DNA of 64,000 nucleotides, taken from the NCBI GenBank assembly GCA_022843125.1, contig JALHOG010000010.1, positions 1 to 64,000 of the forward strand, written 5' to 3'. The position numbers and the translations under genes are program-made. Positions 1 through 64,000 of the stretch are shown piece after piece. The stretch comes from Ilumatobacteraceae bacterium (GTDB lineage: Bacteria > Actinomycetota > Acidimicrobiia > Acidimicrobiales > Ilumatobacteraceae). The first letter of the stretch is position 1. The number at the start of each line of letters is the position of its first letter. The notes under the pieces were generated by a model, which was not told where the DNA came from, did no database searches, and was given only the letters and a program-made list of their open reading frames with translations.

Positions 1-627
1 CTCTCCGCCGCCGCATCCGAGATCGCACGCTCCGCCGGCGACGCCTCACGCACCGCCGAAACCGCCGTCCGCGCCGCCGACCACGCCAACCAACTCATGG
101 AACGCCTCGCCGACTCCTCAGCCCGCATCGGCGAAGTCGTCGAGAGCATCCGCGGGATCGCAGCCCAAACCACCATGCTCGCCCTCAACGCCACCATCGA
201 AGCCGCACGAGCCGGCGAAGCAGGCCGCGGGTTCGCCGTCGTCGCCTCCGAAGTCAAAGACCTCGCCGCCGAAACCGGCACCGCCACCGCCGACATCGTC
301 GGCCGCGTCGAAGCCATCCACTCCGACACCCAAGCCGCCCTCGTCGCCCTCGGCGAAGTCGCCCAAGTCATCACCGAAATCAGCAGCAGCCAATCAGTCA
401 TCGCAGCAGCCGTCGAAGAACAAGCAGCCACCACCGCCGAAATCGACCGCTCCCTCACCGAAGCCGTCACCGCCGTCAACCAGTTGGCCAGCCACACCCA
501 AGCCGACCACGCCGACCACGGCAGCAACGCCGGGTCGTATCGGGAGTATCACGTCGACGGCCGGATGTCGGACGCGTTCGGGCACGACTCGTTCGATGCC
601 GACGCCTGGGCCCTCGCAACCAGGTGA
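1..627 (+). CDS. Methyl-accepting chemotaxis protein, C-terminal part (5' end outside window)
   Basis: The reading frame is open from base 1, so only the C-terminal 208 residues are seen. They form the cytoplasmic coiled-coil signalling domain of chemoreceptors: the highly conserved hairpin tip reads [17 protein letters not shown], flanked by Ala/Glu-rich heptads. This tip normally contacts CheA/CheW. The last 40 or so residues ([13 protein letters not shown] onward) are not coiled coil and match nothing I recognise. The codon choice favours A- or C-ending codons (GAA, CAA), unlike the GAG/CAG preference of most genes downstream, which may reflect transfer or a repeated receptor family. Sensor and transmembrane parts lie upstream of the window. 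The next gene starts 3 bases after the stop. Confidence 0.9.
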
Positions 628-630
628 GCC

Positions 631-1608
631 ATGACGATCAACGAACGGTTGGTCAGGCTGCTCGTCTCCAGACCTGATCGGCTCACAGCCCCCTCCACCG
701 TCGATCGGGACGCCCAGCTGACGATCGATGGCGTGCCTCCCCGCCCGATCCCGCCCCGCCCCAGCCAGCCGGCCACACCCTGGAACGCCATGCTCGGCCA
801 GCTCTCCCAGCACGGGACGATCGATGCGAGCGCCAACGGTGACCAACTGCTCGACGTCATCCTCTCCAGCGACGGGACCAGCCCCGACGAGCTCAAAGCG
901 CTGCTCGACCGACCCGGGCTCAGCGCCGAGCAACGCACCCGAGTCCTGAAGCACCCGCACGTCCCGGGCGACCTCGTGATCGCCTACCTCTGCGACGAAC
1001 GCCGCGACCGCGCCCCGTTCGCCGAACAGGACCTGCGCGATCAACTCGCGATGCTGCAGCAGATCGCCGGTGTCGACGGCGAAGAACGGCTGACGGCATG
1101 GGCGGCGCTGACCGTGCGCTGTGCCACTTCACCGGCCACCGCAGGGTTGATCGGCGACGTGATCATCGCCGCTCCTGGAGCCGATGCTGTGCTGCACGAA
1201 GCGGTCAGCCTCTCGATTCGACGGACCCGGCACGTCCCGGAATCGCTCGAACGCCATCTGCTCAGCCATCTCGCTGCGCCGGCCACCATCGCCCTGCTCC
1301 CGTTGCGGGACCTGATGCGGATGCTCGATCGGGCCGACCAGACCGGGGCCCGCTCGAGTCGATTCGAGGACGTGATCTGCGACCTGATCGCCGCGACCTG
1401 CGAGACCGACCCAGCGCGTTGGGCGCAGTTCTTCAGCCTGTCCGAGGAGCGTCGCGATGACAGCCTGCGGCAGTTGCTCGATGTGATCGACCCGACCGAC
1501 ACCGCCGCCGGTTCCCAGCGCCGACGGCGTCGGGACGTGCCCGGCTACCAGCGGCAGTCGAACTCACCGCTGCTGAAGCCGATCGAGTACGCGCCCGCCA
1601 AACGATGA
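631..1608 (+). CDS. Hypothetical protein, 325 aa, mostly helical
   Basis: I do not recognise the family. The ATG lies 3 bases after the stop of the chemoreceptor gene, so the two are probably co-transcribed. The N-terminus (about residues 20-60) is Pro-rich and probably disordered. Residues 60-290 are Leu/Ala/Asp/Arg-rich and look like stacked amphipathic helices, loosely resembling HEAT-type repeats. The C-terminus is basic, with RRRRR near residue 300. There is no signal peptide or membrane segment. Linkage to a chemoreceptor could mean a role in chemotaxis or surface sensing, but that is only inference. A weak hairpin (6-base stem, about 1629-1648) follows before the convergent xth gene. 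Confidence 0.6.
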   Translation: MTINERLVRLLVSRPDRLTAPSTVDRDAQLTIDGVPPRPIPPRPSQPATPWNAMLGQLSQHGTIDASANGDQLLDVILSSDGTSPDELKALLDRPGLSAEQRTRVLKHPHVPGDLVIAYLCDERRDRAPFAEQDLRDQLAMLQQIAGVDGEERLTAWAALTVRCATSPATAGLIGDVIIAAPGADAVLHEAVSLSIRRTRHVPESLERHLLSHLAAPATIALLPLRDLMRMLDRADQTGARSSRFEDVICDLIAATCETDPARWAQFFSLSEERRDDSLRQLLDVIDPTDTAAGSQRRRRRDVPGYQRQSNSPLLKPIEYAPAKR

Positions 1609-1693
1609 CAGCAGGCACGCGCCGACAGCGGACCCGTGCAACGGTCCGACGGTCACGGTGGACGTGCTCGCACCGACGGCCGGTCAGAACGGC

Positions 1694-2479
1694 TCAGTCG
1701 GCCAGGTCGAGCACCAGCGGGGCGTGATCGGACGCGAGCACAGCCCGACGTTCGTCACCGTCGATCCAGACCCGCTGCACCCGATCGGCGGCGGGCGGCG
1801 AACACAACGCCAGATCGATGCGGAGCCCGTTGTTCCGCTCGACTTGGCCGGGTCGATAGCTCCACCACGTGAACACGCCTGCGTCGGGCAGGTGCTCACG
1901 GGTGACGTCGCGCAGTCCGATGTCGCCGAGCGCGGCAACCGCAGCCCGTTCGGGTGGGCTGGCGTGGGTGAGTCGCCGCCACCGAACCGGGTCGTAGATG
2001 TCGAGATCGGTCGGCGCGACGTTGAAGTCGCCCGCCAGCACGTGCACGTCCGCCGCAGCCGCGACCGTCGCACGCAAACGTTCGAACCACACGAGCTTGA
2101 AGAGGTAGTGCGAGTCGGCGAGCGTGCGCCCGTTCGGCGCATAGAGCGACCACACCCTCAGGCCTGCGCAGGTAGCGCCGATCAGCCGGGCCTCGTCGAA
2201 CGGTGGCCGGTTCGGACCGGGAAACCCGCGGCACACATCGACGAGTCCGACCCGGCTCAGGATCGCTACGCCGTTCCAGTGGTCGCGCCCGTGGTGGGCG
2301 ACTGCGTATCCGAGCGCCGCACAGTCATCGACGAAACCACCTGCGGCGAACACTGCGTCGCTGCACTTGGTCTCCTGGAGGAGGGCGATATCTGGTTCGT
2401 GCCGGCGCAGCCAGTCGATCACCCGACCGTGGCGGGCCCGGATCGAGTTGACGTTCCACGACACGATCCGCAGCGGCAC
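1694..2479 (-). CDS. xth: Exodeoxyribonuclease III (AP endonuclease, EEP family)
   Basis: 261 residues, normal length for the Xth/ExoA family that incises DNA 5' of abasic sites and removes 3' blocking groups in base excision repair. Signature motifs are in order: SWNVNSIRAR at the N-terminus, LLQETKC (metal-binding Glu), YAPNG, AGDFNVAP (Asp/Asn catalytic pair), LRIDLAL, and the C-terminal SDHAPLVLDL with the catalytic Asp-His. The start is a GTG placed 6 bases after a TATCGT -10-like hexamer, which suggests a leaderless transcript. The gene is convergent with the upstream unknown gene. The next gene on the same strand (2507-2968) ends 27 bases before the start. Confidence 0.95.
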   Translation of the reverse strand: MPLRIVSWNVNSIRARHGRVIDWLRRHEPDIALLQETKCSDAVFAAGGFVDDCAALGYAVAHHGRDHWNGVAILSRVGLVDVCRGFPGPNRPPFDEARLIGATCAGLRVWSLYAPNGRTLADSHYLFKLVWFERLRATVAAAADVHVLAGDFNVAPTDLDIYDPVRWRRLTHASPPERAAVAALGDIGLRDVTREHLPDAGVFTWWSYRPGQVERNNGLRIDLALCSPPAADRVQRVWIDGDERRAVLASDHAPLVLDLAD

Positions 2480-2485
2480 ACGGCG

Positions 2486-2491
2486 ACGATA
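2486..2491 (-). promoter_or_regulatory. Leaderless-type -10 hexamer for xth
   Basis: TATCGT on the minus strand, with 6 bases to the GTG start at 2479. It fits the TAnnnT-N6-start pattern repeated through this window. Confidence 0.5.
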
Positions 2492-2506
2492 CGGGTCCGA
2501 CCCGGT

Positions 2507-2968
2507 TCACACGATGCGACGGCGCTGCGGCGGTGGTGCGACGGGACGGCCGAACTGGCTGTACAGCTCGCGGCGCAGCGACCCGTCGGGCCGCCACTTC
2601 CGGATCGCCGCGACCCCACCTGCACCATCGTGGCGACGACCTTCGAGGTAACGCTCTTCGTAGTGCACCCGGCCGTTCGCGAAGTACCCACGCACGGCAG
2701 GCAGGCCGTCACCCGGATCTTGCAACAAGCCCGCCCGATAGTGCATCTCGTACTTCGTGCACCCGTTCGGTCGGTAGCGGGTGTACGCCGGCATACGTCG
2801 CGTCGGGTTGTCGAGCAAGCCGTCGGCAAGCCACGCGATGTAGAGGATCGACCCGTCGAGACGGAAGCGGACGCGGCCGGTGAAGCGCTCCGGGATCTCG
2901 GACTCATCATCGACGTCGATCGTCGTGATGACCCGGAAGGACAGGGAGTTCGGGAGGAGGTCCACCAC
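2507..2968 (-). CDS. Hypothetical protein, 153 aa, YwqK/MORN-like repeats
   Basis: A small protein with repeated short beta-type units of the form Y-x-x-G-R/C-x-x-Y/E-x-x-Y (for example YFANGRVHYEERY and KWRPDGSLRRELY). Such units resemble the MORN-like repeats of YwqK-type proteins, but the match is weak and no function is claimed. There is no signal peptide. The start is probably the GTG at 2968 (a second GTG follows directly). It lies upstream of xth on the same strand with a 27-base gap, so co-transcription is possible. Confidence 0.5.
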   Translation of the reverse strand: MVDLLPNSLSFRVITTIDVDDESEIPERFTGRVRFRLDGSILYIAWLADGLLDNPTRRMPAYTRYRPNGCTKYEMHYRAGLLQDPGDGLPAVRGYFANGRVHYEERYLEGRRHDGAGGVAAIRKWRPDGSLRRELYSQFGRPVAPPPQRRRIV

Positions 2969-3042
2969 CAGGTCTATCGAACGTCGACCGGGCCGACTTG
3001 AGCCTGGTCAGCAGGTCGATCCGACCAACGGTGACCGACCGG

Positions 3043-3471
3043 TCAGCGGGTGCCGACCAGACCGGCCACCGACACCTCGACGCCCGGAAGAGCGGCAGCG
3101 AGGCGGTCGACGGCAGCGGCATCGCTGCGCATGCTCGACGGCGGCAGGACGATCCGGCTGACGCTCCGCTCGTTCGCGAGGAGCACCAGTTCGGCCGTCG
3201 CATCGGGCCCGGTGGCGAGCACGGTCTCCACGAGGCGCGAGCCCAGACCGGCGCGGGGCGCTACCTGGTCGAGGTACGTGAAGCCGGCGTCGGCGAGGCT
3301 GATTCCCTCGGCGGCTGCGAACTCACGGAGGGCGGCGCTCGTGCGGCCGCTCAGCAGCACCACGAGGGCGACATGGCGGTCACTCGGATCGAGCGCATCG
3401 AGCCCTGCCTCGCCGTCGGCGTTGGTGGGATCGAGCAGGACCAGTGTGGTGGGGTGGGTGTGATCGTTCAT
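3043..3471 (-). CDS. Hypothetical alpha/beta protein, universal-stress-like
   Basis: 142 residues from the ATG at 3471, chosen because a clear GGAG Shine-Dalgarno element lies about 8 bases upstream; the open frame could be read further back, but that extension has poor protein character. The sequence alternates hydrophobic strands and helices: TTLVLLDPTN at the N-terminus, HVALVVLLSG, ELVLLANERS and a final VEVSVAGL. This resembles a Rossmann-like universal stress protein fold, but the ATP-binding G-x2-G-x9-G-S/T signature is not present. Function unknown. It lies between the 2507-2968 gene and the SDR gene, on the same strand. Confidence 0.55.
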   Translation of the reverse strand: MNDHTHPTTLVLLDPTNADGEAGLDALDPSDRHVALVVLLSGRTSAALREFAAAEGISLADAGFTYLDQVAPRAGLGSRLVETVLATGPDATAELVLLANERSVSRIVLPPSSMRSDAAAVDRLAAALPGVEVSVAGLVGTR

Positions 3472-3628
3472 GGGGGGTCTCCTTCCGAAAGCCGGATCGA
3501 GCGTCGTCGTCGTCGCCGACGACGGTCTCGAAACCGACCCTACGGATGTCCAGTGAAGCGGCGATGAACGCCGCATTGCCACGTCGACCGTGCGACGAGA
3601 CACCTGTCACGCCAGCAGCTCACAGATG

Positions 3629-3646
3629 TGGTGACCCCTGTCACCA
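3629..3646 (-). terminator. Hairpin downstream of the SDR gene
   Basis: A perfect 7-base stem with a 4-base loop (TGGTGAC / GTCACCA), 33 bases past the stop of the minus-strand SDR gene. No T-run follows, so rho-independent termination is only possible. Confidence 0.35.
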
Positions 3647-3678
3647 GGGACGATGCGGTCTGTCGCGGCGCAGCGCAC

Positions 3679-4581
3679 TCAGCTCGGCAGCGTCAGGTCG
3701 AGACCGAACGCGTCGCGGAACCCATCGATGTAGGCGGGCATCCCGGCGAGCGTGCCGAGCGCGACCCACGCCTCGTCGGTCAGCGCCGCACGACCCTGCA
3801 CGAGCTCGTTACCGCCCCAGCTCACCTGATAGCGGAGCTTCGGATCGTCGGTCTCGATCGCGTGGCGGATCACCTCGGCGACCTCGTCGGCGTCGGTCGC
3901 GTGGTGATAGCCGGCCGCGTACATCTGGAGCATCCGGTCGTACTGCGCGGCGTAGACGCCGGTGTCGTTCTTCGCGTCGGTGTTCTTGCCGAAGATGGAC
4001 GACTTGGTCACACCCGGCTCGACGATCACGACGCGAACCCCGAACGCCGCGACCTCGATGGCGAGTTGCTCGCTGATCCCCTCGAACGCCCACTTCGCGG
4101 CGACGTACGGCGCCTGAGCGATGGCGCCGATCCGTCCGGCGACCGACGTGATGTTGACGATCGTGCCGGCTCCGCGCTCGCGCATGCCGGGCAGCACCTG
4201 CTGGACGCAGCGCACACCCCCGCACAGGTCGACGTTCATCACCTCGAGGAAGCGCTCGGCCGATGTCTCCTCGACCACGCCGTTCCCACCGATGCCAGCG
4301 TTGTTGACGAGATGATCGACATGACCGACCCGCTCGAAGATCTCGGCGAACCCGTCACGCACCGAGTCGTCGGATGCGATGTCGAGCTCCACCAGATCGA
4401 CCGTGACACCGGCGGCGTCGGCAGCCGCGCTCAACTTGTCGGCCTTGGCGACCGATCGGACGGTACCGATCACCGTGTGTCCCGACTTGGCAAGATGCAG
4501 GGCGGTGGCGCGGCCGATGCCGGAATTGGCGCCGGTCACGACGGTGACCGGCGAACCGCCAGCAGACAGAGGTGCAGACAT
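3679..4581 (-). CDS. Short-chain dehydrogenase/reductase (SDR)
   Basis: 300 residues from the ATG at 4581. Classical SDR features are present: TGANSGIG near residue 17 (NAD(P)-binding TGxxxGxG), NNAG around residue 95, an active-site Ser in ITSVAG, YVAAK (catalytic Tyr and Lys, Y-x3-K), and a PG motif in VEPGV. The N-terminal TVRS after the second strand, rather than an acidic residue, hints at NADP(H) preference. The substrate cannot be told. Its start codon overlaps the divergent SGNH hydrolase start by two bases (CATG read both ways), leaving no intergenic region. No convincing ribosome site is seen, so a leaderless or very short-leader message is likely. Confidence 0.88.
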   Translation of the reverse strand: MSAPLSAGGSPVTVVTGANSGIGRATALHLAKSGHTVIGTVRSVAKADKLSAAADAAGVTVDLVELDIASDDSVRDGFAEIFERVGHVDHLVNNAGIGGNGVVEETSAERFLEVMNVDLCGGVRCVQQVLPGMRERGAGTIVNITSVAGRIGAIAQAPYVAAKWAFEGISEQLAIEVAAFGVRVVIVEPGVTKSSIFGKNTDAKNDTGVYAAQYDRMLQMYAAGYHHATDADEVAEVIRHAIETDDPKLRYQVSWGGNELVQGRAALTDEAWVALGTLAGMPAYIDGFRDAFGLDLTLPS

Positions 4582-6514
4582 GAAGAGCAGCGTACGACAG
4601 GGGTACCGACTGGTCCGCGTTCGACGCTCGGCCAACGCCACCGTTGCAGGCCTCGTCAGCGGCGCCCTGGCGCTCACCGCCGTCATCACGTTCTCGACCG
4701 GCCAGCCGGCCGCCGCGGCCGAGGTCGCGAGCGCCTTCGTGCCGGTCGGCCCCGTGCGGCTCGCCGACACGCGGCTCACCCCGTGCGGCTGTTCCGACCC
4801 GGCTGCGGCGACGATCACCGTCGACATCGCCGGGCAGCCAGGCATCCCCGAGGGCGCCGTCGCCGCGGCCGTCGTGATCACGGCGACGCCCGTGGCATCG
4901 CCCGGCTTCGTCACGGTCCACCCATCGGGCGCGGAGCGACCACTCGCATCCACCCTCAACACGCGCACCGACCGAGTCGTCGCGAACTCGACGATCGTCC
5001 AGCTCGGCAGCGACGGAGCGCTCGCGTTCTACCGCCACACACCGGGCGACCTGATCATCGACGTGACCGGTGTCTTCGTGGAATCGTCGCAGGCGCGAGC
5101 CGGTCGGTTCGTGCCGGTGACGAGCCGCCGCATCGCCGACACCCGGGTGGGGCTCGGCGGCACCACCGGTCCGATCGGGCCCGCCGGCGACCTACCGATC
5201 AGCATCCCCGGCGGAGTCCCGGCCGACGCCACCGCGCTCGCAGTGACGATCACGAGCGTCGGCGACGAGGCACCGGGATTCGTGGCGAGCCGTCGCACGG
5301 GCGACCCGGTGCGATCGACCTCGTTCCTCAACGTCACCGGCACCGGTGGCGCAGTCGCAGCAACGGTGATCCTGCCGGTGTCGCCGGCCGGGCTGACGCT
5401 GCGCTCCCACCATCGCGGTCACCTCGTCGTCGACCTGCTCGGGTGGTTCACCGGACCGAGCGCTCCCGACTCGACCGAAGGCCTGTTCGTCCCGATGACG
5501 CCGCAGCGCCTGCTCGACACCCGGACCACCGGCGTGCGCGCCTGGCCGGGTGGGACCGTCGAGGTGAACCCGGGCATCGTCGACGCCGCCGCGCTCGTCA
5601 CCAACGTGACCGCCACCGCCGCCGATCGTGCCGGGTTCGTCACGGCGTACCCGGCGCGCACCCCACGACCCGGCATCTCCACGCTCAACCCGGCACTGCA
5701 CGATCACACGCTCGCCAATCTGGCGATCACCACGCCGAGCGACGTCGGCCTCGCCTACTTCGCGAGCTCGGGCACCGACGTGATCGTCGATGTCACCGGG
5801 CGCTTCATCGGCGTTCGGGCAACGGCGACCGAGGCCCAGGCCGCCAATTCCCCCGGACGGTCCAGGGTGTTGATGGTCGGCGACTCCACGCTGGCGGCGA
5901 TACCGCTCTATGCACGGTCGCAGTCTGCGTTCCTCGGCTTCGACGGGATCGTCGACGCAGCATCGTGCCGGCGCCTGATGCGGCCCTCCTGTCTCAGCAA
6001 CGTCACCGGTGTCATTCCGAACACCGCGGTGGAGGCGATCCTCGAGACACCGGGCACGATCGACATCCTGGTGGTCAAAGCCGGCTACAACGACTGGTTC
6101 AGCGACTTCCCCACCGAGTTCGACGCAGTGGTACGCGCCGGTCGCGCCAAGGGCGCCCACACGATCGTGTGGATGAACTTCACCGAGGAGGGCGTCGATC
6201 GGCCACGGGCGCGCCAGGCGTACCTCGAGAACAACATCGACCTCCACTGGCTGGTGACGCTCCCGCAGTACAGCGACGTGCTCCTCGCCGATTGGCGGGC
6301 GTACGTGCGCTCGGCGCCGGCGAACTGGACGTACGACGGAACGCACCTCACCGAGTACGGGTCGTGGCTCGCCACCGACTACATCTCACGGTGGATCGCA
6401 GCCATCGAGCACCGCCCGTGCCCGACTCCGTGGGGCCCCGACGGCCCGGTGTTGACCCCGTGCCCGAAGCCCGAACTGATCGGCCCCGTCCCCGACGTGA
6501 TGTCGCTCTACTGA
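4580..6514 (+). CDS. Secreted SGNH/GDSL hydrolase with N-terminal 'RLxDTR' repeats
   Basis: 644 residues from the ATG at 4580. Residues 1-48 look like a signal peptide: basic start, hydrophobic stretch, and a PAAAA cleavage region. Three repeats of about 130 residues follow, each opening F-V-P-V/M-x-P-x-R-L/I-x-DTR and closing with a VIVDVTG-type strand; this exported domain is also found in the gene at 60015-63800. The C-terminal 210 or so residues are an SGNH hydrolase: MVGDSTLA (block I Ser), VVKAGYND (Asn block) and YDGTHLTEYG (catalytic Asp-x2-His). A role on surface polysaccharide or peptidoglycan acyl groups is plausible but unproven. It shares the start tetranucleotide with the divergent SDR gene. 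Confidence 0.82.
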   Translation: MKSSVRQGYRLVRVRRSANATVAGLVSGALALTAVITFSTGQPAAAAEVASAFVPVGPVRLADTRLTPCGCSDPAAATITVDIAGQPGIPEGAVAAAVVITATPVASPGFVTVHPSGAERPLASTLNTRTDRVVANSTIVQLGSDGALAFYRHTPGDLIIDVTGVFVESSQARAGRFVPVTSRRIADTRVGLGGTTGPIGPAGDLPISIPGGVPADATALAVTITSVGDEAPGFVASRRTGDPVRSTSFLNVTGTGGAVAATVILPVSPAGLTLRSHHRGHLVVDLLGWFTGPSAPDSTEGLFVPMTPQRLLDTRTTGVRAWPGGTVEVNPGIVDAAALVTNVTATAADRAGFVTAYPARTPRPGISTLNPALHDHTLANLAITTPSDVGLAYFASSGTDVIVDVTGRFIGVRATATEAQAANSPGRSRVLMVGDSTLAAIPLYARSQSAFLGFDGIVDAASCRRLMRPSCLSNVTGVIPNTAVEAILETPGTIDILVVKAGYNDWFSDFPTEFDAVVRAGRAKGAHTIVWMNFTEEGVDRPRARQAYLENNIDLHWLVTLPQYSDVLLADWRAYVRSAPANWTYDGTHLTEYGSWLATDYISRWIAAIEHRPCPTPWGPDGPVLTPCPKPELIGPVPDVMSLY

Positions 6515-6527
6515 CCGTCAGGGACCC

Positions 6528-7502
6528 TCAGGGCTGGACGGCCGTGCGGAGGGTGGCGAGCCAGTCGTCTGCGAGTCGCCAGCGCTCGTCGGCATGGGCG
6601 CGGGCATCGGACGCACTGCCGTCGGCACGCGGCCACGAGCCGAAGAATTTCACCGCACCCTGCTTGGCGTGCAGCGCACGCATCGCGTCGGCGAGCAGGT
6701 CGTCCGAGACGTGCCCCTCGGCGAAGAGGATGAAGCAGTAGTCACCGAGGCCGCCGTGCTTGGTGGGTCGCGAGATGAGGTTGGACAGGTTGATGCGGCG
6801 CGCCGCGAACTCCTGCAGGATCGAGATCAGGCTGCCCGGCTCGTCGGCGCGCTGGTAGACGACGAGCGCCGTGCGATCGTGACCAGTCGGCGCAGGGATG
6901 CCGCTACGGGTGACGACCACGAAGCGGGTCTGGTTGCCGTCGTGATCCTCGATGTTCTCGGCGATCACGTCGAGCCCGTAGCGCTCGGCCGCAACCCGTG
7001 GCGCGATCGCTGCGAGATGCGGGGACACGTCCTCGCTGACGAGCTGTGCGGCGGCCGCGGTCGACGCAGCGGCCCGGATGTCGGCGGCGGGCAGGTGCTC
7101 GCGGAGGAACCGGTGACACTGCGCCGTGGCGACCGGGATCGACAGGATCTCCTTGACATCGCCGAGCCGAACGCCGGCCTTCGCCGCGAGGCACATGTGG
7201 ATGTCGAGCACGACCTCGCGAATGATCACCAGATCGTGTTCGAAGGCGAGCGAGTCGAGCGTGAAGTTGACCATGCCCTCGATCGAGTTCTCGATCGGGA
7301 CGAAACCGAGATCGACATCGCCGGCGGTGACCGCATCGAGCGCATCGGGAACGGTGCGATACGCGACGAGCTCGCCGGCCGCGAGATCGGGCTGGCTGCG
7401 CAGCGCCTGCTCGGTGAAGGTCCCGAACGGCCCCAGGAACGCAACACGCAGCGCGACGTCGGACTCGACGCTCGTGGGGGCGGGGACGGCAGGGTCGTTC
7501 AC
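6528..7502 (-). CDS. pheA: Prephenate dehydratase
   Basis: 324 residues in the monofunctional PheA arrangement, converting prephenate to phenylpyruvate in phenylalanine synthesis. The catalytic domain opens with VAFLGPFGTFTEQAL and includes FVPIENSIEG and the catalytic GNQTRF motif near residue 200. A C-terminal ACT regulatory domain follows (ALVVYQ, PGSLISIL, and LISRP where E. coli-type enzymes have ESRP), so feedback control by Phe is likely. The last 40 residues (ADERWRLADDWLATLR) form an extra helical tail. The GTG start lies 7 bases after a TAGCCT -10-like element. The gene is convergent with the SGNH hydrolase, with 13 bases between stops. Confidence 0.95.
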   Translation of the reverse strand: MNDPAVPAPTSVESDVALRVAFLGPFGTFTEQALRSQPDLAAGELVAYRTVPDALDAVTAGDVDLGFVPIENSIEGMVNFTLDSLAFEHDLVIIREVVLDIHMCLAAKAGVRLGDVKEILSIPVATAQCHRFLREHLPAADIRAAASTAAAAQLVSEDVSPHLAAIAPRVAAERYGLDVIAENIEDHDGNQTRFVVVTRSGIPAPTGHDRTALVVYQRADEPGSLISILQEFAARRINLSNLISRPTKHGGLGDYCFILFAEGHVSDDLLADAMRALHAKQGAVKFFGSWPRADGSASDARAHADERWRLADDWLATLRTAVQP

Positions 7503-7509
7503 GGTCCCG

Positions 7510-7515
7510 AGGCTA
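7510..7515 (-). promoter_or_regulatory. Leaderless-type -10 hexamer for pheA
   Basis: TAGCCT on the minus strand, 7 bases before the GTG start at 7502. Confidence 0.45.
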
Positions 7516-7551
7516 CCGAGCAGCCCGAACCCCTCCGGCGCCGGTTGGTGC

Positions 7552-8340
7552 TCAGGCCGGGAGGTTGCTGGTGACGAGTTCGAGGAGCTCGTCGGTGTCG
7601 TGTTCGCCCGACCAGCGCGCCGCCACCGTCCCGTCCGCGCCGATCAGCGTGACGAACGGGAAGCCGTCGACGCCGAACGCCGATGTGCCGATGAACTGCT
7701 GGGCCTGCATGTCGACACCGTCGGCGATCACCGGATAGGTCCAGTCGAGATCGTCGAGCCACTTCGACGCCGGGAAGTTCGGGCGCGTCGGGTCGATCGC
7801 CGTGCTGACAGCGACGATGTCGAGGTCGGCCGGGAGGCTCCCGGCGTCGCGCAGCTCGTTGATGCGGGGGATCTCGCTGTTGCAGTGCGGGCACCAGTGG
7901 GCCACGAACACGACCATCGTCGGGCCGTTCTCGGTGGCGTCGACGCGCACGGTCGCACCGTCGTAGTCGAGCCCGACGAGGACCGGGGCAGCCATCCCGA
8001 GCGCAGGGTCCGCCTCGACCGCTGTGCCCTGGCCGAGTGGCGGGAGGGCTGCGCCGATCACCTCGAGCGGGCCTACGTGGCCGACGAACTCCTCCGGGAG
8101 ATCCGGCGCGATGGTCGCGTTCGGGCCGTCGCCGGTCGGGGCTGCGGCGGTCTCTGTGGCGGCGGTCTCTGCGGCGGCGGTCTCTGCGGCAGCGGTCTCT
8201 GCGGCGGCGGTCTCTGCGGCAGCGGTCTCCGTGGCAGCGGTCTCGGTCGGGCCCGACTCGACCGGATCGTCGCCACCGCAGGCCGCCGTGACGAGCACGA
8301 GCGCCCCGACGACGGTGGCGAGTCGTTGACGATGATTCAT
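7552..8340 (-). CDS. Thioredoxin-fold lipoprotein with DsbA-type CPHC site
   Basis: 262 residues starting MNHRQRL. The N-terminus is a lipoprotein signal with the lipobox TAAC near residue 20. It is followed by a low-complexity linker of ETAAA pentapeptides. The rest is a thioredoxin-like domain (TlpA/AhpC-TSA type): VVFVAHWCPHCNSEIP holds the active site, and the cis-Pro region reads VDGFPFVTLI. CPHC is the DsbA-type dipeptide, so an oxidising rather than reducing role outside the membrane is plausible. The ATG overlaps the stop of the upstream DsbB-like gene by 4 bases (ATGA), which strongly suggests the two form a functional disulfide-forming pair. Confidence 0.85.
   Translation of the reverse strand: MNHRQRLATVVGALVLVTAACGGDDPVESGPTETAATETAAAETAAAETAAAETAAAETAATETAAAPTGDGPNATIAPDLPEEFVGHVGPLEVIGAALPPLGQGTAVEADPALGMAAPVLVGLDYDGATVRVDATENGPTMVVFVAHWCPHCNSEIPRINELRDAGSLPADLDIVAVSTAIDPTRPNFPASKWLDDLDWTYPVIADGVDMQAQQFIGTSAFGVDGFPFVTLIGADGTVAARWSGEHDTDELLELVTSNLPA
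8144..8248 (-). repeat. Seven tandem 15-bp units encoding an ETAAA linker
   Basis: Seven direct 15-base units (8144, 8159, 8174, 8189, 8204, 8219, 8234), differing at a few third positions, encode Glu-Thr-Ala-Ala/Thr-Ala pentapeptides between the lipobox and the thioredoxin fold. Units are in frame, so copy-number change alters only linker length. Confidence 0.85.
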
Positions 8341-8897
8341 GAGAGCTCCTCTTCGAGCGCCGGGTCGAGCGCAGATGCGGTGGACGGTCCGAACGAGACC
8401 AGGTTGACGACGATGATCGCAGCGAATCCGCACAACGCCATGAAGGCGAGGCTGACGAACCCGAAGGTACGGAACCACGGCACCGCGCACGCCGGTCCGA
8501 ACAGGGCGCAGGTCCCGGTCTCCCAGCTCGGGTTCCACTCCAAGAGGTAGTGGTACGTGCTGAGGCACAGGCCGATCACCGCGAGGGTGAGCGAGTACCA
8601 GCGGGCATTCGCGTCTCGGCGCCACAGACCGACGATGCCGATCACGGCGATCGGGTACATCGCGATTCGCTGGTACCAGCAGTACGTGCACGGCGTGTAG
8701 TCGGCCGATTCGGAGAAGTAGAGGCTGCCGAGCGTCGCCGTGCCCGCCACCACCAGCGTCAGCACGTCGCGAAGAGCCGTGACCCGACGACCCAAACTGG
8801 CAGCACCGGACGACGTCGTCGCGAGCGCTCGGGCCGTCAGCAGCGCGACCGCGCCCGCACCGGCGAGCAGCGCGAACAGCGCCGTGAGGACCTGCAT
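8337..8897 (-). CDS. DsbB-like disulfide bond formation membrane protein
   Basis: About 186 residues with four predicted membrane helices. The DsbB/BdbC signature CTYCWYQR lies on the first extracytoplasmic segment and matches the C-x2-C-W-x-Q-R of BdbC-type proteins. A second pair of cysteines (TCALFGPAC) lies in a later extracytoplasmic loop. The family re-oxidises a DsbA-like partner and passes electrons to quinone. The start is uncertain: the ATG at 8897 was chosen, but GTG codons at 8909 and 8915 would also fit and lengthen the first helix. The stop overlaps the start of the CPHC lipoprotein by 4 bases, giving a natural oxidase/partner operon. Confidence 0.82.
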   Translation of the reverse strand: MQVLTALFALLAGAGAVALLTARALATTSSGAASLGRRVTALRDVLTLVVAGTATLGSLYFSESADYTPCTYCWYQRIAMYPIAVIGIVGLWRRDANARWYSLTLAVIGLCLSTYHYLLEWNPSWETGTCALFGPACAVPWFRTFGFVSLAFMALCGFAAIIVVNLVSFGPSTASALDPALEEELS

Positions 8898-9081
8898 TGC
8901 TTCGACCACGACCACCAGTATGCGCGAGACCGAGGCCCCGAGAACGGCGCCCGACGTCACATCGCACCAGGGCCGAACGGACAGGGTGGGGTGGGGGTCG
9001 AGCGGCACCCTCCTGGATGTGCTGCCACCCGGAGGGTGCCAACCTCCCTCCCGGGCGACGACAGGGCGTCATCACAGGGGC

Positions 9082-9087
9082 TAACGT
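9082..9087 (+). promoter_or_regulatory. Leaderless-type -10 hexamer for the DUF2510 gene
   Basis: TAACGT, 7 bases before the ATG at 9095. Confidence 0.45.
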
Positions 9088-9094
9088 GCCCGCC

Positions 9095-9865
9095 ATGCAA
9101 GAGTTCTCCTCGATCAGCGTGTCCTCCTACGAGGCCGGTTCGCTCGCCGACCAACTCACCGAGCAGGCACGGCACGGATGGAATGTCGTCGCGATCGTCC
9201 CGACGGGGAGCACGGTCACGGCATACCTCTCACGGGCCGCCTCGGGCGATGACCACGGCGTCGGCCACGTGCCGGCCGAGGCACCGGCCGCCGAGCCCGT
9301 GGCCGACGCCAGCAGCGCAGCCGCCTCCTGGTCGGTGCTGGCCGAGGAAGCATCCGCCGCGCCCGAGCCCGCCGCCGAGCCGATCACCGTTCCCGAGATC
9401 GTCGTGCCGGAGGTGAGCCTCCCCCACGTGAGCCAGCCCGACGTGAGCGTTCCCGAGATCACGGTTCCCGAGGCGTATCAGCCCGAACCGACCTTCGTCG
9501 AGGCCGTGCAGCCCGCCGTCGAGCCGGTCAACGAGCCGGCCGGTTGGGCCGTCGCTCCCGAGTCGGCATCGACCAACGACACGGTCGCCGTCAGCGCCGA
9601 CCCGGCTTCCGGGCTGGGGGGCTACAGCACGACCTCGTACGACAGCGGGGCATCGATCGCCGCTGCCGCCAGCGAGGTCGCTGCCGAGCCGCAGCAGGCA
9701 GCGGTCGTCGAGACCCAGGCCACCGCGGCAGCAGCGAGCGCCGCACCGGCCGGCTGGTACGCAGACCCGTCGTCGCGCTACGAACTGCGCTACTGGGATG
9801 GCGGCCAGTGGACCGAGCACGTGTCGCGCGGCGGCCAGCAGTTCACCGACCCACCGGTCGCCTGA
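9095..9865 (+). CDS. DUF2510 domain protein with acidic Pro/Val-rich middle
   Basis: 256 residues. The first 50 (MQEFSSISVSSYEAGSLADQ and following) form a small alpha/beta domain ending VTAYLSR. Residues 60-220 are low complexity, rich in Ala, Glu, Pro and Val with repeated VPEI/VPEV and QPDVS blocks, and probably disordered. The C-terminus is a DUF2510 domain: PAGWYADPSSRYELRYWDGGQ followed by WTEHVS, a W-rich module common at the ends of actinobacterial membrane-associated proteins. No membrane helix is visible. The next gene begins within its stop codon region (CTGA overlap). Confidence 0.72.
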   Translation: MQEFSSISVSSYEAGSLADQLTEQARHGWNVVAIVPTGSTVTAYLSRAASGDDHGVGHVPAEAPAAEPVADASSAAASWSVLAEEASAAPEPAAEPITVPEIVVPEVSLPHVSQPDVSVPEITVPEAYQPEPTFVEAVQPAVEPVNEPAGWAVAPESASTNDTVAVSADPASGLGGYSTTSYDSGASIAAAASEVAAEPQQAAVVETQATAAAASAAPAGWYADPSSRYELRYWDGGQWTEHVSRGGQQFTDPPVA

Positions 9866-10491
9866 CCATCACGGCCCCCATCGCGAGTTCGCTGAGCGCC
9901 CGCCCGTTCGCCGATCTGCTCGCCACGCCCGGCGTGGTCGAGGAGTGCGAACTGCGCGGGCGCTTCGGCTTCATGGCCTACCACGGGGGCGGGCTCGAGG
10001 AGACCACCGACGTGATCGCCCGCGCCGCTGCGCAGGCGAGCGGGGCGTCGTACTACGGCGTCGTCCAACCAGCCTCGCTGCAGCGGCACGTCCCGTCGAT
10101 CAGGGTGACGCGGGATCAGTCACCCGTGCTCGACGAGTTCCTCGACCACGTCGACGTCGTGGTCACGATCCACGGGTTCGGCCGGCGCGGGTTGTTCACG
10201 TCGCTGCTGCTCGGTGGGCGCAACCGTGAGCTGGCCGACCACGTGGCCGGTCACCTCCGGCCGGCGCTTCCCGCCTACCGGATCGTCGACGATCTCGATC
10301 ACATCCCGGTGGAGTTACAAGGCGTGCACGCGCGCAACCCGGTCAACGTGCCGCGCGATGCCGGGGTGCAGATCGAACTACCGCCCCGCGTGCGCGGCTC
10401 CAGCCCGCTCTGGTGGGACTGGGAACACGGTCTCGTCCCGCACACCGAAGCGCTGATCGCCGCCCTCACACGGGCCGCGACCGCCGCGTGA
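9862..10491 (+). CDS. Poly-gamma-glutamate hydrolase family protein
   Basis: About 209 residues resembling the zinc-dependent poly-gamma-glutamate hydrolase family (phage PghP type). The core reads FADLLA, GFMAYHGGGLEETTDVIA (His-Gly-Gly with Glu, candidate zinc ligands), SYYGVVQP, and a later VTIHGFGRRG with another His. No ATG, GTG or TTG exists upstream of the conserved start in this frame; the best candidate is the CTG at 9862, whose last two bases are shared with the TGA of the DUF2510 gene. The only internal ATG (9973) would delete the N-terminal strand. Initiation by coupling at a CTG is therefore proposed. The substrate in this host is unknown. Confidence 0.7.
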   Translation: MTITAPIASSLSARPFADLLATPGVVEECELRGRFGFMAYHGGGLEETTDVIARAAAQASGASYYGVVQPASLQRHVPSIRVTRDQSPVLDEFLDHVDVVVTIHGFGRRGLFTSLLLGGRNRELADHVAGHLRPALPAYRIVDDLDHIPVELQGVHARNPVNVPRDAGVQIELPPRVRGSSPLWWDWEHGLVPHTEALIAALTRAATAA

Positions 10492-10500
10492 ACCCGACGG

Positions 10501-10520
10501 CGCTCACGACGGTGTGAGCG
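10501..10520. terminator. Hairpin between convergent PGA-hydrolase and MFS genes
   Basis: Perfect 7-base stem (CGCTCAC / GTGAGCG) with a 6-base loop, starting 10 bases past the plus-strand stop and overlapping the last codons of the minus-strand gene. It may terminate in both directions; no T-tract. Confidence 0.4.
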
Positions 10521-11706
10521 GTGTCGGCGGTGTCGTCGGTTCGTGGATGCGGCGGTCGGCGATGGCGACGAACACGCAGGCGAGCACGAGGAAGCCGGCT
10601 GCGCTGAGCCAGGCGGCGTGATAGTTGACGTGTTCGGCGACCACGCCGAACACGATCGGCCCGGCGACCGCACCGGCCAAGGTGCCGGTCATCGCGATGC
10701 CGGTCGCCACGCCCGGCGCCGACGGGTTGCTGCGAACGACGGCAAGGTGGAACAGGCCAGGCCACGCATACGCGGTGGCGAACGCGAGCGGTGTCGCGAT
10801 CACGAACACGACCGTCTGCTCGAGCGCCAGCAGTCCGAACGTGACCGCCGCGGCGGCGAACAACCACACCATGAACGACAGCGTCCGCCCCGGATGGCGG
10901 TCGGCGCGGGCGCCGAACAGCAGCCGCACCCCGATCCCGAGGATCGAGCCGATCACCAACAGCCCGGCCGCGCCCGACTCGCCGAGGCCGGCCTCGACAC
11001 CGCCGCGCACGAGGAACGCGCTGAGCGCGTTGGACGCGGAGGATCCGAAGCCCACGCCGATCGCCAGGATGATCAGCGCGCTGGTGGCGACGTCGGGAGC
11101 CGCCGTTCGGTCGGGGCGGCGGCGGACCGTGCCCGACGGCTGTTGTGGGACCTGCCACGCCGCGAACAGCGCGAACAGCGCCCCGGCGACGAACGCCCAC
11201 CGCCAACCGGTGTCGGCCGCGATCGGGACCGCCAGACCGCCCACGAGCGCGGCGGCCGGGATCGCCGACTTCTGGATGCCGAGCGCGAGCCCGAGCCGGT
11301 GCTGCGGGACGATGCCGACGAGGTACACGTTCGACGCCGGCTGCGCGAGCGAGTTCGCGAGCCCGCCCACGGCGAGCAATGTGGCGAGCAACCACCACTG
11401 CTGTACCGCGCCGGCGATCGCGACCTGCGCCGCGGCACTCACGGCGGCGCCCATGCGCAGCGCCCGCTGGGCGCCGATGTGCTCGACGATCCCACCCATC
11501 CACGGCGAGCCGATGGCGCCCACCGCGTAGAAGACGCCGACCGCGAGCCCGAGCGCGGCGTCTCCGAATCCGAGGTCGCGCTGGAGCTGGATCGCCAGCG
11601 AGCCCGTGAAGAACACGGGGAGGTTGGCCGAGATCGTCGCCGTCAGCGACGCCACGAGCCCGCGCCGCCGCGACGACCTCGCCGTCGTACTCGCCGAACT
11701 GCTCAC
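10504..11706 (-). CDS. Major facilitator superfamily transporter
   Basis: 400 residues from the GTG at 11706, with about 12 hydrophobic segments. Loop motifs such as GGIVEHIGAQRALRMG (motif A-like, loop 2-3) and FGARADRHPGRTL (the equivalent loop 8-9) mark an MFS transporter. The substrate cannot be inferred. The start was placed at VSSSAST because the first helix begins about 20 residues later; the frame stays open upstream but loses protein character. It diverges from the Get3-like ATPase operon across about 114 bases and converges with the hydrolase gene. Confidence 0.85.
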   Translation of the reverse strand: MSSSASTTARSSRRRGLVASLTATISANLPVFFTGSLAIQLQRDLGFGDAALGLAVGVFYAVGAIGSPWMGGIVEHIGAQRALRMGAAVSAAAQVAIAGAVQQWWLLATLLAVGGLANSLAQPASNVYLVGIVPQHRLGLALGIQKSAIPAAALVGGLAVPIAADTGWRWAFVAGALFALFAAWQVPQQPSGTVRRRPDRTAAPDVATSALIILAIGVGFGSSASNALSAFLVRGGVEAGLGESGAAGLLVIGSILGIGVRLLFGARADRHPGRTLSFMVWLFAAAAVTFGLLALEQTVVFVIATPLAFATAYAWPGLFHLAVVRSNPSAPGVATGIAMTGTLAGAVAGPIVFGVVAEHVNYHAAWLSAAGFLVLACVFVAIADRRIHEPTTPPTPLTPS

Positions 11707-11808
11707 ACGTATCCCGCCATCATCCCGCCCAGTTGTATACAACGCGCGATCCCCGAAATCCCCAACGCACGATCGTGCGCTCGGAGCGCGTTCTCGCTCC
11801 CGCCGATC

Positions 11809-11814
11809 TACCGT
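11809..11814 (+). promoter_or_regulatory. Leaderless-type -10 hexamer for the ATPase pair
   Basis: TACCGT, 6 bases before the GTG at 11821. Confidence 0.5.
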
Positions 11815-11820
11815 GATGGG

Positions 11821-12810
11821 GTGGACGTGGCTGCCGGCTCGGTCGAGGCATGGGTGCACCGGGCCCGGGTGGCGTTCGTCGTCGGCAAGGGCGGTGTCGG
11901 GACGAGCACCGTCGCTGCGGCGCTCGCCGTGCTGGCCGCCGACGGCGGGGCGAACGTGCTGCTCGTCTCGGTCGACGGCAAGCCGGGGCTCGGACCGCTG
12001 CTGGGCGGCAAGCCGCTCAGCGCACGTGAGCAGACGCTGCACTCGACTGCGGCCGGCGGTCGCATCCGGGCCCGGACGATCTCCCCCGAGCAATCGTTCC
12101 TCGACTACCTCGAGCTGAAGGGGTTCGGCGGCATGCTCCGGCGCGTCGCCGCGGCCGCCTCGTTCGACGTGATCGCCGGCTCGACGCCGGGCATGGAGCA
12201 CCTGCTGGTGCTCGGCAAGATCAAGGAACTCGACCGCGAGCGCGTCGCCGACCTGATCGTCGTCGACGCACCACCGGCCGGGCATGCCGCCCCCTTCCTC
12301 CGCTCGGCCGCTGCACTGCAGGACGCGGTGTCGAGCGGCCCGATCCGCGAGCAGGCCGACGAGGTGGCCGCCCTCCTCGCCGATCACGGCCGCTGCCACG
12401 GGGTGCTCGTGACGCTGCCGGAGGACACGCCCGTCAGCGAGACGATCGAGCTCGCCTACGACCTGGAGGACCGGCTCGGCCTCGCCCTCGCGCCGCTCGT
12501 GGTCAACGGCTGCTGGCCGGATCGACCGGGCCTCACGATGACCGCGACCACCGCCGCGCGCAAGCAGGGTGTCACCGTGACGGCGGCGACGAAGCGCTCG
12601 CTCGACGCCGTCGTCCGGTTCGGACGGGCACGGGTCGACGCCCAGCGCGCCCAACTCGACCGGCTCGACCGCGAGCTCCCGCTGCCGCGAGTGCACCTCC
12701 CGCGGCTGCCCGTCGCCCGCCTCCTCCCCGAGCACCTCGACCGGCTCGCGGCTGCGCTCGGTACCGAACCAATCGCGCCCGACGTCGAGCGGACGGGCGG
12801 TCGCCGATGA
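11821..12810 (+). CDS. Get3/ArsA-like ATPase, first subunit of a pair, altered Walker A
   Basis: 329 residues from the GTG at 11821 (a second GTG is two codons on). It resembles the first member of the paired ArsA/Get3-like ATPases of actinobacteria (Rv3679-type). The P-loop reads GKGGVGTST: the deviant signature Lys is present (residue 23) but the universal P-loop Lys is Thr (residue 28). Other motifs are VVDAPPAGH (switch II-like D-A-P-P) and LLVLGKIKELDR, which matches the family. The loss of the P-loop Lys predicts weak or no ATP hydrolysis at its own site. The last 4 bases overlap the start of the partner gene, so both are made together. Confidence 0.82.
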   Translation: MDVAAGSVEAWVHRARVAFVVGKGGVGTSTVAAALAVLAADGGANVLLVSVDGKPGLGPLLGGKPLSAREQTLHSTAAGGRIRARTISPEQSFLDYLELKGFGGMLRRVAAAASFDVIAGSTPGMEHLLVLGKIKELDRERVADLIVVDAPPAGHAAPFLRSAAALQDAVSSGPIREQADEVAALLADHGRCHGVLVTLPEDTPVSETIELAYDLEDRLGLALAPLVVNGCWPDRPGLTMTATTAARKQGVTVTAATKRSLDAVVRFGRARVDAQRAQLDRLDRELPLPRVHLPRLPVARLLPEHLDRLAAALGTEPIAPDVERTGGRR

Positions 12811-13907
12811 CCACACCGCCGGCGACCGACATGGCGAGCGTCCTGCGCGACTCGTCGCTGGTGGTCACCTGCGGGCCCGGCGGCGTCGGCAAGACGACCA
12901 CCGCGGCAGCCCTCGCGCTGGCGGCCGCCGAGACGGGTCGGCGGGTCATCGTCGTCACGGTCGATCCCGCCCGCCGGCTCGCCGACACCCTCGGCATCGA
13001 CGGGTCGAGCGCGAACGACCCGTTCGAGGTGACGGGAGCAGGCCGCGACGGCGGCGAGCTGTGGGCCCAGATGCTCGACGCGCAGGCCACCTTCGACCGG
13101 ATGATCCTCGACCGCACCGACGACCCGGAGCGCGCCCGGACGATCCTGACCAACCCGATCTACCGGAGCATCGCCGGCTCGCTCGCGGGCGCCCAGGAAT
13201 ACATGGCGATCGAGCGGCTGCACCAGCTGTGGTCGAGCGGTGAGTGGGACCTGATCGTGATCGACACGCCACCGTCGCGGCACGCGATCGATCTGCTCGA
13301 GGCACCCGACCGCCTGGTCACCTTCTTCGGGCACCCGGTGTACCGCGTCCTCACGGCCCCGGGCCGGTCGCTCGCGCGGGTCACGAACGCCGGCGCCTCG
13401 GCGTTCCTGTGGGCGATCCGTCGCCTCGCCGGGCCGCAGGTGGTCGAGGACACGATCGAGTTCTTCCGCGCGCTGGCCGGGATCGAGGCCGGGTTGCGCC
13501 AGCGTGCCGCCGACACGGCCGCCGTGCTGCGCAGCGCCGGCACGTCGTTCGTCCTCGTGTCGAGCCCGCGGGCCGAGGCGATCGACGAAGCCGTGCACCT
13601 CGCCGAGGCGCTCCGCATCGGCGGCTACCCGCTCGCGGCGACCGTCGTCAACCTTGTCCATCCCACCCCGACGCCGATCGACGCCGACACGCTCGCTGCG
13701 CTCGCCGACATCGGCGACGGCCCGCTCGCCGACCAGCTCACGTTCCACCGTGAGCTGTCCGCCCTCGCCGACGCGGAGACACGCGAGATCCGGACGCTGC
13801 GCGCCCACGCCGGCAGCACCCCGCTCGTCGAGGTCCCGCTGCTCGACGACATCTCCGACCTGGCCGCCCTCGCCGCCCTCGGCAGCCTCCTCACATCCGG
13901 TCTCTAG
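12807..13907 (+). CDS. Get3/ArsA-like ATPase, second subunit of a pair
   Basis: 366 residues, start ATG inside an ATGA overlap with the upstream subunit. The P-loop reads GPGGVGKTTTAAAL: the catalytic P-loop Lys (residue 29) is present, but the signature Lys expected at residue 24 is Pro. VTVDPARRLAD (switch I-like), VIDTPPSRHAID (switch II) and AGAQEYMAIERL agree with Rv3680-like proteins. Relatives of this type act as a heteromeric Get3-like complex in mycobacteria. Together with the partner's opposite substitution, this suggests one functional ATP site per heterodimer. No membrane helices are seen; it is presumably cytosolic. Confidence 0.85.
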   Translation: MTTPPATDMASVLRDSSLVVTCGPGGVGKTTTAAALALAAAETGRRVIVVTVDPARRLADTLGIDGSSANDPFEVTGAGRDGGELWAQMLDAQATFDRMILDRTDDPERARTILTNPIYRSIAGSLAGAQEYMAIERLHQLWSSGEWDLIVIDTPPSRHAIDLLEAPDRLVTFFGHPVYRVLTAPGRSLARVTNAGASAFLWAIRRLAGPQVVEDTIEFFRALAGIEAGLRQRAADTAAVLRSAGTSFVLVSSPRAEAIDEAVHLAEALRIGGYPLAATVVNLVHPTPTPIDADTLAALADIGDGPLADQLTFHRELSALADAETREIRTLRAHAGSTPLVEVPLLDDISDLAALAALGSLLTSGL

Positions 13908-13928
13908 CCCGGTGTGGGTCCGAGCATC

Positions 13929-13934
13929 TACGGT
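13929..13934 (+). promoter_or_regulatory. Leaderless-type -10 hexamer for the GH38 gene
   Basis: TACGGT, 6 bases before the GTG at 13941; it lies 22 bases after the preceding stop, so the gene probably has its own promoter. Confidence 0.5.
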
Positions 13935-13940
13935 GCTCGC

Positions 13941-16904
13941 GTGCATGTCGATCGGGGTCTGGTCGAGGAGCGGGTGACGCGGGAGCTCTACGAGCGGGTC
14001 CTGCCGCTCGTGGAGCGCGAGGTGCTGCCGCTGGGCATCACCGCCGGGCTCTCGCCCGACGAGCAGGCGCCGTTCGAGGCGGGTTCGATGTGGGGGCCGC
14101 CGTGGAGCACCACCTGGTTCACGTTCACCGGGGTGCTGCCCGAGCACTGGGCCGGCGGGCGCGTCGAGGCCGTGATCGACCTCGGCTTCCGGGGTGACGC
14201 CGCCGGCTTCCAGTGCGAGGGGCTCGTCGTCGACGACGCCGGCCGGCCGGTCCAGGGCATCCATCCCCGCCGCACCCACCACCGCATCGACGCCACACCG
14301 GGCCCGGTGACGGTGCGGTTGGAGGCGGCCTCGAACCCGTCGTTCCGGCAGTTCGCACCGTCGCCGCTCGGGCTCCCCGAGACCGCCGGCGAAACGCCGC
14401 TCTACCGGTTCCGTGACGCCCATCTCGCCCTCGTCGCCAGCGACGCCGAAGCGCTCGTGCACGACCTCGACGTCGTCGACGGCCTGATGCGCACGATGGC
14501 ACTCACCGATCCGCGCCGGCCCCGCTTCCTGCACACCCTCGAACGGGCCCTCGACGCGTGCCCCGACGTCGAACGCGCCCGTGGCGTGCTGCGGCCGCTG
14601 CTCACCATGCGCGCCGCCGACAGCGCCCACCGGGTGATCGCCATCGGCCACGCCCACATCGACACCGCGTGGCTGTGGCCGATCCGCGAGACGGTCCGCA
14701 AGTGCACCCGCACGTTCGCGTCGGCCGTGCGGCTGATGGACGAGTACCCCGAGTACCGGTTCACCTGCTCACAGGCACAGCAGTACGCGTGGATCGAGGA
14801 GCGCCACCCCGACCTGTTCGAGCGGATCACCGTCAAGGTGCGCGGCGGGCAGTGGATCCCGGTCGGGGGCATGTGGGTCGAGGCCGACATGAACCTGCCG
14901 TCGGGGGAGAGCCTCGCCCGCCAGATCGTGCACGGCCAACGCTGGTTCGAGTCGCGGTTCGGTGCGCGGTGCACCGAGGTGTGGATCCCTGACGTGTTCG
15001 GCTACCCGGCGTCGATGCCGCAGCTCTACGCGGCGGGCGGCATGCGCCGCTTCGTGACGCAGAAGTTGTCATGGAACACCACCAATCGCTTCCCGCATCA
15101 CACGTTCTGGTGGGAGGGTCTCGACGGCACGCGCGTGCTGACGCACTTCCCGCCGGTCGACACCTACAACGCCGAGATCACCCCGACCGAGGTCGTCGCA
15201 TCGGCGGAACGGTTCCGCGAGTCGGCGTGGTCCGACTGGTCGCTGATGCCGTTCGGACATGGAGACGGCGGTGGTGGGCCCACGCGGGAGATGCTCGAGC
15301 GGGCCCGCCGGCTCGCCGACATCGACGGTTCACCGCGCGTGTCGATCGGCTCGCCGGCCGAGTTCTTCGAGCGCGTCGAGCGCGAGCACTTCGACGGTGC
15401 CCCGGTGCCCGTGTGGCGCGGCGAGCTGTACTTCGAGACGCACCGCGGCACGCTGACGAGCCAGCTCCGGACGAAGGAGGGCAACCGCCGCTGCGAACGT
15501 CTGTTGCGCGAGGTCGAGCTGTGGGCGGCGACGCTCGGGGAGCCGGCCGACATCGACCACCTGTGGCGCGAGGTGCTCACCCAGCAGTTCCACGACATCA
15601 TCCCCGGCTCGTCGATCGCCTGGGTGCACGACGACGCCGAGCAGGTGCACGCGGCGGTGATCGAGGCGCTCGAGGCGCGCCGCACCTCGCTGCTCGACCG
15701 GCTGGTCCCCGCGACACCCCACGTCGTGAACGCGGCGGCGGTCGATCGCGACGAGGTGATCGACGGCCCCGACGGGCCGGTGCGGGTGCGGGTGCCGGCG
15801 AACGGGATCGCTCCGCTCGCCACGGTGGCGGCAGACGACATCGACGATCAGGTGGTCGTCACCGACCGCTCGATGGTCAACCGGTACCTGGCCGTGCGGT
15901 GGGACGACGACGGCCACCTCACGTCGATCATCGACGTCGATCGGGCGCGCGAGCTGCTTCCCGAGGGCGCCCTCGCGGCGGTGCTCGAGCTCGCCCCCGA
16001 CCACCCGGTCCGCTACGACGCATGGGACCTCGAATCGTGGACACCGGCGCTCGGCGAGGCGATCTGCGCCGCCGGCGGCGCCGAGGTCGCCGTCGACGTG
16101 CTCGAGACCGGGCCGGCGCGGGGTCGCGTCCGAGTGCGTCGGACGTTCGGTGCCTCGGTCGCCACCGTCACCTACACGGTGCAGGCCGGCTCACCCCGGC
16201 TCGACGTCGGGGTGGAACTCGACTGGCACCATCGCGAGCACCTCCTGTCGATCACGTTCCCGATCGACGTCCACGCCGACACCGCCGCGTGCGACATCCA
16301 GTTCGGTCATGTGCGCCGCCCGACGCACCCGTCGAGCCCGTGGGACGCGGCGAAGTTCGAGGTGTGCGCCCACCGCTACGTCGACGTGAGCGAGCCCGCG
16401 TTCGGCGTCGCCGTGCTCAACGACGGCCGGTACGGCCATGGCCTGTTCGGCGGGCGCGTCCGTGTGTCGCTCGCCCGCGGCGCGCAGTACCCCGATCCCG
16501 ACGCCGACCGCGGGCACCACTCGGTGCACCTGGCCCTGCTCCCCCACGGCCCGGGCCTCGACGACGTGGTCGCCGAGGCGGAGCGGTTCGTGACCCCGTT
16601 GCGAATCGTCACGGGTTCGACGACCACGGATGCACCCGCGCCGATCGTCACGCTCGACGGCGCCGGTGTCGAGATCGACGCGATCAAGCTCGCGGATCTG
16701 GGCGATCCGGATCTGGTCGTGCGGTTGCACGAGTCGGTCGGCAACCGCACGCACGTCACCGTCCGCTGCGATCGCCGCATCACCGCGGCCAGCCGCTGCA
16801 ACCTCCTCGAAGAGCCCCAGTCGGGCCTCGAGGTCGGCGACGGCATCTGCGCGTTCACGATCGACCCCTTCGAGATCGTGACGCTGCGCCTGTCACGTAC
16901 GTGA
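13941..16904 (+). CDS. Alpha-mannosidase, glycoside hydrolase family 38
   Basis: 987 residues, typical for bacterial class II alpha-mannosidases. The N-terminal domain (about 1-230) precedes the catalytic barrel: GHAHIDTAWLWP (zinc His and Asp), IPVGGMWVEADMN, and VWIPDVFGYPASMPQL, which carries the nucleophile Asp. FGHGDGGGG and QFHDIIPGSS (the latter including a zinc His) follow. The C-terminal half is beta-rich, as in the family. No signal peptide, so it is probably cytoplasmic and degrades imported mannosides. GTG 13941 was chosen because of the -10 element 6 bases upstream; GTG 13914 would add nine residues. The stop codon lies inside the left arm of a large inverted repeat. Confidence 0.93.
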   Translation: MHVDRGLVEERVTRELYERVLPLVEREVLPLGITAGLSPDEQAPFEAGSMWGPPWSTTWFTFTGVLPEHWAGGRVEAVIDLGFRGDAAGFQCEGLVVDDAGRPVQGIHPRRTHHRIDATPGPVTVRLEAASNPSFRQFAPSPLGLPETAGETPLYRFRDAHLALVASDAEALVHDLDVVDGLMRTMALTDPRRPRFLHTLERALDACPDVERARGVLRPLLTMRAADSAHRVIAIGHAHIDTAWLWPIRETVRKCTRTFASAVRLMDEYPEYRFTCSQAQQYAWIEERHPDLFERITVKVRGGQWIPVGGMWVEADMNLPSGESLARQIVHGQRWFESRFGARCTEVWIPDVFGYPASMPQLYAAGGMRRFVTQKLSWNTTNRFPHHTFWWEGLDGTRVLTHFPPVDTYNAEITPTEVVASAERFRESAWSDWSLMPFGHGDGGGGPTREMLERARRLADIDGSPRVSIGSPAEFFERVEREHFDGAPVPVWRGELYFETHRGTLTSQLRTKEGNRRCERLLREVELWAATLGEPADIDHLWREVLTQQFHDIIPGSSIAWVHDDAEQVHAAVIEALEARRTSLLDRLVPATPHVVNAAAVDRDEVIDGPDGPVRVRVPANGIAPLATVAADDIDDQVVVTDRSMVNRYLAVRWDDDGHLTSIIDVDRARELLPEGALAAVLELAPDHPVRYDAWDLESWTPALGEAICAAGGAEVAVDVLETGPARGRVRVRRTFGASVATVTYTVQAGSPRLDVGVELDWHHREHLLSITFPIDVHADTAACDIQFGHVRRPTHPSSPWDAAKFEVCAHRYVDVSEPAFGVAVLNDGRYGHGLFGGRVRVSLARGAQYPDPDADRGHHSVHLALLPHGPGLDDVVAEAERFVTPLRIVTGSTTTDAPAPIVTLDGAGVEIDAIKLADLGDPDLVVRLHESVGNRTHVTVRCDRRITAASRCNLLEEPQSGLEVGDGICAFTIDPFEIVTLRLSRT

Positions 16905-16972
16905 CGGAATGGGTCAGACCAACTCCGTCACGGCTCGAGCTGTGACGGAGTTGGTCTGACCCAATCCGTCAC
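16901..16972. repeat. Large inverted repeat, 31-bp arms, between convergent genes
   Basis: Left arm 16901-16931 and right arm 16942-16972 are reverse complements with one mismatch (30 of 31), around a 10-base loop that itself contains the palindrome GCTCGAGC. Both arms begin GTGACGG and end CCGTCAC. The TGA of the plus-strand GH38 gene (16902-16904) and the TGA of the minus-strand M20 gene (16969-16971) both come from these ends. It would form a very strong bidirectional terminator, and it may be a dispersed genomic repeat. Confidence 0.9.
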
Positions 16973-18186
16973 GAGAGGCCGAGGTGGCGGAGGGCCATCG
17001 TGCTGTAGAGGGTGACGCCGTCGAGCATCGCGTCCTCGTCGAACACGACGAGGTTCGAGTGGTTGGCGGCCGCGGTGCGGGCATCGCGGTCGCGGTGGGT
17101 GCCGCCGAGGAACATCATCGTGCCGGGCACTCGCTGCAGGACGTAGGAGAAGTCCTCCGCGCCCATGATCGGGTTGGGCATGCGGTGCACGTTCGGTGCG
17201 CCAAGCACGTCGCGGGCGACGTCGAGCGTGAAGTCGGCGAACTCGTCGCTGTTCGAGGTGACCGGGTACCCGAGGATCACCTCGGGCTCGGCGGTGGCGC
17301 CGTGCGCCTCGGCGACCTTCTCGGCCACGCGCCGGATGTTGTCGTGCACCGCCGACCTGGTCCGCTCCGACACCGTGCGGATCGTGCCGACGATCGTCGC
17401 CGTCTCCGGGATGATGTTGTTCGTCGTCCCGGCCGTGATCTGGCCGACCGTGACCACGGCCGGGTCGAAGATGTCGACGCGGCGGGTCACCATCAGCTGC
17501 AGCGCCTGCACGATCTCGCAGGCGATCGGGATCGGGTCGATCGTGCGGAACGGCTCGCTCGCATGCCCACCCGCTCCCTTCACGACGATGTGGAACGTGT
17601 CGGCGGCGGCCATCGTGGCGCCGCCCTTGGTGGCGACCATGCCGGTCGGGATCGTCGAGGTGATGTGCAGCGCGAACGCCCCGGTGACCGGTGACGGGGT
17701 GCCGTCGGCGAGCGGTGGGAGGTCGAGCAGACCTTCCTCGAGCATGTAGCGGGCACCGTGCTCGCCCTCCTCGCCGGGCTGGAACATGAACAGCACCCGG
17801 CCCGGGATCTCGTCGCGATGTGCGGCGAGCACCTTCGCAGCCGAGGCCAGCATCGCCGTGTGCGTGTCGTGCCCGCAGGCGTGCATCGTGTGCTCGTTCT
17901 TCGACGAGAAGTCGAGCCCGGTGTCCTCGCGGAGCGGGAGTGCGTCCATGTCACCGCGCAGCAGCACCGTCGGGCCGGGCTTGCCGCCGGTGAGCAACGC
18001 CGCGACACCCGACGTCGTCTGGTGCAGCGTGATGTCGAGCGGCAGGCCCTCGAGCGACTCGAGCACCGCCTCACGAGTGATCGGCAGGTCGTTGCCGAGC
18101 TCGGGCCGTTCGTGCAGCCGCCGACGCAGCGCCACCGTGTCGTCGTGGAGGTCGCGGGCTTCTGCGCGCAGCGTGTCGAGCGTCAT
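16969..18186 (-). CDS. M20D-family amidohydrolase (hippurate hydrolase-like)
   Basis: 405 residues from the ATG at 18186. Features of the M20D/IAA-amino-acid-hydrolase group: RRRLHERPELG near the start, LLRGDMDALPL, HACGHDTHTAML (metal-binding Cys and His), FQPGEEGEHGARYM (catalytic Glu pair), a dimerisation domain with GGHASEP, and GAEDFSY near the C-terminus. The family removes acyl groups from N-acyl amino acids or related amides, using two metal ions held partly by the Cys. No signal peptide. TACCAT lies 6 bases before the start, and a NUDIX gene starts divergently only 16 bases away. Confidence 0.92.
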   Translation of the reverse strand: MTLDTLRAEARDLHDDTVALRRRLHERPELGNDLPITREAVLESLEGLPLDITLHQTTSGVAALLTGGKPGPTVLLRGDMDALPLREDTGLDFSSKNEHTMHACGHDTHTAMLASAAKVLAAHRDEIPGRVLFMFQPGEEGEHGARYMLEEGLLDLPPLADGTPSPVTGAFALHITSTIPTGMVATKGGATMAAADTFHIVVKGAGGHASEPFRTIDPIPIACEIVQALQLMVTRRVDIFDPAVVTVGQITAGTTNNIIPETATIVGTIRTVSERTRSAVHDNIRRVAEKVAEAHGATAEPEVILGYPVTSNSDEFADFTLDVARDVLGAPNVHRMPNPIMGAEDFSYVLQRVPGTMMFLGGTHRDRDARTAAANHSNLVVFDEDAMLDGVTLYSTMALRHLGLS

Positions 18187-18192
18187 CTGGGC

Positions 18193-18198
18193 ATGGTA
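18193..18198 (-). promoter_or_regulatory. Leaderless-type -10 hexamer for the M20 gene
   Basis: TACCAT on the minus strand, 6 bases before the ATG at 18186. The same bases contain CATGGT on the plus strand, 5 bases from the NUDIX GTG at 18203, so the two divergent promoters may physically overlap. Confidence 0.5.
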
Positions 18199-18202
18199 CG
18201 AC

Positions 18203-18739
18203 GTGCCTGTGGACCCGTCACCAGGCAGCTGCCCGCCCGCCCGACCGGGCGACGAGCTCGTCGAACACGTCACGCCCGATGGCACCGTCATCGAGGTCGT
18301 CACCCGTGCCCGCATGCGCGCCGAGAACCTCCGGCACCGATCGGTCGCGATCATCGTCCAGACCACTGACGGCCAGTTGCTGGTCCACCGCCGCGCCGAC
18401 GACCAGGACGTGTTCCCCGGCTGGTGGGACGTCGCCGCCGGCGGTGTGGTCGCGGCCGGCGAGGAGTCCGACGCCGCTGCCCGCCGCGAGCTCGCCGAGG
18501 AGCTCGGGATCATCGGGGTGACGCCCGAGTTCGTGACCGAGGATGCGTACGACGACGACCACGCCCGCGAGATCTGCCGGGTCTACCGCGTCGTGCACGA
18601 CGGGCCGTACCGATTCGACGACGGCGAGGTCACCGAGGCGCGCCTCGTCGACGCCGCCGGGCTCACCGAACTGCTCTCCACCGAGCGGGTGCTCCCCGGC
18701 AGCGTTGCGATGCTGCTGCCCGTGATCGACCTCGCGTGA
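18203..18739 (+). CDS. NUDIX hydrolase
   Basis: About 178 residues. A full NUDIX box is present from roughly residue 85: GGVVAAGEESDAAARRELAEE then LG, matching G-x5-E-x7-R-E-x2-E-E-x-G. The preceding HRRADDQDVFPGWWDVAAGG resembles the isopentenyl-diphosphate isomerase-like and YfcD-like NUDIX subgroup, but the substrate (a nucleoside diphosphate linked to X) cannot be fixed. Start codons at 18203 and 18209 are both GTG; the first was used. The gene diverges from the M20 amidohydrolase with almost no spacer. Confidence 0.88.
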   Translation: MPVDPSPGSCPPARPGDELVEHVTPDGTVIEVVTRARMRAENLRHRSVAIIVQTTDGQLLVHRRADDQDVFPGWWDVAAGGVVAAGEESDAAARRELAEELGIIGVTPEFVTEDAYDDDHAREICRVYRVVHDGPYRFDDGEVTEARLVDAAGLTELLSTERVLPGSVAMLLPVIDLA

Positions 18740-18772
18740 TGCCGTCGGGTTCGTCCACCGGCTCGCGTCACC

Positions 18773-18778
18773 TACGAT
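18773..18778 (+). promoter_or_regulatory. Leaderless-type -10 hexamer for the thiamine-binding-like gene
   Basis: TACGAT, 8 bases before the GTG at 18787. Confidence 0.4.
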
Positions 18779-18786
18779 GCACCGAC

Positions 18787-19056
18787 GTGCAGCGCGTGGA
18801 GTTCACGATCGAACCGTTCGTCGAGGGACAACCCGGCCCGCACGTCACCGAACCGATCGCCCGCATCGAGGCGCGGGGCCACCACGTCGACTTCGGACCG
18901 TTCGGGTCGGAGTTCACGACGCCGTCGTCGGAGACGCCCGAGATCGTCGCCGAGATCCTCCGGGCGGCGTTCGCCAACGGCGCCACGCACGTCACGATCG
19001 ACGTCGCCGCCGCCGACGCCACCACCGAGATGCCCCGGCCGGACGTCCCCCGATGA
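18787..19056 (+). CDS. Small thiamine-binding / MTH1187-YkoF-like domain protein
   Basis: 89 residues. The sequence VEFTIEPFVEGQPGPHVTEP, followed by a GPFGSEF motif, is characteristic of the MTH1187/DUF77-like family, whose members bind thiamine or related compounds as ferredoxin-fold oligomers. Start GTG 18787; a GTG three codons later is an alternative. The stop overlaps the start of the HTH regulator gene (ATGA), so the ligand-binding protein and the regulator are co-translated, which suggests a link in sensing. There is no membrane segment. Confidence 0.72.
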   Translation: MQRVEFTIEPFVEGQPGPHVTEPIARIEARGHHVDFGPFGSEFTTPSSETPEIVAEILRAAFANGATHVTIDVAAADATTEMPRPDVPR

Positions 19057-19415
19057 GCACCGAACCACACCCGCTGCTCCGCGCCGTGAAACCCGTGGTC
19101 GACGCGGTCGGTGCCACGCTGGTGCCCCCGGCGGAGCAGGAGCCGTCGGACGTGCCGCTCGTGTGGGAGGGCGAGGTGATCGCGGCCGTGAGGATGCCGC
19201 CGCTGCACGGGGCGCTCGACCGGCTGATCGACTCGGTCGAGGCCGAGCTGGGCGGTCCGCTCCCCTCGCTGTCGCGTGAGCACAAGCAGCTCGCCGTGCG
19301 CCTCCTCGACCAGCGCGGCGCGTTCATCCTCCGCCGCGCCGTGGAAGACGTCGCCGACGCGATGGGCGTCAGCCGAATCACCGTCTACAACTACCTCAAC
19401 GCGATCCACCGCTGA
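19053..19415 (+). CDS. HTH regulator with DauR/YheO-type C-terminal domain
   Basis: 120 residues. The C-terminal 60 residues match the helix-turn-helix of the YheO/DauR family: LLDQRGAFILRRAVEDVADA followed by MGVSRITVYNYLNAI, with the recognition helix around VSRITVYNYL. The N-terminal half (about 55 residues) is much shorter than the PAS-like YheO domain, so this is a truncated-type or stand-alone DNA-binding version. It is probably a transcription regulator. The start is set by the ATGA overlap with the preceding gene. Confidence 0.78.
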   Translation: MSTEPHPLLRAVKPVVDAVGATLVPPAEQEPSDVPLVWEGEVIAAVRMPPLHGALDRLIDSVEAELGGPLPSLSREHKQLAVRLLDQRGAFILRRAVEDVADAMGVSRITVYNYLNAIHR

Positions 19416-19426
19416 CCGAACGGCGG

Positions 19427-19432
19427 TACCGT
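19427..19432 (+). promoter_or_regulatory. Leaderless-type -10 hexamer for the HAD gene
   Basis: TACCGT, 6 bases before the ATG at 19439. Confidence 0.5.
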
Positions 19433-19438
19433 CGGGTC

Positions 19439-20137
19439 ATGGCGCGTGGCGAGTTGTTCGACGTGGTCGGGTTCGATGCCGACGACACCCTGTGGCGAAG
19501 CGAGGACTACTTCGACGAGGCCGAAGCGCTGTTCGTCGAGAAGATCGGCCCCCACGCGCCGGAGGGCATCGACGTGCTCGACGCCCTGCGGGCGACCGAG
19601 CTCGGCAACGTCCAGATCTCCGGGTACGGCGTCAAGGCGTACGCGCTGTCGATGGTGCAGGCAGCGGTGACGGTGACTCGCGGGCGGGTGCCGGCCGCCG
19701 TCATCGGCGAGCTGGTCGATCACGCCCACGAGATGCTGATGCACCCGGTCGATCTCCTCGACGGGGTCCCCGAGACGCTCGCAGCCGTCGGCCGGACGCA
19801 CCGGATGGTCCTGATCACCAAGGGCGACCTGGTGCACCAGTACCGCAAGGTCCGCACGTCGGGCATCGCACACCACTTCGAGCACATCCAGGTCGTGCTC
19901 GAAAAGGACGTCGCCACCTACGCCCAGCTGCTCGTCGACTGGGACATCAAACCCGACCGGTTCCTGATGATCGGGAACTCGGTGAAGAGCGACGTGCTCC
20001 CGATCGTCGAGCTCGGTGGGCACGGCGTTCACATCCCGTACCACCTCACGTGGGCGCACGAGGTCGTGCACGATCACAACGGCGGCTTCACCGAACTGGC
20101 CAGCATCAGCGAAGTACCCGCATGGCTCAGCGCCTGA
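19439..20137 (+). CDS. HAD-superfamily hydrolase
   Basis: 232 residues. Motif I is GFDADDTLWRSED (D-x-D-x-T/V with nucleophile Asp and acid/base Asp), motif II is MVLITKGD (Thr), and the C-terminal part has KPDRFLMIGNSVKSDV (Lys plus the acidic loop). The cap domain between residues 25 and 100 is helical, subtype C1. Such enzymes usually remove phosphate from small metabolites; the substrate cannot be told. The gene is convergent with coaA with a 10-base gap between stops. Confidence 0.9.
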   Translation: MARGELFDVVGFDADDTLWRSEDYFDEAEALFVEKIGPHAPEGIDVLDALRATELGNVQISGYGVKAYALSMVQAAVTVTRGRVPAAVIGELVDHAHEMLMHPVDLLDGVPETLAAVGRTHRMVLITKGDLVHQYRKVRTSGIAHHFEHIQVVLEKDVATYAQLLVDWDIKPDRFLMIGNSVKSDVLPIVELGGHGVHIPYHLTWAHEVVHDHNGGFTELASISEVPAWLSA

Positions 20138-20147
20138 CGCGTTCGTT

Positions 20148-21065
20148 CTAGAGCTTGCGGAGGCGGACGTCGCTGATGCGGTGGTCGTTCGACTTGCGCA
20201 GCACGAGGCTCGCCCGCTCGCGTGTTGGCTCGATGTTCTCGCGGAGGTTGCGGCCGTTGATGGTCGCCCAGATCTGACGCGCCGTGAGATCGGCCTGCTC
20301 GTCGGTGAGCCCGGCGAAATGCCGGAAGTAGCTGTCGGGATCGCGGAACACCGATTCGCGCAAGGCGAAGAACCGCCGGACATACCACTCCTCGATGTCG
20401 CTCACATCGGCGTCCATGTAGATCGAGAAGTCGAAGTAGTCGCTGACGAACTCGACACCCTCGCGGTTGACCTGGAGCACGTTGAGCCCCTCGACGATCA
20501 CGATGTCGGGGCGCCGGACCACGACGTGCTCGTCGGGCAGGATGTCGTAGGCGAGGTGGTCGTAGACCGGGGCCGCCACCTCCGTCTCGCCGCTCTTGAC
20601 CGCCCGGAGGAAGGCGAGCAGCGATCGGGTGTCGTAGCTCTCGGGGAACCCTTTGCGATCCATGATGTTGCGCTCGGCGAGCACCGAGTTGGGGAACAGG
20701 AACCCGTCGGTCGTCACGAGATCGACCTGCGGATGCGCCGGCCACCGCGACAGCAGGGCCTGCAGGATGCGGGCGAAGGTCGACTTGCCGACGGCCACCG
20801 ACCCGGCGACACCGATCACGTACGGGACCTTGGGGGCGATCGACCCGAGGAAGGTCGACGTGACCCGCTGCAGATCCTGGGTGGCACTCACGTACAGGTT
20901 GAGCAGGCGACTGAGCGGCAGGTAGATCTCGGCGACCTCGGCGAGATCGATCCGCTCGTTGATCCCCTGGAGCCGGTCGAGGTCGTCCTGGCGCAACGTG
21001 AGCGGCGTCGCCGCCCGCAGTTCTGCCCACTCATGGCGCTCGAAGGTGAGGTACCGGTCGGGCAC
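20148..21065 (-). CDS. coaA: Type I pantothenate kinase
   Basis: 305 residues from the GTG at 21065. It phosphorylates pantothenate in the first committed step of coenzyme A synthesis. Motifs: [15 protein letters not shown] (P-loop), [30 protein letters not shown] and a C-terminal [11 protein letters not shown]. Length and order match bacterial CoaA of the E. coli type. The start was chosen because TAGGTT lies 7 bases upstream; this element overlaps the TACGCT -10 of the divergent methyltransferase gene, whose start is 23 bases away. Confidence 0.96.
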
Positions 21066-21072
21066 GGGCGAC

Positions 21073-21082
21073 AACCTACGCT
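21073..21082. promoter_or_regulatory. Overlapping divergent -10 hexamers for coaA and the methyltransferase
   Basis: Minus strand TAGGTT (21078-21073) lies 7 bases before the coaA GTG. Plus strand TACGCT (21077-21082) lies 6 bases before the methyltransferase ATG. The hexamers share two bases, so the two transcripts should exclude each other locally. Confidence 0.5.
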
Positions 21083-21088
21083 CGCGCC

Positions 21089-22507
21089 ATGCCCGGCGAC
21101 CAAGCGGCCCGCAAGCAGCGCGGCGCCTGGTACACACCGCCCGATCTGATCGACGTCGTCATCAGTGGGGTACTCGACGATCTCGAGACCGGCCGGGCGA
21201 TCGACCGACGGCCACCGCGCCCGCTCCGGGTCATCGATCCGGCGTGCGGCGACGCTCGCTTCCTCGTCGCGTTCGAGCGGGCGCTGCGCGACCGTCATCC
21301 CGACGTCACCGTCGCGCTCACCGGGTGCGACGTCGACGGCGCTGCGCTCGAGGTCGCTCGGGTGGCGTGTCCGACCGCGCACCTGGTCCACGCCGATGCC
21401 CTCACGCACCCGTGGGTCGACGGAGGGTTCGACATCGTGATCGGCAACCCGCCGTTCCTGTCACAGATGGCCGCCTCGACCAGTCGCGGCGGCGCGAGCC
21501 CGCACGGCGGCGGACCGTATGCGGACGCAGCGGTCGAGTTCTGGGCACTCGCGCTGCGGCTCGCCGACCCGGATGATGGCCGGATCGGGCTCGTCCTCCC
21601 GCAGTCGATCCTGGGCGCCCGCGACGCCGCCGACGTCCGCGACCGTGCACGCCGGGATGCAGACCTCACGTGGTCGTGGTGGGAGCTGCGCCAGCGGCAC
21701 TTCGACGCATCGGTCAACGTGTGCGCGCTCGGCTTCACACGCCCCGGCAGCGGAGCGACGGCCGCGACCGCGTTCACCGACGTCGTGACCGCCCGGCTGG
21801 GCATCCCGACCCTCGACTGGGACGCGCTCGCCACCATCGGCACGCTCGCCGACCGGGCCGACCTCAACGCCAACTTCCGTGACGAGTACTACGCGCTCGT
21901 GCCGGCGGTCGGCGACGACGTGGACGGTCCCCCGCTCGTCACGAGTGGTCTGATCGACCCGGGGGTGTGCCACTGGGGCGAGCGGCCGGTGACCTTCGCC
22001 AAGCGGCGCTTCGCCGCACCGCGCGTCGATCTGGCGCGGCTCGAGGGGCGCTTCCCCGCATGGGCCGCCCGCAAGCTCGTCCCCAAGGTCCTCGTCGCCA
22101 ACCAGACCCGGATCGTCGAGGCCGTCGCCGACCCCGAGGGAGCATGGCTGCCCGGTGTGCCGGTCACCACCGTGACCCCGCACGATCCGGCCGACGTGTG
22201 GGCCGTGAGTGCCCTGTTGACGTCGCCGGTGGCGTCGATCGCTGCGTGGCAGCACGGCGCCGGCACCGGGTTGTCGACCCGGAGCGTCCGTGTGGGCCCG
22301 GCGGTGCTCGGCGCCGTGCCGTGGCCGGTCGGGGAGCTCGACGAGGCGGTTACTGCGCTCCGCCGCGGGGACGTCCTCGGGTGCGCGCTCCTGGTGTGCG
22401 CCGCGTACGGCCTCACCGGCGACGAGGCGGGCGTGCTCGTCACCTGGTGGTCGGCGCTGGTCCCCGATGCGGTCGACGCGAGTGCCGTCCCGGTCGCAGA
22501 CCGGTGA
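21089..22507 (+). CDS. N6-adenine DNA methyltransferase, solitary
   Basis: 472 residues. [16 protein letters not shown] opens the protein, as in type I/IIG-like N6-adenine methylases. Motif I is [19 protein letters not shown] (SAM binding), and the catalytic motif IV is [10 protein letters not shown] (NPPF). The C-terminal 250 residues have the look of a target-recognition region. No endonuclease or specificity gene is adjacent: coaA lies on one side and an anti-sigma factor on the other, so it is a candidate orphan regulatory or phage-defence methylase. The last 68 bases overlap the 3' end of the opposite-strand anti-sigma gene. Confidence 0.85.
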
Positions 22508-23117
22508 GCCGATCCCAGCCGGGCGACCCGGCGACCATCCACAGCAGGACCATGCCGACGAGCTCGGCGAGGTGCACTGCCTCGGCAGCCGCCGATCGAT
22601 CGCCTGCCGCGGTGTCGAGCACGGTGCCGAACAGCGTCGTCACGAGCAACGCACTCACGAGCGGCAGCAGCCCGAACGCCCGATGGGGCCGCCACGCGGC
22701 GTAGAGCAGCCCGACCCCGAGCGCGAGGGCGGACGCCCCGACGTGGCGGGCCACGTGCGTCGGCGTGCCGTCGAGCTCGCCGAACAGCAGCGGGCGAACG
22801 CTCTGGGCGGCGATGAGGAGGCCGCACCAGGCGAGGGCGGGGCGGAGCCACCCGCCGCGTCCCAGACGTGGAGGGCGGGAACGGGCGAGGACGCGATCGA
22901 CGAAGTCGGGTTCGGCGATCGCGGGGCGCAGTCGTACCTGCCGGGTCAAACGCGCGACCCGCTGGGCATACGTCTCGCACGCGGCGCACCCGTCGAGGTG
23001 GGCGGCCAGCCTGAGCCGGTCACCGCTGCGCAGCTCCCCGTCGGCGTCGGCGGAGATCAACTCCCGTGCGAGATCGCAGTCGAGCGTCGCCGGGCCCGGG
23101 TCGTGTCGTGGTTCCAC
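22440..23117 (-). CDS. Anti-sigma factor, zinc-finger (ZAS) with membrane helices
   Basis: 225 residues. The N-terminal part is an anti-sigma domain: CDLARELISADADGEL then HLDGCAAC, the H-x3-C-x2-C zinc motif of ZAS proteins. From about residue 85 there are four hydrophobic helices (for example LAWCGLLIAAQSV and LVGMVLLWMVAG), so it would hold the sigma factor at the membrane. It is divergent from the ECF sigma gene at 23289 rather than downstream of it, an unusual arrangement. Its 3' end overlaps the methyltransferase gene by 68 bases in antisense. The cognate sigma is probably the neighbour; this is inference. Confidence 0.8.
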   Translation of the reverse strand: MEPRHDPGPATLDCDLARELISADADGELRSGDRLRLAAHLDGCAACETYAQRVARLTRQVRLRPAIAEPDFVDRVLARSRPPRLGRGGWLRPALAWCGLLIAAQSVRPLLFGELDGTPTHVARHVGASALALGVGLLYAAWRPHRAFGLLPLVSALLVTTLFGTVLDTAAGDRSAAAEAVHLAELVGMVLLWMVAGSPGWDRLTGLRPGRHSRRPHRGPAPTTR

Positions 23118-23236
23118 GATGTGACGGTCGACCCTGGTGAGTGTTTGGTTCCCGGCGGCACACTGCGGCCCATGACCTCAGCCGTGGCACGCACGCGCCT
23201 TCACGCCCTTTCGGTGGCAGGATGGTGACGCTGAGC

Positions 23237-23314
23237 ACGGAACCTGACCTGGAACCTGACTCGGATCGCCTGACATGGATCGCCTGACATGGATCACCTG
23301 ACGGACCATCTGAC
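23237..23314 (+). repeat. Degenerate 12-14 bp direct repeats spanning the sigma-factor start
   Basis: Six successive units ending CCTGAC or TCTGAC end at 23248, 23260, 23274, 23288, 23302 and 23314. The two best are 14-base units at 23275-23288 and 23289-23302, both starting ATGGATC, and the second supplies the sigma ATG. The upstream ATG (23275) is in another frame and ends at a TGA after eight codons. Confidence 0.7.
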
Positions 23315-23855
23315 CGCACTCCTCCTCGCCGCCCAACGCGGCGATCAGGAGGCGCTCGAGCGGTTCGTGGTGGAGACGCAGCACGACGTGCTGGCGCTGT
23401 GCCGCTACCTCGGCGACGCCGACACCGCCGACGATCTCGCACAGGAGACCTACGAGCGGGCGTTCGCGGCGCTGCACCGATTCCGCGCCACCGGGCCCGC
23501 CCGCCACTGGCTGCTCACCATCGCCCGCCGGACGTGTGTCGACTCGACGCGTCGCAGGGTGCGGCGCCGTCGGCTCCATCGTCGCATCGAGTCCGAACCC
23601 ACCGATGTCGCCACGCAGCCGAGCACGGCGATCGAGCTCGACGACGCGCTCCGAGCTCTCGACCCCGACCGGCGCGCGGCGTTCGTGCTCACCCAGATCA
23701 ACGGCCTGCGGTACGAGGAGGCAGCCGAGTTGCTCGACGTGCCGATCGGCACGATCCGGTCGCGTGTGGCGCGGGCCCGAGAGCAGCTCGCCGAGGCGCT
23801 GAGCCCGACGTCACAGGAACTTCGCCGGGTCGTCGGACGACCTCACGAACGATGA
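23289..23855 (+). CDS. ECF-type RNA polymerase sigma factor
   Basis: 188 residues with sigma-70 regions 2 and 4. Region 2: LLLAAQRGDQEALERFV, then DADTADDLAQETYERAFAAL (the D-D-L-x-Q-E-T core). A basic linker RRRVRRRRLHRR follows. Region 4: LTQINGLRYEEAAELLDVP followed by IGTIRSRVARARE (HTH). It heads a plus-strand operon of five genes joined by 4-base overlaps (cytochrome c, Sco, cupredoxin, membrane protein), so the sigma probably controls its own operon. The start codon lies within a tandem 14-base repeat. A zinc anti-sigma gene is divergent 171 bases upstream. Confidence 0.92.
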   Translation: MDHLTDHLTALLLAAQRGDQEALERFVVETQHDVLALCRYLGDADTADDLAQETYERAFAALHRFRATGPARHWLLTIARRTCVDSTRRRVRRRRLHRRIESEPTDVATQPSTAIELDDALRALDPDRRAAFVLTQINGLRYEEAAELLDVPIGTIRSRVARAREQLAEALSPTSQELRRVVGRPHER

Positions 23856-24262
23856 CCCCCCTTCGTATCGTCGCGTCCCTGACTGCCGTCATGGCAGTTT
23901 CCGTCGGTCTCGCCGCCTGTGGTGGCGATGGCGAATCCGCCGTCCAACTGTCACCCGCCGGAGCGCTCGGGCGCGACACCGCGCTCCAGAAGGGCTGCGC
24001 TGCATGCCACGGCACCGAGGGCGAGGGTCGCGTCGGCCCGGCGTTCCAGGGCCTGTTCGGCAGCACGGTCTCGTTTCAGGACGGCACCACGGCGATCGCC
24101 GACGAGGCGTACATCGTCGAGTCGATCCTCGAACCCAACGCGAAGAAGGTGGAGGGGTACGCGCTCCCGATGCCCCAGACCAACCTCACCGATGAGGAGC
24201 TCGCCTCGATCGTCGAGTACATCCGCGAGCTCGCCGCACCCGCCGAAGGCGCAGCACCGTGA
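23852..24262 (+). CDS. Membrane-anchored cytochrome c (class I)
   Basis: 136 residues, start ATG overlapping the sigma stop by 4 bases. The N-terminus is a lipoprotein signal, with lipobox LAAC at about residue 23. The heme-binding motif CAACH lies near residue 50, followed by GPAFQGLFGS, and the distal ligand Met is in YALPMPQTN; the C-terminal helix IVEYIRELA is typical of small class I cytochromes c. It probably carries electrons to an oxidase outside the membrane. Its neighbours Sco and cupredoxin point to copper/oxidase maturation or a high-potential electron path. Confidence 0.88.
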   Translation: MTPLRIVASLTAVMAVSVGLAACGGDGESAVQLSPAGALGRDTALQKGCAACHGTEGEGRVGPAFQGLFGSTVSFQDGTTAIADEAYIVESILEPNAKKVEGYALPMPQTNLTDEELASIVEYIRELAAPAEGAAP

Positions 24263-24888
24263 TCGGCCGCCGCCCCGCTGCGATCACCGGTGCGGTGGTG
24301 CTGATGCTGGGCACCGTCGGCTGCGGCGGTGACAGCCGCGAGCTGGCCGGCTACGTCCGCGAACCGAAGCCGCAGGTAGGCGACGTCGCGCTGCCCGACG
24401 GCACCAACGATCTCGAGCCCTTCGCGCTCACGGCGCAGCCCGGCGGGCTGCTGGTCACCTACTTCGGCTATACGAACTGCCCCGACTTCTGCCCGACGAC
24501 CATGTCCGACCTGAAGCTCGCGCTGGCTCGGATCGACGGGCCCGAACGGGTCCAGGTCGCCATGGTCACCGTCGACCCCGACCGCGACTTCGTGCGCAAC
24601 CCCGACCTCTGCGACGAGGCCGTCGTGCTCGCCTGCTACGTCACGAGCTTCATCGACGGCGCGCACGCGCTCGGGACCGACGACCCGGCGCTGCTCGAGC
24701 GCGCCGCTGCACCGCTCGGCGTGGCGTACAACGTGACGACGAACGGTGACGACATCGAGGTCGGTCACACCACGTCGCTCTACGCGATCGACGACCAGGG
24801 CGAGCTCGTCCTCACCTGGCAGTACGGGGTCACGATCGACGACCTGGCGGCCGACCTGGAGCAGCTGCTCGACGAGGCAGCCGCATGA
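24259..24888 (+). CDS. SCO1/SenC family copper chaperone lipoprotein
   Basis: 209 residues, GTG start inside a GTGA overlap with the cytochrome gene. The signal peptide ends at a lipobox TVGC. The thioredoxin-like fold carries the Sco copper site: TNCPDFCPTT (C-x3-C) and a distal His in VGHTTSLYAID. The family delivers copper to the CuA centre of oxidase subunit II or acts as a thiol reductase for it. The full oxidase operon lies about 10 kb away in this window, so a functional link is reasonable. It is co-translated with the next gene (ATGA). Confidence 0.9.
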   Translation: MIGRRPAAITGAVVLMLGTVGCGGDSRELAGYVREPKPQVGDVALPDGTNDLEPFALTAQPGGLLVTYFGYTNCPDFCPTTMSDLKLALARIDGPERVQVAMVTVDPDRDFVRNPDLCDEAVVLACYVTSFIDGAHALGTDDPALLERAAAPLGVAYNVTTNGDDIEVGHTTSLYAIDDQGELVLTWQYGVTIDDLAADLEQLLDEAAA

Positions 24889-25310
24889 GCGGACGCGTCG
24901 GCATGTCCGGCCGCCAGTGGCTGGCGCTCGCGCTGATCGTGCCGGTCGTGCTCATCGGGGCGTTCGTCGCCGCGCGCGAGTTCGGTGGGGACGACGGTCC
25001 GAGGGTCGGCATACGCCTCGCCGAGGCCGAGGACGTCGGCGACGTCGACTGGTCCTACCGCATCCCTGCCGGCACCGCTGATCGCATCGCCGCCGGCGAA
25101 GCCGTCGAGATCGTGCCCGCCGAGCTGACCGTCGAGCTCGGCGACACGATCCGAATCGTCAACGAGGACTCATCGGCGCACATCGTCGGCGTCTTCTTCG
25201 TCGGCGCCGGGGAGACGGTCACCCAGCAGTTCCAGAGTGTCGGCGTGCTCGAGGGCGAATGCTCGGTGCACCCGAGCGGATCGTTCAGCCTGCGCGTCGT
25301 CGACGCATGA
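24885..25310 (+). CDS. Membrane-anchored cupredoxin-like protein
   Basis: 141 residues. A single N-terminal helix (LALALIVPVVLIGAFVA) is followed by an extracytoplasmic beta-domain: VEIVPAELTVELGDTIRIVNEDSS at the core, then AHIVGVFFVGAGE with a His, and LEGECSVHPSG with Cys and His. His-Cys-His spacing of this kind is typical of mononuclear blue-copper cupredoxins. The usual Met axial ligand is not seen near the final His (HPSGSF), so the axial site may be vacant or different. It lies between Sco and a membrane protein in a tightly overlapping operon. Confidence 0.75.
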   Translation: MSGRVGMSGRQWLALALIVPVVLIGAFVAAREFGGDDGPRVGIRLAEAEDVGDVDWSYRIPAGTADRIAAGEAVEIVPAELTVELGDTIRIVNEDSSAHIVGVFFVGAGETVTQQFQSVGVLEGECSVHPSGSFSLRVVDA

Positions 25311-26326
25311 CGACCGTGCGCCGCTTCCGGGTCGGCGTACTGGTGGCGACCGCCGCCGTGGTCGGCATCCCTGGGCAGGCCCACGCCGATCCTGCGGGCC
25401 CCACCGAGTTCGTGACCGAGATCGTCAGCATCACGCCGGCGATCCCATCGATCGATCTCACGATCGAAGGCGGCGACTCGTTCGTGCGGATCGCCGTCGA
25501 CCCCGGCACCGAGGTGGTGGTGCTCGGGTACGACGACGAACCGGCCACGTTGATCGACGCCGACGGTCGTGTGTTCCAGAACCTGCGGTCGTTCGCCACC
25601 TACTACAACGACGAGCGTTACGGCACCGACGACATCCCCGACATCGTCGACAACGACGCCCCACCCGAGTGGCACGAGGTCGGGTCGGGCGGCACCTGGG
25701 CGTGGCATGACCATCGCGCCCACTGGATGGGCACCGAACCACCGACCGGGATGGAGCCGGGCGACCGGCTGCCCGAGCAGTCGATCCCGCTCGTCGTCGA
25801 CGGCCGCACGGTGTCGGTCACGGTCGTGTCGACCCTGATCGCCGACCCTTCCCCGTGGCCATCGCTGCTGGGGGCTGCGGCCGGCGCGGCGCTCGCGGCG
25901 CTCGCTGCGCTCCGACGGCACGTCACCGCCGCCGCCGGTGTCGTCGCGGTCACCGCTCTCGCCGTGGGCGGCGTCCAGTTCCTCTCGCTCCCCTCCGAGA
26001 CCGACCCCCGACCGATGTGGTGGCTGCCGCCGGCGGTCGCTGTCGCTGCGGCGGGCATGGCGTGGTGGTGGCGCCGGACACCGCTCTTTCGCGACGCCCT
26101 CGTCGCACTCGCCGCCGCACAGGTGCTGCTGTGGGTGTTCACGCGCCGGCTCACCTTCGTGAAGCCGGTGCTGCCCACCGATGCGCCGTTCTGGCTCGAC
26201 CGGCTGCTCAGTGCGAGCGTCGCGGCCGGCTCGCTCGTGCTGCTCGGCGTAGCGATGTCGTCGATGGTGCGAGCGGCGCGTCAGCCCGCGAGCGCGGCGT
26301 CGATGGCCGCGTCCAGGTCGTCCTGA
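25307..26326 (+). CDS. Conserved membrane protein with WAWHDHRxHWM motif
   Basis: 339 residues from the ATG overlapping the cupredoxin stop. A signal peptide (ending GQAHA) leads to an extracytoplasmic domain of about 170 residues with a dense motif, GTWAWHDHRAHWMG, whose three His and Trp residues look suited to metal binding. Four to five membrane helices follow. I have seen similar proteins beside Sco genes in actinobacteria but know no established function. As the last gene of the sigma-cytochrome-Sco-cupredoxin operon it may take part in copper handling or oxidase biogenesis (inference). Its 3' end overlaps the convergent thioredoxin-like gene by 46 bases. Confidence 0.72.
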   Translation: MTTVRRFRVGVLVATAAVVGIPGQAHADPAGPTEFVTEIVSITPAIPSIDLTIEGGDSFVRIAVDPGTEVVVLGYDDEPATLIDADGRVFQNLRSFATYYNDERYGTDDIPDIVDNDAPPEWHEVGSGGTWAWHDHRAHWMGTEPPTGMEPGDRLPEQSIPLVVDGRTVSVTVVSTLIADPSPWPSLLGAAAGAALAALAALRRHVTAAAGVVAVTALAVGGVQFLSLPSETDPRPMWWLPPAVAVAAAGMAWWWRRTPLFRDALVALAAAQVLLWVFTRRLTFVKPVLPTDAPFWLDRLLSASVAAGSLVLLGVAMSSMVRAARQPASAASMAASRSS

Positions 26327-26796
26327 TCCATCGGTCCGATGCGCCGGGTGGTGACCTGACCGCCGGCGTCGATGACGATCGTCACGGGGAGCGACACGGC
26401 CTCGAGTCCGGTCTGGGCGAACCCTTGCGGGTCGAGGAACTGGTCATAGGTGGCGCCGACCTCGTCGAGGAACTCGGCGGCCTGGTCGGCGTCCTCGCCG
26501 ATGTTGATGCCCAGGAACCGGACCTCGTCGCTGCGGGCGCGGTGCACCTCTTCGAAGTCGGGGATCTCGCGCCGGCACGGTACGCACCACGTGGCCCAGA
26601 GGTTGACCACCGCAGGGCCGTCGATCTCGTTCAACGAGATCGGGTTACCGCCATCGAGCGGCACGACGTCGACCGCAGGAAGGGTCGCGCCTGCGCCGGC
26701 GCCGTCCGATGGTCCGCAGGCCGCCGCACCCAGCACGGCAAGGGCCGCCAGCACGAGAACACGGCCGCGCGAGTTGAGCGCGATCGAGACGGTCAT
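26281..26796 (-). CDS. TlpA/ResA-type thioredoxin-like lipoprotein
   Basis: 171 residues from the ATG at 26796. The N-terminal signal ends at a lipobox GAAAC. The fold contains NLWATWCVPCRREIPDF (active-site C-V-P-C) and the cis-Pro region SLPVTIVID. Proteins of this type reduce extracytoplasmic thiols, for instance apocytochrome c before heme attachment or oxidase CuA cysteines. It lies between the cytochrome/Sco operon (convergent, 46-base overlap) and map. An upstream extension to 26907 is possible but would bury the signal peptide. Confidence 0.85.
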   Translation of the reverse strand: MTVSIALNSRGRVLVLAALAVLGAAACGPSDGAGAGATLPAVDVVPLDGGNPISLNEIDGPAVVNLWATWCVPCRREIPDFEEVHRARSDEVRFLGINIGEDADQAAEFLDEVGATYDQFLDPQGFAQTGLEAVSLPVTIVIDAGGQVTTRRIGPMDQDDLDAAIDAALAG

Positions 26797-26845
26797 GGTG
26801 ACGAGGTCGTCCGAGGCGACCGGATGGTTCCGCAGATCGGGTGGA

Positions 26846-27832
26846 TCAACGGTGCCACGGCGCAGACGGCGAGACTGCACCCTCGCCGCCGGTGAGCACA
26901 TCGACACCGTCGTCGGTCACGAGCACGGTGTGCTCGAACTGGGCGGTGCGCTTGCCGTCGGCGGTGACCGCAGTCCAGTCGTCGTCCCAGCTCTTGTGCT
27001 GCCAGGCGCCGAGCGTGATCATCGGCTCGATCGTGAAGGTCATGCCGGGACGCATGATCATCGTGTTGCGCGAGTCGTAGTAGTGCAGCACCTGGATGTC
27101 TCCGTGGAACTGCTCACCGATGCCATGGCCCACGAACGCCCGGACGACACCCAGGCGGTGGGTCTTGGCGTGCTCCTCGATCGCGCGGCCGATGTCGCTG
27201 ATCGGGCGGCCGGGCTTGACCGCCTCGATGCCCTTCCACATGCACTCCTCGGTGATCCGCACGAGCTCGCGGCTCTGCGGATCGACGTCGCCGACGAAGA
27301 AGGTGGCATTGGTGTCGCCGTGGACGCCACCGATGTACGCCGTGACGTCGAGGTTCATGATGTCGCCATCCTGCATGGGACGCGAATCGGGGATGCCGTG
27401 GCAGATCACTTCGTTGGCCGAGGTGCACAGGCTCTTGGGGTAGCCGTGGTAGTTGAGCGTGCTCGGGTAGGAGCCACGTTCGATGTAGAGCTGATGGCAG
27501 TAGGCGTCGACCTCTTCGGTCGTCATGCCTGGCCGGAGGGACTCGCCGGTGAGCCGCAGGATCTCGGCGGCGACCTTGCCGGCGTGCCGCATGCGCTCGA
27601 TCACCTCGGGTGACTTGATGCGGGGTTCGTCCCAGTGCTCGACCACACCGGTGTCGGCGTAGTGCGGGCGCTCGATCTCGGACGGGACGGATCGCATCGG
27701 CGACACGACTCCGGGCAGGACGCGACCCTCGCTGCGCTTGTGGCAGCGCTTGTACTTGCGTCCGCTGCCGCACCAACACGACTCGTTGGCCTGCGGGAGC
27801 ACGGCGGGCGGGTGCTGGACGGTCCGCATCAT
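26846..27832 (-). CDS. map: Type I methionine aminopeptidase with N-terminal SEC-C zinc motif
   Basis: About 328 residues starting MMRTVQ (ATG 27832 or 27829). Residues 15-35 hold a SEC-C-type motif CWCGSGRKYKRCH, which may bind zinc and the ribosome, as seen in other long MetAPs. The peptidase domain has the five metal ligands: Asp in NLDVTAY, Asp in VHGDTNATF, His in GHGIGEQFHG, Glu in FTIEPM and Glu in QFEHTVLV; the HGIP motif is also present. It removes N-terminal Met from new proteins. TAAACT lies 10 bases upstream of the start and may be its -10 region. Confidence 0.95.
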   Translation of the reverse strand: MMRTVQHPPAVLPQANESCWCGSGRKYKRCHKRSEGRVLPGVVSPMRSVPSEIERPHYADTGVVEHWDEPRIKSPEVIERMRHAGKVAAEILRLTGESLRPGMTTEEVDAYCHQLYIERGSYPSTLNYHGYPKSLCTSANEVICHGIPDSRPMQDGDIMNLDVTAYIGGVHGDTNATFFVGDVDPQSRELVRITEECMWKGIEAVKPGRPISDIGRAIEEHAKTHRLGVVRAFVGHGIGEQFHGDIQVLHYYDSRNTMIMRPGMTFTIEPMITLGAWQHKSWDDDWTAVTADGKRTAQFEHTVLVTDDGVDVLTGGEGAVSPSAPWHR

Positions 27833-27902
27833 CAGGCCGGTCAGTTTACGAGCCGTCGGCGGAGGTGCGACATCGACCGTGGATGCTCCGCGCTGCGACT
27901 GG

Positions 27903-28508
27903 TCAGTTCGCTCCGAGTAGCCGCTGTGCACCGGCCTCGGTGAACGCAACCGCCGGATCGAGGAGCCGATCCCGCATCTCTGGGCGACGGTCGGCATCGA
28001 GGTGGCAGTACTCGCGAACGACCGCCATCCCGATCAGCACCATCATCCGTGCGACATCGCTCTTGGCCGCGTGGTCTTCGGGGTACCAGGGTTCGATCAC
28101 CCGCAGAGAGATCTGGGACCAGCCGGGGACACCGACGAGCGACCGGTCGCGGATCTCGGTATCGGGGCTCTCGTACTCGCGCCATTGGATGCGCCACACG
28201 TCGGGGTTGGTGTCGACGTCATCGAACAGAGCCAGAAGCAGCCCTCGATAGGCGTCGGCGAACGAATCGCACGTCTGCCCGGCGACGTACGCCTTGATGC
28301 GCATGTGGCGGGCTTCGATCGTCTGGTCGAAGATCTCGAGGAGGACCTCGCGCTTGTTCGAGAACTGGTGGTAGAAGCTCCCGACGCTGACACCAGCCGG
28401 TGTGAGAATGTGCTCGGTCAGATTGGTTGCTTCATAACCACGCTCAGCGAACGCCCGCTTTGCCTGACTGAGGATCTTCTCGCGTGTCCGTCGGGCTCGG
28501 GCCTGCAC
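27903..28508 (-). CDS. TetR-family transcriptional regulator
   Basis: 201 residues from the GTG at 28508. N-terminal TetR HTH: RRTREKILSQAKRAFAERGY then GVSVGSFYHQFSNKREVL, with the recognition helix at about residues 40-48. The C-terminal ligand-binding region (residues 60-195) is helical and not assignable. The 70 bases upstream contain the palindrome TATCGATA (about 28538-28545) that could be an operator for autoregulation, though this is weak. Targets are unknown; the neighbours are map and a two-component system. Confidence 0.88.
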   Translation of the reverse strand: MQARARRTREKILSQAKRAFAERGYEATNLTEHILTPAGVSVGSFYHQFSNKREVLLEIFDQTIEARHMRIKAYVAGQTCDSFADAYRGLLLALFDDVDTNPDVWRIQWREYESPDTEIRDRSLVGVPGWSQISLRVIEPWYPEDHAAKSDVARMMVLIGMAVVREYCHLDADRRPEMRDRLLDPAVAFTEAGAQRLLGAN

Positions 28509-28575
28509 AATCGGTGGTCGGGACGTGGCAGGTGGTGTATCGATATCCCCACCTTACCGGCCGCGACATGTCCTG

Positions 28576-29601
28576 TTAAGGACCGGAGGGATCGACGGGG
28601 AGCGCGAGCTCCACCACTCCCGATAGCGAACTCACGATTCCAATTTCACCACCGTGAGCGCGCACGATTCCGGCGGCGATGGCCAGTCCGAGACCGGCGG
28701 TTCCGGTCCGCCGATCGCGCGCAGCGTCACCACGCGTGAACGGCTCGAATGCGTGCGCTGCGATCTCCGGTGGGAATCCCGCCCCGCAATCGGTCACACG
28801 TAGCGTCGCTGCTGCGGCGTCGAGCGCGACGGTGACGGTCACCGCCGTGGCCGGCGGGGTGTGCCGGATCGCGTTGTCGAGCAGATTCCGGATCACCCTG
28901 CCGAGCTGCGAGTGGTCGCCGTGCACGAGTACGCGCTCGGTGGCCTCGAGGCGCAGCGCCACTCTGGAGCGGTCGGCGAGCGGCCGCACCGTCTCGATCG
29001 CTTCGTCGGCGAGTTCGGTGAGGTCGACGCTGCCCATCCGCAGTTCGAGCGTCCCGCTGGTCAGCCGGGTGTGGAGCTGTAGATCCTCGACCAGCGACGC
29101 CAGCGCGGAGATCTGGTGCTCCATCCCGCTCAGCGACGCGTGCGGGTCGACGGCGACGCCGTCGCGCAGTGCCTCCACCGACGCACGCAGCGCGGCGAGC
29201 GGTGTGCGCAGGTCGTGCGAGATCGACGACAGCATGAGCGTCCGCTCGAGCTCGACAGCACCGAGGCGCTCCACCATGCGGTCGAACTCACGAGCCGCGT
29301 CACCCAACTCGTCGCGGCGTTCCACGCCGCTGCGCGCCGCGAGGTCGCCGCCCGCCACCCGGCGTGCAGCCGTCGACAGCCGCTCGGCGTCGCGTGCGAT
29401 CGGGGTCGACAGCACGTGCGCGGCGAGCGCAGCGGCGATCGCGGCCGGCGCCATGATCCACAGCAGGAGGCCGAGATCCTGGTCGTTGATGAACATCTGC
29501 TGGGCGGCGATGATGATCATCACCATGGCCGTGGCCAGCACGCCGAGCGACGCCCACATGAAGCGGCGCCCGAGACGGTTCAGCCGCCAGGCGCCGCTCA
29601 T
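28576..29601 (-). CDS. Sensor histidine kinase (HAMP-HisKA-HATPase)
   Basis: 341 residues from the ATG at 29601, which overlaps the response regulator stop (ATGA). Two membrane helices (about residues 15-32 and 45-65) with almost no extracytoplasmic loop are followed by a HAMP region (ARRVAGGDLAARSGV). The H-box is SSISHDLRTPLAAL, the N-box NLLDNAIRHTPP, and G boxes DCGAGFPPE and GTAGLGLAI. The short sensor loop suggests it senses a signal in the membrane or through a partner. It pairs with the OmpR-type regulator just upstream. Confidence 0.92.
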   Translation of the reverse strand: MSGAWRLNRLGRRFMWASLGVLATAMVMIIIAAQQMFINDQDLGLLLWIMAPAAIAAALAAHVLSTPIARDAERLSTAARRVAGGDLAARSGVERRDELGDAAREFDRMVERLGAVELERTLMLSSISHDLRTPLAALRASVEALRDGVAVDPHASLSGMEHQISALASLVEDLQLHTRLTSGTLELRMGSVDLTELADEAIETVRPLADRSRVALRLEATERVLVHGDHSQLGRVIRNLLDNAIRHTPPATAVTVTVALDAAAATLRVTDCGAGFPPEIAAHAFEPFTRGDAARDRRTGTAGLGLAIAAGIVRAHGGEIGIVSSLSGVVELALPVDPSGP

Positions 29602-30299
29602 GGCTCGAACCGGTAGCCGACGCCCCACACGGTGGTGATCCACCTGGGCCGTTCGGGGTCGACCTCGATCTTGTTGCGGATCCGGCGTACGTGCACCGTG
29701 ACCGTTGCCGGATCCTGCCAGTCGGGTGACGACTGCCAGACGTCGCGCAGCAGATCGGAGCGGGAGAACACCTCACGTGGCGAGGCCGCCAGGTGCGCGA
29801 GCACATCGAACTCCTTGGGCGTCATCTCCACGAGCGCGCCCCGGCAGCGCACCTCACGCGCCCGAGTGTCGATCATGAGGTCGCCGAAGTCGTGCGCAAC
29901 AGCAGCGACAGGTGGTCGAGGAGCAGCCCGTCGGAGGACGCCGTTGACCCGTGCGGCGAGCTCACGCGGAGAGAACGGCTTGACGACATAGTCGTCGGCG
30001 CCGAGCTCGAGGCCCGCAACGCGGTCGACCTCGTCGGCGCGGGCGGTCAACATGATCACGGGCAGGTCGCCGCGTCCGCGGATGTAGCGGAGGATGTCGA
30101 GCCCGCTCACGCCGGGCAGCATCATGTCGAGCACCACGAGGTCGAAACGCTCGGCGTCGAGCAGTTCCAGCGCGACCGGACCGTCACCGGCCTCGCTCAC
30201 CTCGTGCCCGTCGCGACGAAGGTACCCCGCGACCACCTCACGAACGGTCGGCTCGTCGTCGACGACGAGGACCCGAGTGGACTGTTGCGTCGGGCTCAT
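29598..30299 (-). CDS. OmpR/PhoB-family response regulator
   Basis: 233 residues. Receiver domain: VLVVDDEPTVRE (acidic pocket), LVVLDMMLPG (phospho-acceptor Asp near 58), MLTARAD and VKPFSPREL (Lys). The C-terminal winged helix (about residues 135-230) has EMTPKEFDVLAHLA and a TVTVHVRRIRNKIEVD recognition helix followed by TVWGVGYRF. A GGAG element lies a few bases before the ATG, so this gene has a leader. It is translationally coupled to the histidine kinase gene. Confidence 0.94.
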   Translation of the reverse strand: MSPTQQSTRVLVVDDEPTVREVVAGYLRRDGHEVSEAGDGPVALELLDAERFDLVVLDMMLPGVSGLDILRYIRGRGDLPVIMLTARADEVDRVAGLELGADDYVVKPFSPRELAARVNGVLRRAAPRPPVAAVAHDFGDLMIDTRAREVRCRGALVEMTPKEFDVLAHLAASPREVFSRSDLLRDVWQSSPDWQDPATVTVHVRRIRNKIEVDPERPRWITTVWGVGYRFEP

Positions 30300-30378
30300 G
30301 GTGCTCCAGCGTGGTCGGACGTGGCCCGGCGAGCAACCCTGTCAGACGATCGTTTCGAGATCGTTCTCCGTACGGGGC

Positions 30379-31035
30379 TCAGGGGGCGAGCCGCTGGACG
30401 ACCCAGCGTTCGACCTCGCGACGGTAGGCGAGACGGTCGTGGAGACGGCTCGGACGGCCCTGCCAGAACTCCCACTCGGTCGGCGTCAGCCGCCAACCGC
30501 CCCAATGCGGCGGCCGCGGCACGATGTCGCTGAAGCGTGCGTCGGCCTCTGCGACACGTCGCTCGAGTTCGGTGCGATCGGCGATGACGTCGGACTGCGG
30601 CGAGGCCCACGCACCGATCTGGCTACCTCGCGGGCGCGATGCGAAGTACTCGTCGCTCTCGGCTGCGCTCACCTGGGCGACCTCGCCTCGGACGCGCACC
30701 TGGCGGTGGAGGTCGAGCCAGGCGAACGTGGCCGCCGCGACCGGGCGAGCAGTGAGCTGCTCGCTCTTCGTCGAGCGGTAGTTGGTGAAGAACGTGAAGC
30801 CGAGCTCGTCGGCTCCACGCACCAGCACGATCCGCGCATCCGGGACCCCATCGGCACCGATGGTCGACATCGTCATCGCGTTGGGTTCGGCGACGTCGGC
30901 CGCGAACGCATCGTCGTGCCACCGGTGCCACTGCCGCATCGGGTCGGGGTCGACGTCACCGAGGTCGAGCCCAGCGGTCTCGTACTGCACTCGCCGGTCT
31001 CGTAGCCGGGAACGATCGGCAGCCCAGTCGGTCAC
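30379..31035 (-). CDS. pdxH: Pyridoxamine 5'-phosphate oxidase
   Basis: 218 residues from the GTG at 31035, 5 bases after the serS stop. FMN enzyme that oxidises pyridoxine/pyridoxamine phosphate to pyridoxal phosphate. Motifs: MTMSTIGADGVPDARIVLV, FFTNYRSTKSEQL, FAWLDLHRQVRVRGEV, SRPRGSQIGAWASPQS, and the C-terminal EFWQGRPSRLHDR followed by W-V-V-Q-R-L-A-P, all characteristic of PdxH. The end of the gene is the last member of the long minus-strand cox-serS-pdxH block. Confidence 0.94.
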   Translation of the reverse strand: MTDWAADRSRLRDRRVQYETAGLDLGDVDPDPMRQWHRWHDDAFAADVAEPNAMTMSTIGADGVPDARIVLVRGADELGFTFFTNYRSTKSEQLTARPVAAATFAWLDLHRQVRVRGEVAQVSAAESDEYFASRPRGSQIGAWASPQSDVIADRTELERRVAEADARFSDIVPRPPHWGGWRLTPTEWEFWQGRPSRLHDRLAYRREVERWVVQRLAP

Positions 31036-31040
31036 GGCGG

Positions 31041-32345
31041 CTACCGCGGTTCGATTCGCGTGATGCCGCGCATGTACGGGAGGAGTGCCGCGGGGACGGT
31101 GACGCTGCCGTCGGCGTTGCGATAGTTCTCGACGATCGCGGCCCACACCCGCGGGACCGCCAGCGCTGAGCCGTTGAGCGTGTGCACCAACTGTGTGCCC
31201 TTCTGCGGCTTGCCGTCGGCGTCGACGGCCCGGTAGCGGATATTGGCCCGGCGAGCCTGATAGTCGCTGAACCAGCTGATCGACGAGACCTCGAGCCAGG
31301 CATCGGCACCGGGGGCGTACACCTCGATGTCGAAGCTGCGATGGTGGCTCTGGCCCATGTCTCCCGTGCAGATCTCGATGATGCGGTAGGGCAGTTCGAG
31401 CGCGGCGATCGTGGCCTCGACACGGCCGACCATCTCATCGAGGAGCGCGGGCGCCTGCTCGGCGGTGGCGAGCGCGAGGATCTCGACCTTGTCGAACTCG
31501 TGGGCGCGGAGCATGCCGCGCGTGTCGCGCCCGGCCGATCCGGCCTCGCGCCGATAGCACGGGCTGTACGCCATGAAGCGCATCGGCAGCTGCGCCTGCT
31601 CGAGCACCTCGCCGGCGTAGATCGACGTGAGTGGCACCTCGGCAGTCGGGATGCACCAGAGGTCGTCGCGTTCGATGGCGAAGGCGTCGTCGGCGAACTT
31701 CGGGAGCTGACCGGTGGACGTGAGCGTCGCCGTCGACACCAGCGTCGGGGGCCTGATCTCCTCGAACGCGTCGGCGTTGCGGTCGAGGGCGAGCTGGCAG
31801 AGGGCCCGCACCATCGTGGCGCCCGCTCCGCGCTGCATGGTCCACATCGACTGGGCGATCTTCGTGGCGCGCTCGTTGTCGAGGATGCCGAGCGCGGTGG
31901 CGGTCTCCCAGTGCGGCACACGCTGGTGATCGGGGAACGAGTCGGGCACGAACGGACCGGTGACCACCGGATTGTCGGCATCGCCCGCGCCGTCGGGCGC
32001 GTGTTCGCTCGGCAGGTTCGGGATGACGAGCAGTTCCTGGCGGAGCGCCTCGCTGACCGTGTCGTGCTCGGCGGCGAGCGTGCGCTCCTGCTCGCCGATC
32101 GTGCGGCTGTCAGCCTGAAGAGCTTCGGCGCCCTGCACGTCGCCGTCGCGCCGGAGTTGGCCGACCCGCTTGGAGATGTCGTTGACCTGGGCGCGCAGGG
32201 TGTCGCGCTCGGTGCCGATGTCGCGCAGGCGGGCGTCGAGATGGTGCGCCCGTTCGAGCGAATCCAGGACCTCCTGCTTGCCCCGCCGCGCGAGCGCGGC
32301 ACGAACGGCCTCGTAGTCGGTGCGGATCACCCGAACGTCGATCAC
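31041..32345 (-). CDS. serS: Seryl-tRNA synthetase
   Basis: 434 residues from the GTG at 32345. The N-terminal long coiled-coil arm (about residues 30-105) binds the tRNA-Ser variable arm. Class II catalytic motifs: PCYRREAGSAGRDTRGMLRA (motif 2 region) with HEFDKVEI, and the C-terminal GSALAVPRVWAAIVENY (motif 3 region). TAGCCT lies 6 bases before the GTG, so it may have its own leaderless promoter even though ctaG ends 28 bases upstream on the same strand. Confidence 0.97.
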   Translation of the reverse strand: MIDVRVIRTDYEAVRAALARRGKQEVLDSLERAHHLDARLRDIGTERDTLRAQVNDISKRVGQLRRDGDVQGAEALQADSRTIGEQERTLAAEHDTVSEALRQELLVIPNLPSEHAPDGAGDADNPVVTGPFVPDSFPDHQRVPHWETATALGILDNERATKIAQSMWTMQRGAGATMVRALCQLALDRNADAFEEIRPPTLVSTATLTSTGQLPKFADDAFAIERDDLWCIPTAEVPLTSIYAGEVLEQAQLPMRFMAYSPCYRREAGSAGRDTRGMLRAHEFDKVEILALATAEQAPALLDEMVGRVEATIAALELPYRIIEICTGDMGQSHHRSFDIEVYAPGADAWLEVSSISWFSDYQARRANIRYRAVDADGKPQKGTQLVHTLNGSALAVPRVWAAIVENYRNADGSVTVPAALLPYMRGITRIEPR

Positions 32346-32351
32346 ACGACG

Positions 32352-32357
32352 AGGCTA
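32352..32357 (-). promoter_or_regulatory. Leaderless-type -10 hexamer for serS
   Basis: TAGCCT on the minus strand, 6 bases before the GTG at 32345. Confidence 0.45.
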
Positions 32358-32373
32358 GTCCCGGTTGTCGCGC

Positions 32374-33318
32374 TCAGTCGCGGGGCGGGACGCTCTGGGC
32401 GAATGCGCGATCGACGTCGGCCGTGGTGAGCGGGAAGTCGTCGTTGCCGACGATCTCCGCATCGGGGATCGTGGCACCCCGCCGATAGTTGTGCGACTCG
32501 TCGAAGCGGGCCGCGAACTTCGTGAAGAAGAGGTAGATCACGATCGACCATAGGAAGACACCGCCACCCGTCTTCATCACCGCACCTGCGAGCTGTTGGT
32601 CGCTCGTGACACCGATGCCCCACAGGCGCACGGGCGTGTCGTACGCCTTGTAGACGACGCCCTCGGCGAAGGTGAGCCACGCCGCCGGGATCGTGGGGAC
32701 CACCGACTGGAGGAAGAGGTAGATCATCCCGCCGCCGATGCCCATCCGGAACTCGGGGACCGGCCCGCAGATCGGCATCCACATCAGCAGCGACGACGTG
32801 ACGGCCAGCACGTGCAGGAGGTAGTGCAGAGCGCCGTTCTGCACCGACTCGTTGACGAGCATCGGGATGTGCAGGATCATCACCGTCGCATTGAAGATCA
32901 CGCCGGCGATGACCGGCTTCGCGAACCAGCGAACCGTGTGGAACAGCGCACCGTCACCGAGCAACACCCGGGCCAACCACATCGGGGTCGCCATCAGGGC
33001 CAGCGGCGGCAGGAAGTAGCTCAGCATCATGTGCTGGAGCATGTGTGCGGAGTAGAGGTACTCCTCGCTCACATCGTGCATCGGCCAGTCGGAGGCGACC
33101 CACAGCATGAGGATGGCCCCGACGAAGCACCCGATGTGACGGCGGGTGACCACCGGTTGACCGGCCGGCACGGCCTTCGGCCCGATCACGCGGACCATGT
33201 AGATGTACGCCGCCGTGAGGAAGCCGACGAGCAACCAGACCTCGGGATGCCACTGGAACGCGAGCGGATCCACGAGGAGGTCGGCGGCGAGTGTGCTGAG
33301 GTGGGGGGTGTGCGCCAT
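32374..33318 (-). CDS. ctaG: CtaG-type (caa3) cytochrome c oxidase assembly membrane protein
   Basis: 314 residues with about seven membrane helices. The family core is clear: DWPMHDVSEEYLYSAHMLQH followed by MMLSYFLPPLALMATP, a His-rich region, and later LHYLLHVLAVTSSLLMW. In Bacillus-type systems CtaG is needed for the CuB centre of caa3 oxidase. An AAAGG ribosome site precedes the ATG. It is the last cox gene of the block, 12 bases after coxIV. Confidence 0.88.
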   Translation of the reverse strand: MAHTPHLSTLAADLLVDPLAFQWHPEVWLLVGFLTAAYIYMVRVIGPKAVPAGQPVVTRRHIGCFVGAILMLWVASDWPMHDVSEEYLYSAHMLQHMMLSYFLPPLALMATPMWLARVLLGDGALFHTVRWFAKPVIAGVIFNATVMILHIPMLVNESVQNGALHYLLHVLAVTSSLLMWMPICGPVPEFRMGIGGGMIYLFLQSVVPTIPAAWLTFAEGVVYKAYDTPVRLWGIGVTSDQQLAGAVMKTGGGVFLWSIVIYLFFTKFAARFDESHNYRRGATIPDAEIVGNDDFPLTTADVDRAFAQSVPPRD

Positions 33319-33330
33319 GAGGCGCCTTTC

Positions 33331-33669
33331 TCAGGCGTCGAAGAAGCGGAACGTCAACAGTGCGATGAAGTAGACGACGATGGCCAGGATCAGCCCCATG
33401 TAGAACATGATGCTGAAGAGACGGTTGTCGAACTTGAGGTGCATGAAGAACAGCACCACGGCCATGAACTTCACGACCATCAGCAGCAGGAGCACCGGGA
33501 TGAACAGCGGGCCCCAGAAGCCGATCGTGTAGCTCATCGCGATCTCGAGCGCCGTCACCAAGGCGAGCGCGATCGCGAGCTTGATGTAGCTGAGGTCGCT
33601 CCAGTGCTCCTCGTGCGCGTCGTCGTGAGCGGCGTCGGAGTGGGTTGCGGGCTGGGTGTCGGTCGCCAT
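33331..33669 (-). CDS. ctaF: Cytochrome c oxidase subunit IV (caa3/CtaF type)
   Basis: 112 residues: a His/Asp-rich N-terminal tail (HSDAAHDDAHEEHW), then three helices, with FFMHLKFDN between the second and third, which is typical of prokaryotic COX4. It is a small stabilising subunit of the oxidase. A GAGAGG-like ribosome site lies upstream of the ATG. It sits between subunit III and ctaG. Confidence 0.87.
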   Translation of the reverse strand: MATDTQPATHSDAAHDDAHEEHWSDLSYIKLAIALALVTALEIAMSYTIGFWGPLFIPVLLLLMVVKFMAVVLFFMHLKFDNRLFSIMFYMGLILAIVVYFIALLTFRFFDA

Positions 33670-33684
33670 GACGAACCTCTCGGA

Positions 33685-34308
33685 TCAGGCCGGGATCAGG
33701 TAGACGAGCGTGAAGATCAGGATCCACACGATGTCGACGAAGTGCCAGTAGAGGCCCACCATCTCGACGAGCTCGCTCTTGTCCTCGCCGGTGCGCCGCT
33801 TCATGAGGATGCCGACGACCGACAGGAGCATGATCACCCCGACCGTGACGTGAACACCGTGAAAGCCGGTCAGCGTGTAGAAGCTCGAGGAGAACAGGCT
33901 GGTGGTGAAGCCGAGGCCCTCTCGGTAGAAGACCGTGAACTCGTAGATCTGGCCGGCGACGAACAACGCGCCGAGCATCGCCGTGACGGTGAGCCACAGC
34001 GACGTGTTGCGGTCATCTCGGCGCTTGGCCGCGGTCACGGCGAGCACCATCGTGAGCGATGACATCAGCAGCACGAAGCTCGACGCCGACGTGAAGGGGA
34101 TGTCCCAGAGCTGGTCGGGGCCGAGGTTCTCGGAGTGACGGCCGCGATACAGCATGTAGGTCGAGATGAGGCCGCCGAACAGCAGGCACTCCGAACCGAG
34201 GAAGAGCCACATCGCCAACTTGTTGTTCGACAGGCCGGTCGTGGTGTGGTGGGTTCCGTGATCATCGTGACCGTGATCGGTCGCGGCGTGGACGGCAGTG
34301 TCAGCCAT
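33685..34308 (-). CDS. ctaE: Cytochrome c oxidase subunit III
   Basis: 207 residues, five helices as in actinobacterial/caa3 subunit III. The N-terminal tail is His-rich (DHGHDDHGTHHTT). Conserved motifs are LAMWLFLGSECLLFGGL (with the conserved Glu) and TGFHGVHVTVG. It overlaps the end of subunit I by 8 bases (34301-34308), implying translational coupling. Confidence 0.93.
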   Translation of the reverse strand: MADTAVHAATDHGHDDHGTHHTTTGLSNNKLAMWLFLGSECLLFGGLISTYMLYRGRHSENLGPDQLWDIPFTSASSFVLLMSSLTMVLAVTAAKRRDDRNTSLWLTVTAMLGALFVAGQIYEFTVFYREGLGFTTSLFSSSFYTLTGFHGVHVTVGVIMLLSVVGILMKRRTGEDKSELVEMVGLYWHFVDIVWILIFTLVYLIPA

Positions 34309-36301
34309 GAGCGACCTCCAGTTCGGCTCCGCCCTCGGGTGTGGGCGGGTCGTAGTCGTCGGGGGTGGCCGTCGCCGGCTCGAGACCCCAGCCGTACATC
34401 GCCGCCATGACGATCGCCCCGCCGACGACGATGAGCCAGATGTTGTAGATGACGCCGTACGCCATCACCGGCAGACCGAAGGCCAGCACGATCGGCCAGT
34501 ACGACGGCGACGGCAGGTGGATGTGCTTGTCGGCATTCGCCTCCTGCTCGGCGAGGACGTCCTCCGCGGTGGCGACCTGGTGGTACTCGTGGTGTTCGCC
34601 TTCCCCGCGGTCTTCGTACTTGCGGTGGAAGAACTCGTCGAGGTGGTGGACGGTGGGGATCGCGTCGAAGTTGTGCTCCTTCGGCGGGCTCGCCGTCATC
34701 CACTCGAGCGAGCGGGCGTCCCACGGATCGAGCGGCGCCGGCCCGTTCTTGCGATGCGAGTAGAACACGTTGATGACGAAGAGGAACGCACCGATGCCGA
34801 GGATCAGCGAGCCGATCGAGGCCACGAGGTTCCAGAAGTTCAGGTTGAAGAACCCTTCGCCGGCGCGGGCGTCGGTGGTCTGGTACATGCGGCGCGGCTG
34901 GCCCTGGAGGCCGATGATGTGCATCGGTCCGAAGGTCAGGTTCATGCCGATGATCATCAGCCAGAAGTTCCACTTGCCGAGGGTCTCGTTCAGCAGCTTG
35001 CCGAACATCTTCGGCCACCAGTAGTAGAGGCCGGAGAAGATGCCGAGCACCGCCCCACCGAACAGCACGTAGTGGAAGTGGGCGACGATGTAGTACGTGT
35101 CGGTCTGCTGTGTGTCGGACGGAGCAACGGCGTGCGTGACGCCCGACAGACCGCCGATGGTGAACTGCACGATCAGACCGATCGCGAACAGCATCGCCGT
35201 GGTGAAGACCAGCTTGCCGCCCCACATGGTCATGATCCAGTTCACGATCTTGACGCCGGTGGGGATCGCGATCGCCATCGTGGCGACGGAGAACACCGCC
35301 ACCGAGATCGGCCCGAGGCCTGAGGCGAACATGTGGTGGGCCCACACACCCCAGCCGACGAAGCCGATCGCGGCGCCGGAGAACACCACCAGCGGGTAGC
35401 CGAAGAGCGGCTTCTTCGAGAAGACCGGGAGCACCTCGGACACGATGCCGAACGAGGGCAGGATCAGGATGTAGACCTCGGGGTGACCGAAGATCCAGAA
35501 CAGGTGCTGCCAGAGCAGCGGGTCGGCGCCGGCCTCGACACTGAAGAACGTGGCGTCGAAGTTGCGCTGGAACATCAGCAGGAACAGCGCCACCGTGATG
35601 ACCGGGATCGCGAACAGCAGCAGGAACTGCACGATCAGGATCATCCACGTGAAGATCGGCATCTTCATCAGACTCATGCCGGGAGCCCGCATGTTGATCA
35701 CGGTGACGATCAGGTTGATCGCGCCGGTCAGCGAGGCGATGCCGGTGATCTGGAGACCGAGCGTCCAGAAGTCGATTCCGCTGGTGGGCGAGAACGGCAC
35801 CGACGAGTTCGGGGCGTACATGAACCAACCGCCGTCGGCGGCACCGCCGAGGAACCACGACGTGTTGATGAAGATCGCACCGAAGAGGAAGCACCAGAAG
35901 CCGAACGCGTTGATGCGCGGGAATGCAACGTCACGAGCGCCGATCTGCAGGGGCACGAAGTAGTTCGCGAACGCAGCCGCCATCGGCATCACGAAGAGGA
36001 ACACCATCGTGGTGGCGTGCATCGTGAACATCTGGTTGTACTTGTCGGCCGAGAGGATCGTCCCCTCATTGGTGGCGAGCTGGGCGCGGATGAGCAGCGC
36101 CTCGAAGCCACCGAGGAAGAAGAAGAAGATCGCGGTGACGCCGTACATGATGCCGAGCTTCTTGTGGTCGATCGTGAACAGCCACGATTTCCACCCCTTG
36201 GTCTCGACGGGACGCCGGAACACGCCGTACGACGACGACGGCGTGACGACGGCCGGCACGAGGCCGCCGTCGCGGGTTGCGGGACGTTCGATCAGCGCCA
36301 T
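34301..36301 (-). CDS. ctaD: Cytochrome c oxidase subunit I (aa3, type A1)
   Basis: 666 residues, about 12 core helices plus a long C-terminal cytoplasmic tail. All metal ligands are present: helix II FTMHATTMVF (heme a), helix VI FGHPEVYIL (CuB His and cross-linked Tyr; the Glu marks a type A1 enzyme with a D-channel), helix VII WAHHMF (two CuB His) and helix X AHFHYVLFGG (heme a3 and a). It reduces oxygen to water and pumps protons. It follows subunit II by 7 bases. It is the functional counterpart of the ligand-free homologue at 39335-41014. Confidence 0.97.
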   Translation of the reverse strand: MALIERPATRDGGLVPAVVTPSSSYGVFRRPVETKGWKSWLFTIDHKKLGIMYGVTAIFFFFLGGFEALLIRAQLATNEGTILSADKYNQMFTMHATTMVFLFVMPMAAAFANYFVPLQIGARDVAFPRINAFGFWCFLFGAIFINTSWFLGGAADGGWFMYAPNSSVPFSPTSGIDFWTLGLQITGIASLTGAINLIVTVINMRAPGMSLMKMPIFTWMILIVQFLLLFAIPVITVALFLLMFQRNFDATFFSVEAGADPLLWQHLFWIFGHPEVYILILPSFGIVSEVLPVFSKKPLFGYPLVVFSGAAIGFVGWGVWAHHMFASGLGPISVAVFSVATMAIAIPTGVKIVNWIMTMWGGKLVFTTAMLFAIGLIVQFTIGGLSGVTHAVAPSDTQQTDTYYIVAHFHYVLFGGAVLGIFSGLYYWWPKMFGKLLNETLGKWNFWLMIIGMNLTFGPMHIIGLQGQPRRMYQTTDARAGEGFFNLNFWNLVASIGSLILGIGAFLFVINVFYSHRKNGPAPLDPWDARSLEWMTASPPKEHNFDAIPTVHHLDEFFHRKYEDRGEGEHHEYHQVATAEDVLAEQEANADKHIHLPSPSYWPIVLAFGLPVMAYGVIYNIWLIVVGGAIVMAAMYGWGLEPATATPDDYDPPTPEGGAELEVAHG

Positions 36302-36308
36302 GCGATCA

Positions 36309-37553
36309 TCACTTCCGTTCCAACAGATAGGCGACCAGCTCGTTGATCTGGTCTTCCGACAGTCCGAGGTTGGGCATGCCGCGCACCTTGCCGTCGGTCT
36401 CCAGCAATGCGGTGGCGTCGGCGTACATCGGCTTCTTGGCGGGCGCGTCTCGCAGCCATTCCTTGAGGTCGATCTCGTTGAGGCATTCCGGCGTGACGCC
36501 CTTCAGGTAGGCCGCGCCGAAGTCTTCCGGGCTGGCGTTCCAGACCTCGTCGCGACAGGCCGGCGTGAGGAGGTCCCACGACGCTCCGGCGAAGGTGTTG
36601 CGCGTCATGAAGTTGGTGAGGTTCGGGGCAGCGCCCGAGTACACCCACTGGTCGGGGGCCGACACGATCGGATCGCCGTTGCCGTCGACGAGACCGTCGA
36701 CCTGGTGGCAGCGGGCGCACTGGGAGACATAGGTGACCTCACCGGCCGCGGCGAGCGTGCCCGCCTCGGGCGACTGGTACGGCTCGAGCTGGTTGTCGAG
36801 CCAGGCCTGGAAGTCGTCGGGGTCGAGCGCGATCATCTCCATGCGCATGTTGGCGTGGCTGAGGCCGCAGAACTCGGTGCACTGGCCGGCGTAGATGCCC
36901 GGACCGTCGGCGTGGAAGCGCCACGTGTGGACACGACCCGGCACCATGTCGCGCTTGCCGTTGAGCTTCGGGATCCAGAACGAGTGGATCACGTCACGGC
37001 TGGTTCCACGGATCAGCACCTTGGTGTCGGTCGGGATGATGACCTGGCCGCTGGTGATGAGCGGAACTGCCGCAGCGTTCGACGGGGTGTAGCCACAGAT
37101 CGAGCCGTCGGCGGCGACCGGGTAGTCGTACTCCCACCACCACTGCTGACCGGTGACGTTGATGACGCACTCGGTGTCCTGGGTTTCGGCGAGGTCGAAG
37201 ATGGTGTTGACCGTGAACCCGGCGATCACGGCGAGGATCGCTGCGGGGAGCGCGATGAACGTGTACTCGATGATCGGGTTGCCGTGCGACTGCTCCGGGA
37301 TCGGCTGGCCGCGATCCTTGAACTTGATGACGGCGTACAGCACGACCGCCATCACGATCACGCCGACGATGCCTGCGACGAGGAAGATCGGCCACTGGAG
37401 GTTGTGGATCGTCTGGGCGTTCTCGCCCTCTGGTGCCCACGTGTCCTGCGGGGCGTCCTGCGCGCATGCGGAGATCGCGAGCGCGCCGGCGCCCAGGAGG
37501 GCGAGGCGGGCTGCGTGGGCGAGGCGCCGGGGGGTGGAGGGTCGCTCAGACAT
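36309..37553 (-). CDS. ctaC: Cytochrome c oxidase subunit II fused to cytochrome c
   Basis: 414 residues from the ATG at 37553. N-terminal lipoprotein-type signal (ALAISAC), two membrane helices, then a cupredoxin domain with GQQWWWEYDYP (aromatic patch) and the CuA site GQCTEFCGLSHANMRMEM (C-x3-C-x3-H and Met). A C-terminal cytochrome c domain holds CARCHQ, with a later Met in VRGMPNLGLS. The fusion classifies this as a caa3-type oxidase, taking electrons through its own heme c. The unusual membrane protein (37601) lies directly upstream. Confidence 0.95.
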   Translation of the reverse strand: MSERPSTPRRLAHAARLALLGAGALAISACAQDAPQDTWAPEGENAQTIHNLQWPIFLVAGIVGVIVMAVVLYAVIKFKDRGQPIPEQSHGNPIIEYTFIALPAAILAVIAGFTVNTIFDLAETQDTECVINVTGQQWWWEYDYPVAADGSICGYTPSNAAAVPLITSGQVIIPTDTKVLIRGTSRDVIHSFWIPKLNGKRDMVPGRVHTWRFHADGPGIYAGQCTEFCGLSHANMRMEMIALDPDDFQAWLDNQLEPYQSPEAGTLAAAGEVTYVSQCARCHQVDGLVDGNGDPIVSAPDQWVYSGAAPNLTNFMTRNTFAGASWDLLTPACRDEVWNASPEDFGAAYLKGVTPECLNEIDLKEWLRDAPAKKPMYADATALLETDGKVRGMPNLGLSEDQINELVAYLLERK

Positions 37554-37600
37554 CAACGAAGTCCGTACTTTCTGCGGTGTGTGCAAGGTATCCCACGAAT

Positions 37601-38740
37601 TCACGGGACGACCACTTCGAGCGTGGCATCCGTGCCGGGCACGGCGAACTCGTAGCCCTCGTCGGTGGCGAAGCTCGGCAGGTCGAAGATCAGGGTGAGG
37701 AACTGGACGCCACCCTCCTTGGCGAGGGCGGTGCAGATCTGCTCGGGGCCGACGGGCTGGCCGTTGTCGTCGAGACGGGGGTTCATGCCGATCACGAGCC
37801 GCGCCTCGCCGCCCGACTCGTTGCGGAACATCACATTGTTCGGGTTCGAGCGGGGCAGGGTGAGCGGTGCGGCGCCTTCGACCGTGGGGACGAAGCCCGG
37901 TGCGGTCCAGGTGAGGGTGGTGCCGTCGAAGATGACCTCGGCGGCGACGTTCGACTTGCCGGCCACCGTCTGGCTGGCCTTCTCGTCGGCCGACACCTCT
38001 TCGGCGCCGCACTCGCCACGAGCCGCGTAGTACGCCGTGGTCTTGTGCACCTCGATCTCACGTTCGCCGTTGACCCCGGCGACCGTGCCGCCGGCGATCA
38101 GGGCCACCGTGGCGAGGCCGAACGTCCCGGTGAGCGCCGTCTTGGAAGCGCCCCGCTTGACCCCGACGACCGCTCCGATGGCGAGCACGAGGGCAGAGAC
38201 GATCGAGAACCCGATCACGGTCGACGACTTCGACGGCAGGCCGAGCATCACCCGGCTGAACGAGTAGGCCACGATCCCGAACACGATCGCGGCAGCGATC
38301 GGGATCTCGAGCGGATCGATGAGGAAGTTCCGGGCGTGGCTGTTGTAGCCACGCTCGGCGGACGCCCGCTCACTCCACCCCTGCACGAGCCACTCGAGGG
38401 CGCCGGCGGTGACGATGATCGCTCCGAGGATGAACAGGGCCGGGAGCGATGCGAGCCCGAGCGCCATCGCCGTCGCGCCGACGGCGATCAGCAACGGCCA
38501 GAGGCTGGGGGTGGCGCTCGCCTGGGCGGCAGCCGAGCTCTCGAACGCGTCGGTGTCCATCGCCGAGACGTTGGCGTCGCGGCCGTACGTGCTGATCCCG
38601 GCGAGCAGCGCCAGTCCGGCAGCTGCCGAGATGAGGCCGATCGTGCCGAGGGCGCCGCCGTTCGCCACGCCATAGATGAGGGCGAGCAACCCGGCCGCGA
38701 CGGCGGATCCGACGAGGAGTTTCGAACCGGTGGTGATCAT
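37601..38740 (-). CDS. Unknown membrane protein, six helices plus possible cupredoxin-like domain
   Basis: 379 residues. The first 245 or so form about six helices (for example LFILGAIIVTAGALEWLVQG and FGIVAYSFSRVML). The C-terminal 130 residues are beta-rich and extracytoplasmic: VIFDGTTLTWTAPGFVPT, then LPRSNPNNVMFRNESGGEARL and a terminal EFAVPGTDATLEVVVP. This outline resembles a cupredoxin, but no Cys-His-Met copper set is visible; the few cysteines (ECGAEE and QICTAL) are not in a copper motif. It sits between a ligand-free subunit III/I pair and functional subunit II, so it may be the subunit II- or IV-like part of that complex (inference). I do not know a named family. Confidence 0.6.
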   Translation of the reverse strand: MITTGSKLLVGSAVAAGLLALIYGVANGGALGTIGLISAAAGLALLAGISTYGRDANVSAMDTDAFESSAAAQASATPSLWPLLIAVGATAMALGLASLPALFILGAIIVTAGALEWLVQGWSERASAERGYNSHARNFLIDPLEIPIAAAIVFGIVAYSFSRVMLGLPSKSSTVIGFSIVSALVLAIGAVVGVKRGASKTALTGTFGLATVALIAGGTVAGVNGEREIEVHKTTAYYAARGECGAEEVSADEKASQTVAGKSNVAAEVIFDGTTLTWTAPGFVPTVEGAAPLTLPRSNPNNVMFRNESGGEARLVIGMNPRLDDNGQPVGPEQICTALAKEGGVQFLTLIFDLPSFATDEGYEFAVPGTDATLEVVVP

Positions 38741-38753
38741 CGTGCTGGTGCGC

Positions 38754-39338
38754 TCACTTGGTGACGTAGACGAGGAACCACACCGCGCTGTAGGCAGCGG
38801 CGATGAAGTACCAGTACAGGGCGTGGGCGGACAGGACCTCGACCTCGCCGAGGCGGCCGCCGAGGGCTCGGAACGAGGCGACGACGGTGTAGACGAGTCC
38901 GGCGGCGACGAGTGCGGTCATCGTGCCGGTCACGGCATAGAACAGCGGCCCGTAGTAGTCGGCGGCGATCGGGACACCCATCGTGTACCAGACGAACGCC
39001 TGACCGTTGATGAAGGCGATCGCGAGCAGGCCGACGATCCCGAGGGCCAGCGCCGTGTGCGCCCGGTCGTCACGCTTGCCGGAGTACACCGCCCACTGGG
39101 CGAACACGCACAGCGACCACAGGGTCATCAGCATCACGTTCGACGCGACCTCGGTGATGATGTAGTCGACCGGGAAACGACCCTCCGGGTTGGCGTCGAG
39201 GAAGCGCTCACGCAGGAGCGCGAACACGGCGAGCATGCCGCCGATGAGCATGGTGCCGGCGACGCACGCGAGCGCCGTGCCGACCAGCAGCTGGCGACGG
39301 GGCGCCGGCGGCGCAGCAGCGGGCAGTGCCATCGTCAC
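38754..39338 (-). CDS. Degenerate heme-copper oxidase subunit III-like protein
   Basis: 194 residues with five helices in the same pattern as subunit III (33685-34308). In the first helix the SECLLFGG segment of the true subunit is replaced by VAGTMLIGG, losing the conserved Glu, and the FHGVHV motif of the later helix is absent (YAVTGTMTALV). The C-terminal region ALYWYFIAAAYSAVWFLVYV corresponds to the final subunit III helix. Its ATG overlaps the stop of the ligand-free subunit I gene by 4 bases, so the two are expressed together. It probably acts with that protein rather than the catalytic oxidase. Confidence 0.72.
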   Translation of the reverse strand: MTMALPAAAPPAPRRQLLVGTALACVAGTMLIGGMLAVFALLRERFLDANPEGRFPVDYIITEVASNVMLMTLWSLCVFAQWAVYSGKRDDRAHTALALGIVGLLAIAFINGQAFVWYTMGVPIAADYYGPLFYAVTGTMTALVAAGLVYTVVASFRALGGRLGEVEVLSAHALYWYFIAAAYSAVWFLVYVTK

Positions 39339-41014
39339 GACCGGCTCCCTTCATGGGTCATGTCGAACACCGGCGTGGCGGACGCCACCGTCGGGACGTG
39401 CTCGAAGTTCGAGGCGGGGGCCGGCGACGGCCTGCTCCACTCGATGGTGTGGCCACCGAACGGGTTGTCGGCCGCACGGGCGCCGGCACCGACGAACGTC
39501 TTCATCATGAGGCCGACGAACGCCAGCACGGCGACGAGCATCAGGATGCTGCCGATCATCGACAGCACGTTCCAGAGCGAGGCGCTCCCTGCGTAGTCGA
39601 GCGACAGGACCGTTTCGAGATCGGGATCGCTCGCCGGGATGCCGCCTGCCTGACCGAGGAAGCCGGCGATGTAGAGCGGCAGCGACGCGAGGACCGTGCC
39701 GCCCAGCGCCAGCAGGACGAGCGGCAGCACGAGCTTCTCGGGGAGGGTGCGACCCCACAGCTTGGGCGCCCAGAACGCGATACCACCCATGACGCCCATC
39801 GCAGCGCCGTAGACGACGTACAGCACGGCACCTTCCTCCATTGCTGTCCCGGCGATCTCGAGGTCGGCGATGCCCATCAAGAAGGTGCCGACGACACCGA
39901 CGAACACCATCCCCATCCCGAGGAAGGAGAACAGGAACGCAGCCGTGATCTGCGGGCGGCCGTGAGCCATGCCGGACTTGGCGGTGAGACCACCGAGACC
40001 CATCACCATCAGCAGGCCGAGCACCGGAACGCCGACCAGCGTCAGGAAGGGCAGCAGATCGCCGAGGAACGCGCCGAAGGTCTGATCGCTGTCGAGGCTG
40101 ACCATCGTGGCGATGTTGTCGGGCGACGTGACGAACGACTGCGTCGTGACGGCGGCGAACGCAGCGAACCCGACGAAGGCGATCCCGGTGAAGAGGACCC
40201 CACGGAGCGGCTGGCGGGCCTTGAACGTGACCGGCATCAGTTCGGCGGCGACGCCGACGGCCGGGATCGCGAACACGATGACCATCGGAACCGAGAAGAT
40301 CCAGCCGATCCACGGGCCGATGCCCTCGGCGCCACCGAAGTTCAACTGGGTGCCCAGGCGATGATCGATGAATACGTAGATGATCGCCCCGAACGCGACG
40401 GGCAGCGCCACCACGGCGCCGATCGCGCTGACGAGCGCCGACCACGAGAACAGGGGAACACGCCACATGGTCATGCCGGGCGCACGGGTGGTGAGCACCG
40501 TCACCGCGACCGATCCGGCCGACGCCAGCAGACCGAGGATCATGAGGCCGTGCCCGGCGAGGAACAGGTCGACGGCGTCGGGCGTGCCGCCACCGACGCC
40601 CCCGTTGCGACCGAGCGCCGTGAACGTCAGCACCAGGCCGCCGAGCCACGCGTAGCAACCCGTGAGCGCCAGGCGCGGGAAGGCGATCTGGCGGGCACCC
40701 AGCTGGAGGGGGACGACGGCGATCGCGAGCCCGAGCGCCAGCGGGATGACACCGGCGAAGACCAGAGAGACCCGCTGGGCTTGGAACAGCTGGACCAGCG
40801 TGTCGCGCTGGAGCGCGGCGGACTCGGCGGCACGTTCGAGACCCAGCAGGGCGCTGATGACGGTCGCTCCGAGCAGGCCGAGCAGGCCGAACCCCAGGTA
40901 GATCCGGCCGATCTTCTTGTGATCGGCGGTCGTCGCCCAAGAGGCCAGACCGGCGAAGAACGACGCCACGACCGATTCACCGGCTGCGTCTGCGTGGGTT
41001 TCGATCGTCGTCAT
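39335..41014 (-). CDS. Heme-copper oxidase subunit I-like protein lacking all metal ligands
   Basis: 559 residues, about 12 helices, clearly related to subunit I: TTADHKKIGRIYLG, VVPLQLGARQIAFPRL and TTRAPGMTMWRVPLF line up gap-free with the true subunit (34301-36301). Yet every metal or heme ligand is changed: helix II His is Gln80; helix VI H-P-E-V-Y is V242-P-M-V-I246; helix VII His-His is Ala288-Val289; helix X H-F-H is G395-A-V397. Substitution, not deletion, indicates an intact, selected protein with no heme a, a3 or CuB. It begins the long cox block. Its role is unknown: perhaps an assembly or supercomplex scaffold, or ion conduction. True Cox I is excluded by the missing ligands. Confidence 0.85.
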   Translation of the reverse strand: MTTIETHADAAGESVVASFFAGLASWATTADHKKIGRIYLGFGLLGLLGATVISALLGLERAAESAALQRDTLVQLFQAQRVSLVFAGVIPLALGLAIAVVPLQLGARQIAFPRLALTGCYAWLGGLVLTFTALGRNGGVGGGTPDAVDLFLAGHGLMILGLLASAGSVAVTVLTTRAPGMTMWRVPLFSWSALVSAIGAVVALPVAFGAIIYVFIDHRLGTQLNFGGAEGIGPWIGWIFSVPMVIVFAIPAVGVAAELMPVTFKARQPLRGVLFTGIAFVGFAAFAAVTTQSFVTSPDNIATMVSLDSDQTFGAFLGDLLPFLTLVGVPVLGLLMVMGLGGLTAKSGMAHGRPQITAAFLFSFLGMGMVFVGVVGTFLMGIADLEIAGTAMEEGAVLYVVYGAAMGVMGGIAFWAPKLWGRTLPEKLVLPLVLLALGGTVLASLPLYIAGFLGQAGGIPASDPDLETVLSLDYAGSASLWNVLSMIGSILMLVAVLAFVGLMMKTFVGAGARAADNPFGGHTIEWSRPSPAPASNFEHVPTVASATPVFDMTHEGSRS

Positions 41015-41167
41015 GGGACGTAGGTGTTTCCTTCAACGTTGCTGGCAACGGCTCGCGAGTCGACGCGACACTACCGACCGAACACTACTGGGCACGTTGG
41101 GCGCGAGTGGAAATCCTCCGCCCGCGCTCATGAGCCGCTCGACCGTGACGTCGGGCTCATCCGGCGC

Positions 41168-42358
41168 TCATCCGGCGAGCCCGAACTGGGCCCGGCCCGT
41201 GCCGGTGAGGTCGTCGACGGTGGCCCGGCCGACGAACTCGACCTCGAAGTCCTCCGGAGGGAAATCACGCGGGCTGGCGCCCCGGCGGAATCGCTCCAGG
41301 TGGTCGGCCTGATACGCAGCGTTGCGTTCGCACCACGGCGAGGCACCGATGTACATGACGTTGCCCCACCTGACGTCGTTCGTCGCGTCGGCGACCGAGT
41401 GGAAGACGTCGCCGTGCCACCACACGGTGTCGCCCGGAACGACCGCCGGGATCGGCACCAACGCCCGGGCGAGGAGCTCGTCGCCGTGGTCGCTCCGGGG
41501 AGCGGGCGTCGGTTCGCCGTCGAGGCCGAGCTCGCCGGCGAGCCCGACCACGAACCGGTACGCCACGGCGAGCGGGATCGGGACCAGATGGAGCACCCCG
41601 TCGTCGGGTTCCATCTCGGAGAGCGCCGTCCAGCCCTGGAACGTGCGGAAGACCGAGCAGCCGACGGGCGACTCGACGGGCAGCACGGTCCGGTAGGCCG
41701 GGTTCCACGGATCGAAGGCGTCGATGCCGCCCGTGAGGAGTGGCGCGAACACACGCTGGTTCTCGAGGATCGTCCAGCCGCCGATGGCCGGGGTGTCGAC
41801 GTGCATACCGAGCCCCAGGGAGTCGGCCCCGGGTTCGCGCCGGCGGACCCGATCGGGGTAGCCGATGTCGGTGTCGGGGTCGAACCACGCACCGCCCGGC
41901 CCGCCCGGCGTATCGAGGGTCCAGAGCCGGTTGAGGAACCGACGGGCGGCGACCATGTTCGGGTGCTGGCGGGCGGCCACCTGGGGGCGGGACCAGTAGA
42001 CGCCCCAGATCCGCGACCCGGTGGCCGCCTCGGCGTTGTGGGCCTCGAACCGCTCGCGGAAGGCGTTGCGCGACACGTAGTCGGCGATCTCGGCGTCCCA
42101 GGCTTCGGCCTCGGCCCGCTCGAAGGTGCCGCGGACCACCGCGCATCCCCGGCGGTGGACGGCCGCGATCGTGGGCGGGGGGACGGTCCCGGCCAGCACC
42201 TCGGCCATGTCGATCTCGGGGATCACCGGGCTCCCGGCCGCGACCGCCGCCTCGACCGCCTCGACCTCGGCAGTGACGTGCGCCCGGAGCTCGTCCAACC
42301 GCCGGGCGACGACGTCGGGCCCGATCGCGAGCGATGCGAGGTACTCGTCAACGGTCAT
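41168..42358 (-). CDS. DUF1479 (YbiU-like) putative 2-oxoglutarate/Fe(II) oxygenase
   Basis: 396 residues from the ATG at 42358. DUF1479/YbiU features: GCAVVRGTFERAEAEAWDAE, YWSRPQVAARQHPNM, and an iron site GMHVDTPAIGGW (His-x-Asp) with a distal WWHGDVFHSV supplying the second His. The DUF1479 family is related to 2-oxoglutarate-dependent dioxygenases, but the substrate is not known. The 257 bases between this start and the HNH gene contain no recognisable gene or signal; a longer N-terminus reading into that space is possible but unlikely. Confidence 0.82.
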   Translation of the reverse strand: MTVDEYLASLAIGPDVVARRLDELRAHVTAEVEAVEAAVAAGSPVIPEIDMAEVLAGTVPPPTIAAVHRRGCAVVRGTFERAEAEAWDAEIADYVSRNAFRERFEAHNAEAATGSRIWGVYWSRPQVAARQHPNMVAARRFLNRLWTLDTPGGPGGAWFDPDTDIGYPDRVRRREPGADSLGLGMHVDTPAIGGWTILENQRVFAPLLTGGIDAFDPWNPAYRTVLPVESPVGCSVFRTFQGWTALSEMEPDDGVLHLVPIPLAVAYRFVVGLAGELGLDGEPTPAPRSDHGDELLARALVPIPAVVPGDTVWWHGDVFHSVADATNDVRWGNVMYIGASPWCERNAAYQADHLERFRRGASPRDFPPEDFEVEFVGRATVDDLTGTGRAQFGLAG

Positions 42359-42615
42359 GTCGGGATCATGCACGACCGGACCGCGCTGGGACACTTCCAC
42401 GGACACGCGACGACGACGCCGGATCGGGGTCGGTGTTCCCGCGCTGACGCCGGCACCCACGACGGGCACGAACGAGCGCGACATCGCCGCGAACGGGACG
42501 TGGGTGGCGCGAGCGAGCAGCGTCGGGGAACGACGGCCGTCGACCGGCCATGCGATCCTGGCTGGACCGGGCACGCGACGAGGTGCCCGGTCGAGGGGTG
42601 CGGCTTCGGGCGGCA

Positions 42616-43842
42616 TCACGCCGCCGCCTTGCGACTCGGTGGGCCGGTGGAGAGGACGGCGCCGTCGGGCATCGTGATGGTGAGCTCGCGGTTGGGGCCG
42701 AGCACCAGCTGCCATCGCTCCCGGTGGAGCATGGCGTGGTGGTGCGGGCAGACCGGCAGGAGGTTCGCGAGGGCGGTGCGGCCGCCGTGCTCCCACTCGT
42801 GGACGTGGTGGAGCTTGGTGTGGCGGTAGTGGACCTCGCACCCGGGGATCGAGCAGGTGGCGTACAGGGCGTTGAGGGCCCGGCGCTGGGCGCGGTTGGC
42901 GAGGCGGGTGGTGCGACCGAGGTCGAGCGCACCCGGTGCGTGGAGGACCACGCCGTTGCGGACCACGACGGTGTTGACGTCGACCTGGTCGGACCCCATC
43001 AGGTGGGCGAGGACCCGGAGCGGCACCTCGACGGGGATCCCCCAGTCGACCGCGGGGCCACCCGCGCCGTCGGACTGTGACGCATCGACGACCACCACGT
43101 GGTCGGGACGACCGGAGCGGGCGGTGCGACCCTGCCCGGTGACCAGCGCCACCACGGCGAGGGCTGCGAGGTGTCGCTGCTTGAGGACCGGATCGGTGGG
43201 GCAGGTGGCAGGGGTCTGCTGCGCGAACAGCGCCTCGATCTGGGCCTGCACCCGTGCGTCGAACGCGACGCCGGTGAGCGGATCGAGACGGCCGGCGTAG
43301 CAGTACATCCCCTCGGCGTCTGTCCAGCTGCGGTGGGACACCGCCCGCTGCTGCCGTTCGAGCCGACTGGTGCCGTCGTCGCGCTCGACAGCTCGCCGTT
43401 CGAGATCGAGCCGGTTGCGGAACTGGCGCACGGTCGCCGCTGCGGCGACGGCGACCAGCGACCGAACCCGCTCGATGAGCTCGTTGCGCGCCGGGCCCTC
43501 GATCGCCTTGGCCGTGTTGGTGATGGCATCGACGTGGGCGGCGGTGATGGTGGCGGCGGAGAGGGCCGCGGCGAACTCGGGCAGTGCGGCGAGGGTGGCG
43601 GCGCGCTCGGTGGCCTTCAGGGCCTCGCCGAGCGACGTGCGGGTGCACTCGGCGATGGTGCGCTCGGGGAACGACACCTGCGGGCGGAGCCGCTCGATCA
43701 TGGCGGCGTCGGCCGCTGCCAGCCACGCCCGCAACTCGGACGACGCCCGCAACCCGACCTCGATCGACCCCGCGTCGGCCCCGGCGTCGCCGCGCACGGC
43801 ATCGACCCGCCGCATCTGCTCGATCACCAGTTCGAACTCCAT
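42616..43842 (-). CDS. DUF222 domain HNH endonuclease (13E12-repeat type)
   Basis: 408 residues from the ATG at 43842. The N-terminal DUF222 region is helical (LRAWLAAADAAMIERLRP, LPEFAAALSAATITAAHVDA). The C-terminal HNH nuclease reads CSIPGCEVHYRHTKLHHVHE then WEHGGRTALANLLPVCPHHH, with paired Cys and the His-Asn-His core. This architecture is shared with mycobacterial REP13E12 proteins, which are repeated and mobile in those genomes. Many copies per genome are typical of actinobacteria. CAGACT lies 6 bases before the ATG. It diverges from a broken gene 22 bases away. Confidence 0.9.
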   Translation of the reverse strand: MEFELVIEQMRRVDAVRGDAGADAGSIEVGLRASSELRAWLAAADAAMIERLRPQVSFPERTIAECTRTSLGEALKATERAATLAALPEFAAALSAATITAAHVDAITNTAKAIEGPARNELIERVRSLVAVAAAATVRQFRNRLDLERRAVERDDGTSRLERQQRAVSHRSWTDAEGMYCYAGRLDPLTGVAFDARVQAQIEALFAQQTPATCPTDPVLKQRHLAALAVVALVTGQGRTARSGRPDHVVVVDASQSDGAGGPAVDWGIPVEVPLRVLAHLMGSDQVDVNTVVVRNGVVLHAPGALDLGRTTRLANRAQRRALNALYATCSIPGCEVHYRHTKLHHVHEWEHGGRTALANLLPVCPHHHAMLHRERWQLVLGPNRELTITMPDGAVLSTGPPSRKAAA

Positions 43843-43864
43843 GTGATCAGTCTGACAGGGGGGT

Positions 43865-44641
43865 GTGACAACGGCGAGGTCGCAGAAGACGCTGTCCAAT
43901 CCGCCGCAGGTCCTCACGCAAGCAAGATCGAGCAAGATCGAGCAAGCAACCGGATTCCTCGCATCAGCACAACAGCTCGAAGCAGCCGCGGACTACGGCG
44001 GCGCGGCCACGCAGCTCCGCAGAGCCGTCACGACCGCTGGCGACAGCGCGTGGTACGTGCTCACCGACTCCAACGTCGCGACCCGTTCGAGCTTGACAGT
44101 GGCGAACAGCGATATCGGTGGCCGCGCGTTCACCGGCGCGGCCACGAATCTGTCATCGTGATCCGTCGGCACGCAACTGCCCGTGAACGGGGCACGAGTC
44201 GATCTCATGGTCGGCGCAGCACTCAACGCCACCAACGGCACCGCCGCGAAAGGTTCGATCACCTACGCCACCACGCGCACCCCGACCGTGTGGGCACCGA
44301 ACGGTACGATCGCCCAAGCGCCCGCGGCGGTCGACGCCACAGCAACGACCGACGCCCTCCAAGACAGCCTTTGGAAAAGCGGCAGCCACCAACAGCTCAG
44401 CGACACACCCACCAACACCCAAGATCGCGAACTCCGAAGCCGCCTACTCTGGGTCTTCCCCGACGCAACCACCCTCACCATCGGACCCAGCGTCGCATGG
44501 GAAGGCACGATCCTCGCCCCCAACGCAGCCGTGACCGTCTCCGGTTCGGTCCCCATCCGCGGCACGCTCATCGCCCACAACGTGACTGGCGTCGCCACCC
44601 TGCGCAGCTACCCCCTAGCCCCACAACTCGAACTCCCTTGA
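43865..44641 (+). pseudogene. Choice-of-anchor A domain gene, interrupted by in-frame UGA
   Basis: One reading frame runs from a GTG at 43865 to 44641 but is broken by a TGA at 44159-44161. Upstream (98 codons): AWYVLTDSNVATRSSLTVAN, then SDIGGRAFTG. Downstream: VDLMVGAALNATNGTAAKGS, and TLTIGPSVAWEGTILAPNAAV with IRGTLIAHNV. Together they match the choice-of-anchor A fold of surface proteins. There is no signal peptide at the 5' end, which also suggests truncation near the HNH gene. Either a pseudogene or two separate fragments; a GTG at 44183 could restart the second part. Codons are more A/C-ending than in neighbouring housekeeping genes. Confidence 0.65.
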
Positions 44642-45138
44642 CCACCTCGAACCGCCCTGTTGATCTCCCTTCGAGCGGACGATCGGCAACACCGAAGCTG
44701 CTGCGCGCCGCGGTCGGCTCGATCCTGTGCACCACGGCCGCTGCTGGTTGCGCATCGAGATATGACGGACCCACCGCGTGCGATGTCAACGAGCGGGAGA
44801 CGATCCTCAATGCTCGGCTACCGAACAGCGGGGAGCCGTCAGCGCCGTTCGACATCACCGGCACCGGCCAGGTGTTCGTCGCCGTCACCGATGATCCCAC
44901 CTACAACCTCGCCGCCATTGTTCGCAGCGTGAAATCCTTGTATCTCCTCGAGGATGGCGCCGAACCGAGTTACGCACTCGACCCCGACCGCCAACCTGGA
45001 GAATACAGGCAGCCGATCGACCCCGAGATCGAGTTCCAGGACACCAGCGAGTATCGCGTTATCGATGTCGAACCCGGTTCGTACCGGCTGTACAGCAACC
45101 TCAGTAACCCGATGATCGATGTCGTCCGATGCCCGTAA
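44638..45138 (+). CDS. Hypothetical lipoprotein, 166 aa
   Basis: 166 residues from a TTG at 44638, sharing TTGA with the stop of the preceding broken gene. The N-terminus has a basic start and a hydrophobic stretch ending at a lipobox TAAAGC near residue 40, so it should be lipid-anchored. The exposed domain contains GQVFVAVTDDPTYNLAAIV and ends VEPGSYRLYSNLSNPMIDVV, beta-rich. I do not recognise the family. Coupling to the choice-of-anchor A frame suggests that both once encoded surface components. Confidence 0.5.
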   Translation: MTTSNRPVDLPSSGRSATPKLLRAAVGSILCTTAAAGCASRYDGPTACDVNERETILNARLPNSGEPSAPFDITGTGQVFVAVTDDPTYNLAAIVRSVKSLYLLEDGAEPSYALDPDRQPGEYRQPIDPEIEFQDTSEYRVIDVEPGSYRLYSNLSNPMIDVVRCP

Positions 45139-45241
45139 CCCCTCCTGCGACTGCGACATCATCGACTCGCCGGGTGGCAACGAGTGCGAAACGTTGCGCG
45201 AACACGGTCCGGCTCGCAGGTCCCGCCGAGCGCGCCGGTCG

Positions 45242-45247
45242 TACCGT
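45242..45247 (+). promoter_or_regulatory. Leaderless-type -10 hexamer for the DUF3179 gene
   Basis: TACCGT, 6 bases before the ATG at 45254. Confidence 0.5.
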
Positions 45248-45253
45248 TCGGCC

Positions 45254-46651
45254 ATGCGCCGGATCGCCACCACCATCGCCGTCGGAGCGCTCGTTCTCGC
45301 CGGCTGCAGCAGCGGCAAGTCGGAGCAGGGCGGCGGGGCCGTCCAGGGGCCGGCCACGCCCGTACCGACTGCGGCCGTCCCGCCCGCTCCCGACGTACCG
45401 ACGGGGCCCAACGACGCCGCGACCGCGGCGTTCGACGAGATCCTCGAGACCATCCCGACCGGTCTGCTCACCCCCGGTCTCATCAGTGAGTTCGCCGCCG
45501 TCGGCGACGCCCGCCACGCCTGGCTGATCAGCGACCTGCTCCGCTTCGCCGGGCCGAGCCCGGAGGCGACCGCGCTGGTCGACGGGTTCGAGTCGTTGAC
45601 GGGCGTCGACGCCGACGACCTCGGGGACGGCGGCGCCAGCCCCTGGAACGCGGTCACCAACCTGCTCATCGCGTGGGACACGCCCGCACCGCCCGACTAC
45701 CAGCGACTGAAGGGCGAACTGTTCACGATCGTCGAGCCCGGCTGGGCGCCGTTCTTCGACGACCCCGATGCCGAGATCGATTGGCGGTGGGTGAGCTGGG
45801 GCGGCGTGTTCATCGACGATCGGCCGCTCGGTGCGACCGACCGCTGCGGCGCCCGCGGCTGCATCCCCGCCCTCGACGATCCGACGCTCGTGCCGGCAGA
45901 CGAGGGCGACTACTACCCCGACGATGCGATCGTCTTCGGTGTGACCGAGGGCGACGAGGCGGTCGCGTTCCCGAAGAACGTGATGGAGATCCACGAGATG
46001 GTGAACATCACGATCGGCGGTCGCCGGTTCGGCATCCCGTACTGCACCCTGTGCGGGTCGGCTCAGGCGTTCTTCGCCGACGAGGTGCCCGCCGGCGTCG
46101 AGGTCCCGATCCTGCGCACCTCGGGTCTGCTGTCGCGCTCCAACAAGGTGATGTACGACCTCGTCACCAGCTCGGTGTTCGACACGTTCACCGGTGAGGC
46201 GGTGAGCGGGCCGCTACGCGAAGCCGGGGTGGCGCTCGAGCAGAACTCGGTGTCGGTGTCGACGTGGGGCGAGTGGAAGGAGGCGCACCCGAACACGACA
46301 ATCGTCGCGGAGGACGGTGGGATCGGTCGCACTTATGAAGCGGATCCGCTCGGCGGTCGTGACGACGACGGGCCGATCTTCCCGGTCGGCGACGTCGACC
46401 CGCGCCTCGGGGTGCAGGCGGCCGTGGTCGGTGTGGTGCTCGACGACGGGACCACGATCGCGTTCCCGACCCAGCAGGTCCGCTCCGCGATGCTCGACGG
46501 TGACGAGGTCGAGTTCGACGGTGTCCGCCTCCGCCGCGACGGTGGCGGCTTCATCGCCGTCGTCGACGACGAGGAGGTCGCCGCCCACGAAGCGTTCTGG
46601 TTCGCCTGGAGCCAGTTCCACCCCGACACCCAGCTCTGGACCGCCCCCTGA
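45254..46651 (+). CDS. DUF3179 domain lipoprotein
   Basis: 465 residues from the ATG at 45254. Signal peptide with lipobox LAGC at residue 18, then a Pro/Ala-rich linker. The DUF3179 region has VNITIGGRRFGIPYCTLCGS followed by AQAFF, with the paired Cys characteristic of the family, LLSRSNKVMYD and DTFTGEAVSGPL. The family occurs on many bacterial and archaeal surfaces; a metal site at the CTLC motif has been suggested but no reaction is established. It is a single gene, with a convergent membrane protein gene 19 bases downstream. Confidence 0.85.
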   Translation: MRRIATTIAVGALVLAGCSSGKSEQGGGAVQGPATPVPTAAVPPAPDVPTGPNDAATAAFDEILETIPTGLLTPGLISEFAAVGDARHAWLISDLLRFAGPSPEATALVDGFESLTGVDADDLGDGGASPWNAVTNLLIAWDTPAPPDYQRLKGELFTIVEPGWAPFFDDPDAEIDWRWVSWGGVFIDDRPLGATDRCGARGCIPALDDPTLVPADEGDYYPDDAIVFGVTEGDEAVAFPKNVMEIHEMVNITIGGRRFGIPYCTLCGSAQAFFADEVPAGVEVPILRTSGLLSRSNKVMYDLVTSSVFDTFTGEAVSGPLREAGVALEQNSVSVSTWGEWKEAHPNTTIVAEDGGIGRTYEADPLGGRDDDGPIFPVGDVDPRLGVQAAVVGVVLDDGTTIAFPTQQVRSAMLDGDEVEFDGVRLRRDGGGFIAVVDDEEVAAHEAFWFAWSQFHPDTQLWTAP

Positions 46652-46670
46652 CCCGCCCGCCCGCCGCCCC

Positions 46671-47240
46671 TCATCGAGCCGACAGCGGGAGTCTGCCCCA
46701 GGCGTCGAGGCGGTCCTCGCGGCCGTCTCGGGAAAGACGGACCGAGCACACGCTTCCACGCGGCGAGCACTCGATCTCGATGTGGATACCGGCGTCACGC
46801 AGAGCGAGTGAGGAGTTGCCGATCAACGCCAAACCGCGACCGGCCGGAAGTGCGACAAGCGAAGCCGCCCCTTTCGCCGAACTCGATGCGGTCAGCACGC
46901 TTCCGCCGATCGCGTCCTGTCGAGCCTCCACGAAACACAACCGTCGAAAGCCGCCATCGGTGTGCAGACGTATCCGGACCTGCCCAACGATCGCGCCGGC
47001 GACGATGATCACGACGAGCACGGTCAACCACGTCGCCACGGAGCCGTCGTTGACGTTGCGCGCGAGCAGGAGCATGGCCATACCGAGTGCCAACGACCCG
47101 CCCGCCCTCCACCACGCTCGCAACCGCGACCGTACGACGCGCTGATACCGCACGACACTGAGTTCACCGTCGTCGTCGAGGAGGTCTTCTTCGACTCCCA
47201 GGACCTGAGCCAGGGGGATGCGAGTACCAGGGCTCAGCAT
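46671..47240 (-). CDS. Hypothetical membrane protein, 189 aa
   Basis: Two hydrophobic helices (SLALGMAMLLLARN and WLTVLVVIIVAGAIVG) follow a cytoplasmic N-terminus with VLGVEEDLLDDDGELSVVRY. The C-terminal half is a beta-rich soluble domain (FRRLCFVEARQD, GRGLALIGNSSLAL). I do not recognise the family. It is the first of a run of small minus-strand membrane or lipoprotein genes with no clear function. Confidence 0.5.
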   Translation of the reverse strand: MLSPGTRIPLAQVLGVEEDLLDDDGELSVVRYQRVVRSRLRAWWRAGGSLALGMAMLLLARNVNDGSVATWLTVLVVIIVAGAIVGQVRIRLHTDGGFRRLCFVEARQDAIGGSVLTASSSAKGAASLVALPAGRGLALIGNSSLALRDAGIHIEIECSPRGSVCSVRLSRDGREDRLDAWGRLPLSAR

Positions 47241-47310
47241 GCCGCGCAGCGTACGCGCGCGGCTTCCTGGCCCGGAGCCCGGTCAGGCTGGTTGGCGTAG
47301 TTCCACTCGT

Positions 47311-47700
47311 TCATGGGTTGAACGGCAGCCCAGCCTCGTCGAGCATCGTCATCACCTCGACCGGGCACTCCCGCCGGAGGCGAATGCTGTATTCGTCGTC
47401 GGTGCCCGCCCGATCCCACACCTCGGTTGCGACGACGACCCCGAACTCGCGGTCTGCCGAGCCGTCGGACGACAACCACCTCAGTGCAACGTCGACGGTG
47501 GCGCATCCGTCCTCACGATCGGTACCGCTGTCGCCGCGATCAACCAGCGAGTCGATCACCATCACGAGCGCCACCACAGCGAAGACGCCTGCGAGTGGGA
47601 ACAGGAGCACGTGGAGCAAGCCGTACTTGATGCCGACGGCGGTGTCAGCCTCGGGCGTTCCCCTCGTAACGCCTTCTGTATCGGCGCGACCAGTCGGCAA
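47311..47700 (-). CDS. Hypothetical small membrane protein
   Basis: About 129 residues if read from the TTG at 47700; the start is uncertain because it overlaps the preceding small frame by 56 bases. One membrane helix (LLFPLAGVFAVVALVMVI) is followed by a soluble domain EFGVVVATEVWDRAG, with a Cys pair (DGCATVD, RRECPVEV). No family recognised. Its general layout, a membrane helix with a small exposed domain, is like its neighbours. Confidence 0.4.
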   Translation of the reverse strand: MPTGRADTEGVTRGTPEADTAVGIKYGLLHVLLFPLAGVFAVVALVMVIDSLVDRGDSGTDREDGCATVDVALRWLSSDGSADREFGVVVATEVWDRAGTDDEYSIRLRRECPVEVMTMLDEAGLPFNP

Positions 47701-47749
47701 GCGCGGCTGTCACCACCGCCAGGATCAAAACTGCCACCGCACCCGTCAC
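47645..47749 (-). CDS. Putative 34-aa membrane peptide, or tail of a frameshifted gene
   Basis: A GTG at 47749 shares GTGA with the stop of the gene at 47746-48012 and opens a 34-residue frame: a helix VAVLILAVVTAALADW then an Arg-rich tail RRYRRRYEG. It could be a real coupled peptide. Alternatively it is the second helix of a DUF3592-like protein whose two halves have been separated by a frameshift. Confidence 0.3.
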   Translation of the reverse strand: MTGAVAVLILAVVTAALADWSRRYRRRYEGNARG

Positions 47750-48012
47750 GGCACGATTCCGTACGGGTGAGCGTTGTACTCGTCGTCCAGTCCTGCGACC
47801 ACGCGCTGAACGACCGCACCGCCATGAACGGGCGTCGCTACGCACACTTCGGCGTATTGCCAGGCGCCGCCACGATCGAGCCGGAACCGAGACATCCTCA
47901 CGAAGTGACAGCCCGGACGGACGCCACGAGTCGTGTCCGGCTTCGGGTGGCAAGAGGCGAAGAGTGCCGCAACACCCTGGGCGATGAACCCGACACCTAC
48001 GACAAGCGCCAT
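47746..48012 (-). CDS. Hypothetical membrane-anchored protein, DUF3592-like
   Basis: 88 residues: an N-terminal helix (ALVVGVGFIAQGVAALF), then a small exposed domain with WQYAEVCVATPV and DEYNAHPYG. DUF3592 proteins have a helix, a similar W-x-A-x-V domain and a second helix; here the second helix lies in another frame directly after the stop (47645-47749). Function unknown. Confidence 0.35.
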   Translation of the reverse strand: MALVVGVGFIAQGVAALFASCHPKPDTTRGVRPGCHFVRMSRFRLDRGGAWQYAEVCVATPVHGGAVVQRVVAGLDDEYNAHPYGIVP

Positions 48013-48050
48013 CGCCGCCTACCCCGCCGACTCCGGCTGTTGCGACGCCG

Positions 48051-48716
48051 TCATGCGTTGTCGTCCCCGGTGAGCAGTCGGGCGCAGTCGGACTTCTCGA
48101 TCGACGCGGTGTCGGTCGAGCCGGCGACCTGGTACTCGACAGTCGAGTACTGGCCCGGCAAGCCCTCGAAGTCGACCGATTCGAGGCGGGCGGCGTCCAC
48201 CACGACGAGTCGTTGCACAGTCAGAGTCTCGTTCTGCACATACACCGCGAACCGGTCGAGCGCATCGTCCGACGGCGGCTCGGCCCGCAGACGCACATAC
48301 TTCTCCGCCACCGCCACCTCCACACGGGCCCGCCGCGCCACCTGCTCGACGTCGAACTCGTCGCCCTGCTCGAACCACAGCGACTCGATCCGCTCGACGT
48401 TCTCGCGACTGACCTCCCCGGACACCACGATCTCCGCCGCCCGCACCAAGTCGGTCCGCGACGACACCACCAACTCGGGGCCGACCGACCAGTCGCCGGC
48501 ATGGCCGAGCAACGAATGACACGCCGCCCCCGCCACGTCCCGCTCCGTCAAACGTCGCTCCCCACGCAGCATCGTCGACAGCGACGAGTCCTCGACGACG
48601 AACTCGCCCGGACGCACCGCCATGAACACCACCGACTCCTCGACCGCGGGATCGAGCCCGCCACACCCGGCAGTCACGACCACCACGGCGCAGCACGCCA
48701 ACACCACACGCATCAT
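48051..48716 (-). CDS. Hypothetical lipoprotein, 221 aa
   Basis: 221 residues from the ATG at 48716 (a GTG at 48728 is possible). Signal peptide MMRVVLACCAVVVVTAGC with lipobox TAGC. The mature part is helical and acidic: DLVRAAEIVVSGEVS, VEQVARRARVEVAVAEKYV, then a beta-rich end QNETLTVQRLVVVDAA. A GAGAG tract just upstream of the ATG could be the ribosome site. No family recognised. Confidence 0.55.
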   Translation of the reverse strand: MMRVVLACCAVVVVTAGCGGLDPAVEESVVFMAVRPGEFVVEDSSLSTMLRGERRLTERDVAGAACHSLLGHAGDWSVGPELVVSSRTDLVRAAEIVVSGEVSRENVERIESLWFEQGDEFDVEQVARRARVEVAVAEKYVRLRAEPPSDDALDRFAVYVQNETLTVQRLVVVDAARLESVDFEGLPGQYSTVEYQVAGSTDTASIEKSDCARLLTGDDNA

Positions 48717-48746
48717 CGGCACTCTCACATCATCGAGCGCCCCTCA

Positions 48747-49121
48747 TCAGACGGTCTCGCCCGCTTCTGCCGCCAGCCGGAGCGCGTCGTCGAACGTCGC
48801 GACGTCGAGACCGTGCGCCTGCGCGCACGCGAGGACGACGCAATCGGGCATCTTCAAGCCGGTCGCCACCCGGAGCCTCGCCAGTGCCAACGGGTCGAGG
48901 GGGCGGCTCGACACCATCATCCCGATCGCCTCCAAGCGAGCGACGACGTCGCTCTCACGTCCGCTGCGCGCCGGGTGCACCAGGACGTCGGCCAACGTCA
49001 ACGGATGCACGACGAACCGCTCGACCGACGACAGCACGTCGATCGCTTCGACGTGGTGGGCGTCTCGGTCGTCGAGCCAGCCGATGAGCACGCTCGCGTC
49101 GACGGCGATCAACTCGGCCAC
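48747..49121 (-). CDS. PIN-domain ribonuclease, VapC-like toxin
   Basis: 124 residues. PIN fold: LIAVDASVLIGWLDDRDAHH opens with the first catalytic Asp; a conserved Glu-equivalent region TLADVLVHP and the later GLKMPDCVVLACA (second Asp) and VATFDDALR (third acidic cluster) complete the metal site. VapC toxins cleave RNA. It overlaps the upstream antitoxin-like gene by 13 bases, the classic order with the antitoxin first. The family's start TTG/ATG here is ATG. Confidence 0.82.
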   Translation of the reverse strand: MAELIAVDASVLIGWLDDRDAHHVEAIDVLSSVERFVVHPLTLADVLVHPARSGRESDVVARLEAIGMMVSSRPLDPLALARLRVATGLKMPDCVVLACAQAHGLDVATFDDALRLAAEAGETV

Positions 49122-49348
49122 TCGTCGCTCAGCGCCTCGCGGGAGCGGTCCGGGTAGTGCTCCCCACCTGCCAACGCTTCCACGAGCTCCCGACGGGGTC
49201 GATCACTCATCGCCTCATGACCACGGCGAATCAACATCGTCACCAAGGCGGACGGGCTGAGCTCCGGATGCAACCGCTGCTCGACTGCGAGGATCTGCTC
49301 GAGGTCACCGGTCGCCGTGATGGTGATCCGCTGCTTGATCGTCGGCAT
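49109..49348 (-). CDS. VapB-like antitoxin
   Basis: 79 residues from the ATG at 49348: MPTIKQRITITATGDLEQIL followed by SPSALVTMLIRRGHEAM, a ribbon-helix-helix-like N-terminal half, and an acidic, flexible C-terminus (EHYPDRSREALSDEWPS) suited to toxin binding. The 13-base overlap with the PIN gene supports pairing. The 157 bases upstream show no clear operator repeat. Confidence 0.65.
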   Translation of the reverse strand: MPTIKQRITITATGDLEQILAVEQRLHPELSPSALVTMLIRRGHEAMSDRPRRELVEALAGGEHYPDRSREALSDEWPS

Positions 49349-49505
49349 CACACAAGTGAAACACCGACAGGCAGCCCGGTGTCGCACCCACCCGACGGCC
49401 GAGGGGGGCAGCGGTTGTTGAGGTGGGTGAGGTCGGGGGCGTGAAGGACGTCGCCGCTGTCGGCTCGGCCCAAGGGGCGGTCACCCTGGCCCGCCGGTGC
49501 TGTGG

Positions 49506-50006
49506 TCAGTGATTCCCCGGCGGTGGCGATTCGGGCTCCGAGTCGGCCGACCCCAGGCCGAGGTCCTCGATGTCGGCCAGATCCCTCAGGCGACCGGTCG
49601 CGAGCTTGTTGCGGCGAAGTTCGGCGCGCCCGATCACGGGCACCTCGACATCGCCGATCCGCACCAGCACCCGATGCTCGTACGCGTCGTCAAACTCGAC
49701 CCCGCTCACGAACGTCAGCAGATCGATCCGCTGAGGCTCACGACCCAGCTGGACCACCACGTCATCGGCAAGGAAGTCCTCGACGGCCAACCCGAGACCA
49801 CCGAACCCGAAATCACCCAACGCTTCGATGATCCGACTGGCGTTGTCCGGGTCGACCCGCACCCACACATCGAGATCCTTCGTGTAGCGCGGATGGCCAT
49901 GCGCCGCAACGGCGTAGCCCCCGACGATCAGGAACCGGACGTCACGATCGATGAAGCACGCGATGAACTCGCTGAAGTCGCGGTTCAGCTCCATCGGTCC
50001 ACCCAT
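49506..50006 (-). CDS. Nucleotidyltransferase-like protein (DUF6036/AbiEii-like)
   Basis: 166 residues. The nucleotidyltransferase core is visible: FLIVGGYAVAAHG (GG), RYTKDLDVWVR (D-x-D catalytic pair) and a third acidic residue in RIDLLTF. Such small minimal nucleotidyltransferases often work in toxin-antitoxin pairs (HEPN/MNT or AbiE-like). The last 50 residues include RAELRRNKLATGRLRDLADIE, as in related proteins. The gene overlaps the 60-residue gene upstream by 65 bases. Confidence 0.78.
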   Translation of the reverse strand: MGGPMELNRDFSEFIACFIDRDVRFLIVGGYAVAAHGHPRYTKDLDVWVRVDPDNASRIIEALGDFGFGGLGLAVEDFLADDVVVQLGREPQRIDLLTFVSGVEFDDAYEHRVLVRIGDVEVPVIGRAELRRNKLATGRLRDLADIEDLGLGSADSEPESPPPGNH

Positions 50007-50124
50007 GATGCTCCCGTCGAAGCTCCTCGACCATCGCCAACCGCTCCGCCATCGGCCGCGTCACCCAGTAACGCCAAGGTTCATCAGGCTCCGACAACCG
50101 CCTGACCGTGACCATGCGCTCCAC
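49942..50124 (-). CDS. Small antitoxin-like partner of the nucleotidyltransferase
   Basis: 60 residues: WRYWVTRPMAERLAMVEELR then RLQRVHRVLHRS. It is basic and helical, and lies just upstream of and overlapping the nucleotidyltransferase gene by 65 bases. Similar short W-rich, 'AERLAxVEELRR' proteins precede such transferases in other genomes (from memory, not checked). A role as antitoxin or adaptor is plausible. Confidence 0.5.
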   Translation of the reverse strand: MERMVTVRRLSEPDEPWRYWVTRPMAERLAMVEELRREHHGWTDGAEPRLQRVHRVLHRS

Positions 50125-50226
50125 CGCTCCAGCCTACCCGGCCCCCAAACCTGACGCCGTGAACCAGCCCTCGGGCAGGTTCGATCAGGTGTCACCGGAA
50201 GGTGCAGCAGACCCAGGCTGGCATCG

Positions 50227-51162
50227 TCAGAGCAGGACGTCGACGGTCATCGCCAGGAAGAGCAGGGTGACGTAGGTGATCGAGTAGCCGAACACCCGCA
50301 TCGAGTTGGCGGCGGTGGGCCGCTGCGACAGCCAGATGGTGGCGGCGATGAAGATCGCACCGAGCACCACGGCGGCGACGGTGTACAGCACACCGAGATC
50401 GGCCACCGGAACCAGGATCAGCGTGCACGCCACCATCGCCAGCGTGTGGCCGATCATCTGGCGCACGGCGTGCTCGAACGGCACGACGGCCGGGAGCATC
50501 GGGACGTTGGCGGCGCGGTAGTCGTCGGCGTACTTGATCGCCAGCGCCCAGAAGTGCGGCGGCGTCCAGAAGAACATCGCCGCGAACAGCACGAACGGCG
50601 CCCACGCCAGCGAGTTCTGCACCGCCGCCCAGCCCACCAGCACCGGCACGGCGCCAGCGGCGCCACCGATCACGATGTTCTGACGGCTCGTGCGCTTCAA
50701 CCACAGCGTGTACACCCCGACGTAGAACGCGGTCGCCGACAGCGCCAGCACGGCCGACAGCAGGTTGGCCCCCGCCCACAGCACGGCGAACGCCACCACC
50801 TCGAGCGCCACCGCGAAGATGAGCGCGTTGCGGGGGGCGATCACGCCGGTGACGAGCGGCCGGTTCCGGGTGCGCTCCATCAGGCTGTCGATGTCGCGAT
50901 CGACGTACATGTTGATCGCATTGGCGCCGCCGGCGGCGAGGGTGCCGCCGATCAGGGTGACGATGACGAGCCAGGTGGAGGGCCAGCCCCCCTCGGCGAG
51001 CACCATGGTGGGCACGGTGGTGATCAGCAGCAGCTCGATGATCCGCGGCTTGGTGAGCGCCACATAGGCGCCGACCGTCGTGGTTGCCGTGCGCCGTGAC
51101 CCGTGGGCGACGCCACCGGGGGCGAGCCGCGAGGGCACGAGAGGGCGGCTGCCGACGGACAT
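50227..51162 (-). CDS. ctaB: Protoheme IX farnesyltransferase (heme O synthase)
   Basis: 311 residues from the ATG at 51162, with about nine helices. Two Asp-rich prenyl-diphosphate sites are visible: NAINMYVDRDIDSLMERTRN followed by RPL, and YADDYRAANVPMLPAV. It adds a farnesyl group to heme b to make heme O, precursor of heme A for the aa3 oxidase encoded 10 kb away in this window. The start was chosen because TACGAT lies 7 bases upstream; ATG 51171 (three residues longer) is also possible but leaves no room for a leader. Not linked to the cox block itself. Confidence 0.95.
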   Translation of the reverse strand: MSVGSRPLVPSRLAPGGVAHGSRRTATTTVGAYVALTKPRIIELLLITTVPTMVLAEGGWPSTWLVIVTLIGGTLAAGGANAINMYVDRDIDSLMERTRNRPLVTGVIAPRNALIFAVALEVVAFAVLWAGANLLSAVLALSATAFYVGVYTLWLKRTSRQNIVIGGAAGAVPVLVGWAAVQNSLAWAPFVLFAAMFFWTPPHFWALAIKYADDYRAANVPMLPAVVPFEHAVRQMIGHTLAMVACTLILVPVADLGVLYTVAAVVLGAIFIAATIWLSQRPTAANSMRVFGYSITYVTLLFLAMTVDVLL

Positions 51163-51169
51163 TCCTGCC

Positions 51170-51175
51170 ATCGTA
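51170..51175 (-). promoter_or_regulatory. Leaderless-type -10 hexamer for ctaB
   Basis: TACGAT on the minus strand, 7 bases before the ATG at 51162. Confidence 0.45.
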
Positions 51176-51272
51176 CGGTGGCGCCGACGAGGCGGCCAAC
51201 AGCGAGCGGGGTATCTCACGCAGAACGTGACGGAAGCAACCGTCGTGGCGTCGCCGACGGCACCCGCCCGGG

Positions 51273-51278
51273 CACAAT
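51273..51278 (+). promoter_or_regulatory. Leaderless-type -10 hexamer for clpS
   Basis: CACAAT, 6 bases before the GTG at 51285, a variant of the TAnnnT pattern. Confidence 0.4.
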
Positions 51279-51284
51279 GGGGCG

Positions 51285-51593
51285 GTGCCGACGACGCTGC
51301 AGCCGACCCGGGTCGAGGAGCCCGATCAGGCCGAGTCGACGGCGACCGACAACCCGTGGATCGTCCTGGTCTGGAACGACCCGGTCAACCTGATGAGCTA
51401 CGTCACCTACGTGCTCCAGAAGCTGTTCGGCTACTCGCTCGAGAAGGCCACCGAGCTGATGCTCGACGTGCACCACAAGGGCCGGGCCGTCGTTGCCAAC
51501 GGCAACCGTGAGCAGGCCGAGATGCACGTGTTCCGCCTGCACGAGCACGGGTTGTGGGCGACGATGCAGAAAGACGGCGGCGAGCACGAATGA
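51285..51593 (+). CDS. clpS: ClpS adaptor (N-end rule)
   Basis: 102 residues from the GTG at 51285. It contains the ClpS core: VLVWNDPVNLMSYVTYVLQK (the N-D-x-x-N/T binding region), LMLDVHHKGRAVV (the D-x-H-H pair) and AEMHVFRLHEHGLWATM. It binds destabilising N-terminal residues and delivers substrates to ClpAP/ClpC-P. The N-terminal 25 residues are disordered, as in other members. The DUF2017 gene is 16 bases downstream, an arrangement conserved in actinobacteria. Confidence 0.94.
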   Translation: MPTTLQPTRVEEPDQAESTATDNPWIVLVWNDPVNLMSYVTYVLQKLFGYSLEKATELMLDVHHKGRAVVANGNREQAEMHVFRLHEHGLWATMQKDGGEHE

Positions 51594-51609
51594 GCGAGAG
51601 GCCGTTCCG

Positions 51610-52104
51610 ATGAGGCGTCGCCGCAACAGCGGCCCGATCCGCAGCGACGGCGACGGGTTCGTGATCGACATCGGCGCCGAGGAGTCCGAGTTGATCCGGC
51701 GTCTGCTCGGTGACCTGCGGGCGATTCTCAGCGAGGACGCTCCGGACAGCGGGGCGCGCCTCCTGCTCGTGCGCTTGTTCCCGGTGGTCTACGCCGACGA
51801 TCCGGAGGCCGAGGCCGAGTACCAGCGCCTCATGCGCGAGGAGCTCGTCGAGTCGAAGCTGGCGGCGATGCAGCTCGTCGACGACGCGCTCGGCGGCGAC
51901 GGCCGGGTCGACGAAGGGCGCCTGATCGCGTTCATGCAGTCGATCAACTCGATCCGGCTCGTGCTCGGCACGATGCTCGGCGTCAGCGACGACCCCGCCG
52001 AAGACGAGGTCACCCCGGGCCTCGAGGGCTCGGCCGAGTACCACCTGTACGCCTACCTCAGCTGGCTGCTCGAGCACACGGTCCAGGCCCTGTCGCGGGC
52101 CTGA
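51610..52104 (+). CDS. DUF2017 domain protein
   Basis: 164 residues from the ATG at 51610; a GAGAGG ribosome site lies 7 bases upstream. The protein is acidic and helical: LLGDLRAILSEDAPDSGARL, RLFPVVYADDPEAEAEYQRL and INSIRLVLGTMLGVS. DUF2017 lies next to clpS across actinobacteria and presumably works with it, but no function is established. Confidence 0.85.
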   Translation: MRRRRNSGPIRSDGDGFVIDIGAEESELIRRLLGDLRAILSEDAPDSGARLLLVRLFPVVYADDPEAEAEYQRLMREELVESKLAAMQLVDDALGGDGRVDEGRLIAFMQSINSIRLVLGTMLGVSDDPAEDEVTPGLEGSAEYHLYAYLSWLLEHTVQALSRA

Positions 52105-52116
52105 CGCCGCGCCGAT

Positions 52117-52135
52117 GACGCCTCACCCGGGCGTC
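52117..52135. terminator. Hairpin between DUF2017 and degV genes
   Basis: 6-base stem GACGCC / GGCGTC around a 7-base loop; it overlaps the end of the minus-strand DegV gene. Weak, no T-tract. Confidence 0.3.
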
Positions 52136-52968
52136 GGGAACACGAACAGCCCGAACGTGCCCGGCCCCGTGTGGGCGCCCACTGACGGCCCCACCCGGTA
52201 CTCGACCACGCCGTCCACCTGGGGCAGGCCCTCCACGGCGGCGCGCAGCCGGCCGGCCAGATCACGGCTGGGCTCGTCGGCCACGCCGATCGCCACCGTC
52301 ACGTGGTCACCCCAGCCGGCCGCGTAGCCGGCCATCACGTCGACCGTGTCATCGACGGTCGACACCCGGGCGAGCACGTCGAGGTGGCCACCGCTCATCA
52401 CCAGAACGGGCACGCCGTCGCCGTCGAGCTCGACCCCCGCGGCGCGCCCACCCCGTTCGGTCAGGCTCGGCACACCGATCATGAACGCGGTGCCGATGCG
52501 CGGCACGAGCTCGGCGACAGCGGCCCGCGCTCCCTCCGCGTCGCCACCGGCGGCGATCGCGGCAGCGGCCGCCCACACGCACGCGCTCACCCCGAAGCTC
52601 GCCGAACCGGTGTCGATCAGGTGGACCGGGATCGGCGCACCGGTGGCGGCGACGGTGGCGCTGCCGATCGTGCCCGACATCGCCTCCCCGATGTGGATCG
52701 ACACGATCTCGGTGCAGCCGGCCGCGGCGAGCCCCGCGTACGCCGCGGCGAACCGCCCCGGCGACGGTTGGCTGGTGCCCACCACGGGCGTCACCCCGGG
52801 CGCGAAGCAGGCGTAGAAGCCGTCGGCGTCGAGGTCGACCCCCTCCGCGTAGTCGACGCCGTCGACGGTGACGGTGAGCGGGACCACGCTCACGCCGAAA
52901 CGCTCAGCCAACTCGGGCGTGATCTGGCTGTTCGAGTCGGTGACGATGCCGATCCGCGGGGCGCTCAC
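52123..52968 (-). CDS. DegV family fatty-acid-binding protein
   Basis: 281 residues. DegV features: IGIVTDSNSQITPEL at the N-terminus, VTPVVGTSQPSPGRF (T-S-Q-P-S motif), VSIHIGEAMSGTIGSA, and VHLIDTGSASFG. Such proteins bind fatty acids and act with fatty acid kinase (FakA) in some bacteria. No FakA gene lies nearby, but plsY, a phospholipid acyltransferase, is two genes upstream in the same operon, so a link to lipid synthesis is sensible. The start overlaps the potassium channel stop by 4 bases. Confidence 0.9.
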   Translation of the reverse strand: MSAPRIGIVTDSNSQITPELAERFGVSVVPLTVTVDGVDYAEGVDLDADGFYACFAPGVTPVVGTSQPSPGRFAAAYAGLAAAGCTEIVSIHIGEAMSGTIGSATVAATGAPIPVHLIDTGSASFGVSACVWAAAAAIAAGGDAEGARAAVAELVPRIGTAFMIGVPSLTERGGRAAGVELDGDGVPVLVMSGGHLDVLARVSTVDDTVDVMAGYAAGWGDHVTVAIGVADEPSRDLAGRLRAAVEGLPQVDGVVEYRVGPSVGAHTGPGTFGLFVFPTPG

Positions 52969-54704
52969 GGCGCGCCCACCCGTTCCGTCTGGCGCATCAC
53001 GGCACGCCGGAACCGCCCCGCCGGAGGGTGCACCTCGGCGAACCGTGCCTCACCCTCCTCGTCGGCGATCAGCACGAGATGCGCCCCCGACACGAGCGGC
53101 ATCGTGCCGCTCGGGTTGGCGTGCACCACGCCGTCCTGTTCGATCGCCACCACGTTGCAGCCCGTGGTCCGTCGGATCCCGCTCCTGGCCAACGTGGTGC
53201 CGACCAGGCTGGGTGGCACGTCCACCTGGAACACATTCAGCCCCTCGGCGACGAGCAGGGTGTCGTTGGCGGAGAAGTGGTTCCAGATCGCAGTGGCGCC
53301 CGTGGCGGCGTACGAGAGCACGTCGTCGGCACCGGCCCGGTAGAGCGTCGACACGTTGCGGTCGAGGTTGGCGCGCCCGACGATGCGCACGTCGGGCCGC
53401 AGCCGACGGATGTAGATCGCGAGGTAGATGTTGACGTCGTCGTCGTGGGTGGTGATCAGCACCGCGGTCGCCTCGCGTACGCCCGCCTTCACGAGGACGT
53501 CGAGATCGGCCGCGTCGCCGAGCACGTACAGCTCGGGGTCGCGGATCCGCTCGGATTGCTGCTCGACGATCACCGCCCGCCCCCCGTGCGCGATCACCGC
53601 ACGCGCAGCGGCGCGGCCGACGCGACCGCCACCGATCACCACCACGCGCTCGGCGTCGGTGGATCCGGTGCCGTAGGCGCGGTCGTAGCGTTCGATCGCG
53701 TCGGGCTCTGCGGCGAGGATCAGCACCGAGCCCACGCCGAGCAGCGTCTCCGGCCCGGCGATCTCGAACTCGCCGTGCTCCCACACGCCGATGATGCCCA
53801 CGCCGAGCCGCGAGCGCAGGCCCGCCTCCGAGAGGGTCCTGCCGACGAGATCGGTCCCGGCGACGCGCGCCTGGGCGATCTGGATGCCGGCGAACTCACC
53901 GATCGAGTGGCTCCGCCCGTCGGGTGCGAGCGTGCGGGCCGCCATCGCGTCGCCGAGCATGTCGCCGAGCTGGAGCACGACGTCGGCACCGGCGAGCTCG
54001 AGGATGTCGACCGACGCCGCCTTCGACGCGGTGGAGACGATCGGCACGGCGTCGGACATCTCGCGGACCGTGAACGTGATGTTGGCGTTCGTGGTGTCGG
54101 TCCGGGTGGCTGCCACCATGCCTGCCTGCTCGGCCCGGGCCGCCCGATACGCCTTCGGGTCGTCGAGGTCGCCGACCATCACCGAGTACCCGCGGTCGTG
54201 CAGGCGCAGCGCCTCCTCGAGGTCGCCGACCATCACCACGTACGGCACCCCGGCCCGCTCGGCGCGCCGGATCAGCGCATCCTCGATCGGGCCGAGTCCG
54301 GTGAACACGAGATGGTCCCTGGTGTCGGGTGGCAGCTCGCGCGGGGCCCGCGCCTGCTCGCGCCGGCTCATCCACGGAATGAACACGAACTGGATGAAGG
54401 TGAACGGCAGCAGCACGAGGAGGAACAGCGACCCGGACAGCAGCACCACGACGGAGAACATGCGACCGGCATCCGACGTGAACGTGATGTCGCCGAACCC
54501 GAGCGTGGTCATGGTGACGAGCGTCCAGTACACGCTCGTCGGCCAGCTGTGCGACTGACCCTCCCGGTCCATCAGCACGTGGAACAGGACGCTGTACAGC
54601 GTGACCAGCGTGACGAACAGGGTGAGCAGACCGACGAGCAACCTCACGTTGCGTTGGCGGGCCGTCGCCGTCAGGAGGCTCAGAATGAGCCCGAGACTCT
54701 TCAC
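52965..54704 (-). CDS. Voltage-independent K+ channel with two RCK/TrkA-N domains
   Basis: 579 residues from the GTG at 54704, in a GTGA overlap with plsY. Two membrane helices around a pore loop TLVTMTTLGFGDITF, with the filter TLGFGD (TVGYG variant), form a Kch/MthK-type pore. Two RCK modules follow, each starting with a Rossmann strand: HLVFTGLGPIEDALI and VVVIGGGRVGRAAARAV. The C-terminus has TrkA-C-like segments (VFQVDVPPSLVG, LVSGAHLVLIAD). The filter departs from canonical T-V-G-Y-G (L and F), so ion selectivity should not be assumed strictly K+. Confidence 0.88.
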   Translation of the reverse strand: MKSLGLILSLLTATARQRNVRLLVGLLTLFVTLVTLYSVLFHVLMDREGQSHSWPTSVYWTLVTMTTLGFGDITFTSDAGRMFSVVVLLSGSLFLLVLLPFTFIQFVFIPWMSRREQARAPRELPPDTRDHLVFTGLGPIEDALIRRAERAGVPYVVMVGDLEEALRLHDRGYSVMVGDLDDPKAYRAARAEQAGMVAATRTDTTNANITFTVREMSDAVPIVSTASKAASVDILELAGADVVLQLGDMLGDAMAARTLAPDGRSHSIGEFAGIQIAQARVAGTDLVGRTLSEAGLRSRLGVGIIGVWEHGEFEIAGPETLLGVGSVLILAAEPDAIERYDRAYGTGSTDAERVVVIGGGRVGRAAARAVIAHGGRAVIVEQQSERIRDPELYVLGDAADLDVLVKAGVREATAVLITTHDDDVNIYLAIYIRRLRPDVRIVGRANLDRNVSTLYRAGADDVLSYAATGATAIWNHFSANDTLLVAEGLNVFQVDVPPSLVGTTLARSGIRRTTGCNVVAIEQDGVVHANPSGTMPLVSGAHLVLIADEEGEARFAEVHPPAGRFRRAVMRQTERVGAP

Positions 54705-55417
54705 GGCCGAGATTGTTGCACGACCGCGCCCGCCGGCGGTTCGGCGCGTCGACGTGCGGCCAAAACGAACCGGTGGACGATCACTGCGCTGCTGACCGCC
54801 GAGCTGATCGGCAGGGCGGCGGTGGGCCGCGGGCCCCAGGCGTTCGCCCACCCGCGCCGCCACCACACCACGCCGCCGAGCACCCAGCACGCCGACGACA
54901 CCACGGTGGCGGTGAACGCGCGCTGCTTCCACCGCGGGTTCGATGCGGTGATCGCCGCGACCGCGACGTCGATCGGGAAGTACGCCGGGAACGTGGCGAG
55001 GCACTGGCCGACGCTCGCAGCGACCCCCTTGCCGCCCCGGAACCCGTTCCACACCGGCCAGCAGTGCCCGATCACCGAGGCGCTCCCTGCGCTGTGCGCC
55101 CCGATCGGCCCTGCCACCGCCCCGCCGATCGCACAGGCGGCGGCACCCTTGGCGATGTCGCCGGCCATCACGGCGAGCCCGGCGCGGGCGCCGAGCACCT
55201 GCAGTGCGTTGGCCGCGCCTGGGTTGCCCGTCCCCGAGTTGCGGAGGTCGGTGCCGCGGCCGGCGGTCCGCGCCACGAGATCGGCCGTGGGGAACATGCC
55301 GAGCACGTAGCCGACCCCGACCGCTGCCAGCACGCGGCGAGCAGGCCGGGCGAGGATCTTCCGGTGGGGGGAGAACAGGCGCACGATCGGCATGGGAGTT
55401 GCCATGGAAGCCGACAT
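54701..55417 (-). CDS. plsY: Glycerol-3-phosphate acyltransferase PlsY
   Basis: About 238 residues if read from 55417; ATG codons at 55405 and 55393 are alternatives. Membrane protein with PlsY motifs: LRNSGTGNPGAANALQVLG (motif 1), GHCWPVWNGFRGGKGVA (motif 2, H-x-x-P-x-F-x-x-F/W-x-G-G-K-G), and a later FPAYFPIDVAVA. It transfers acyl groups from acyl-phosphate to glycerol-3-phosphate, starting phospholipid synthesis. The stop shares GTGA with the channel gene, and the tRNA-Glu promoter lies upstream. Confidence 0.9.
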   Translation of the reverse strand: MSASMATPMPIVRLFSPHRKILARPARRVLAAVGVGYVLGMFPTADLVARTAGRGTDLRNSGTGNPGAANALQVLGARAGLAVMAGDIAKGAAACAIGGAVAGPIGAHSAGSASVIGHCWPVWNGFRGGKGVAASVGQCLATFPAYFPIDVAVAAITASNPRWKQRAFTATVVSSACWVLGGVVWWRRGWANAWGPRPTAALPISSAVSSAVIVHRFVLAARRRAEPPAGAVVQQSRP

Positions 55418-55455
55418 GATCGCCCAGATCGCGTGCGGCGACAGGATTCAGCTGG

Positions 55456-55483
55456 TGGAACCGAACGGGGTCGGTGGTAAGGT
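55456..55483 (+). promoter_or_regulatory. Probable promoter of tRNA-Glu
   Basis: -35-like TGGAAC at 55456 and -10-like TAAGGT at 55478-55483, spaced by 16 bases; about 30 bases precede the mature tRNA 5' end. Confidence 0.4.
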
Positions 55484-55513
55484 CCTCTCCGCTCTCAACG
55501 CGACGAGGCTCCT

Positions 55514-55586
55514 GCCCCCATCGTCTAGTGGCCTAGGACACCACCCTTTCAAGGTGGCGGCACGGGTTCGAATCCCGTTGGGGGTG
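55514..55586 (+). tRNA. tRNA-Glu (UUC)
   Basis: 73 bases. Acceptor GCCCCCA pairs with TGGGGGT (G1-U72 wobble), discriminator G. The anticodon stem is CCACC/GGTGG with loop CTTTCAA, giving anticodon UUC. The T-arm has GGTTCGAATCC. No encoded CCA. Confidence 0.95.
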
Positions 55587-55628
55587 CTCATATGGTCTGC
55601 ACCGGCTTCTGCCGGAAAGGCCGTCCGA

Positions 55629-55701
55629 GGTCCCGTGGTGAAGTGGAGTTCACGCCGGCCTGTCAAGCCGGAGGTCGCGGGTTCGAACCCCGTCGGGACC
55701 G
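55629..55701 (+). tRNA. tRNA-Asp (GUC)
   Basis: 73 bases. Acceptor GGTCCCG pairs with CGGGACC, discriminator G. The anticodon stem CCGGC/GCCGG encloses CTGTCAA, anticodon GUC. T-loop GGTTCGAACC. No encoded CCA. A 12-base perfect hairpin terminator begins 4 bases later. Confidence 0.95.
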
Positions 55702-55704
55702 CTC

Positions 55705-55732
55705 GCAACGCCGCCCAACCGGGCGGCGTTGC
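55705..55732 (+). terminator. Terminator after tRNA-Asp
   Basis: Perfect 12-base stem GCAACGCCGCCC / GGGCGGCGTTGC with a 4-base loop AACC. It separates the tRNA-Glu/tRNA-Asp unit from tRNA-Phe. Confidence 0.75.
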
Positions 55733-55772
55733 TGCAACCGGCTCCGGTACAGTGCACCGGTTGCCACACAAC

Positions 55773-55845
55773 GGTCGAGTAGCTCAGTTGGCAGAGCACA
55801 CGCCTGAAAAGCGTGGGGTCACCGGATCGACGCCGGTCTCGACCA
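55773..55845 (+). tRNA. tRNA-Phe (GAA)
   Basis: 73 bases. Acceptor GGTCGAG pairs with CTCGACC, discriminator A. The anticodon stem CACGC/GCGTG with loop CTGAAAA gives anticodon GAA. D-arm GCTCAGTTGGCAGAGC. No encoded CCA; a strong terminator follows. Confidence 0.95.
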
Positions 55846-55856
55846 CAACCCGAATT

Positions 55857-55884
55857 CGATGGCCCCGCCCCGGCGGGGCCATCG
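55857..55884. terminator. Terminator after tRNA-Phe, shared with the kinase operon
   Basis: 13-base perfect stem (CGATGGCCCCGCC and its complement) with a minimal 2-base turn, effectively an 11- or 12-base stem with a tetraloop. It lies between tRNA-Phe and the convergent kinase gene stop at 55900, so it could end transcription from both sides. Confidence 0.75.
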
Positions 55885-55899
55885 TCGCGCCGGGCGACA

Positions 55900-57513
55900 T
55901 CACCAACCGCTGCGGCGCGCGTCGCCGGCGATCCGGAACCCGACCACCCCGAGGTAACAGCCGTAGGTGCGGTCCCCGTCCTGCCACGATTCGGCCGACG
56001 GTTGGCGCTGGGCCAGACCGAGCTCGCTGGCGCCGAGCCCGCGCCCGACGAACCCGGCGAACGCCGCGGTGCACGCCGCCGTGACCGCGGGTTCGACGAT
56101 CGCACGGTCGTACTCATCGACCCCGGCGACGGGGTCGAGGTCGTCGACCGATCCGATCGTGATCCGCTGCAGGTCGTGTGGTTCGGCGCAGTCGACCACC
56201 GCCATCGACTCCTCGCCGGCGACCTGGACGAGGCAGTCGCCGATGTCACCGGCGGTCCAGTCGAGCGTGTCGAGCGACGGGAGGTCGGCCGGGCGGGGCA
56301 GGGTGACGAGCGGGACTCCACCGACGGAGGCCGTGGGTGCCGGCACCGACGAGGTGGGGACCGGGCCCGTCACGACCGAAGACGCGCCGGATCCGACAGG
56401 CGCTTCGACGTCGCGCGGCCACGCGAGCACCGCCGCGACGACGATGAAACCGAGCACGGCCGCACCGACGACGATCGGATACCGCCGTCTCTCGGCAGGG
56501 GATGGCCGAGGCGGGTCGGCCCGACCCGCCGTCGGCTGCGGCTGAGGCTGCGGCTGCGGCTGAGGCTGAGGCGAGACAGCGGTTGCCTCCCAGCCCGTCT
56601 CGGCGACGGGCTCGACCGACTCGACGGGCTCGACGGGCGCGTCGGTGTGGTCGCTGGGCTCGTCGGGCTCGGCGCGTGCAACGTCCATGAGCGGCACGTC
56701 GAGCGCATCGACACGGCGATCGCCGGCCCCGAGCGCAAGGCCATCGAGCGCATCGACGACACCTTGGGCGGTCGGCCGCATCAGCGGGTTGGGGTGCAGG
56801 CACCGAGCGATCACCCGGTCGAGCGCTGCGGTGGCTGCGTCGGTCGACCCCGGCGGGGTCCAGGGTGCGAGCCGGTCCTTGAGGCTCGGCGGGGCGCCGT
56901 GCGTCATGTGGAGCAAGGTCGCCCCGAGCGAGTAGACGTCGGAGGCGGGCCCGACGTCCTGATCGTGCTCGAGGTCCTCCGGGCTCGCGTAGCGCATCGA
57001 GATCGCGTTGGTGCGGCTGCCGTACTCCTCGTCACGGGTGAGCGCGGCGATGCCGAAGTCGCACAGCTTCACCTGGCCCGCTTCGTCGATCAGCAGGTTC
57101 TGCGGCTTGATGTCGCGATGGACGATGCCGCGCACGTGCGCCGAGACCAGCGCGGCCGCCACCTGGCGGCCGACGAACACCACCTCGTCGACCGACGCCG
57201 TGCCACCTCGCGCGTCGAGCAGGTCGGCGACCGACCCACCCGGCGCGAACTCCATCACCAGGGCGGGCCCCTGCTCCAGCTCGAGCACGTCGACGATCTG
57301 GACGACGTTCGAGTGTCCCGACAGGGCGCGCAGGGCGGCGAGCTCACGGCGCGTGCGATGCCACGCCACCGACGTGTCGGAGACGTCGCGCAGGATCTTG
57401 ATCGCCACGTCGGCACCGGACGCGAGTTGGATCGCGCGGTAGACGTCGCCGAGGCCACCTTGTCCGATACGAACGAGTTCGCCGTACCCGTCGATGGAGG
57501 GCCCCGCAGCCAT
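55900..57513 (-). CDS. Ser/Thr protein kinase with extracytoplasmic septum-formation-like domain
   Basis: 537 residues from the ATG at 57513 (AGGA lies 8 bases upstream; ATG 57522 adds three residues). N-terminal kinase: IGQGGLGDVYRA (Gly loop), VAIKIL (Lys), GIVHRDIKPQNLLID (catalytic loop), CDFGIAA and RYASPEDL. Then an acidic linker with seven Pro-Gln dipeptides, a membrane helix IVVGAAVLGFIVVAAVLAW, and an extracytoplasmic domain GDIGDCLVQ, VVDCAEPHDLQ, ESWQDGDRTYGCYL, resembling the actinobacterial septum-formation family. It heads the downstream end of an FHA/PP2C signalling cluster (59152-55900). Confidence 0.88.
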   Translation of the reverse strand: MAAGPSIDGYGELVRIGQGGLGDVYRAIQLASGADVAIKILRDVSDTSVAWHRTRRELAALRALSGHSNVVQIVDVLELEQGPALVMEFAPGGSVADLLDARGGTASVDEVVFVGRQVAAALVSAHVRGIVHRDIKPQNLLIDEAGQVKLCDFGIAALTRDEEYGSRTNAISMRYASPEDLEHDQDVGPASDVYSLGATLLHMTHGAPPSLKDRLAPWTPPGSTDAATAALDRVIARCLHPNPLMRPTAQGVVDALDGLALGAGDRRVDALDVPLMDVARAEPDEPSDHTDAPVEPVESVEPVAETGWEATAVSPQPQPQPQPQPQPTAGRADPPRPSPAERRRYPIVVGAAVLGFIVVAAVLAWPRDVEAPVGSGASSVVTGPVPTSSVPAPTASVGGVPLVTLPRPADLPSLDTLDWTAGDIGDCLVQVAGEESMAVVDCAEPHDLQRITIGSVDDLDPVAGVDEYDRAIVEPAVTAACTAAFAGFVGRGLGASELGLAQRQPSAESWQDGDRTYGCYLGVVGFRIAGDARRSGW

Positions 57514-57536
57514 GACGCACATCCTGACCGATGCGG

Positions 57537-58274
57537 TCAGCCGTCGACGTCGTCGGAATCGTCGGAGTCGTCGCCGGCGGTCACGATGTCGAGGAGTCCG
57601 AGATCGTCACGGTCGATCATGCGCACTGCAATCGCGTACTCGACGAGGCGCGCCCGACGGCTCGAAGCGAGCTGGCCAGGGCCGCCGTGCAGCCCACGCA
57701 CGCCATGCGCCGAGAGCTTCTGGCAGACGTTGTCGAGCTTGCGGTTGAACCGGGTGATCTTCCAGTCGAGCCGCTGCGCCGCCTCGGCGTTGGACGGCAG
57801 GGTGGTGAGCGCGCGGCCGTCACCGCGGAGCACCGGTTCGGCGAGGGCGAGGATGAGACGGAGTTGATCGGGCGTCATGCTGACCCGCCCGACGGTGGTG
57901 TCGCCGCTCCCCCCGGGCTCGGCGACCCCGGTGACGAAGGCCGGGTCGGGGAGGCGGATCGCGAACTCGTACGTGGTCGGCCCCGCAGTGAAACGCACGA
58001 CCGTCTCGTCGAACACGAGCGGGAGGACGGCGCCGGGAGCCAGGTACGCCTCGAGTCGCCCCTCACGATCGGATGCCGTGGCGCTGAGTTGGGAACCGAC
58101 GTTGGCGAGGAGCCAGATGCCCTGCTGGCTGGAGAGACGCAGGAAGTGCCGGTGGAGGTGGCGGTTGTCGTCGTCGATCACCATGTCGGCGTCGCGACCG
58201 AGCACGAACGGGTCGCGATCGATCGCGATCACGGAGCCGCAGAAGTCGATCTCGGGGTGAGGCAGGCTGGTCAT
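57537..58274 (-). CDS. FHA-domain protein with C-terminal winged-helix-like region
   Basis: 245 residues. The N-terminal 120 residues form an FHA fold: DPFVLGRDADMVI then NRHLHRHFLRL and GIWLLANVGSQLSA (the S/G-R and N-x-x motifs that hold phosphothreonine are only partly visible: GRD and a late N-V-G-S). The C-terminal part SNAEAAQRLDWKITRFNRKL followed by LDNVCQKL looks like a helix-turn-helix with a recognition helix, as in EmbR-like or FHA-HTH regulators. The stop of the PP2C gene overlaps its start by 4 bases. It is probably a phosphorylation-dependent adaptor of the kinase. Confidence 0.75.
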   Translation of the reverse strand: MTSLPHPEIDFCGSVIAIDRDPFVLGRDADMVIDDDNRHLHRHFLRLSSQQGIWLLANVGSQLSATASDREGRLEAYLAPGAVLPLVFDETVVRFTAGPTTYEFAIRLPDPAFVTGVAEPGGSGDTTVGRVSMTPDQLRLILALAEPVLRGDGRALTTLPSNAEAAQRLDWKITRFNRKLDNVCQKLSAHGVRGLHGGPGQLASSRRARLVEYAIAVRMIDRDDLGLLDIVTAGDDSDDSDDVDG

Positions 58275-59152
58275 CGGACGGTGCTCCCGGTTGACGAGGC
58301 GCGCACATGCTGGTCGACGCGCCGCTCATTGTCACGCATCGTCGCACCCGCCCCGACGCTCCCGTCGATGATCACGTCGATCACGACCGCCGTCACGTTG
58401 TCGCGCGCAGGGCCCGCGAGGGTGAGCTCGACGAGGCGACGGGCGGCGTCGGCCGGGTCGGCGAGACCGGCCAGAACGCGCCCGATCGCGCGTGCGGGCA
58501 GCTGATCGGAGAGGCCGTCGGTGCACAGCAGGACACGGCATGCACCTGCGGGGAGGACGGCCAGGTCGGCGTCGAATCGGTCACCGATGCCGATCGCCCG
58601 AGTGACGACGCTCGACTGCGGGTGGCCGGCTGCATCGCTCGGGGAAAGCCGTCCGGCGTCGACGAGTTGTTGGACCACCGAGTGGTCGAGGGTGACCAGG
58701 TCGAGGATGCCGTCGTGGAGCCGGTAGCAGCGCGAGTCGCCGGTGTGGAACACGACCGGTGCGACCGCTCCGTCGACCGTGGCGAGTGCGACACCGACCA
58801 ACGTGGTTCCCATCGGCGCCCGCATCGCGGCACCTCGGAGCCGGATCGCCTCGTCGGCCGAAGCGATCGCACCCGTGATCGTCTCGGGCGAGATGGGCCT
58901 GCCGACGAGGGCATCGACGACGGTGTTCACCGCCAGCTCGGCGGCGACATCGCCCGCAGCGTGACCACCCATTCCGTCGGCCACGACGCACACCGTGCGA
59001 CCGAGACGGTGGGCGTCCTCGTTCGCGGTGCGGCGGCGCCCCGGCGAAGTCGCCGCTCCGGCGACCAGCCGGTACTCACCTGGGCCAGTTGGCGAACCGA
59101 TCTGCACCGCCACATCGTGACGCCCCGACCGGCGGGCTTCGATGGGGACCAC
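58271..59152 (-). CDS. PP2C-type Ser/Thr phosphatase
   Basis: About 293 residues from a GTG at 59152; GTG at VAVQIGSP (about 15 codons later) is an alternative. Motifs: TANEDAHRLG, VVADGMGGHAAGDVAA, a GTTLVGVALA strand, FHTGDSRCYRL, LCTDGLSDQLP and ARDNVTAVVIDV: all metal-binding Asp residues of the PPM family are present. It presumably reverses phosphorylation by the adjacent kinase. ATGA overlap with the FHA gene. Confidence 0.92.
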   Translation of the reverse strand: MVPIEARRSGRHDVAVQIGSPTGPGEYRLVAGAATSPGRRRTANEDAHRLGRTVCVVADGMGGHAAGDVAAELAVNTVVDALVGRPISPETITGAIASADEAIRLRGAAMRAPMGTTLVGVALATVDGAVAPVVFHTGDSRCYRLHDGILDLVTLDHSVVQQLVDAGRLSPSDAAGHPQSSVVTRAIGIGDRFDADLAVLPAGACRVLLCTDGLSDQLPARAIGRVLAGLADPADAARRLVELTLAGPARDNVTAVVIDVIIDGSVGAGATMRDNERRVDQHVRASSTGSTVR

Positions 59153-59174
59153 TCCCCACCGAGGCGTGGCGGGC

Positions 59175-59960
59175 TCAGTCGCACACCACCGAATGCGTCG
59201 GGTCGAGGTCGTTGCTCAGGCGGCGCACGTACGAACCGTCCGGGCCGTCGTCGATCGCCGCGCATGCGGCGCCATCGTTGGCGAAGGGCCCGAAATAGAC
59301 CACGTAGATGGGCTGCCCGTCGACGGCCTGCGTGAGCGACGGACAGGTGAGATCGGTGCGCAGGTAGCTCGAACCGTCATATCGGTCGAGCACGCCTTCG
59401 ACCCCGGCGGCGCTCGCGTCATTGCCGACGGCCGACGCGACCACCGTGATGTAGCCGCCGTCGCAGGGCGGGCGGGAGATCGGTCGGCCGGGCACCCCGA
59501 GATCGCCGTCGCCGCTGGGGCGGGTGGTGGTCGGTCCGAGCGTCGTGGAGGTGGTCGTCGTGGGGGCGGCGGCGGTGGTCGTCGTGGCCGTGGTCGGCGG
59601 TGGTGGTGGCGGCGGCGCGTTCGTGGGCGGAGCGGGCGGTGGCTGGGTCGCGGGTGGAGCGGTGGGCGGTGTCGTGGCGGGCAGCGTGGAGATCGGCGCC
59701 GCCGGTGTCGTGACCGGCATCGGTTGCGGCGTGGTCGACGGTGCAGGCGTGGCGACCGGCGGGAGCGTGGGCACCGTGCTGGCGCCGCTGTCGATCGACT
59801 GGATCGCCTCGGGGTCGTCGCCGCCTGAGGTCATCACGACCCAGATCACGACACCGACGAGGAACGCGAACACGACGCCGACGACGGCCGGCATGTTCAC
59901 GTTCCAGCGTTCGCTGCCACCGTCACTGTTGGGTTGCCCGCCGTACCACTGGTCGGCCAT
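59175..59960 (-). CDS. Membrane-anchored protein with Thr/Pro stalk
   Basis: 261 residues. A short cytoplasmic tail (MADQWYGGQPNSDGGSERW), one membrane helix (VVGVVFAFLVGVVIWVVM), a long Pro/Thr/Ala-rich stalk (PPAPPTNAPPPPPPPTT), and a C-terminal domain with four Cys (RPPCDGGYITVVASA, LTCPSLTQAV, GAACAAIDDG, HSVVCD). The overall plan resembles SPOR-like or cell-wall sensor proteins. As the most upstream gene of the PP2C-FHA-kinase cluster it may be a wall-facing partner. Confidence 0.68.
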   Translation of the reverse strand: MADQWYGGQPNSDGGSERWNVNMPAVVGVVFAFLVGVVIWVVMTSGGDDPEAIQSIDSGASTVPTLPPVATPAPSTTPQPMPVTTPAAPISTLPATTPPTAPPATQPPPAPPTNAPPPPPPPTTATTTTAAAPTTTTSTTLGPTTTRPSGDGDLGVPGRPISRPPCDGGYITVVASAVGNDASAAGVEGVLDRYDGSSYLRTDLTCPSLTQAVDGQPIYVVYFGPFANDGAACAAIDDGPDGSYVRRLSNDLDPTHSVVCD

Positions 59961-60014
59961 CGCATCAGTCTGCCAGCGGTCGGGCGGTGGTGCGGCGCGG
60001 TATCGGGTGTGGGG

Positions 60015-63000
60015 TCAGATCCACCCGTTCACATCGATCACGAAATCAGACGCCGCCAACGTGAACACACACACATCACCATTCGTCCCGACCTTCGCCA
60101 ACACCGCATTCGGCACCACCTGACCAGCCGAATAGTTCACGTTCGACGCCACCGGCCGATCCACACCACACGGCCACACCGTCGCAAACCCCGGACCACC
60201 CGGACCGATCGCCGTCACGTTCAACATCACCGCATCCGCATCCACCGGCACACCCGCACGACCAGCCACCCGCAACACCAACACCGACCCAGCCGGCCGC
60301 ACACCCACACCCTCGAACTCACCATCCACCGTCGTCAACCCAACACCCGACCGCGTCTCCAACACACGCGCCGGCACCACCGTCGCCGGCGACCCACCCG
60401 CGGGCACGAACCCGTTCACATCGATCACGAAATCAGACGCCGCCAACGTGAACACACACACATCACCATTCGTCCCGACCTTCGCCAACACCGCATTCGG
60501 CACCACCTGACCAGCCGAATAGTTCACGTTCGACGCCACCGGCCGATCCACACCACACGGCCACACCGTCGCAAACCCCGGACCACCCGGACCGATCGCC
60601 GTCACGTTCAACATCACCGCATCCGCATCCACCGGCACACCCGCACGACCAGCCACCCGCAACACCAACACCGACCCAGCCGGCCGCACACCCACACCCT
60701 CGAACTCACCATCCACCGTCGTCAACCCAACACCCGCCCGCGTCTCCAACACACGCGCCGGCACCACCGGCACCATCGGGGCTGCGCCGCCGGGCGGCGT
60801 GGCGGTTGCCGTCGGAACGACCGCGTTCGACTGCGGTGAGGCGGGCGATGTCCCGATGCGGTTGACGGCGCGCACCGAGAACACGTACGAGGTGCCAGCG
60901 GTCAGCCCGGTGACGGTGCACGACGACGCACCGGTGGTCGAGCAGGTCGCGCCACCGGGGGTCGCTGTGACGGTGTACCCCGTGATCGGTGCACCCGCAG
61001 GATCGGCGACCGCCGGCCACGTCACCGTTGCCTGCAACACTCCAGCGACCGCTGTCGGCGCGGACGGCGCGGACGGCGCCGTCGGGACGTCGGCGAGCCG
61101 CCACACCTCGCCCCCTTCCGCCAACCGTTCGCCGGCGAAGAGCAGCTGGTCGTTCGTCGCCATCACGAAGGTCGGGATGTCGGACGGCACGCGGAACCCG
61201 TCGCCGGCGAGACCGGACACCTGGATGACGGCCGCGCCGTCGGTGCGCCACAGCTGGCGTCCGACCGTCTGGTTCTGCCCGACGAAGTACACGAAGCCGT
61301 TGAGCAGTTCGAGGTGATCGATCGCTGCGCTGGCCGGGCCGGGCGCGAGATCGATGAGCAAGTCGGTCCCGGCCGGGGTCGCGTCGCTCGCCCACAGCTC
61401 GGTGCCATCGGTCAGGCGCGATCCGACGAACGCGACTCCAACGGTGGCGAGCGGCTCGATCTCGTCGCCGCGCACGAACTCGGCGTCGTCGAACAGCGGC
61501 AACGTGCCCGGGTCGGTGCCGTCGGTGACCCAGAGCGCCTCGGCCCCGGTGTCGCCATCCTGCGCGAAGAAGAACACGTTGCCGTCCGCGTCGACGGTCA
61601 GGTTCGAGGGTGCCACGGCGAACGGCGACGTGATCGGATCGATCGGTGCCGTGCCGGACGGAGTGCCGTCACTCACCCAGACCGCCGTGTCGGAGAGGTC
61701 CGGGTCGTCGGCGACGAACACCACCCGGTCGTCGGTGGCGACGACCTCGGACACGCCGATCGGTCCATCGACCGGATCGACGGGCCCGGTGCCGGCCGCG
61801 GTGCCGTTCGAGCGGTACAGCGCGGCTCCGTCCTCGGTCTGTGCGACGAAGTAGAGGTGGGCGCCCATCACGGTCAGCTGGTCGGGTTCAGCGCCGTCGA
61901 GGCCGGGGATGATGTCGCTCACGAGCGTGGTGCCGACCGGGGTGCCGTCGGTGCGCCACAGCTCGAGCCCGCGAACACCGTCGTCGGCCTGGAAGTAGAG
62001 GAATCCGTTGAACGCGGTGAAGCCGAACGGCGTGCTGCCGTCGGTGCCCGGGCGGATGTCGGCGACGAGGATGGTTCCGGACGGGGTGCCGTCGGTGCGC
62101 CACAGCTCTTCGCCGTGCACGGGATCGGTGGCGCTGAACACGCTGATCGCCCCGAGCGCGACCGACGGCTGCGGGTCGGAGCCGCTCGGGCCGGGCGAGA
62201 TGTCTTTCAGCTGCGTCGCGGTGCCGGTGGTCGGATCGACGACGAAGGGCTCGCGTCCGGCGGCAGGGTCGTCGGCGGCGAACATCGCACGGGTCGGTCC
62301 GGCCGGACCCGGCTCACCGGGGAACGACGTGGCGGTACCCGACCGGATGTTGCCGCCTGTGGCGAGCGCCACGTTGGCGGCACCCGAGGTGGGCGCCGGG
62401 GTGAGCGCGACCCGGAACAGCTCGCGGCCATGGAGCGGGGAGGTGGCGTACAGGTAGGCGTTCGATCCGAGGAACGCGAAGCCGCCGACGTCGACGACGA
62501 CGTTGCCCGGCCACACATCGCCGAGCCTGAACGCCGCGCCGACTGCCGGCACGATCCACGGCTCGCGCCCCGACACGGCGTCGGTGGCGACGAACAGGGC
62601 GCCGCCGCCGGCGATCGCGACGATCTCGCTCGGGTCGCTGCCGTCCGCGCCGGGGCCGATCTCCTGGACGAGTTCGATGCCGCCCGCGGCCGTCCAGCGG
62701 TGGAGCTCGGTGCCCGAGATTGTCGTCGTGGCGACGAAGAACAGGGTCGTGCCCGAGGCGACGAGCTGGACCGGGAACGATGCGCCCGGCCCGGGCTCGA
62801 GGTCGGCGACGCGGGCGAGGGTGGTCCCGTCGAGGCGGTGGAGCTCGCGGTCGCCGCCGGCACCCGCGGCCATCACCAGGGCGCTGCCCACCACCGTGAG
62901 GCCCGACGGCGTGTCGCCCCCGAGGCTCGTCGTGGTGAACGTGGGCGGGCCGGCCACCGTGAGCACGGTGCGGTGGAGCGTCTCGGTCCCGGGGGTCACG

Positions 63001-63800
63001 GTGGCGACGGGCTCGGCGACGAAGTACAGGACCCCGCCGAGCGCAGTGAGCTCGGTCGGTTCACGGTTGACGATGTCGAGCGTGACGGTGCCCGCTGGGT
63101 CGAGCGCGAGGAGGTCGCGCGCACCGTCGACGAGGTTCGTGTCCTCGGCGGAGAACCACAGCCGGCGCACGCTGCTGCCGTGGTCGACGACGGTCAAATT
63201 CTCCGGCGTCGAGTTCGCGGCGCCGGTGAGGATGTCCTCCTCCAACACCGTGCCGTTGGTCGTGCCGTCGGACCGCCACAGCTCGCGCCCGTTCGGACCG
63301 TTGGTGGCTGCGAAGTACACCGTGCCCTCGAACGCGACGAACTCGGTCGGCGCGCTGCCGACGTTCGCTGCGGTGTGGATGTTGCGCAGCAACGCGGTGC
63401 CGACCGTCGTGCCGTCGGACGTCCACGGCTCGGCGCCGTTGGTGCCGTCGTTCGCGGAGAACCACAGCGTGGAGCCGATCGCCGTGAGGTGGAGCGGGTT
63501 GCTCCCGCTCGGGCCCGGGTTGATGTCGGCGACGAGGACGGGCGCCGACGCACCGTCGGTCACCCAGAGCTCACGGCCGTGGATGCCGTCGTCGGCGACG
63601 AAGAAGAGGCGCGACCCGACTGCCGTGAGCTGGTCGAGATCGGACCCCTGGCCGTTGGTCTGGACGTCGGCGGTGAGGACCGGGACGGTGGGGACGGCAA
63701 CCGCGGTCGGCGCCGACCAGGGGGCCGCTGCCCCGATGACCGCGCCGATGATCGCAACGGCCGCGAGCGAACCGCCGCTCCTGCGTGCGTTCCACTCCAT
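60015..63800 (-). CDS. Exported 'ELW-TDG' repeat protein with Fn3 and two near-identical C-terminal domains
   Basis: 1261 residues from the ATG at 63800. Signal peptide (AAVAIIGAVIGAAAPW, then AVAVP). About 16 imperfect repeats of roughly 45-60 residues follow, each with GRELWVTDG, VLVADINPGPSG and LYFVADDG-type strands, typical of large beta-propeller-like surface proteins. A fibronectin-III-like domain (PSAPTAVAGVLQATVTWPAV) comes next, then two copies (residues about 1010-1135 and 1140-1261) of the R-V-L-E-T-R domain also present three times in the 4580-6514 protein. The copies are nearly identical in DNA and use T/G-ending codons unlike the rest. Probably a cell-surface or secreted protein. 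Confidence 0.8.
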   Translation of the reverse strand: MEWNARRSGGSLAAVAIIGAVIGAAAPWSAPTAVAVPTVPVLTADVQTNGQGSDLDQLTAVGSRLFFVADDGIHGRELWVTDGASAPVLVADINPGPSGSNPLHLTAIGSTLWFSANDGTNGAEPWTSDGTTVGTALLRNIHTAANVGSAPTEFVAFEGTVYFAATNGPNGRELWRSDGTTNGTVLEEDILTGAANSTPENLTVVDHGSSVRRLWFSAEDTNLVDGARDLLALDPAGTVTLDIVNREPTELTALGGVLYFVAEPVATVTPGTETLHRTVLTVAGPPTFTTTSLGGDTPSGLTVVGSALVMAAGAGGDRELHRLDGTTLARVADLEPGPGASFPVQLVASGTTLFFVATTTISGTELHRWTAAGGIELVQEIGPGADGSDPSEIVAIAGGGALFVATDAVSGREPWIVPAVGAAFRLGDVWPGNVVVDVGGFAFLGSNAYLYATSPLHGRELFRVALTPAPTSGAANVALATGGNIRSGTATSFPGEPGPAGPTRAMFAADDPAAGREPFVVDPTTGTATQLKDISPGPSGSDPQPSVALGAISVFSATDPVHGEELWRTDGTPSGTILVADIRPGTDGSTPFGFTAFNGFLYFQADDGVRGLELWRTDGTPVGTTLVSDIIPGLDGAEPDQLTVMGAHLYFVAQTEDGAALYRSNGTAAGTGPVDPVDGPIGVSEVVATDDRVVFVADDPDLSDTAVWVSDGTPSGTAPIDPITSPFAVAPSNLTVDADGNVFFFAQDGDTGAEALWVTDGTDPGTLPLFDDAEFVRGDEIEPLATVGVAFVGSRLTDGTELWASDATPAGTDLLIDLAPGPASAAIDHLELLNGFVYFVGQNQTVGRQLWRTDGAAVIQVSGLAGDGFRVPSDIPTFVMATNDQLLFAGERLAEGGEVWRLADVPTAPSAPSAPTAVAGVLQATVTWPAVADPAGAPITGYTVTATPGGATCSTTGASSCTVTGLTAGTSYVFSVRAVNRIGTSPASPQSNAVVPTATATPPGGAAPMVPVVPARVLETRAGVGLTTVDGEFEGVGVRPAGSVLVLRVAGRAGVPVDADAVMLNVTAIGPGGPGFATVWPCGVDRPVASNVNYSAGQVVPNAVLAKVGTNGDVCVFTLAASDFVIDVNGFVPAGGSPATVVPARVLETRSGVGLTTVDGEFEGVGVRPAGSVLVLRVAGRAGVPVDADAVMLNVTAIGPGGPGFATVWPCGVDRPVASNVNYSAGQVVPNAVLAKVGTNGDVCVFTLAASDFVIDVNGWI
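60023..60769 (-). repeat. Tandem near-identical 387-bp coding repeats
   Basis: Segments 60023-60382 and 60410-60769 repeat at a 387-base offset and differ at only about one to three bases over roughly 358. They encode the two final R-V-L-E-T-R domains of the exported protein. The codons here are strongly GTG/GGT/TTG-ending on the coding strand, unlike the C-ending codons upstream in the same gene. Confidence 0.85.
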
Positions 63801-63870
63801 GAGCCACCTCCGCCGTGCCAACGGGTGCAGCGTAGAGAACCCCGGGCGCCGGGAGCGACCGGGCGGCGAA

Positions 63871-64000
63871 TCAGCCGCCGAACTGCTGGGTGATCGCAGC
63901 CTCCACCAACTCGGTCGGGATGCCGCAATCGGCGGACGCCTGACGCACGATCGTCAACGCTTCGTCGGAGCCTGCGAGCAGCCCGAGCTCGACCAGCGCC
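63871..64000 (-). CDS. Hypothetical protein, C-terminal fragment (start outside window)
   Basis: The minus strand is open from the window end to a TGA at 63871-63873. The last 42 residues are visible: LVELGLLAGSDEALTIVRQA, then SADCGIPTELVEAAITQQFGG, two amphipathic helices. I do not recognise the family. Confidence 0.6.
   Translation of the reverse strand, partial: ALVELGLLAGSDEALTIVRQASADCGIPTELVEAAITQQFGG

Follow-up and report, generated by a model that had tools for sequence, protein, structure and literature searches.

We found that the genome of an Ilumatobacteraceae bacterium encodes, beside a complete caa3-type oxidase, a homologue of heme-copper oxidase subunit I that, on alignment, lacks every metal ligand. 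This gene and two neighbours are maintained by purifying selection, with a constraint weaker than that on the intact subunit I gene coxA. The three products, designated I', III', and IV', appear to form a redox-free copy of the CtaD/CtaE/CtaF core, and we give an even chance to the reading that this copy serves the neighbouring oxidase or supercomplex as a structural or docking partner. The window, meaning the whole stretch of DNA that was analysed, comprises 64,000 nucleotides (contig JALHOG010000010.1). The relevant genes run along its minus strand in the order I'-III'-IV'-coxB-coxA-coxC, followed by COX4_pro and CtaG, and are given here with the evidence used to assign each.

39335..41014, minus strand: I', 559 aa, putatively metal-free homologue of heme-copper oxidase subunit I (open frame from ATG, Pfam COX1, ligand alignment)
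38754..39338, minus strand: III', subunit III (CtaE)-like, 194 aa, GTG start, GTGA overlap with I' (Pfam COX3, NCBIfam, PDB)
37601..38740, minus strand: IV', 379 aa, CtaF-like half joined to a membrane-cupredoxin half that lacks copper ligands (PF12270, family profile)
36309..37553, minus strand: coxB, active oxidase subunit II, with a CuA motif and a cytochrome c at the C-terminus (domain searches)
34301..36301, minus strand: coxA, active oxidase subunit I, intact, with a CtaF-like domain at the C-terminus (Pfam, ligand alignment)
33685..34308, minus strand: coxC, subunit III, active oxidase (Pfam and NCBIfam)
33331..33669, minus strand: COX4_pro, small subunit IV (Pfam PF03626, E = 4e-8; stop codon placed by arithmetic)
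32374..33318, minus strand: CtaG-type assembly factor (Pfam PF09678, E = 5e-38; stop codon placed by arithmetic)

The intact frame described for I' in the original prediction was confirmed, as it is open over 41014..39335 from the ATG and encodes 559 aa; the overlap with the next gene, first given as ATGA, is in fact GTGA. The Pfam COX1 profile (PF00115) matched I' residues 34-490 along profile positions 1-435 (E = 2e-35), a match that spans the 12-helix domain and marks I' as a family member by descent. The solved structures related to it are subunits I of oxidases (best E = 6.5e-33).

To locate the former metal sites, 74 I' sequences (the window's included) were aligned with 72 other subunit I rows, all selected from fetched sequences; the CoxA proteins of loci L035-L113 stand outside the latter set. 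Its sole deviating "active" row (L160) was a cut copy of the L154 I', leaving 71 genuine active rows. Two copies of the window (L003 and L004), L034 (equal to L027), the cut L117 (303 aa), and the fragment L085 had been dropped before arriving at the 74, and 280 residues were trimmed from the start of the L152 I'. Ligand and channel positions follow what we take to be the bacterial (R. sphaeroides) numbering. The residue numbers below come from the alignment, and the DNA positions were derived from them.

40775..40777, minus strand: codon of Q80, the former helix II heme a histidine (H102)
40277..40291, minus strand: codons of V242-I246 (VPMVI), the former HPEVY with a CuB histidine
40139..40144, minus strand: codons of T291-Q292, the former CuB His-His
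39821..39829, minus strand: codons of A396-L398, in place of the HFH that held the heme a3 and heme a histidines

Every metal ligand had been predicted to be replaced, and the alignment bears this out at all six positions (Q80, V242, T291, Q292, A396, and L398). The low-spin heme a site lacks its bis-histidine pair (H102 to Q80, H421 to L398), the high-spin heme a3 site lacks its histidine (H419 to A396), and none of the three CuB histidines remains (H284 to V242, H333/H334 to T291/Q292). Among the individual residues named at the outset, Q80 and VPMVI at 242-246 were correct; the Ala-Val at 288-289 was off by three, the right pair being T291/Q292, and the helix X G-A-V at 395-397 was off by one, since the HFH counterpart lies at 396-398. 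The intact subunit I of the same window proved a sound comparison, with all six ligands present in coxA. It was further noted that the heme-propionate arginine pair is likewise absent from the window I', that Y288 is replaced by I246, and that the channel positions are altered throughout (D132 to Q109, N139 to A116, E286 to M244, T359 to L334, and K362 to V337). The protein has eight histidines (7, 32, 155, 218, 351, 522, 539, and 554), none of which occupies a ligand position.

These losses extend across the relatives. The complete six-ligand set was found in 0/74 I' sequences, as was any case of more than one CuB histidine, and H334 was retained in a single sequence (1/74). The A-type proton-pump residues D132, N139, E286, T359, and K362 were retained in 0, 0, 4, 4, and 0 of the 74, respectively. 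A histidine occurred within five residues of some ligand position in 40/74 and of no ligand position in the other 34/74. Glutamine was new at the former CuB sites, at position 284 in 38/74 and at position 333 in 55/74. No description of a ligand-free subunit I was encountered in the titles and abstract openings among the literature matches listed. Nitric oxide reductases and the dismutase are subunit I relatives with an altered active-site metal or ligands that keep the heme ligands, whereas the window I' keeps none.

The partner genes were characterized by profile searches. III' exceeded the Pfam COX3 cut-off (PF00510; E = 1e-5, 26.0 bits against 23.8), matched the PDB subunit III (E = 6e-5), and matched NCBIfam aa3_CtaE_Actin at a score below that family's cut-off (E = 5e-10). 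The first half of IV' resembles CtaF, and a CtaF-like domain is also the C-terminal domain of coxA. Its match to PF12270 (E = 0.003, 18.2 bits) lay below the cut-off of 26.9, and the IV' family profile matched solved chains named cytochrome c oxidase polypeptide 4 (E = 8e-4 and 0.0035). The second half of IV' resembles the membrane-cupredoxin protein of caa3 operons in other families and classes; in the window, the His, Cys, His, and Met ligands of a type-1 copper site are absent from it. This cupredoxin-like tail without ligands persists in the IV' proteins of the window's family, and IV' proteins from the rest of the order mostly end in a short, polar tail (by eye). Comparison of the ligand-free tail with copper-keeping tails gave a modest match in a single profile comparison (67 aligned columns, probability 87%, E = 4e-6). 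One more COX1 gene of another type is present in the same genome near cytochrome b genes, with HP, HH, and HFH motifs (by eye). Predicted promoter and terminator signals were no commoner than in shuffled sequence.

The module is widespread within the order of the window and was encountered there alone. In the family sample, I' (at least 39% identity) was found in 34/37 genomes; the misses were G007 (1.3 Mb), G012, whose contig ends within IV' beside coxB, and G029, which had no subunit I match. The IV' profile gave 72 strong matches (E < 1e-45) among 295 class genomes, all in the window's order (72/111 order genomes against 0/184 others of the class sample), of which 23/24 were in the window's family and 49/87 elsewhere in the order. 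The figures 111, 72, and 39 (the order genomes with no strong match) are hand counts from two listings assumed to cover the same 295 genomes, which share totals and labels. A phylum sample of 296 genomes gave 18 strong matches, again within the order only. A pattern scan of genome contigs with I' recovered at least 80 loci, one of which (L034) has a degenerate I'. Since 39/111 order genomes lack a strong IV' match and all seven of those examined (one subunit I gene each) carry another oxidase type, the module is dispensable within the order.

Gene order was conserved as I'-III'-IV'-coxB-coxA in 42/44 fetched stretches of sufficient length, the window included (a hand count that leaves aside L124, L139, and L164, which end too early). 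At L155, about 5 kb of other genes separate IV' from coxB, and by eye these include ABC genes for metal uptake and one for a repeat protein resembling sialidase (L155:5089-9565, minus strand). At L119, IV' is cut to 144 aa and the contig continues into unrelated genes; that genome has a listed contamination of 6% and a coxA of another kind on another contig. In two of the basal operons that keep heme ligands, a gene for a TlpA-like thioredoxin separates IV' from coxB (L127:5555-6100, minus strand, by Pfam; L128:6091-6729, plus strand, by eye).

We assessed selection by the Nei-Gojobori method, using I' pairs with dS of 0.21-0.94 and leaving the pair L152/L153 uncounted. The dN/dS ratio was 0.10-0.24 for I' (seven usable pairs of relatives), 0.11-0.15 for III' (three pairs), and 0.07-0.17 for IV' (four pairs), compared to 0.04-0.11 for coxA (four pairs) and 0.09-0.25 for coxB (two pairs). 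It is because of these values that the three genes are held to be under selection and less constrained than coxA. The intact frame and the ratios in seven pairs also show that I' is no pseudogene. Together with the ligand set in 0/74 and the gene order in 42/44, they sustain the initial description of a non-catalytic, conserved paralogue rather than a decayed gene. Sequencing error was rejected along with pseudogene status, given intact frames in relatives across the order and dN/dS far below 1. Apparent stops inside I' in four genomes (G080, G227, G180, and G277) were each the gene's own terminal stop, with frames open in L143, L144, L159, and L148. I' has diverged at roughly three times the rate of coxA (mean distances 1.39 vs 0.42), which would fit a loosely bound partner and weak constraint equally well.

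The ancestry of I' was examined in two trees, in both of which it formed one clade: a tree of 128 rows (59 I'), which omits 15 I' rows and several active rows that were near copies or cut, and a tree of 50 rows (28/74 I' and 22/72 others) with ligand and channel columns removed, in which support was 100/100. The root was placed by us on the active side, whose sequences include other classes. Branching from that side are L155, then L127-L130, then L124, then L118, and then the rest. Histidines for both hemes, without those of CuB, remain in the I' proteins of L127-L130 and L124; in those of L155 and L118 only the heme a pair remains, and the pair is gone in 67/74 I'. Relatives with histidine at the ligand sites, named at the outset as what would refute the reading, were thus found for the hemes in the basal I', and none kept the CuB set. 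On the 50-row tree, parsimony explained CuB and the heme a pair with a single change each and heme a3 with two. The type-1 copper (C-H-M) motif was present in 6/46 IV' frames uncut by a contig or stretch end and in 0/40 of those remaining; the six loci (L124, L127-L130, and L155) are all among the seven with an I' heme a pair.

Because basal I' branches still hold heme ligands, the metals were apparently lost in the order CuB, then heme a3, then heme a. The I' copy would have arisen once and would have lost CuB first, after which O2 reduction could no longer take place. The early form may have resembled an electron-carrying unit with a type-1 copper domain, heme a, and heme a3, and the lineage toward the window would then have shed heme a3, heme a, and the copper site. 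O2 reduction is accordingly unlikely for the whole I' clade given the loss of CuB, and electron transfer is unlikely for the window form given the loss of its hemes.

There are 29 residues that are near-invariant in active subunit I and kept in I', of which 21 fall in the two terminal segments (N and C) and in segments II-III, IV-V, and X-XI, presumably the cytoplasmic side by the topology we assume. Positions 255-414 contribute none of the 29 and have no position conserved at 85%. The conserved remainder of I' would therefore consist mainly of cytoplasmic loops. We favour the structural or docking role because I', III', and IV' copy CtaD, CtaE, and CtaF, because most of the kept residues are presumably cytoplasmic, and because CtaE and CtaF contact complex III2. 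In M. smegmatis, the main contacts to complex III2 are made through CtaE and CtaF (PMC8361435). The remaining redox-free membrane complex would bind the neighbouring oxidase through the cytoplasmic face retained by I' or, as an alternative within the same proposal, would stand in for an oxidase on a complex III-IV supercomplex. We infer that I', III', and IV' form one complex, that this complex touches the oxidase, and that its role is structural. A distance-matrix (mirror-tree) analysis with coxA as background, for which 31/40 loci had all seven genes, was set aside as evidence of complex membership: the signal was weak and unspecific (I'-III' r = 0.24, I'-IV' r = 0.22, and about 0 for both III'-coxB and III'-coxC), with the control pair IV'-CtaG as high (0.28).

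A scaffold is favoured here over an assembly role for I'. It is doubtful, though still worth weighing, that I' is a biogenesis factor, namely a dummy subunit I that holds III', CtaF-like proteins, or copper or heme delivery proteins during assembly and is absent from the finished complex. In the window, the genes do precede coxB within a single gene run that includes CtaG, and both the basal forms with heme and copper ligands and the TlpA-like thioredoxin gene of L127 (in L128 by eye) would fit cofactor handling. However, the fetched caa3 operons of other families and classes (L184-L198) have CtaG and a transmembrane cupredoxin with no I' in the stretch, the metal-free form would be incapable of carrying cofactors, and a three-subunit copy exceeds the needs of known assembly factors, which to our knowledge require less than such a whole copy.

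Other functions for I' appear less probable again. A new membrane task independent of the oxidase, such as ion or small-molecule transport, is unlikely: the fast divergence of residues 255-414 and the glutamines at the former CuB sites speak for it, but that same region has no position conserved at 85%, the canonical D and K channel residues are absent, and I' is tied to the oxidase operon. A canonical proton channel in I' was rejected, and with it the early suggestion of a proton carrier by canonical routes, since D132, N139, and K362 are kept in 0/74 and E286 in 4/74. We regard as highly improbable that a cofactor is still bound through unrelated residues and that the complex is redox active. 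Basal members do retain heme and type-1 copper ligands, and 40/74 have a histidine near a ligand position, yet 34/74 have none, the window's eight histidines are all distant, and the heme-propionate arginines and the IV' copper ligands are gone as well. That the three genes are relics being lost is scarcely credible; stepwise site loss and divergence faster than that of coxA would agree with it, but all usable pairs of I', III', and IV' gave dN/dS far under 1 and the frames are intact in relatives across the order.

Comparison with known systems places the structural or docking reading in context. The M. smegmatis III2IV2 supercomplex (6hwh) has the same subunit set, CtaD/CtaE/CtaF, as I'/III'/IV'; its chains are among the closest solved ones to I', which matched its subunit I (E = 1.7e-32), while III' matched its subunit III weakly (E = 0.014), and the IV' profile matched CtaF (E = 0.0035). 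I' differs from that oxidase in having no ligands for heme or copper and no proton-channel residues, and the module differs in having no subunit II of its own and in the extra cupredoxin half of IV'. The window's own coxBAC (aa3/caa3, with cytochrome c on subunit II) shares the operon, homologous subunits I and III, and a CtaF-like domain with the module, whereas its coxA has all ligands intact and is 31% identical to I'. The membrane blue-copper proteins beside the caa3 operons of L184-L198 are homologous, in their transmembrane hairpin and cupredoxin, to the second half of IV', but they are mostly stand-alone proteins with type-1 copper ligands and the window IV' is without them. In most of these operons of other families and classes, the blue-copper gene follows CtaG, and its product may donate electrons or carry copper.

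Inspection by eye suggests that other orders of the class have a second family of ligand-free subunits I, which are CcoN-like. One member is fused to a copper-keeping membrane cupredoxin upstream of coxB (L187:4593-6719, minus strand). Its first 480 residues had relatives in 92/295 class genomes (E <= 1e-10), none of which belongs to the window's order; ligands were viewed in 12 aligned loci, and other copies in the 92 may include ordinary CcoN. The 12 loci (query included) showed no histidine at what we take to be the CcoN ligand motifs, as read by eye in an alignment without intact CcoN. The family was met at L187, L202-L212, and L213-L224, and some copies are fused to or lie beside FixO-like heme c proteins. 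At L219, the gene lies beside FixO-like and other c-type cytochromes and runs divergently to a bc-complex operon with genes for ferredoxin, cytochrome b, Rieske protein, and cytochrome c. By eye, c-type cytochromes and cytochrome b C-half proteins of L214-L222 (L219:4059-6003, minus strand) begin with a repeated PE.L..RSA.A.A motif, which is alike across several subunits of one locus.

The CcoN-like counterpart near bc-complex genes suggests that dead oxidase subunits I may serve as architectural parts more than once. We tentatively propose, as a possibility that falls short of an even chance, a fuller picture in which I' belongs to the metal-free half of a mixed oxidase (IV-IV') or III-IV supercomplex, kept across much of the order after stepwise metal loss, with the C-family CcoN-like proteins as a parallel case of such architectural use. 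Heme-copper oxidases are defined by their metals, and a subunit I kept by selection without them separates the fold from the chemistry. The surviving intermediates show one order in which a respiratory enzyme may be emptied. Annotation by family name alone would count genes of this type as oxidases. If I' sits in the oxidase or supercomplex, respiratory complexes would gain a subunit of a new kind, on which ideas about why supercomplexes form could be tested.
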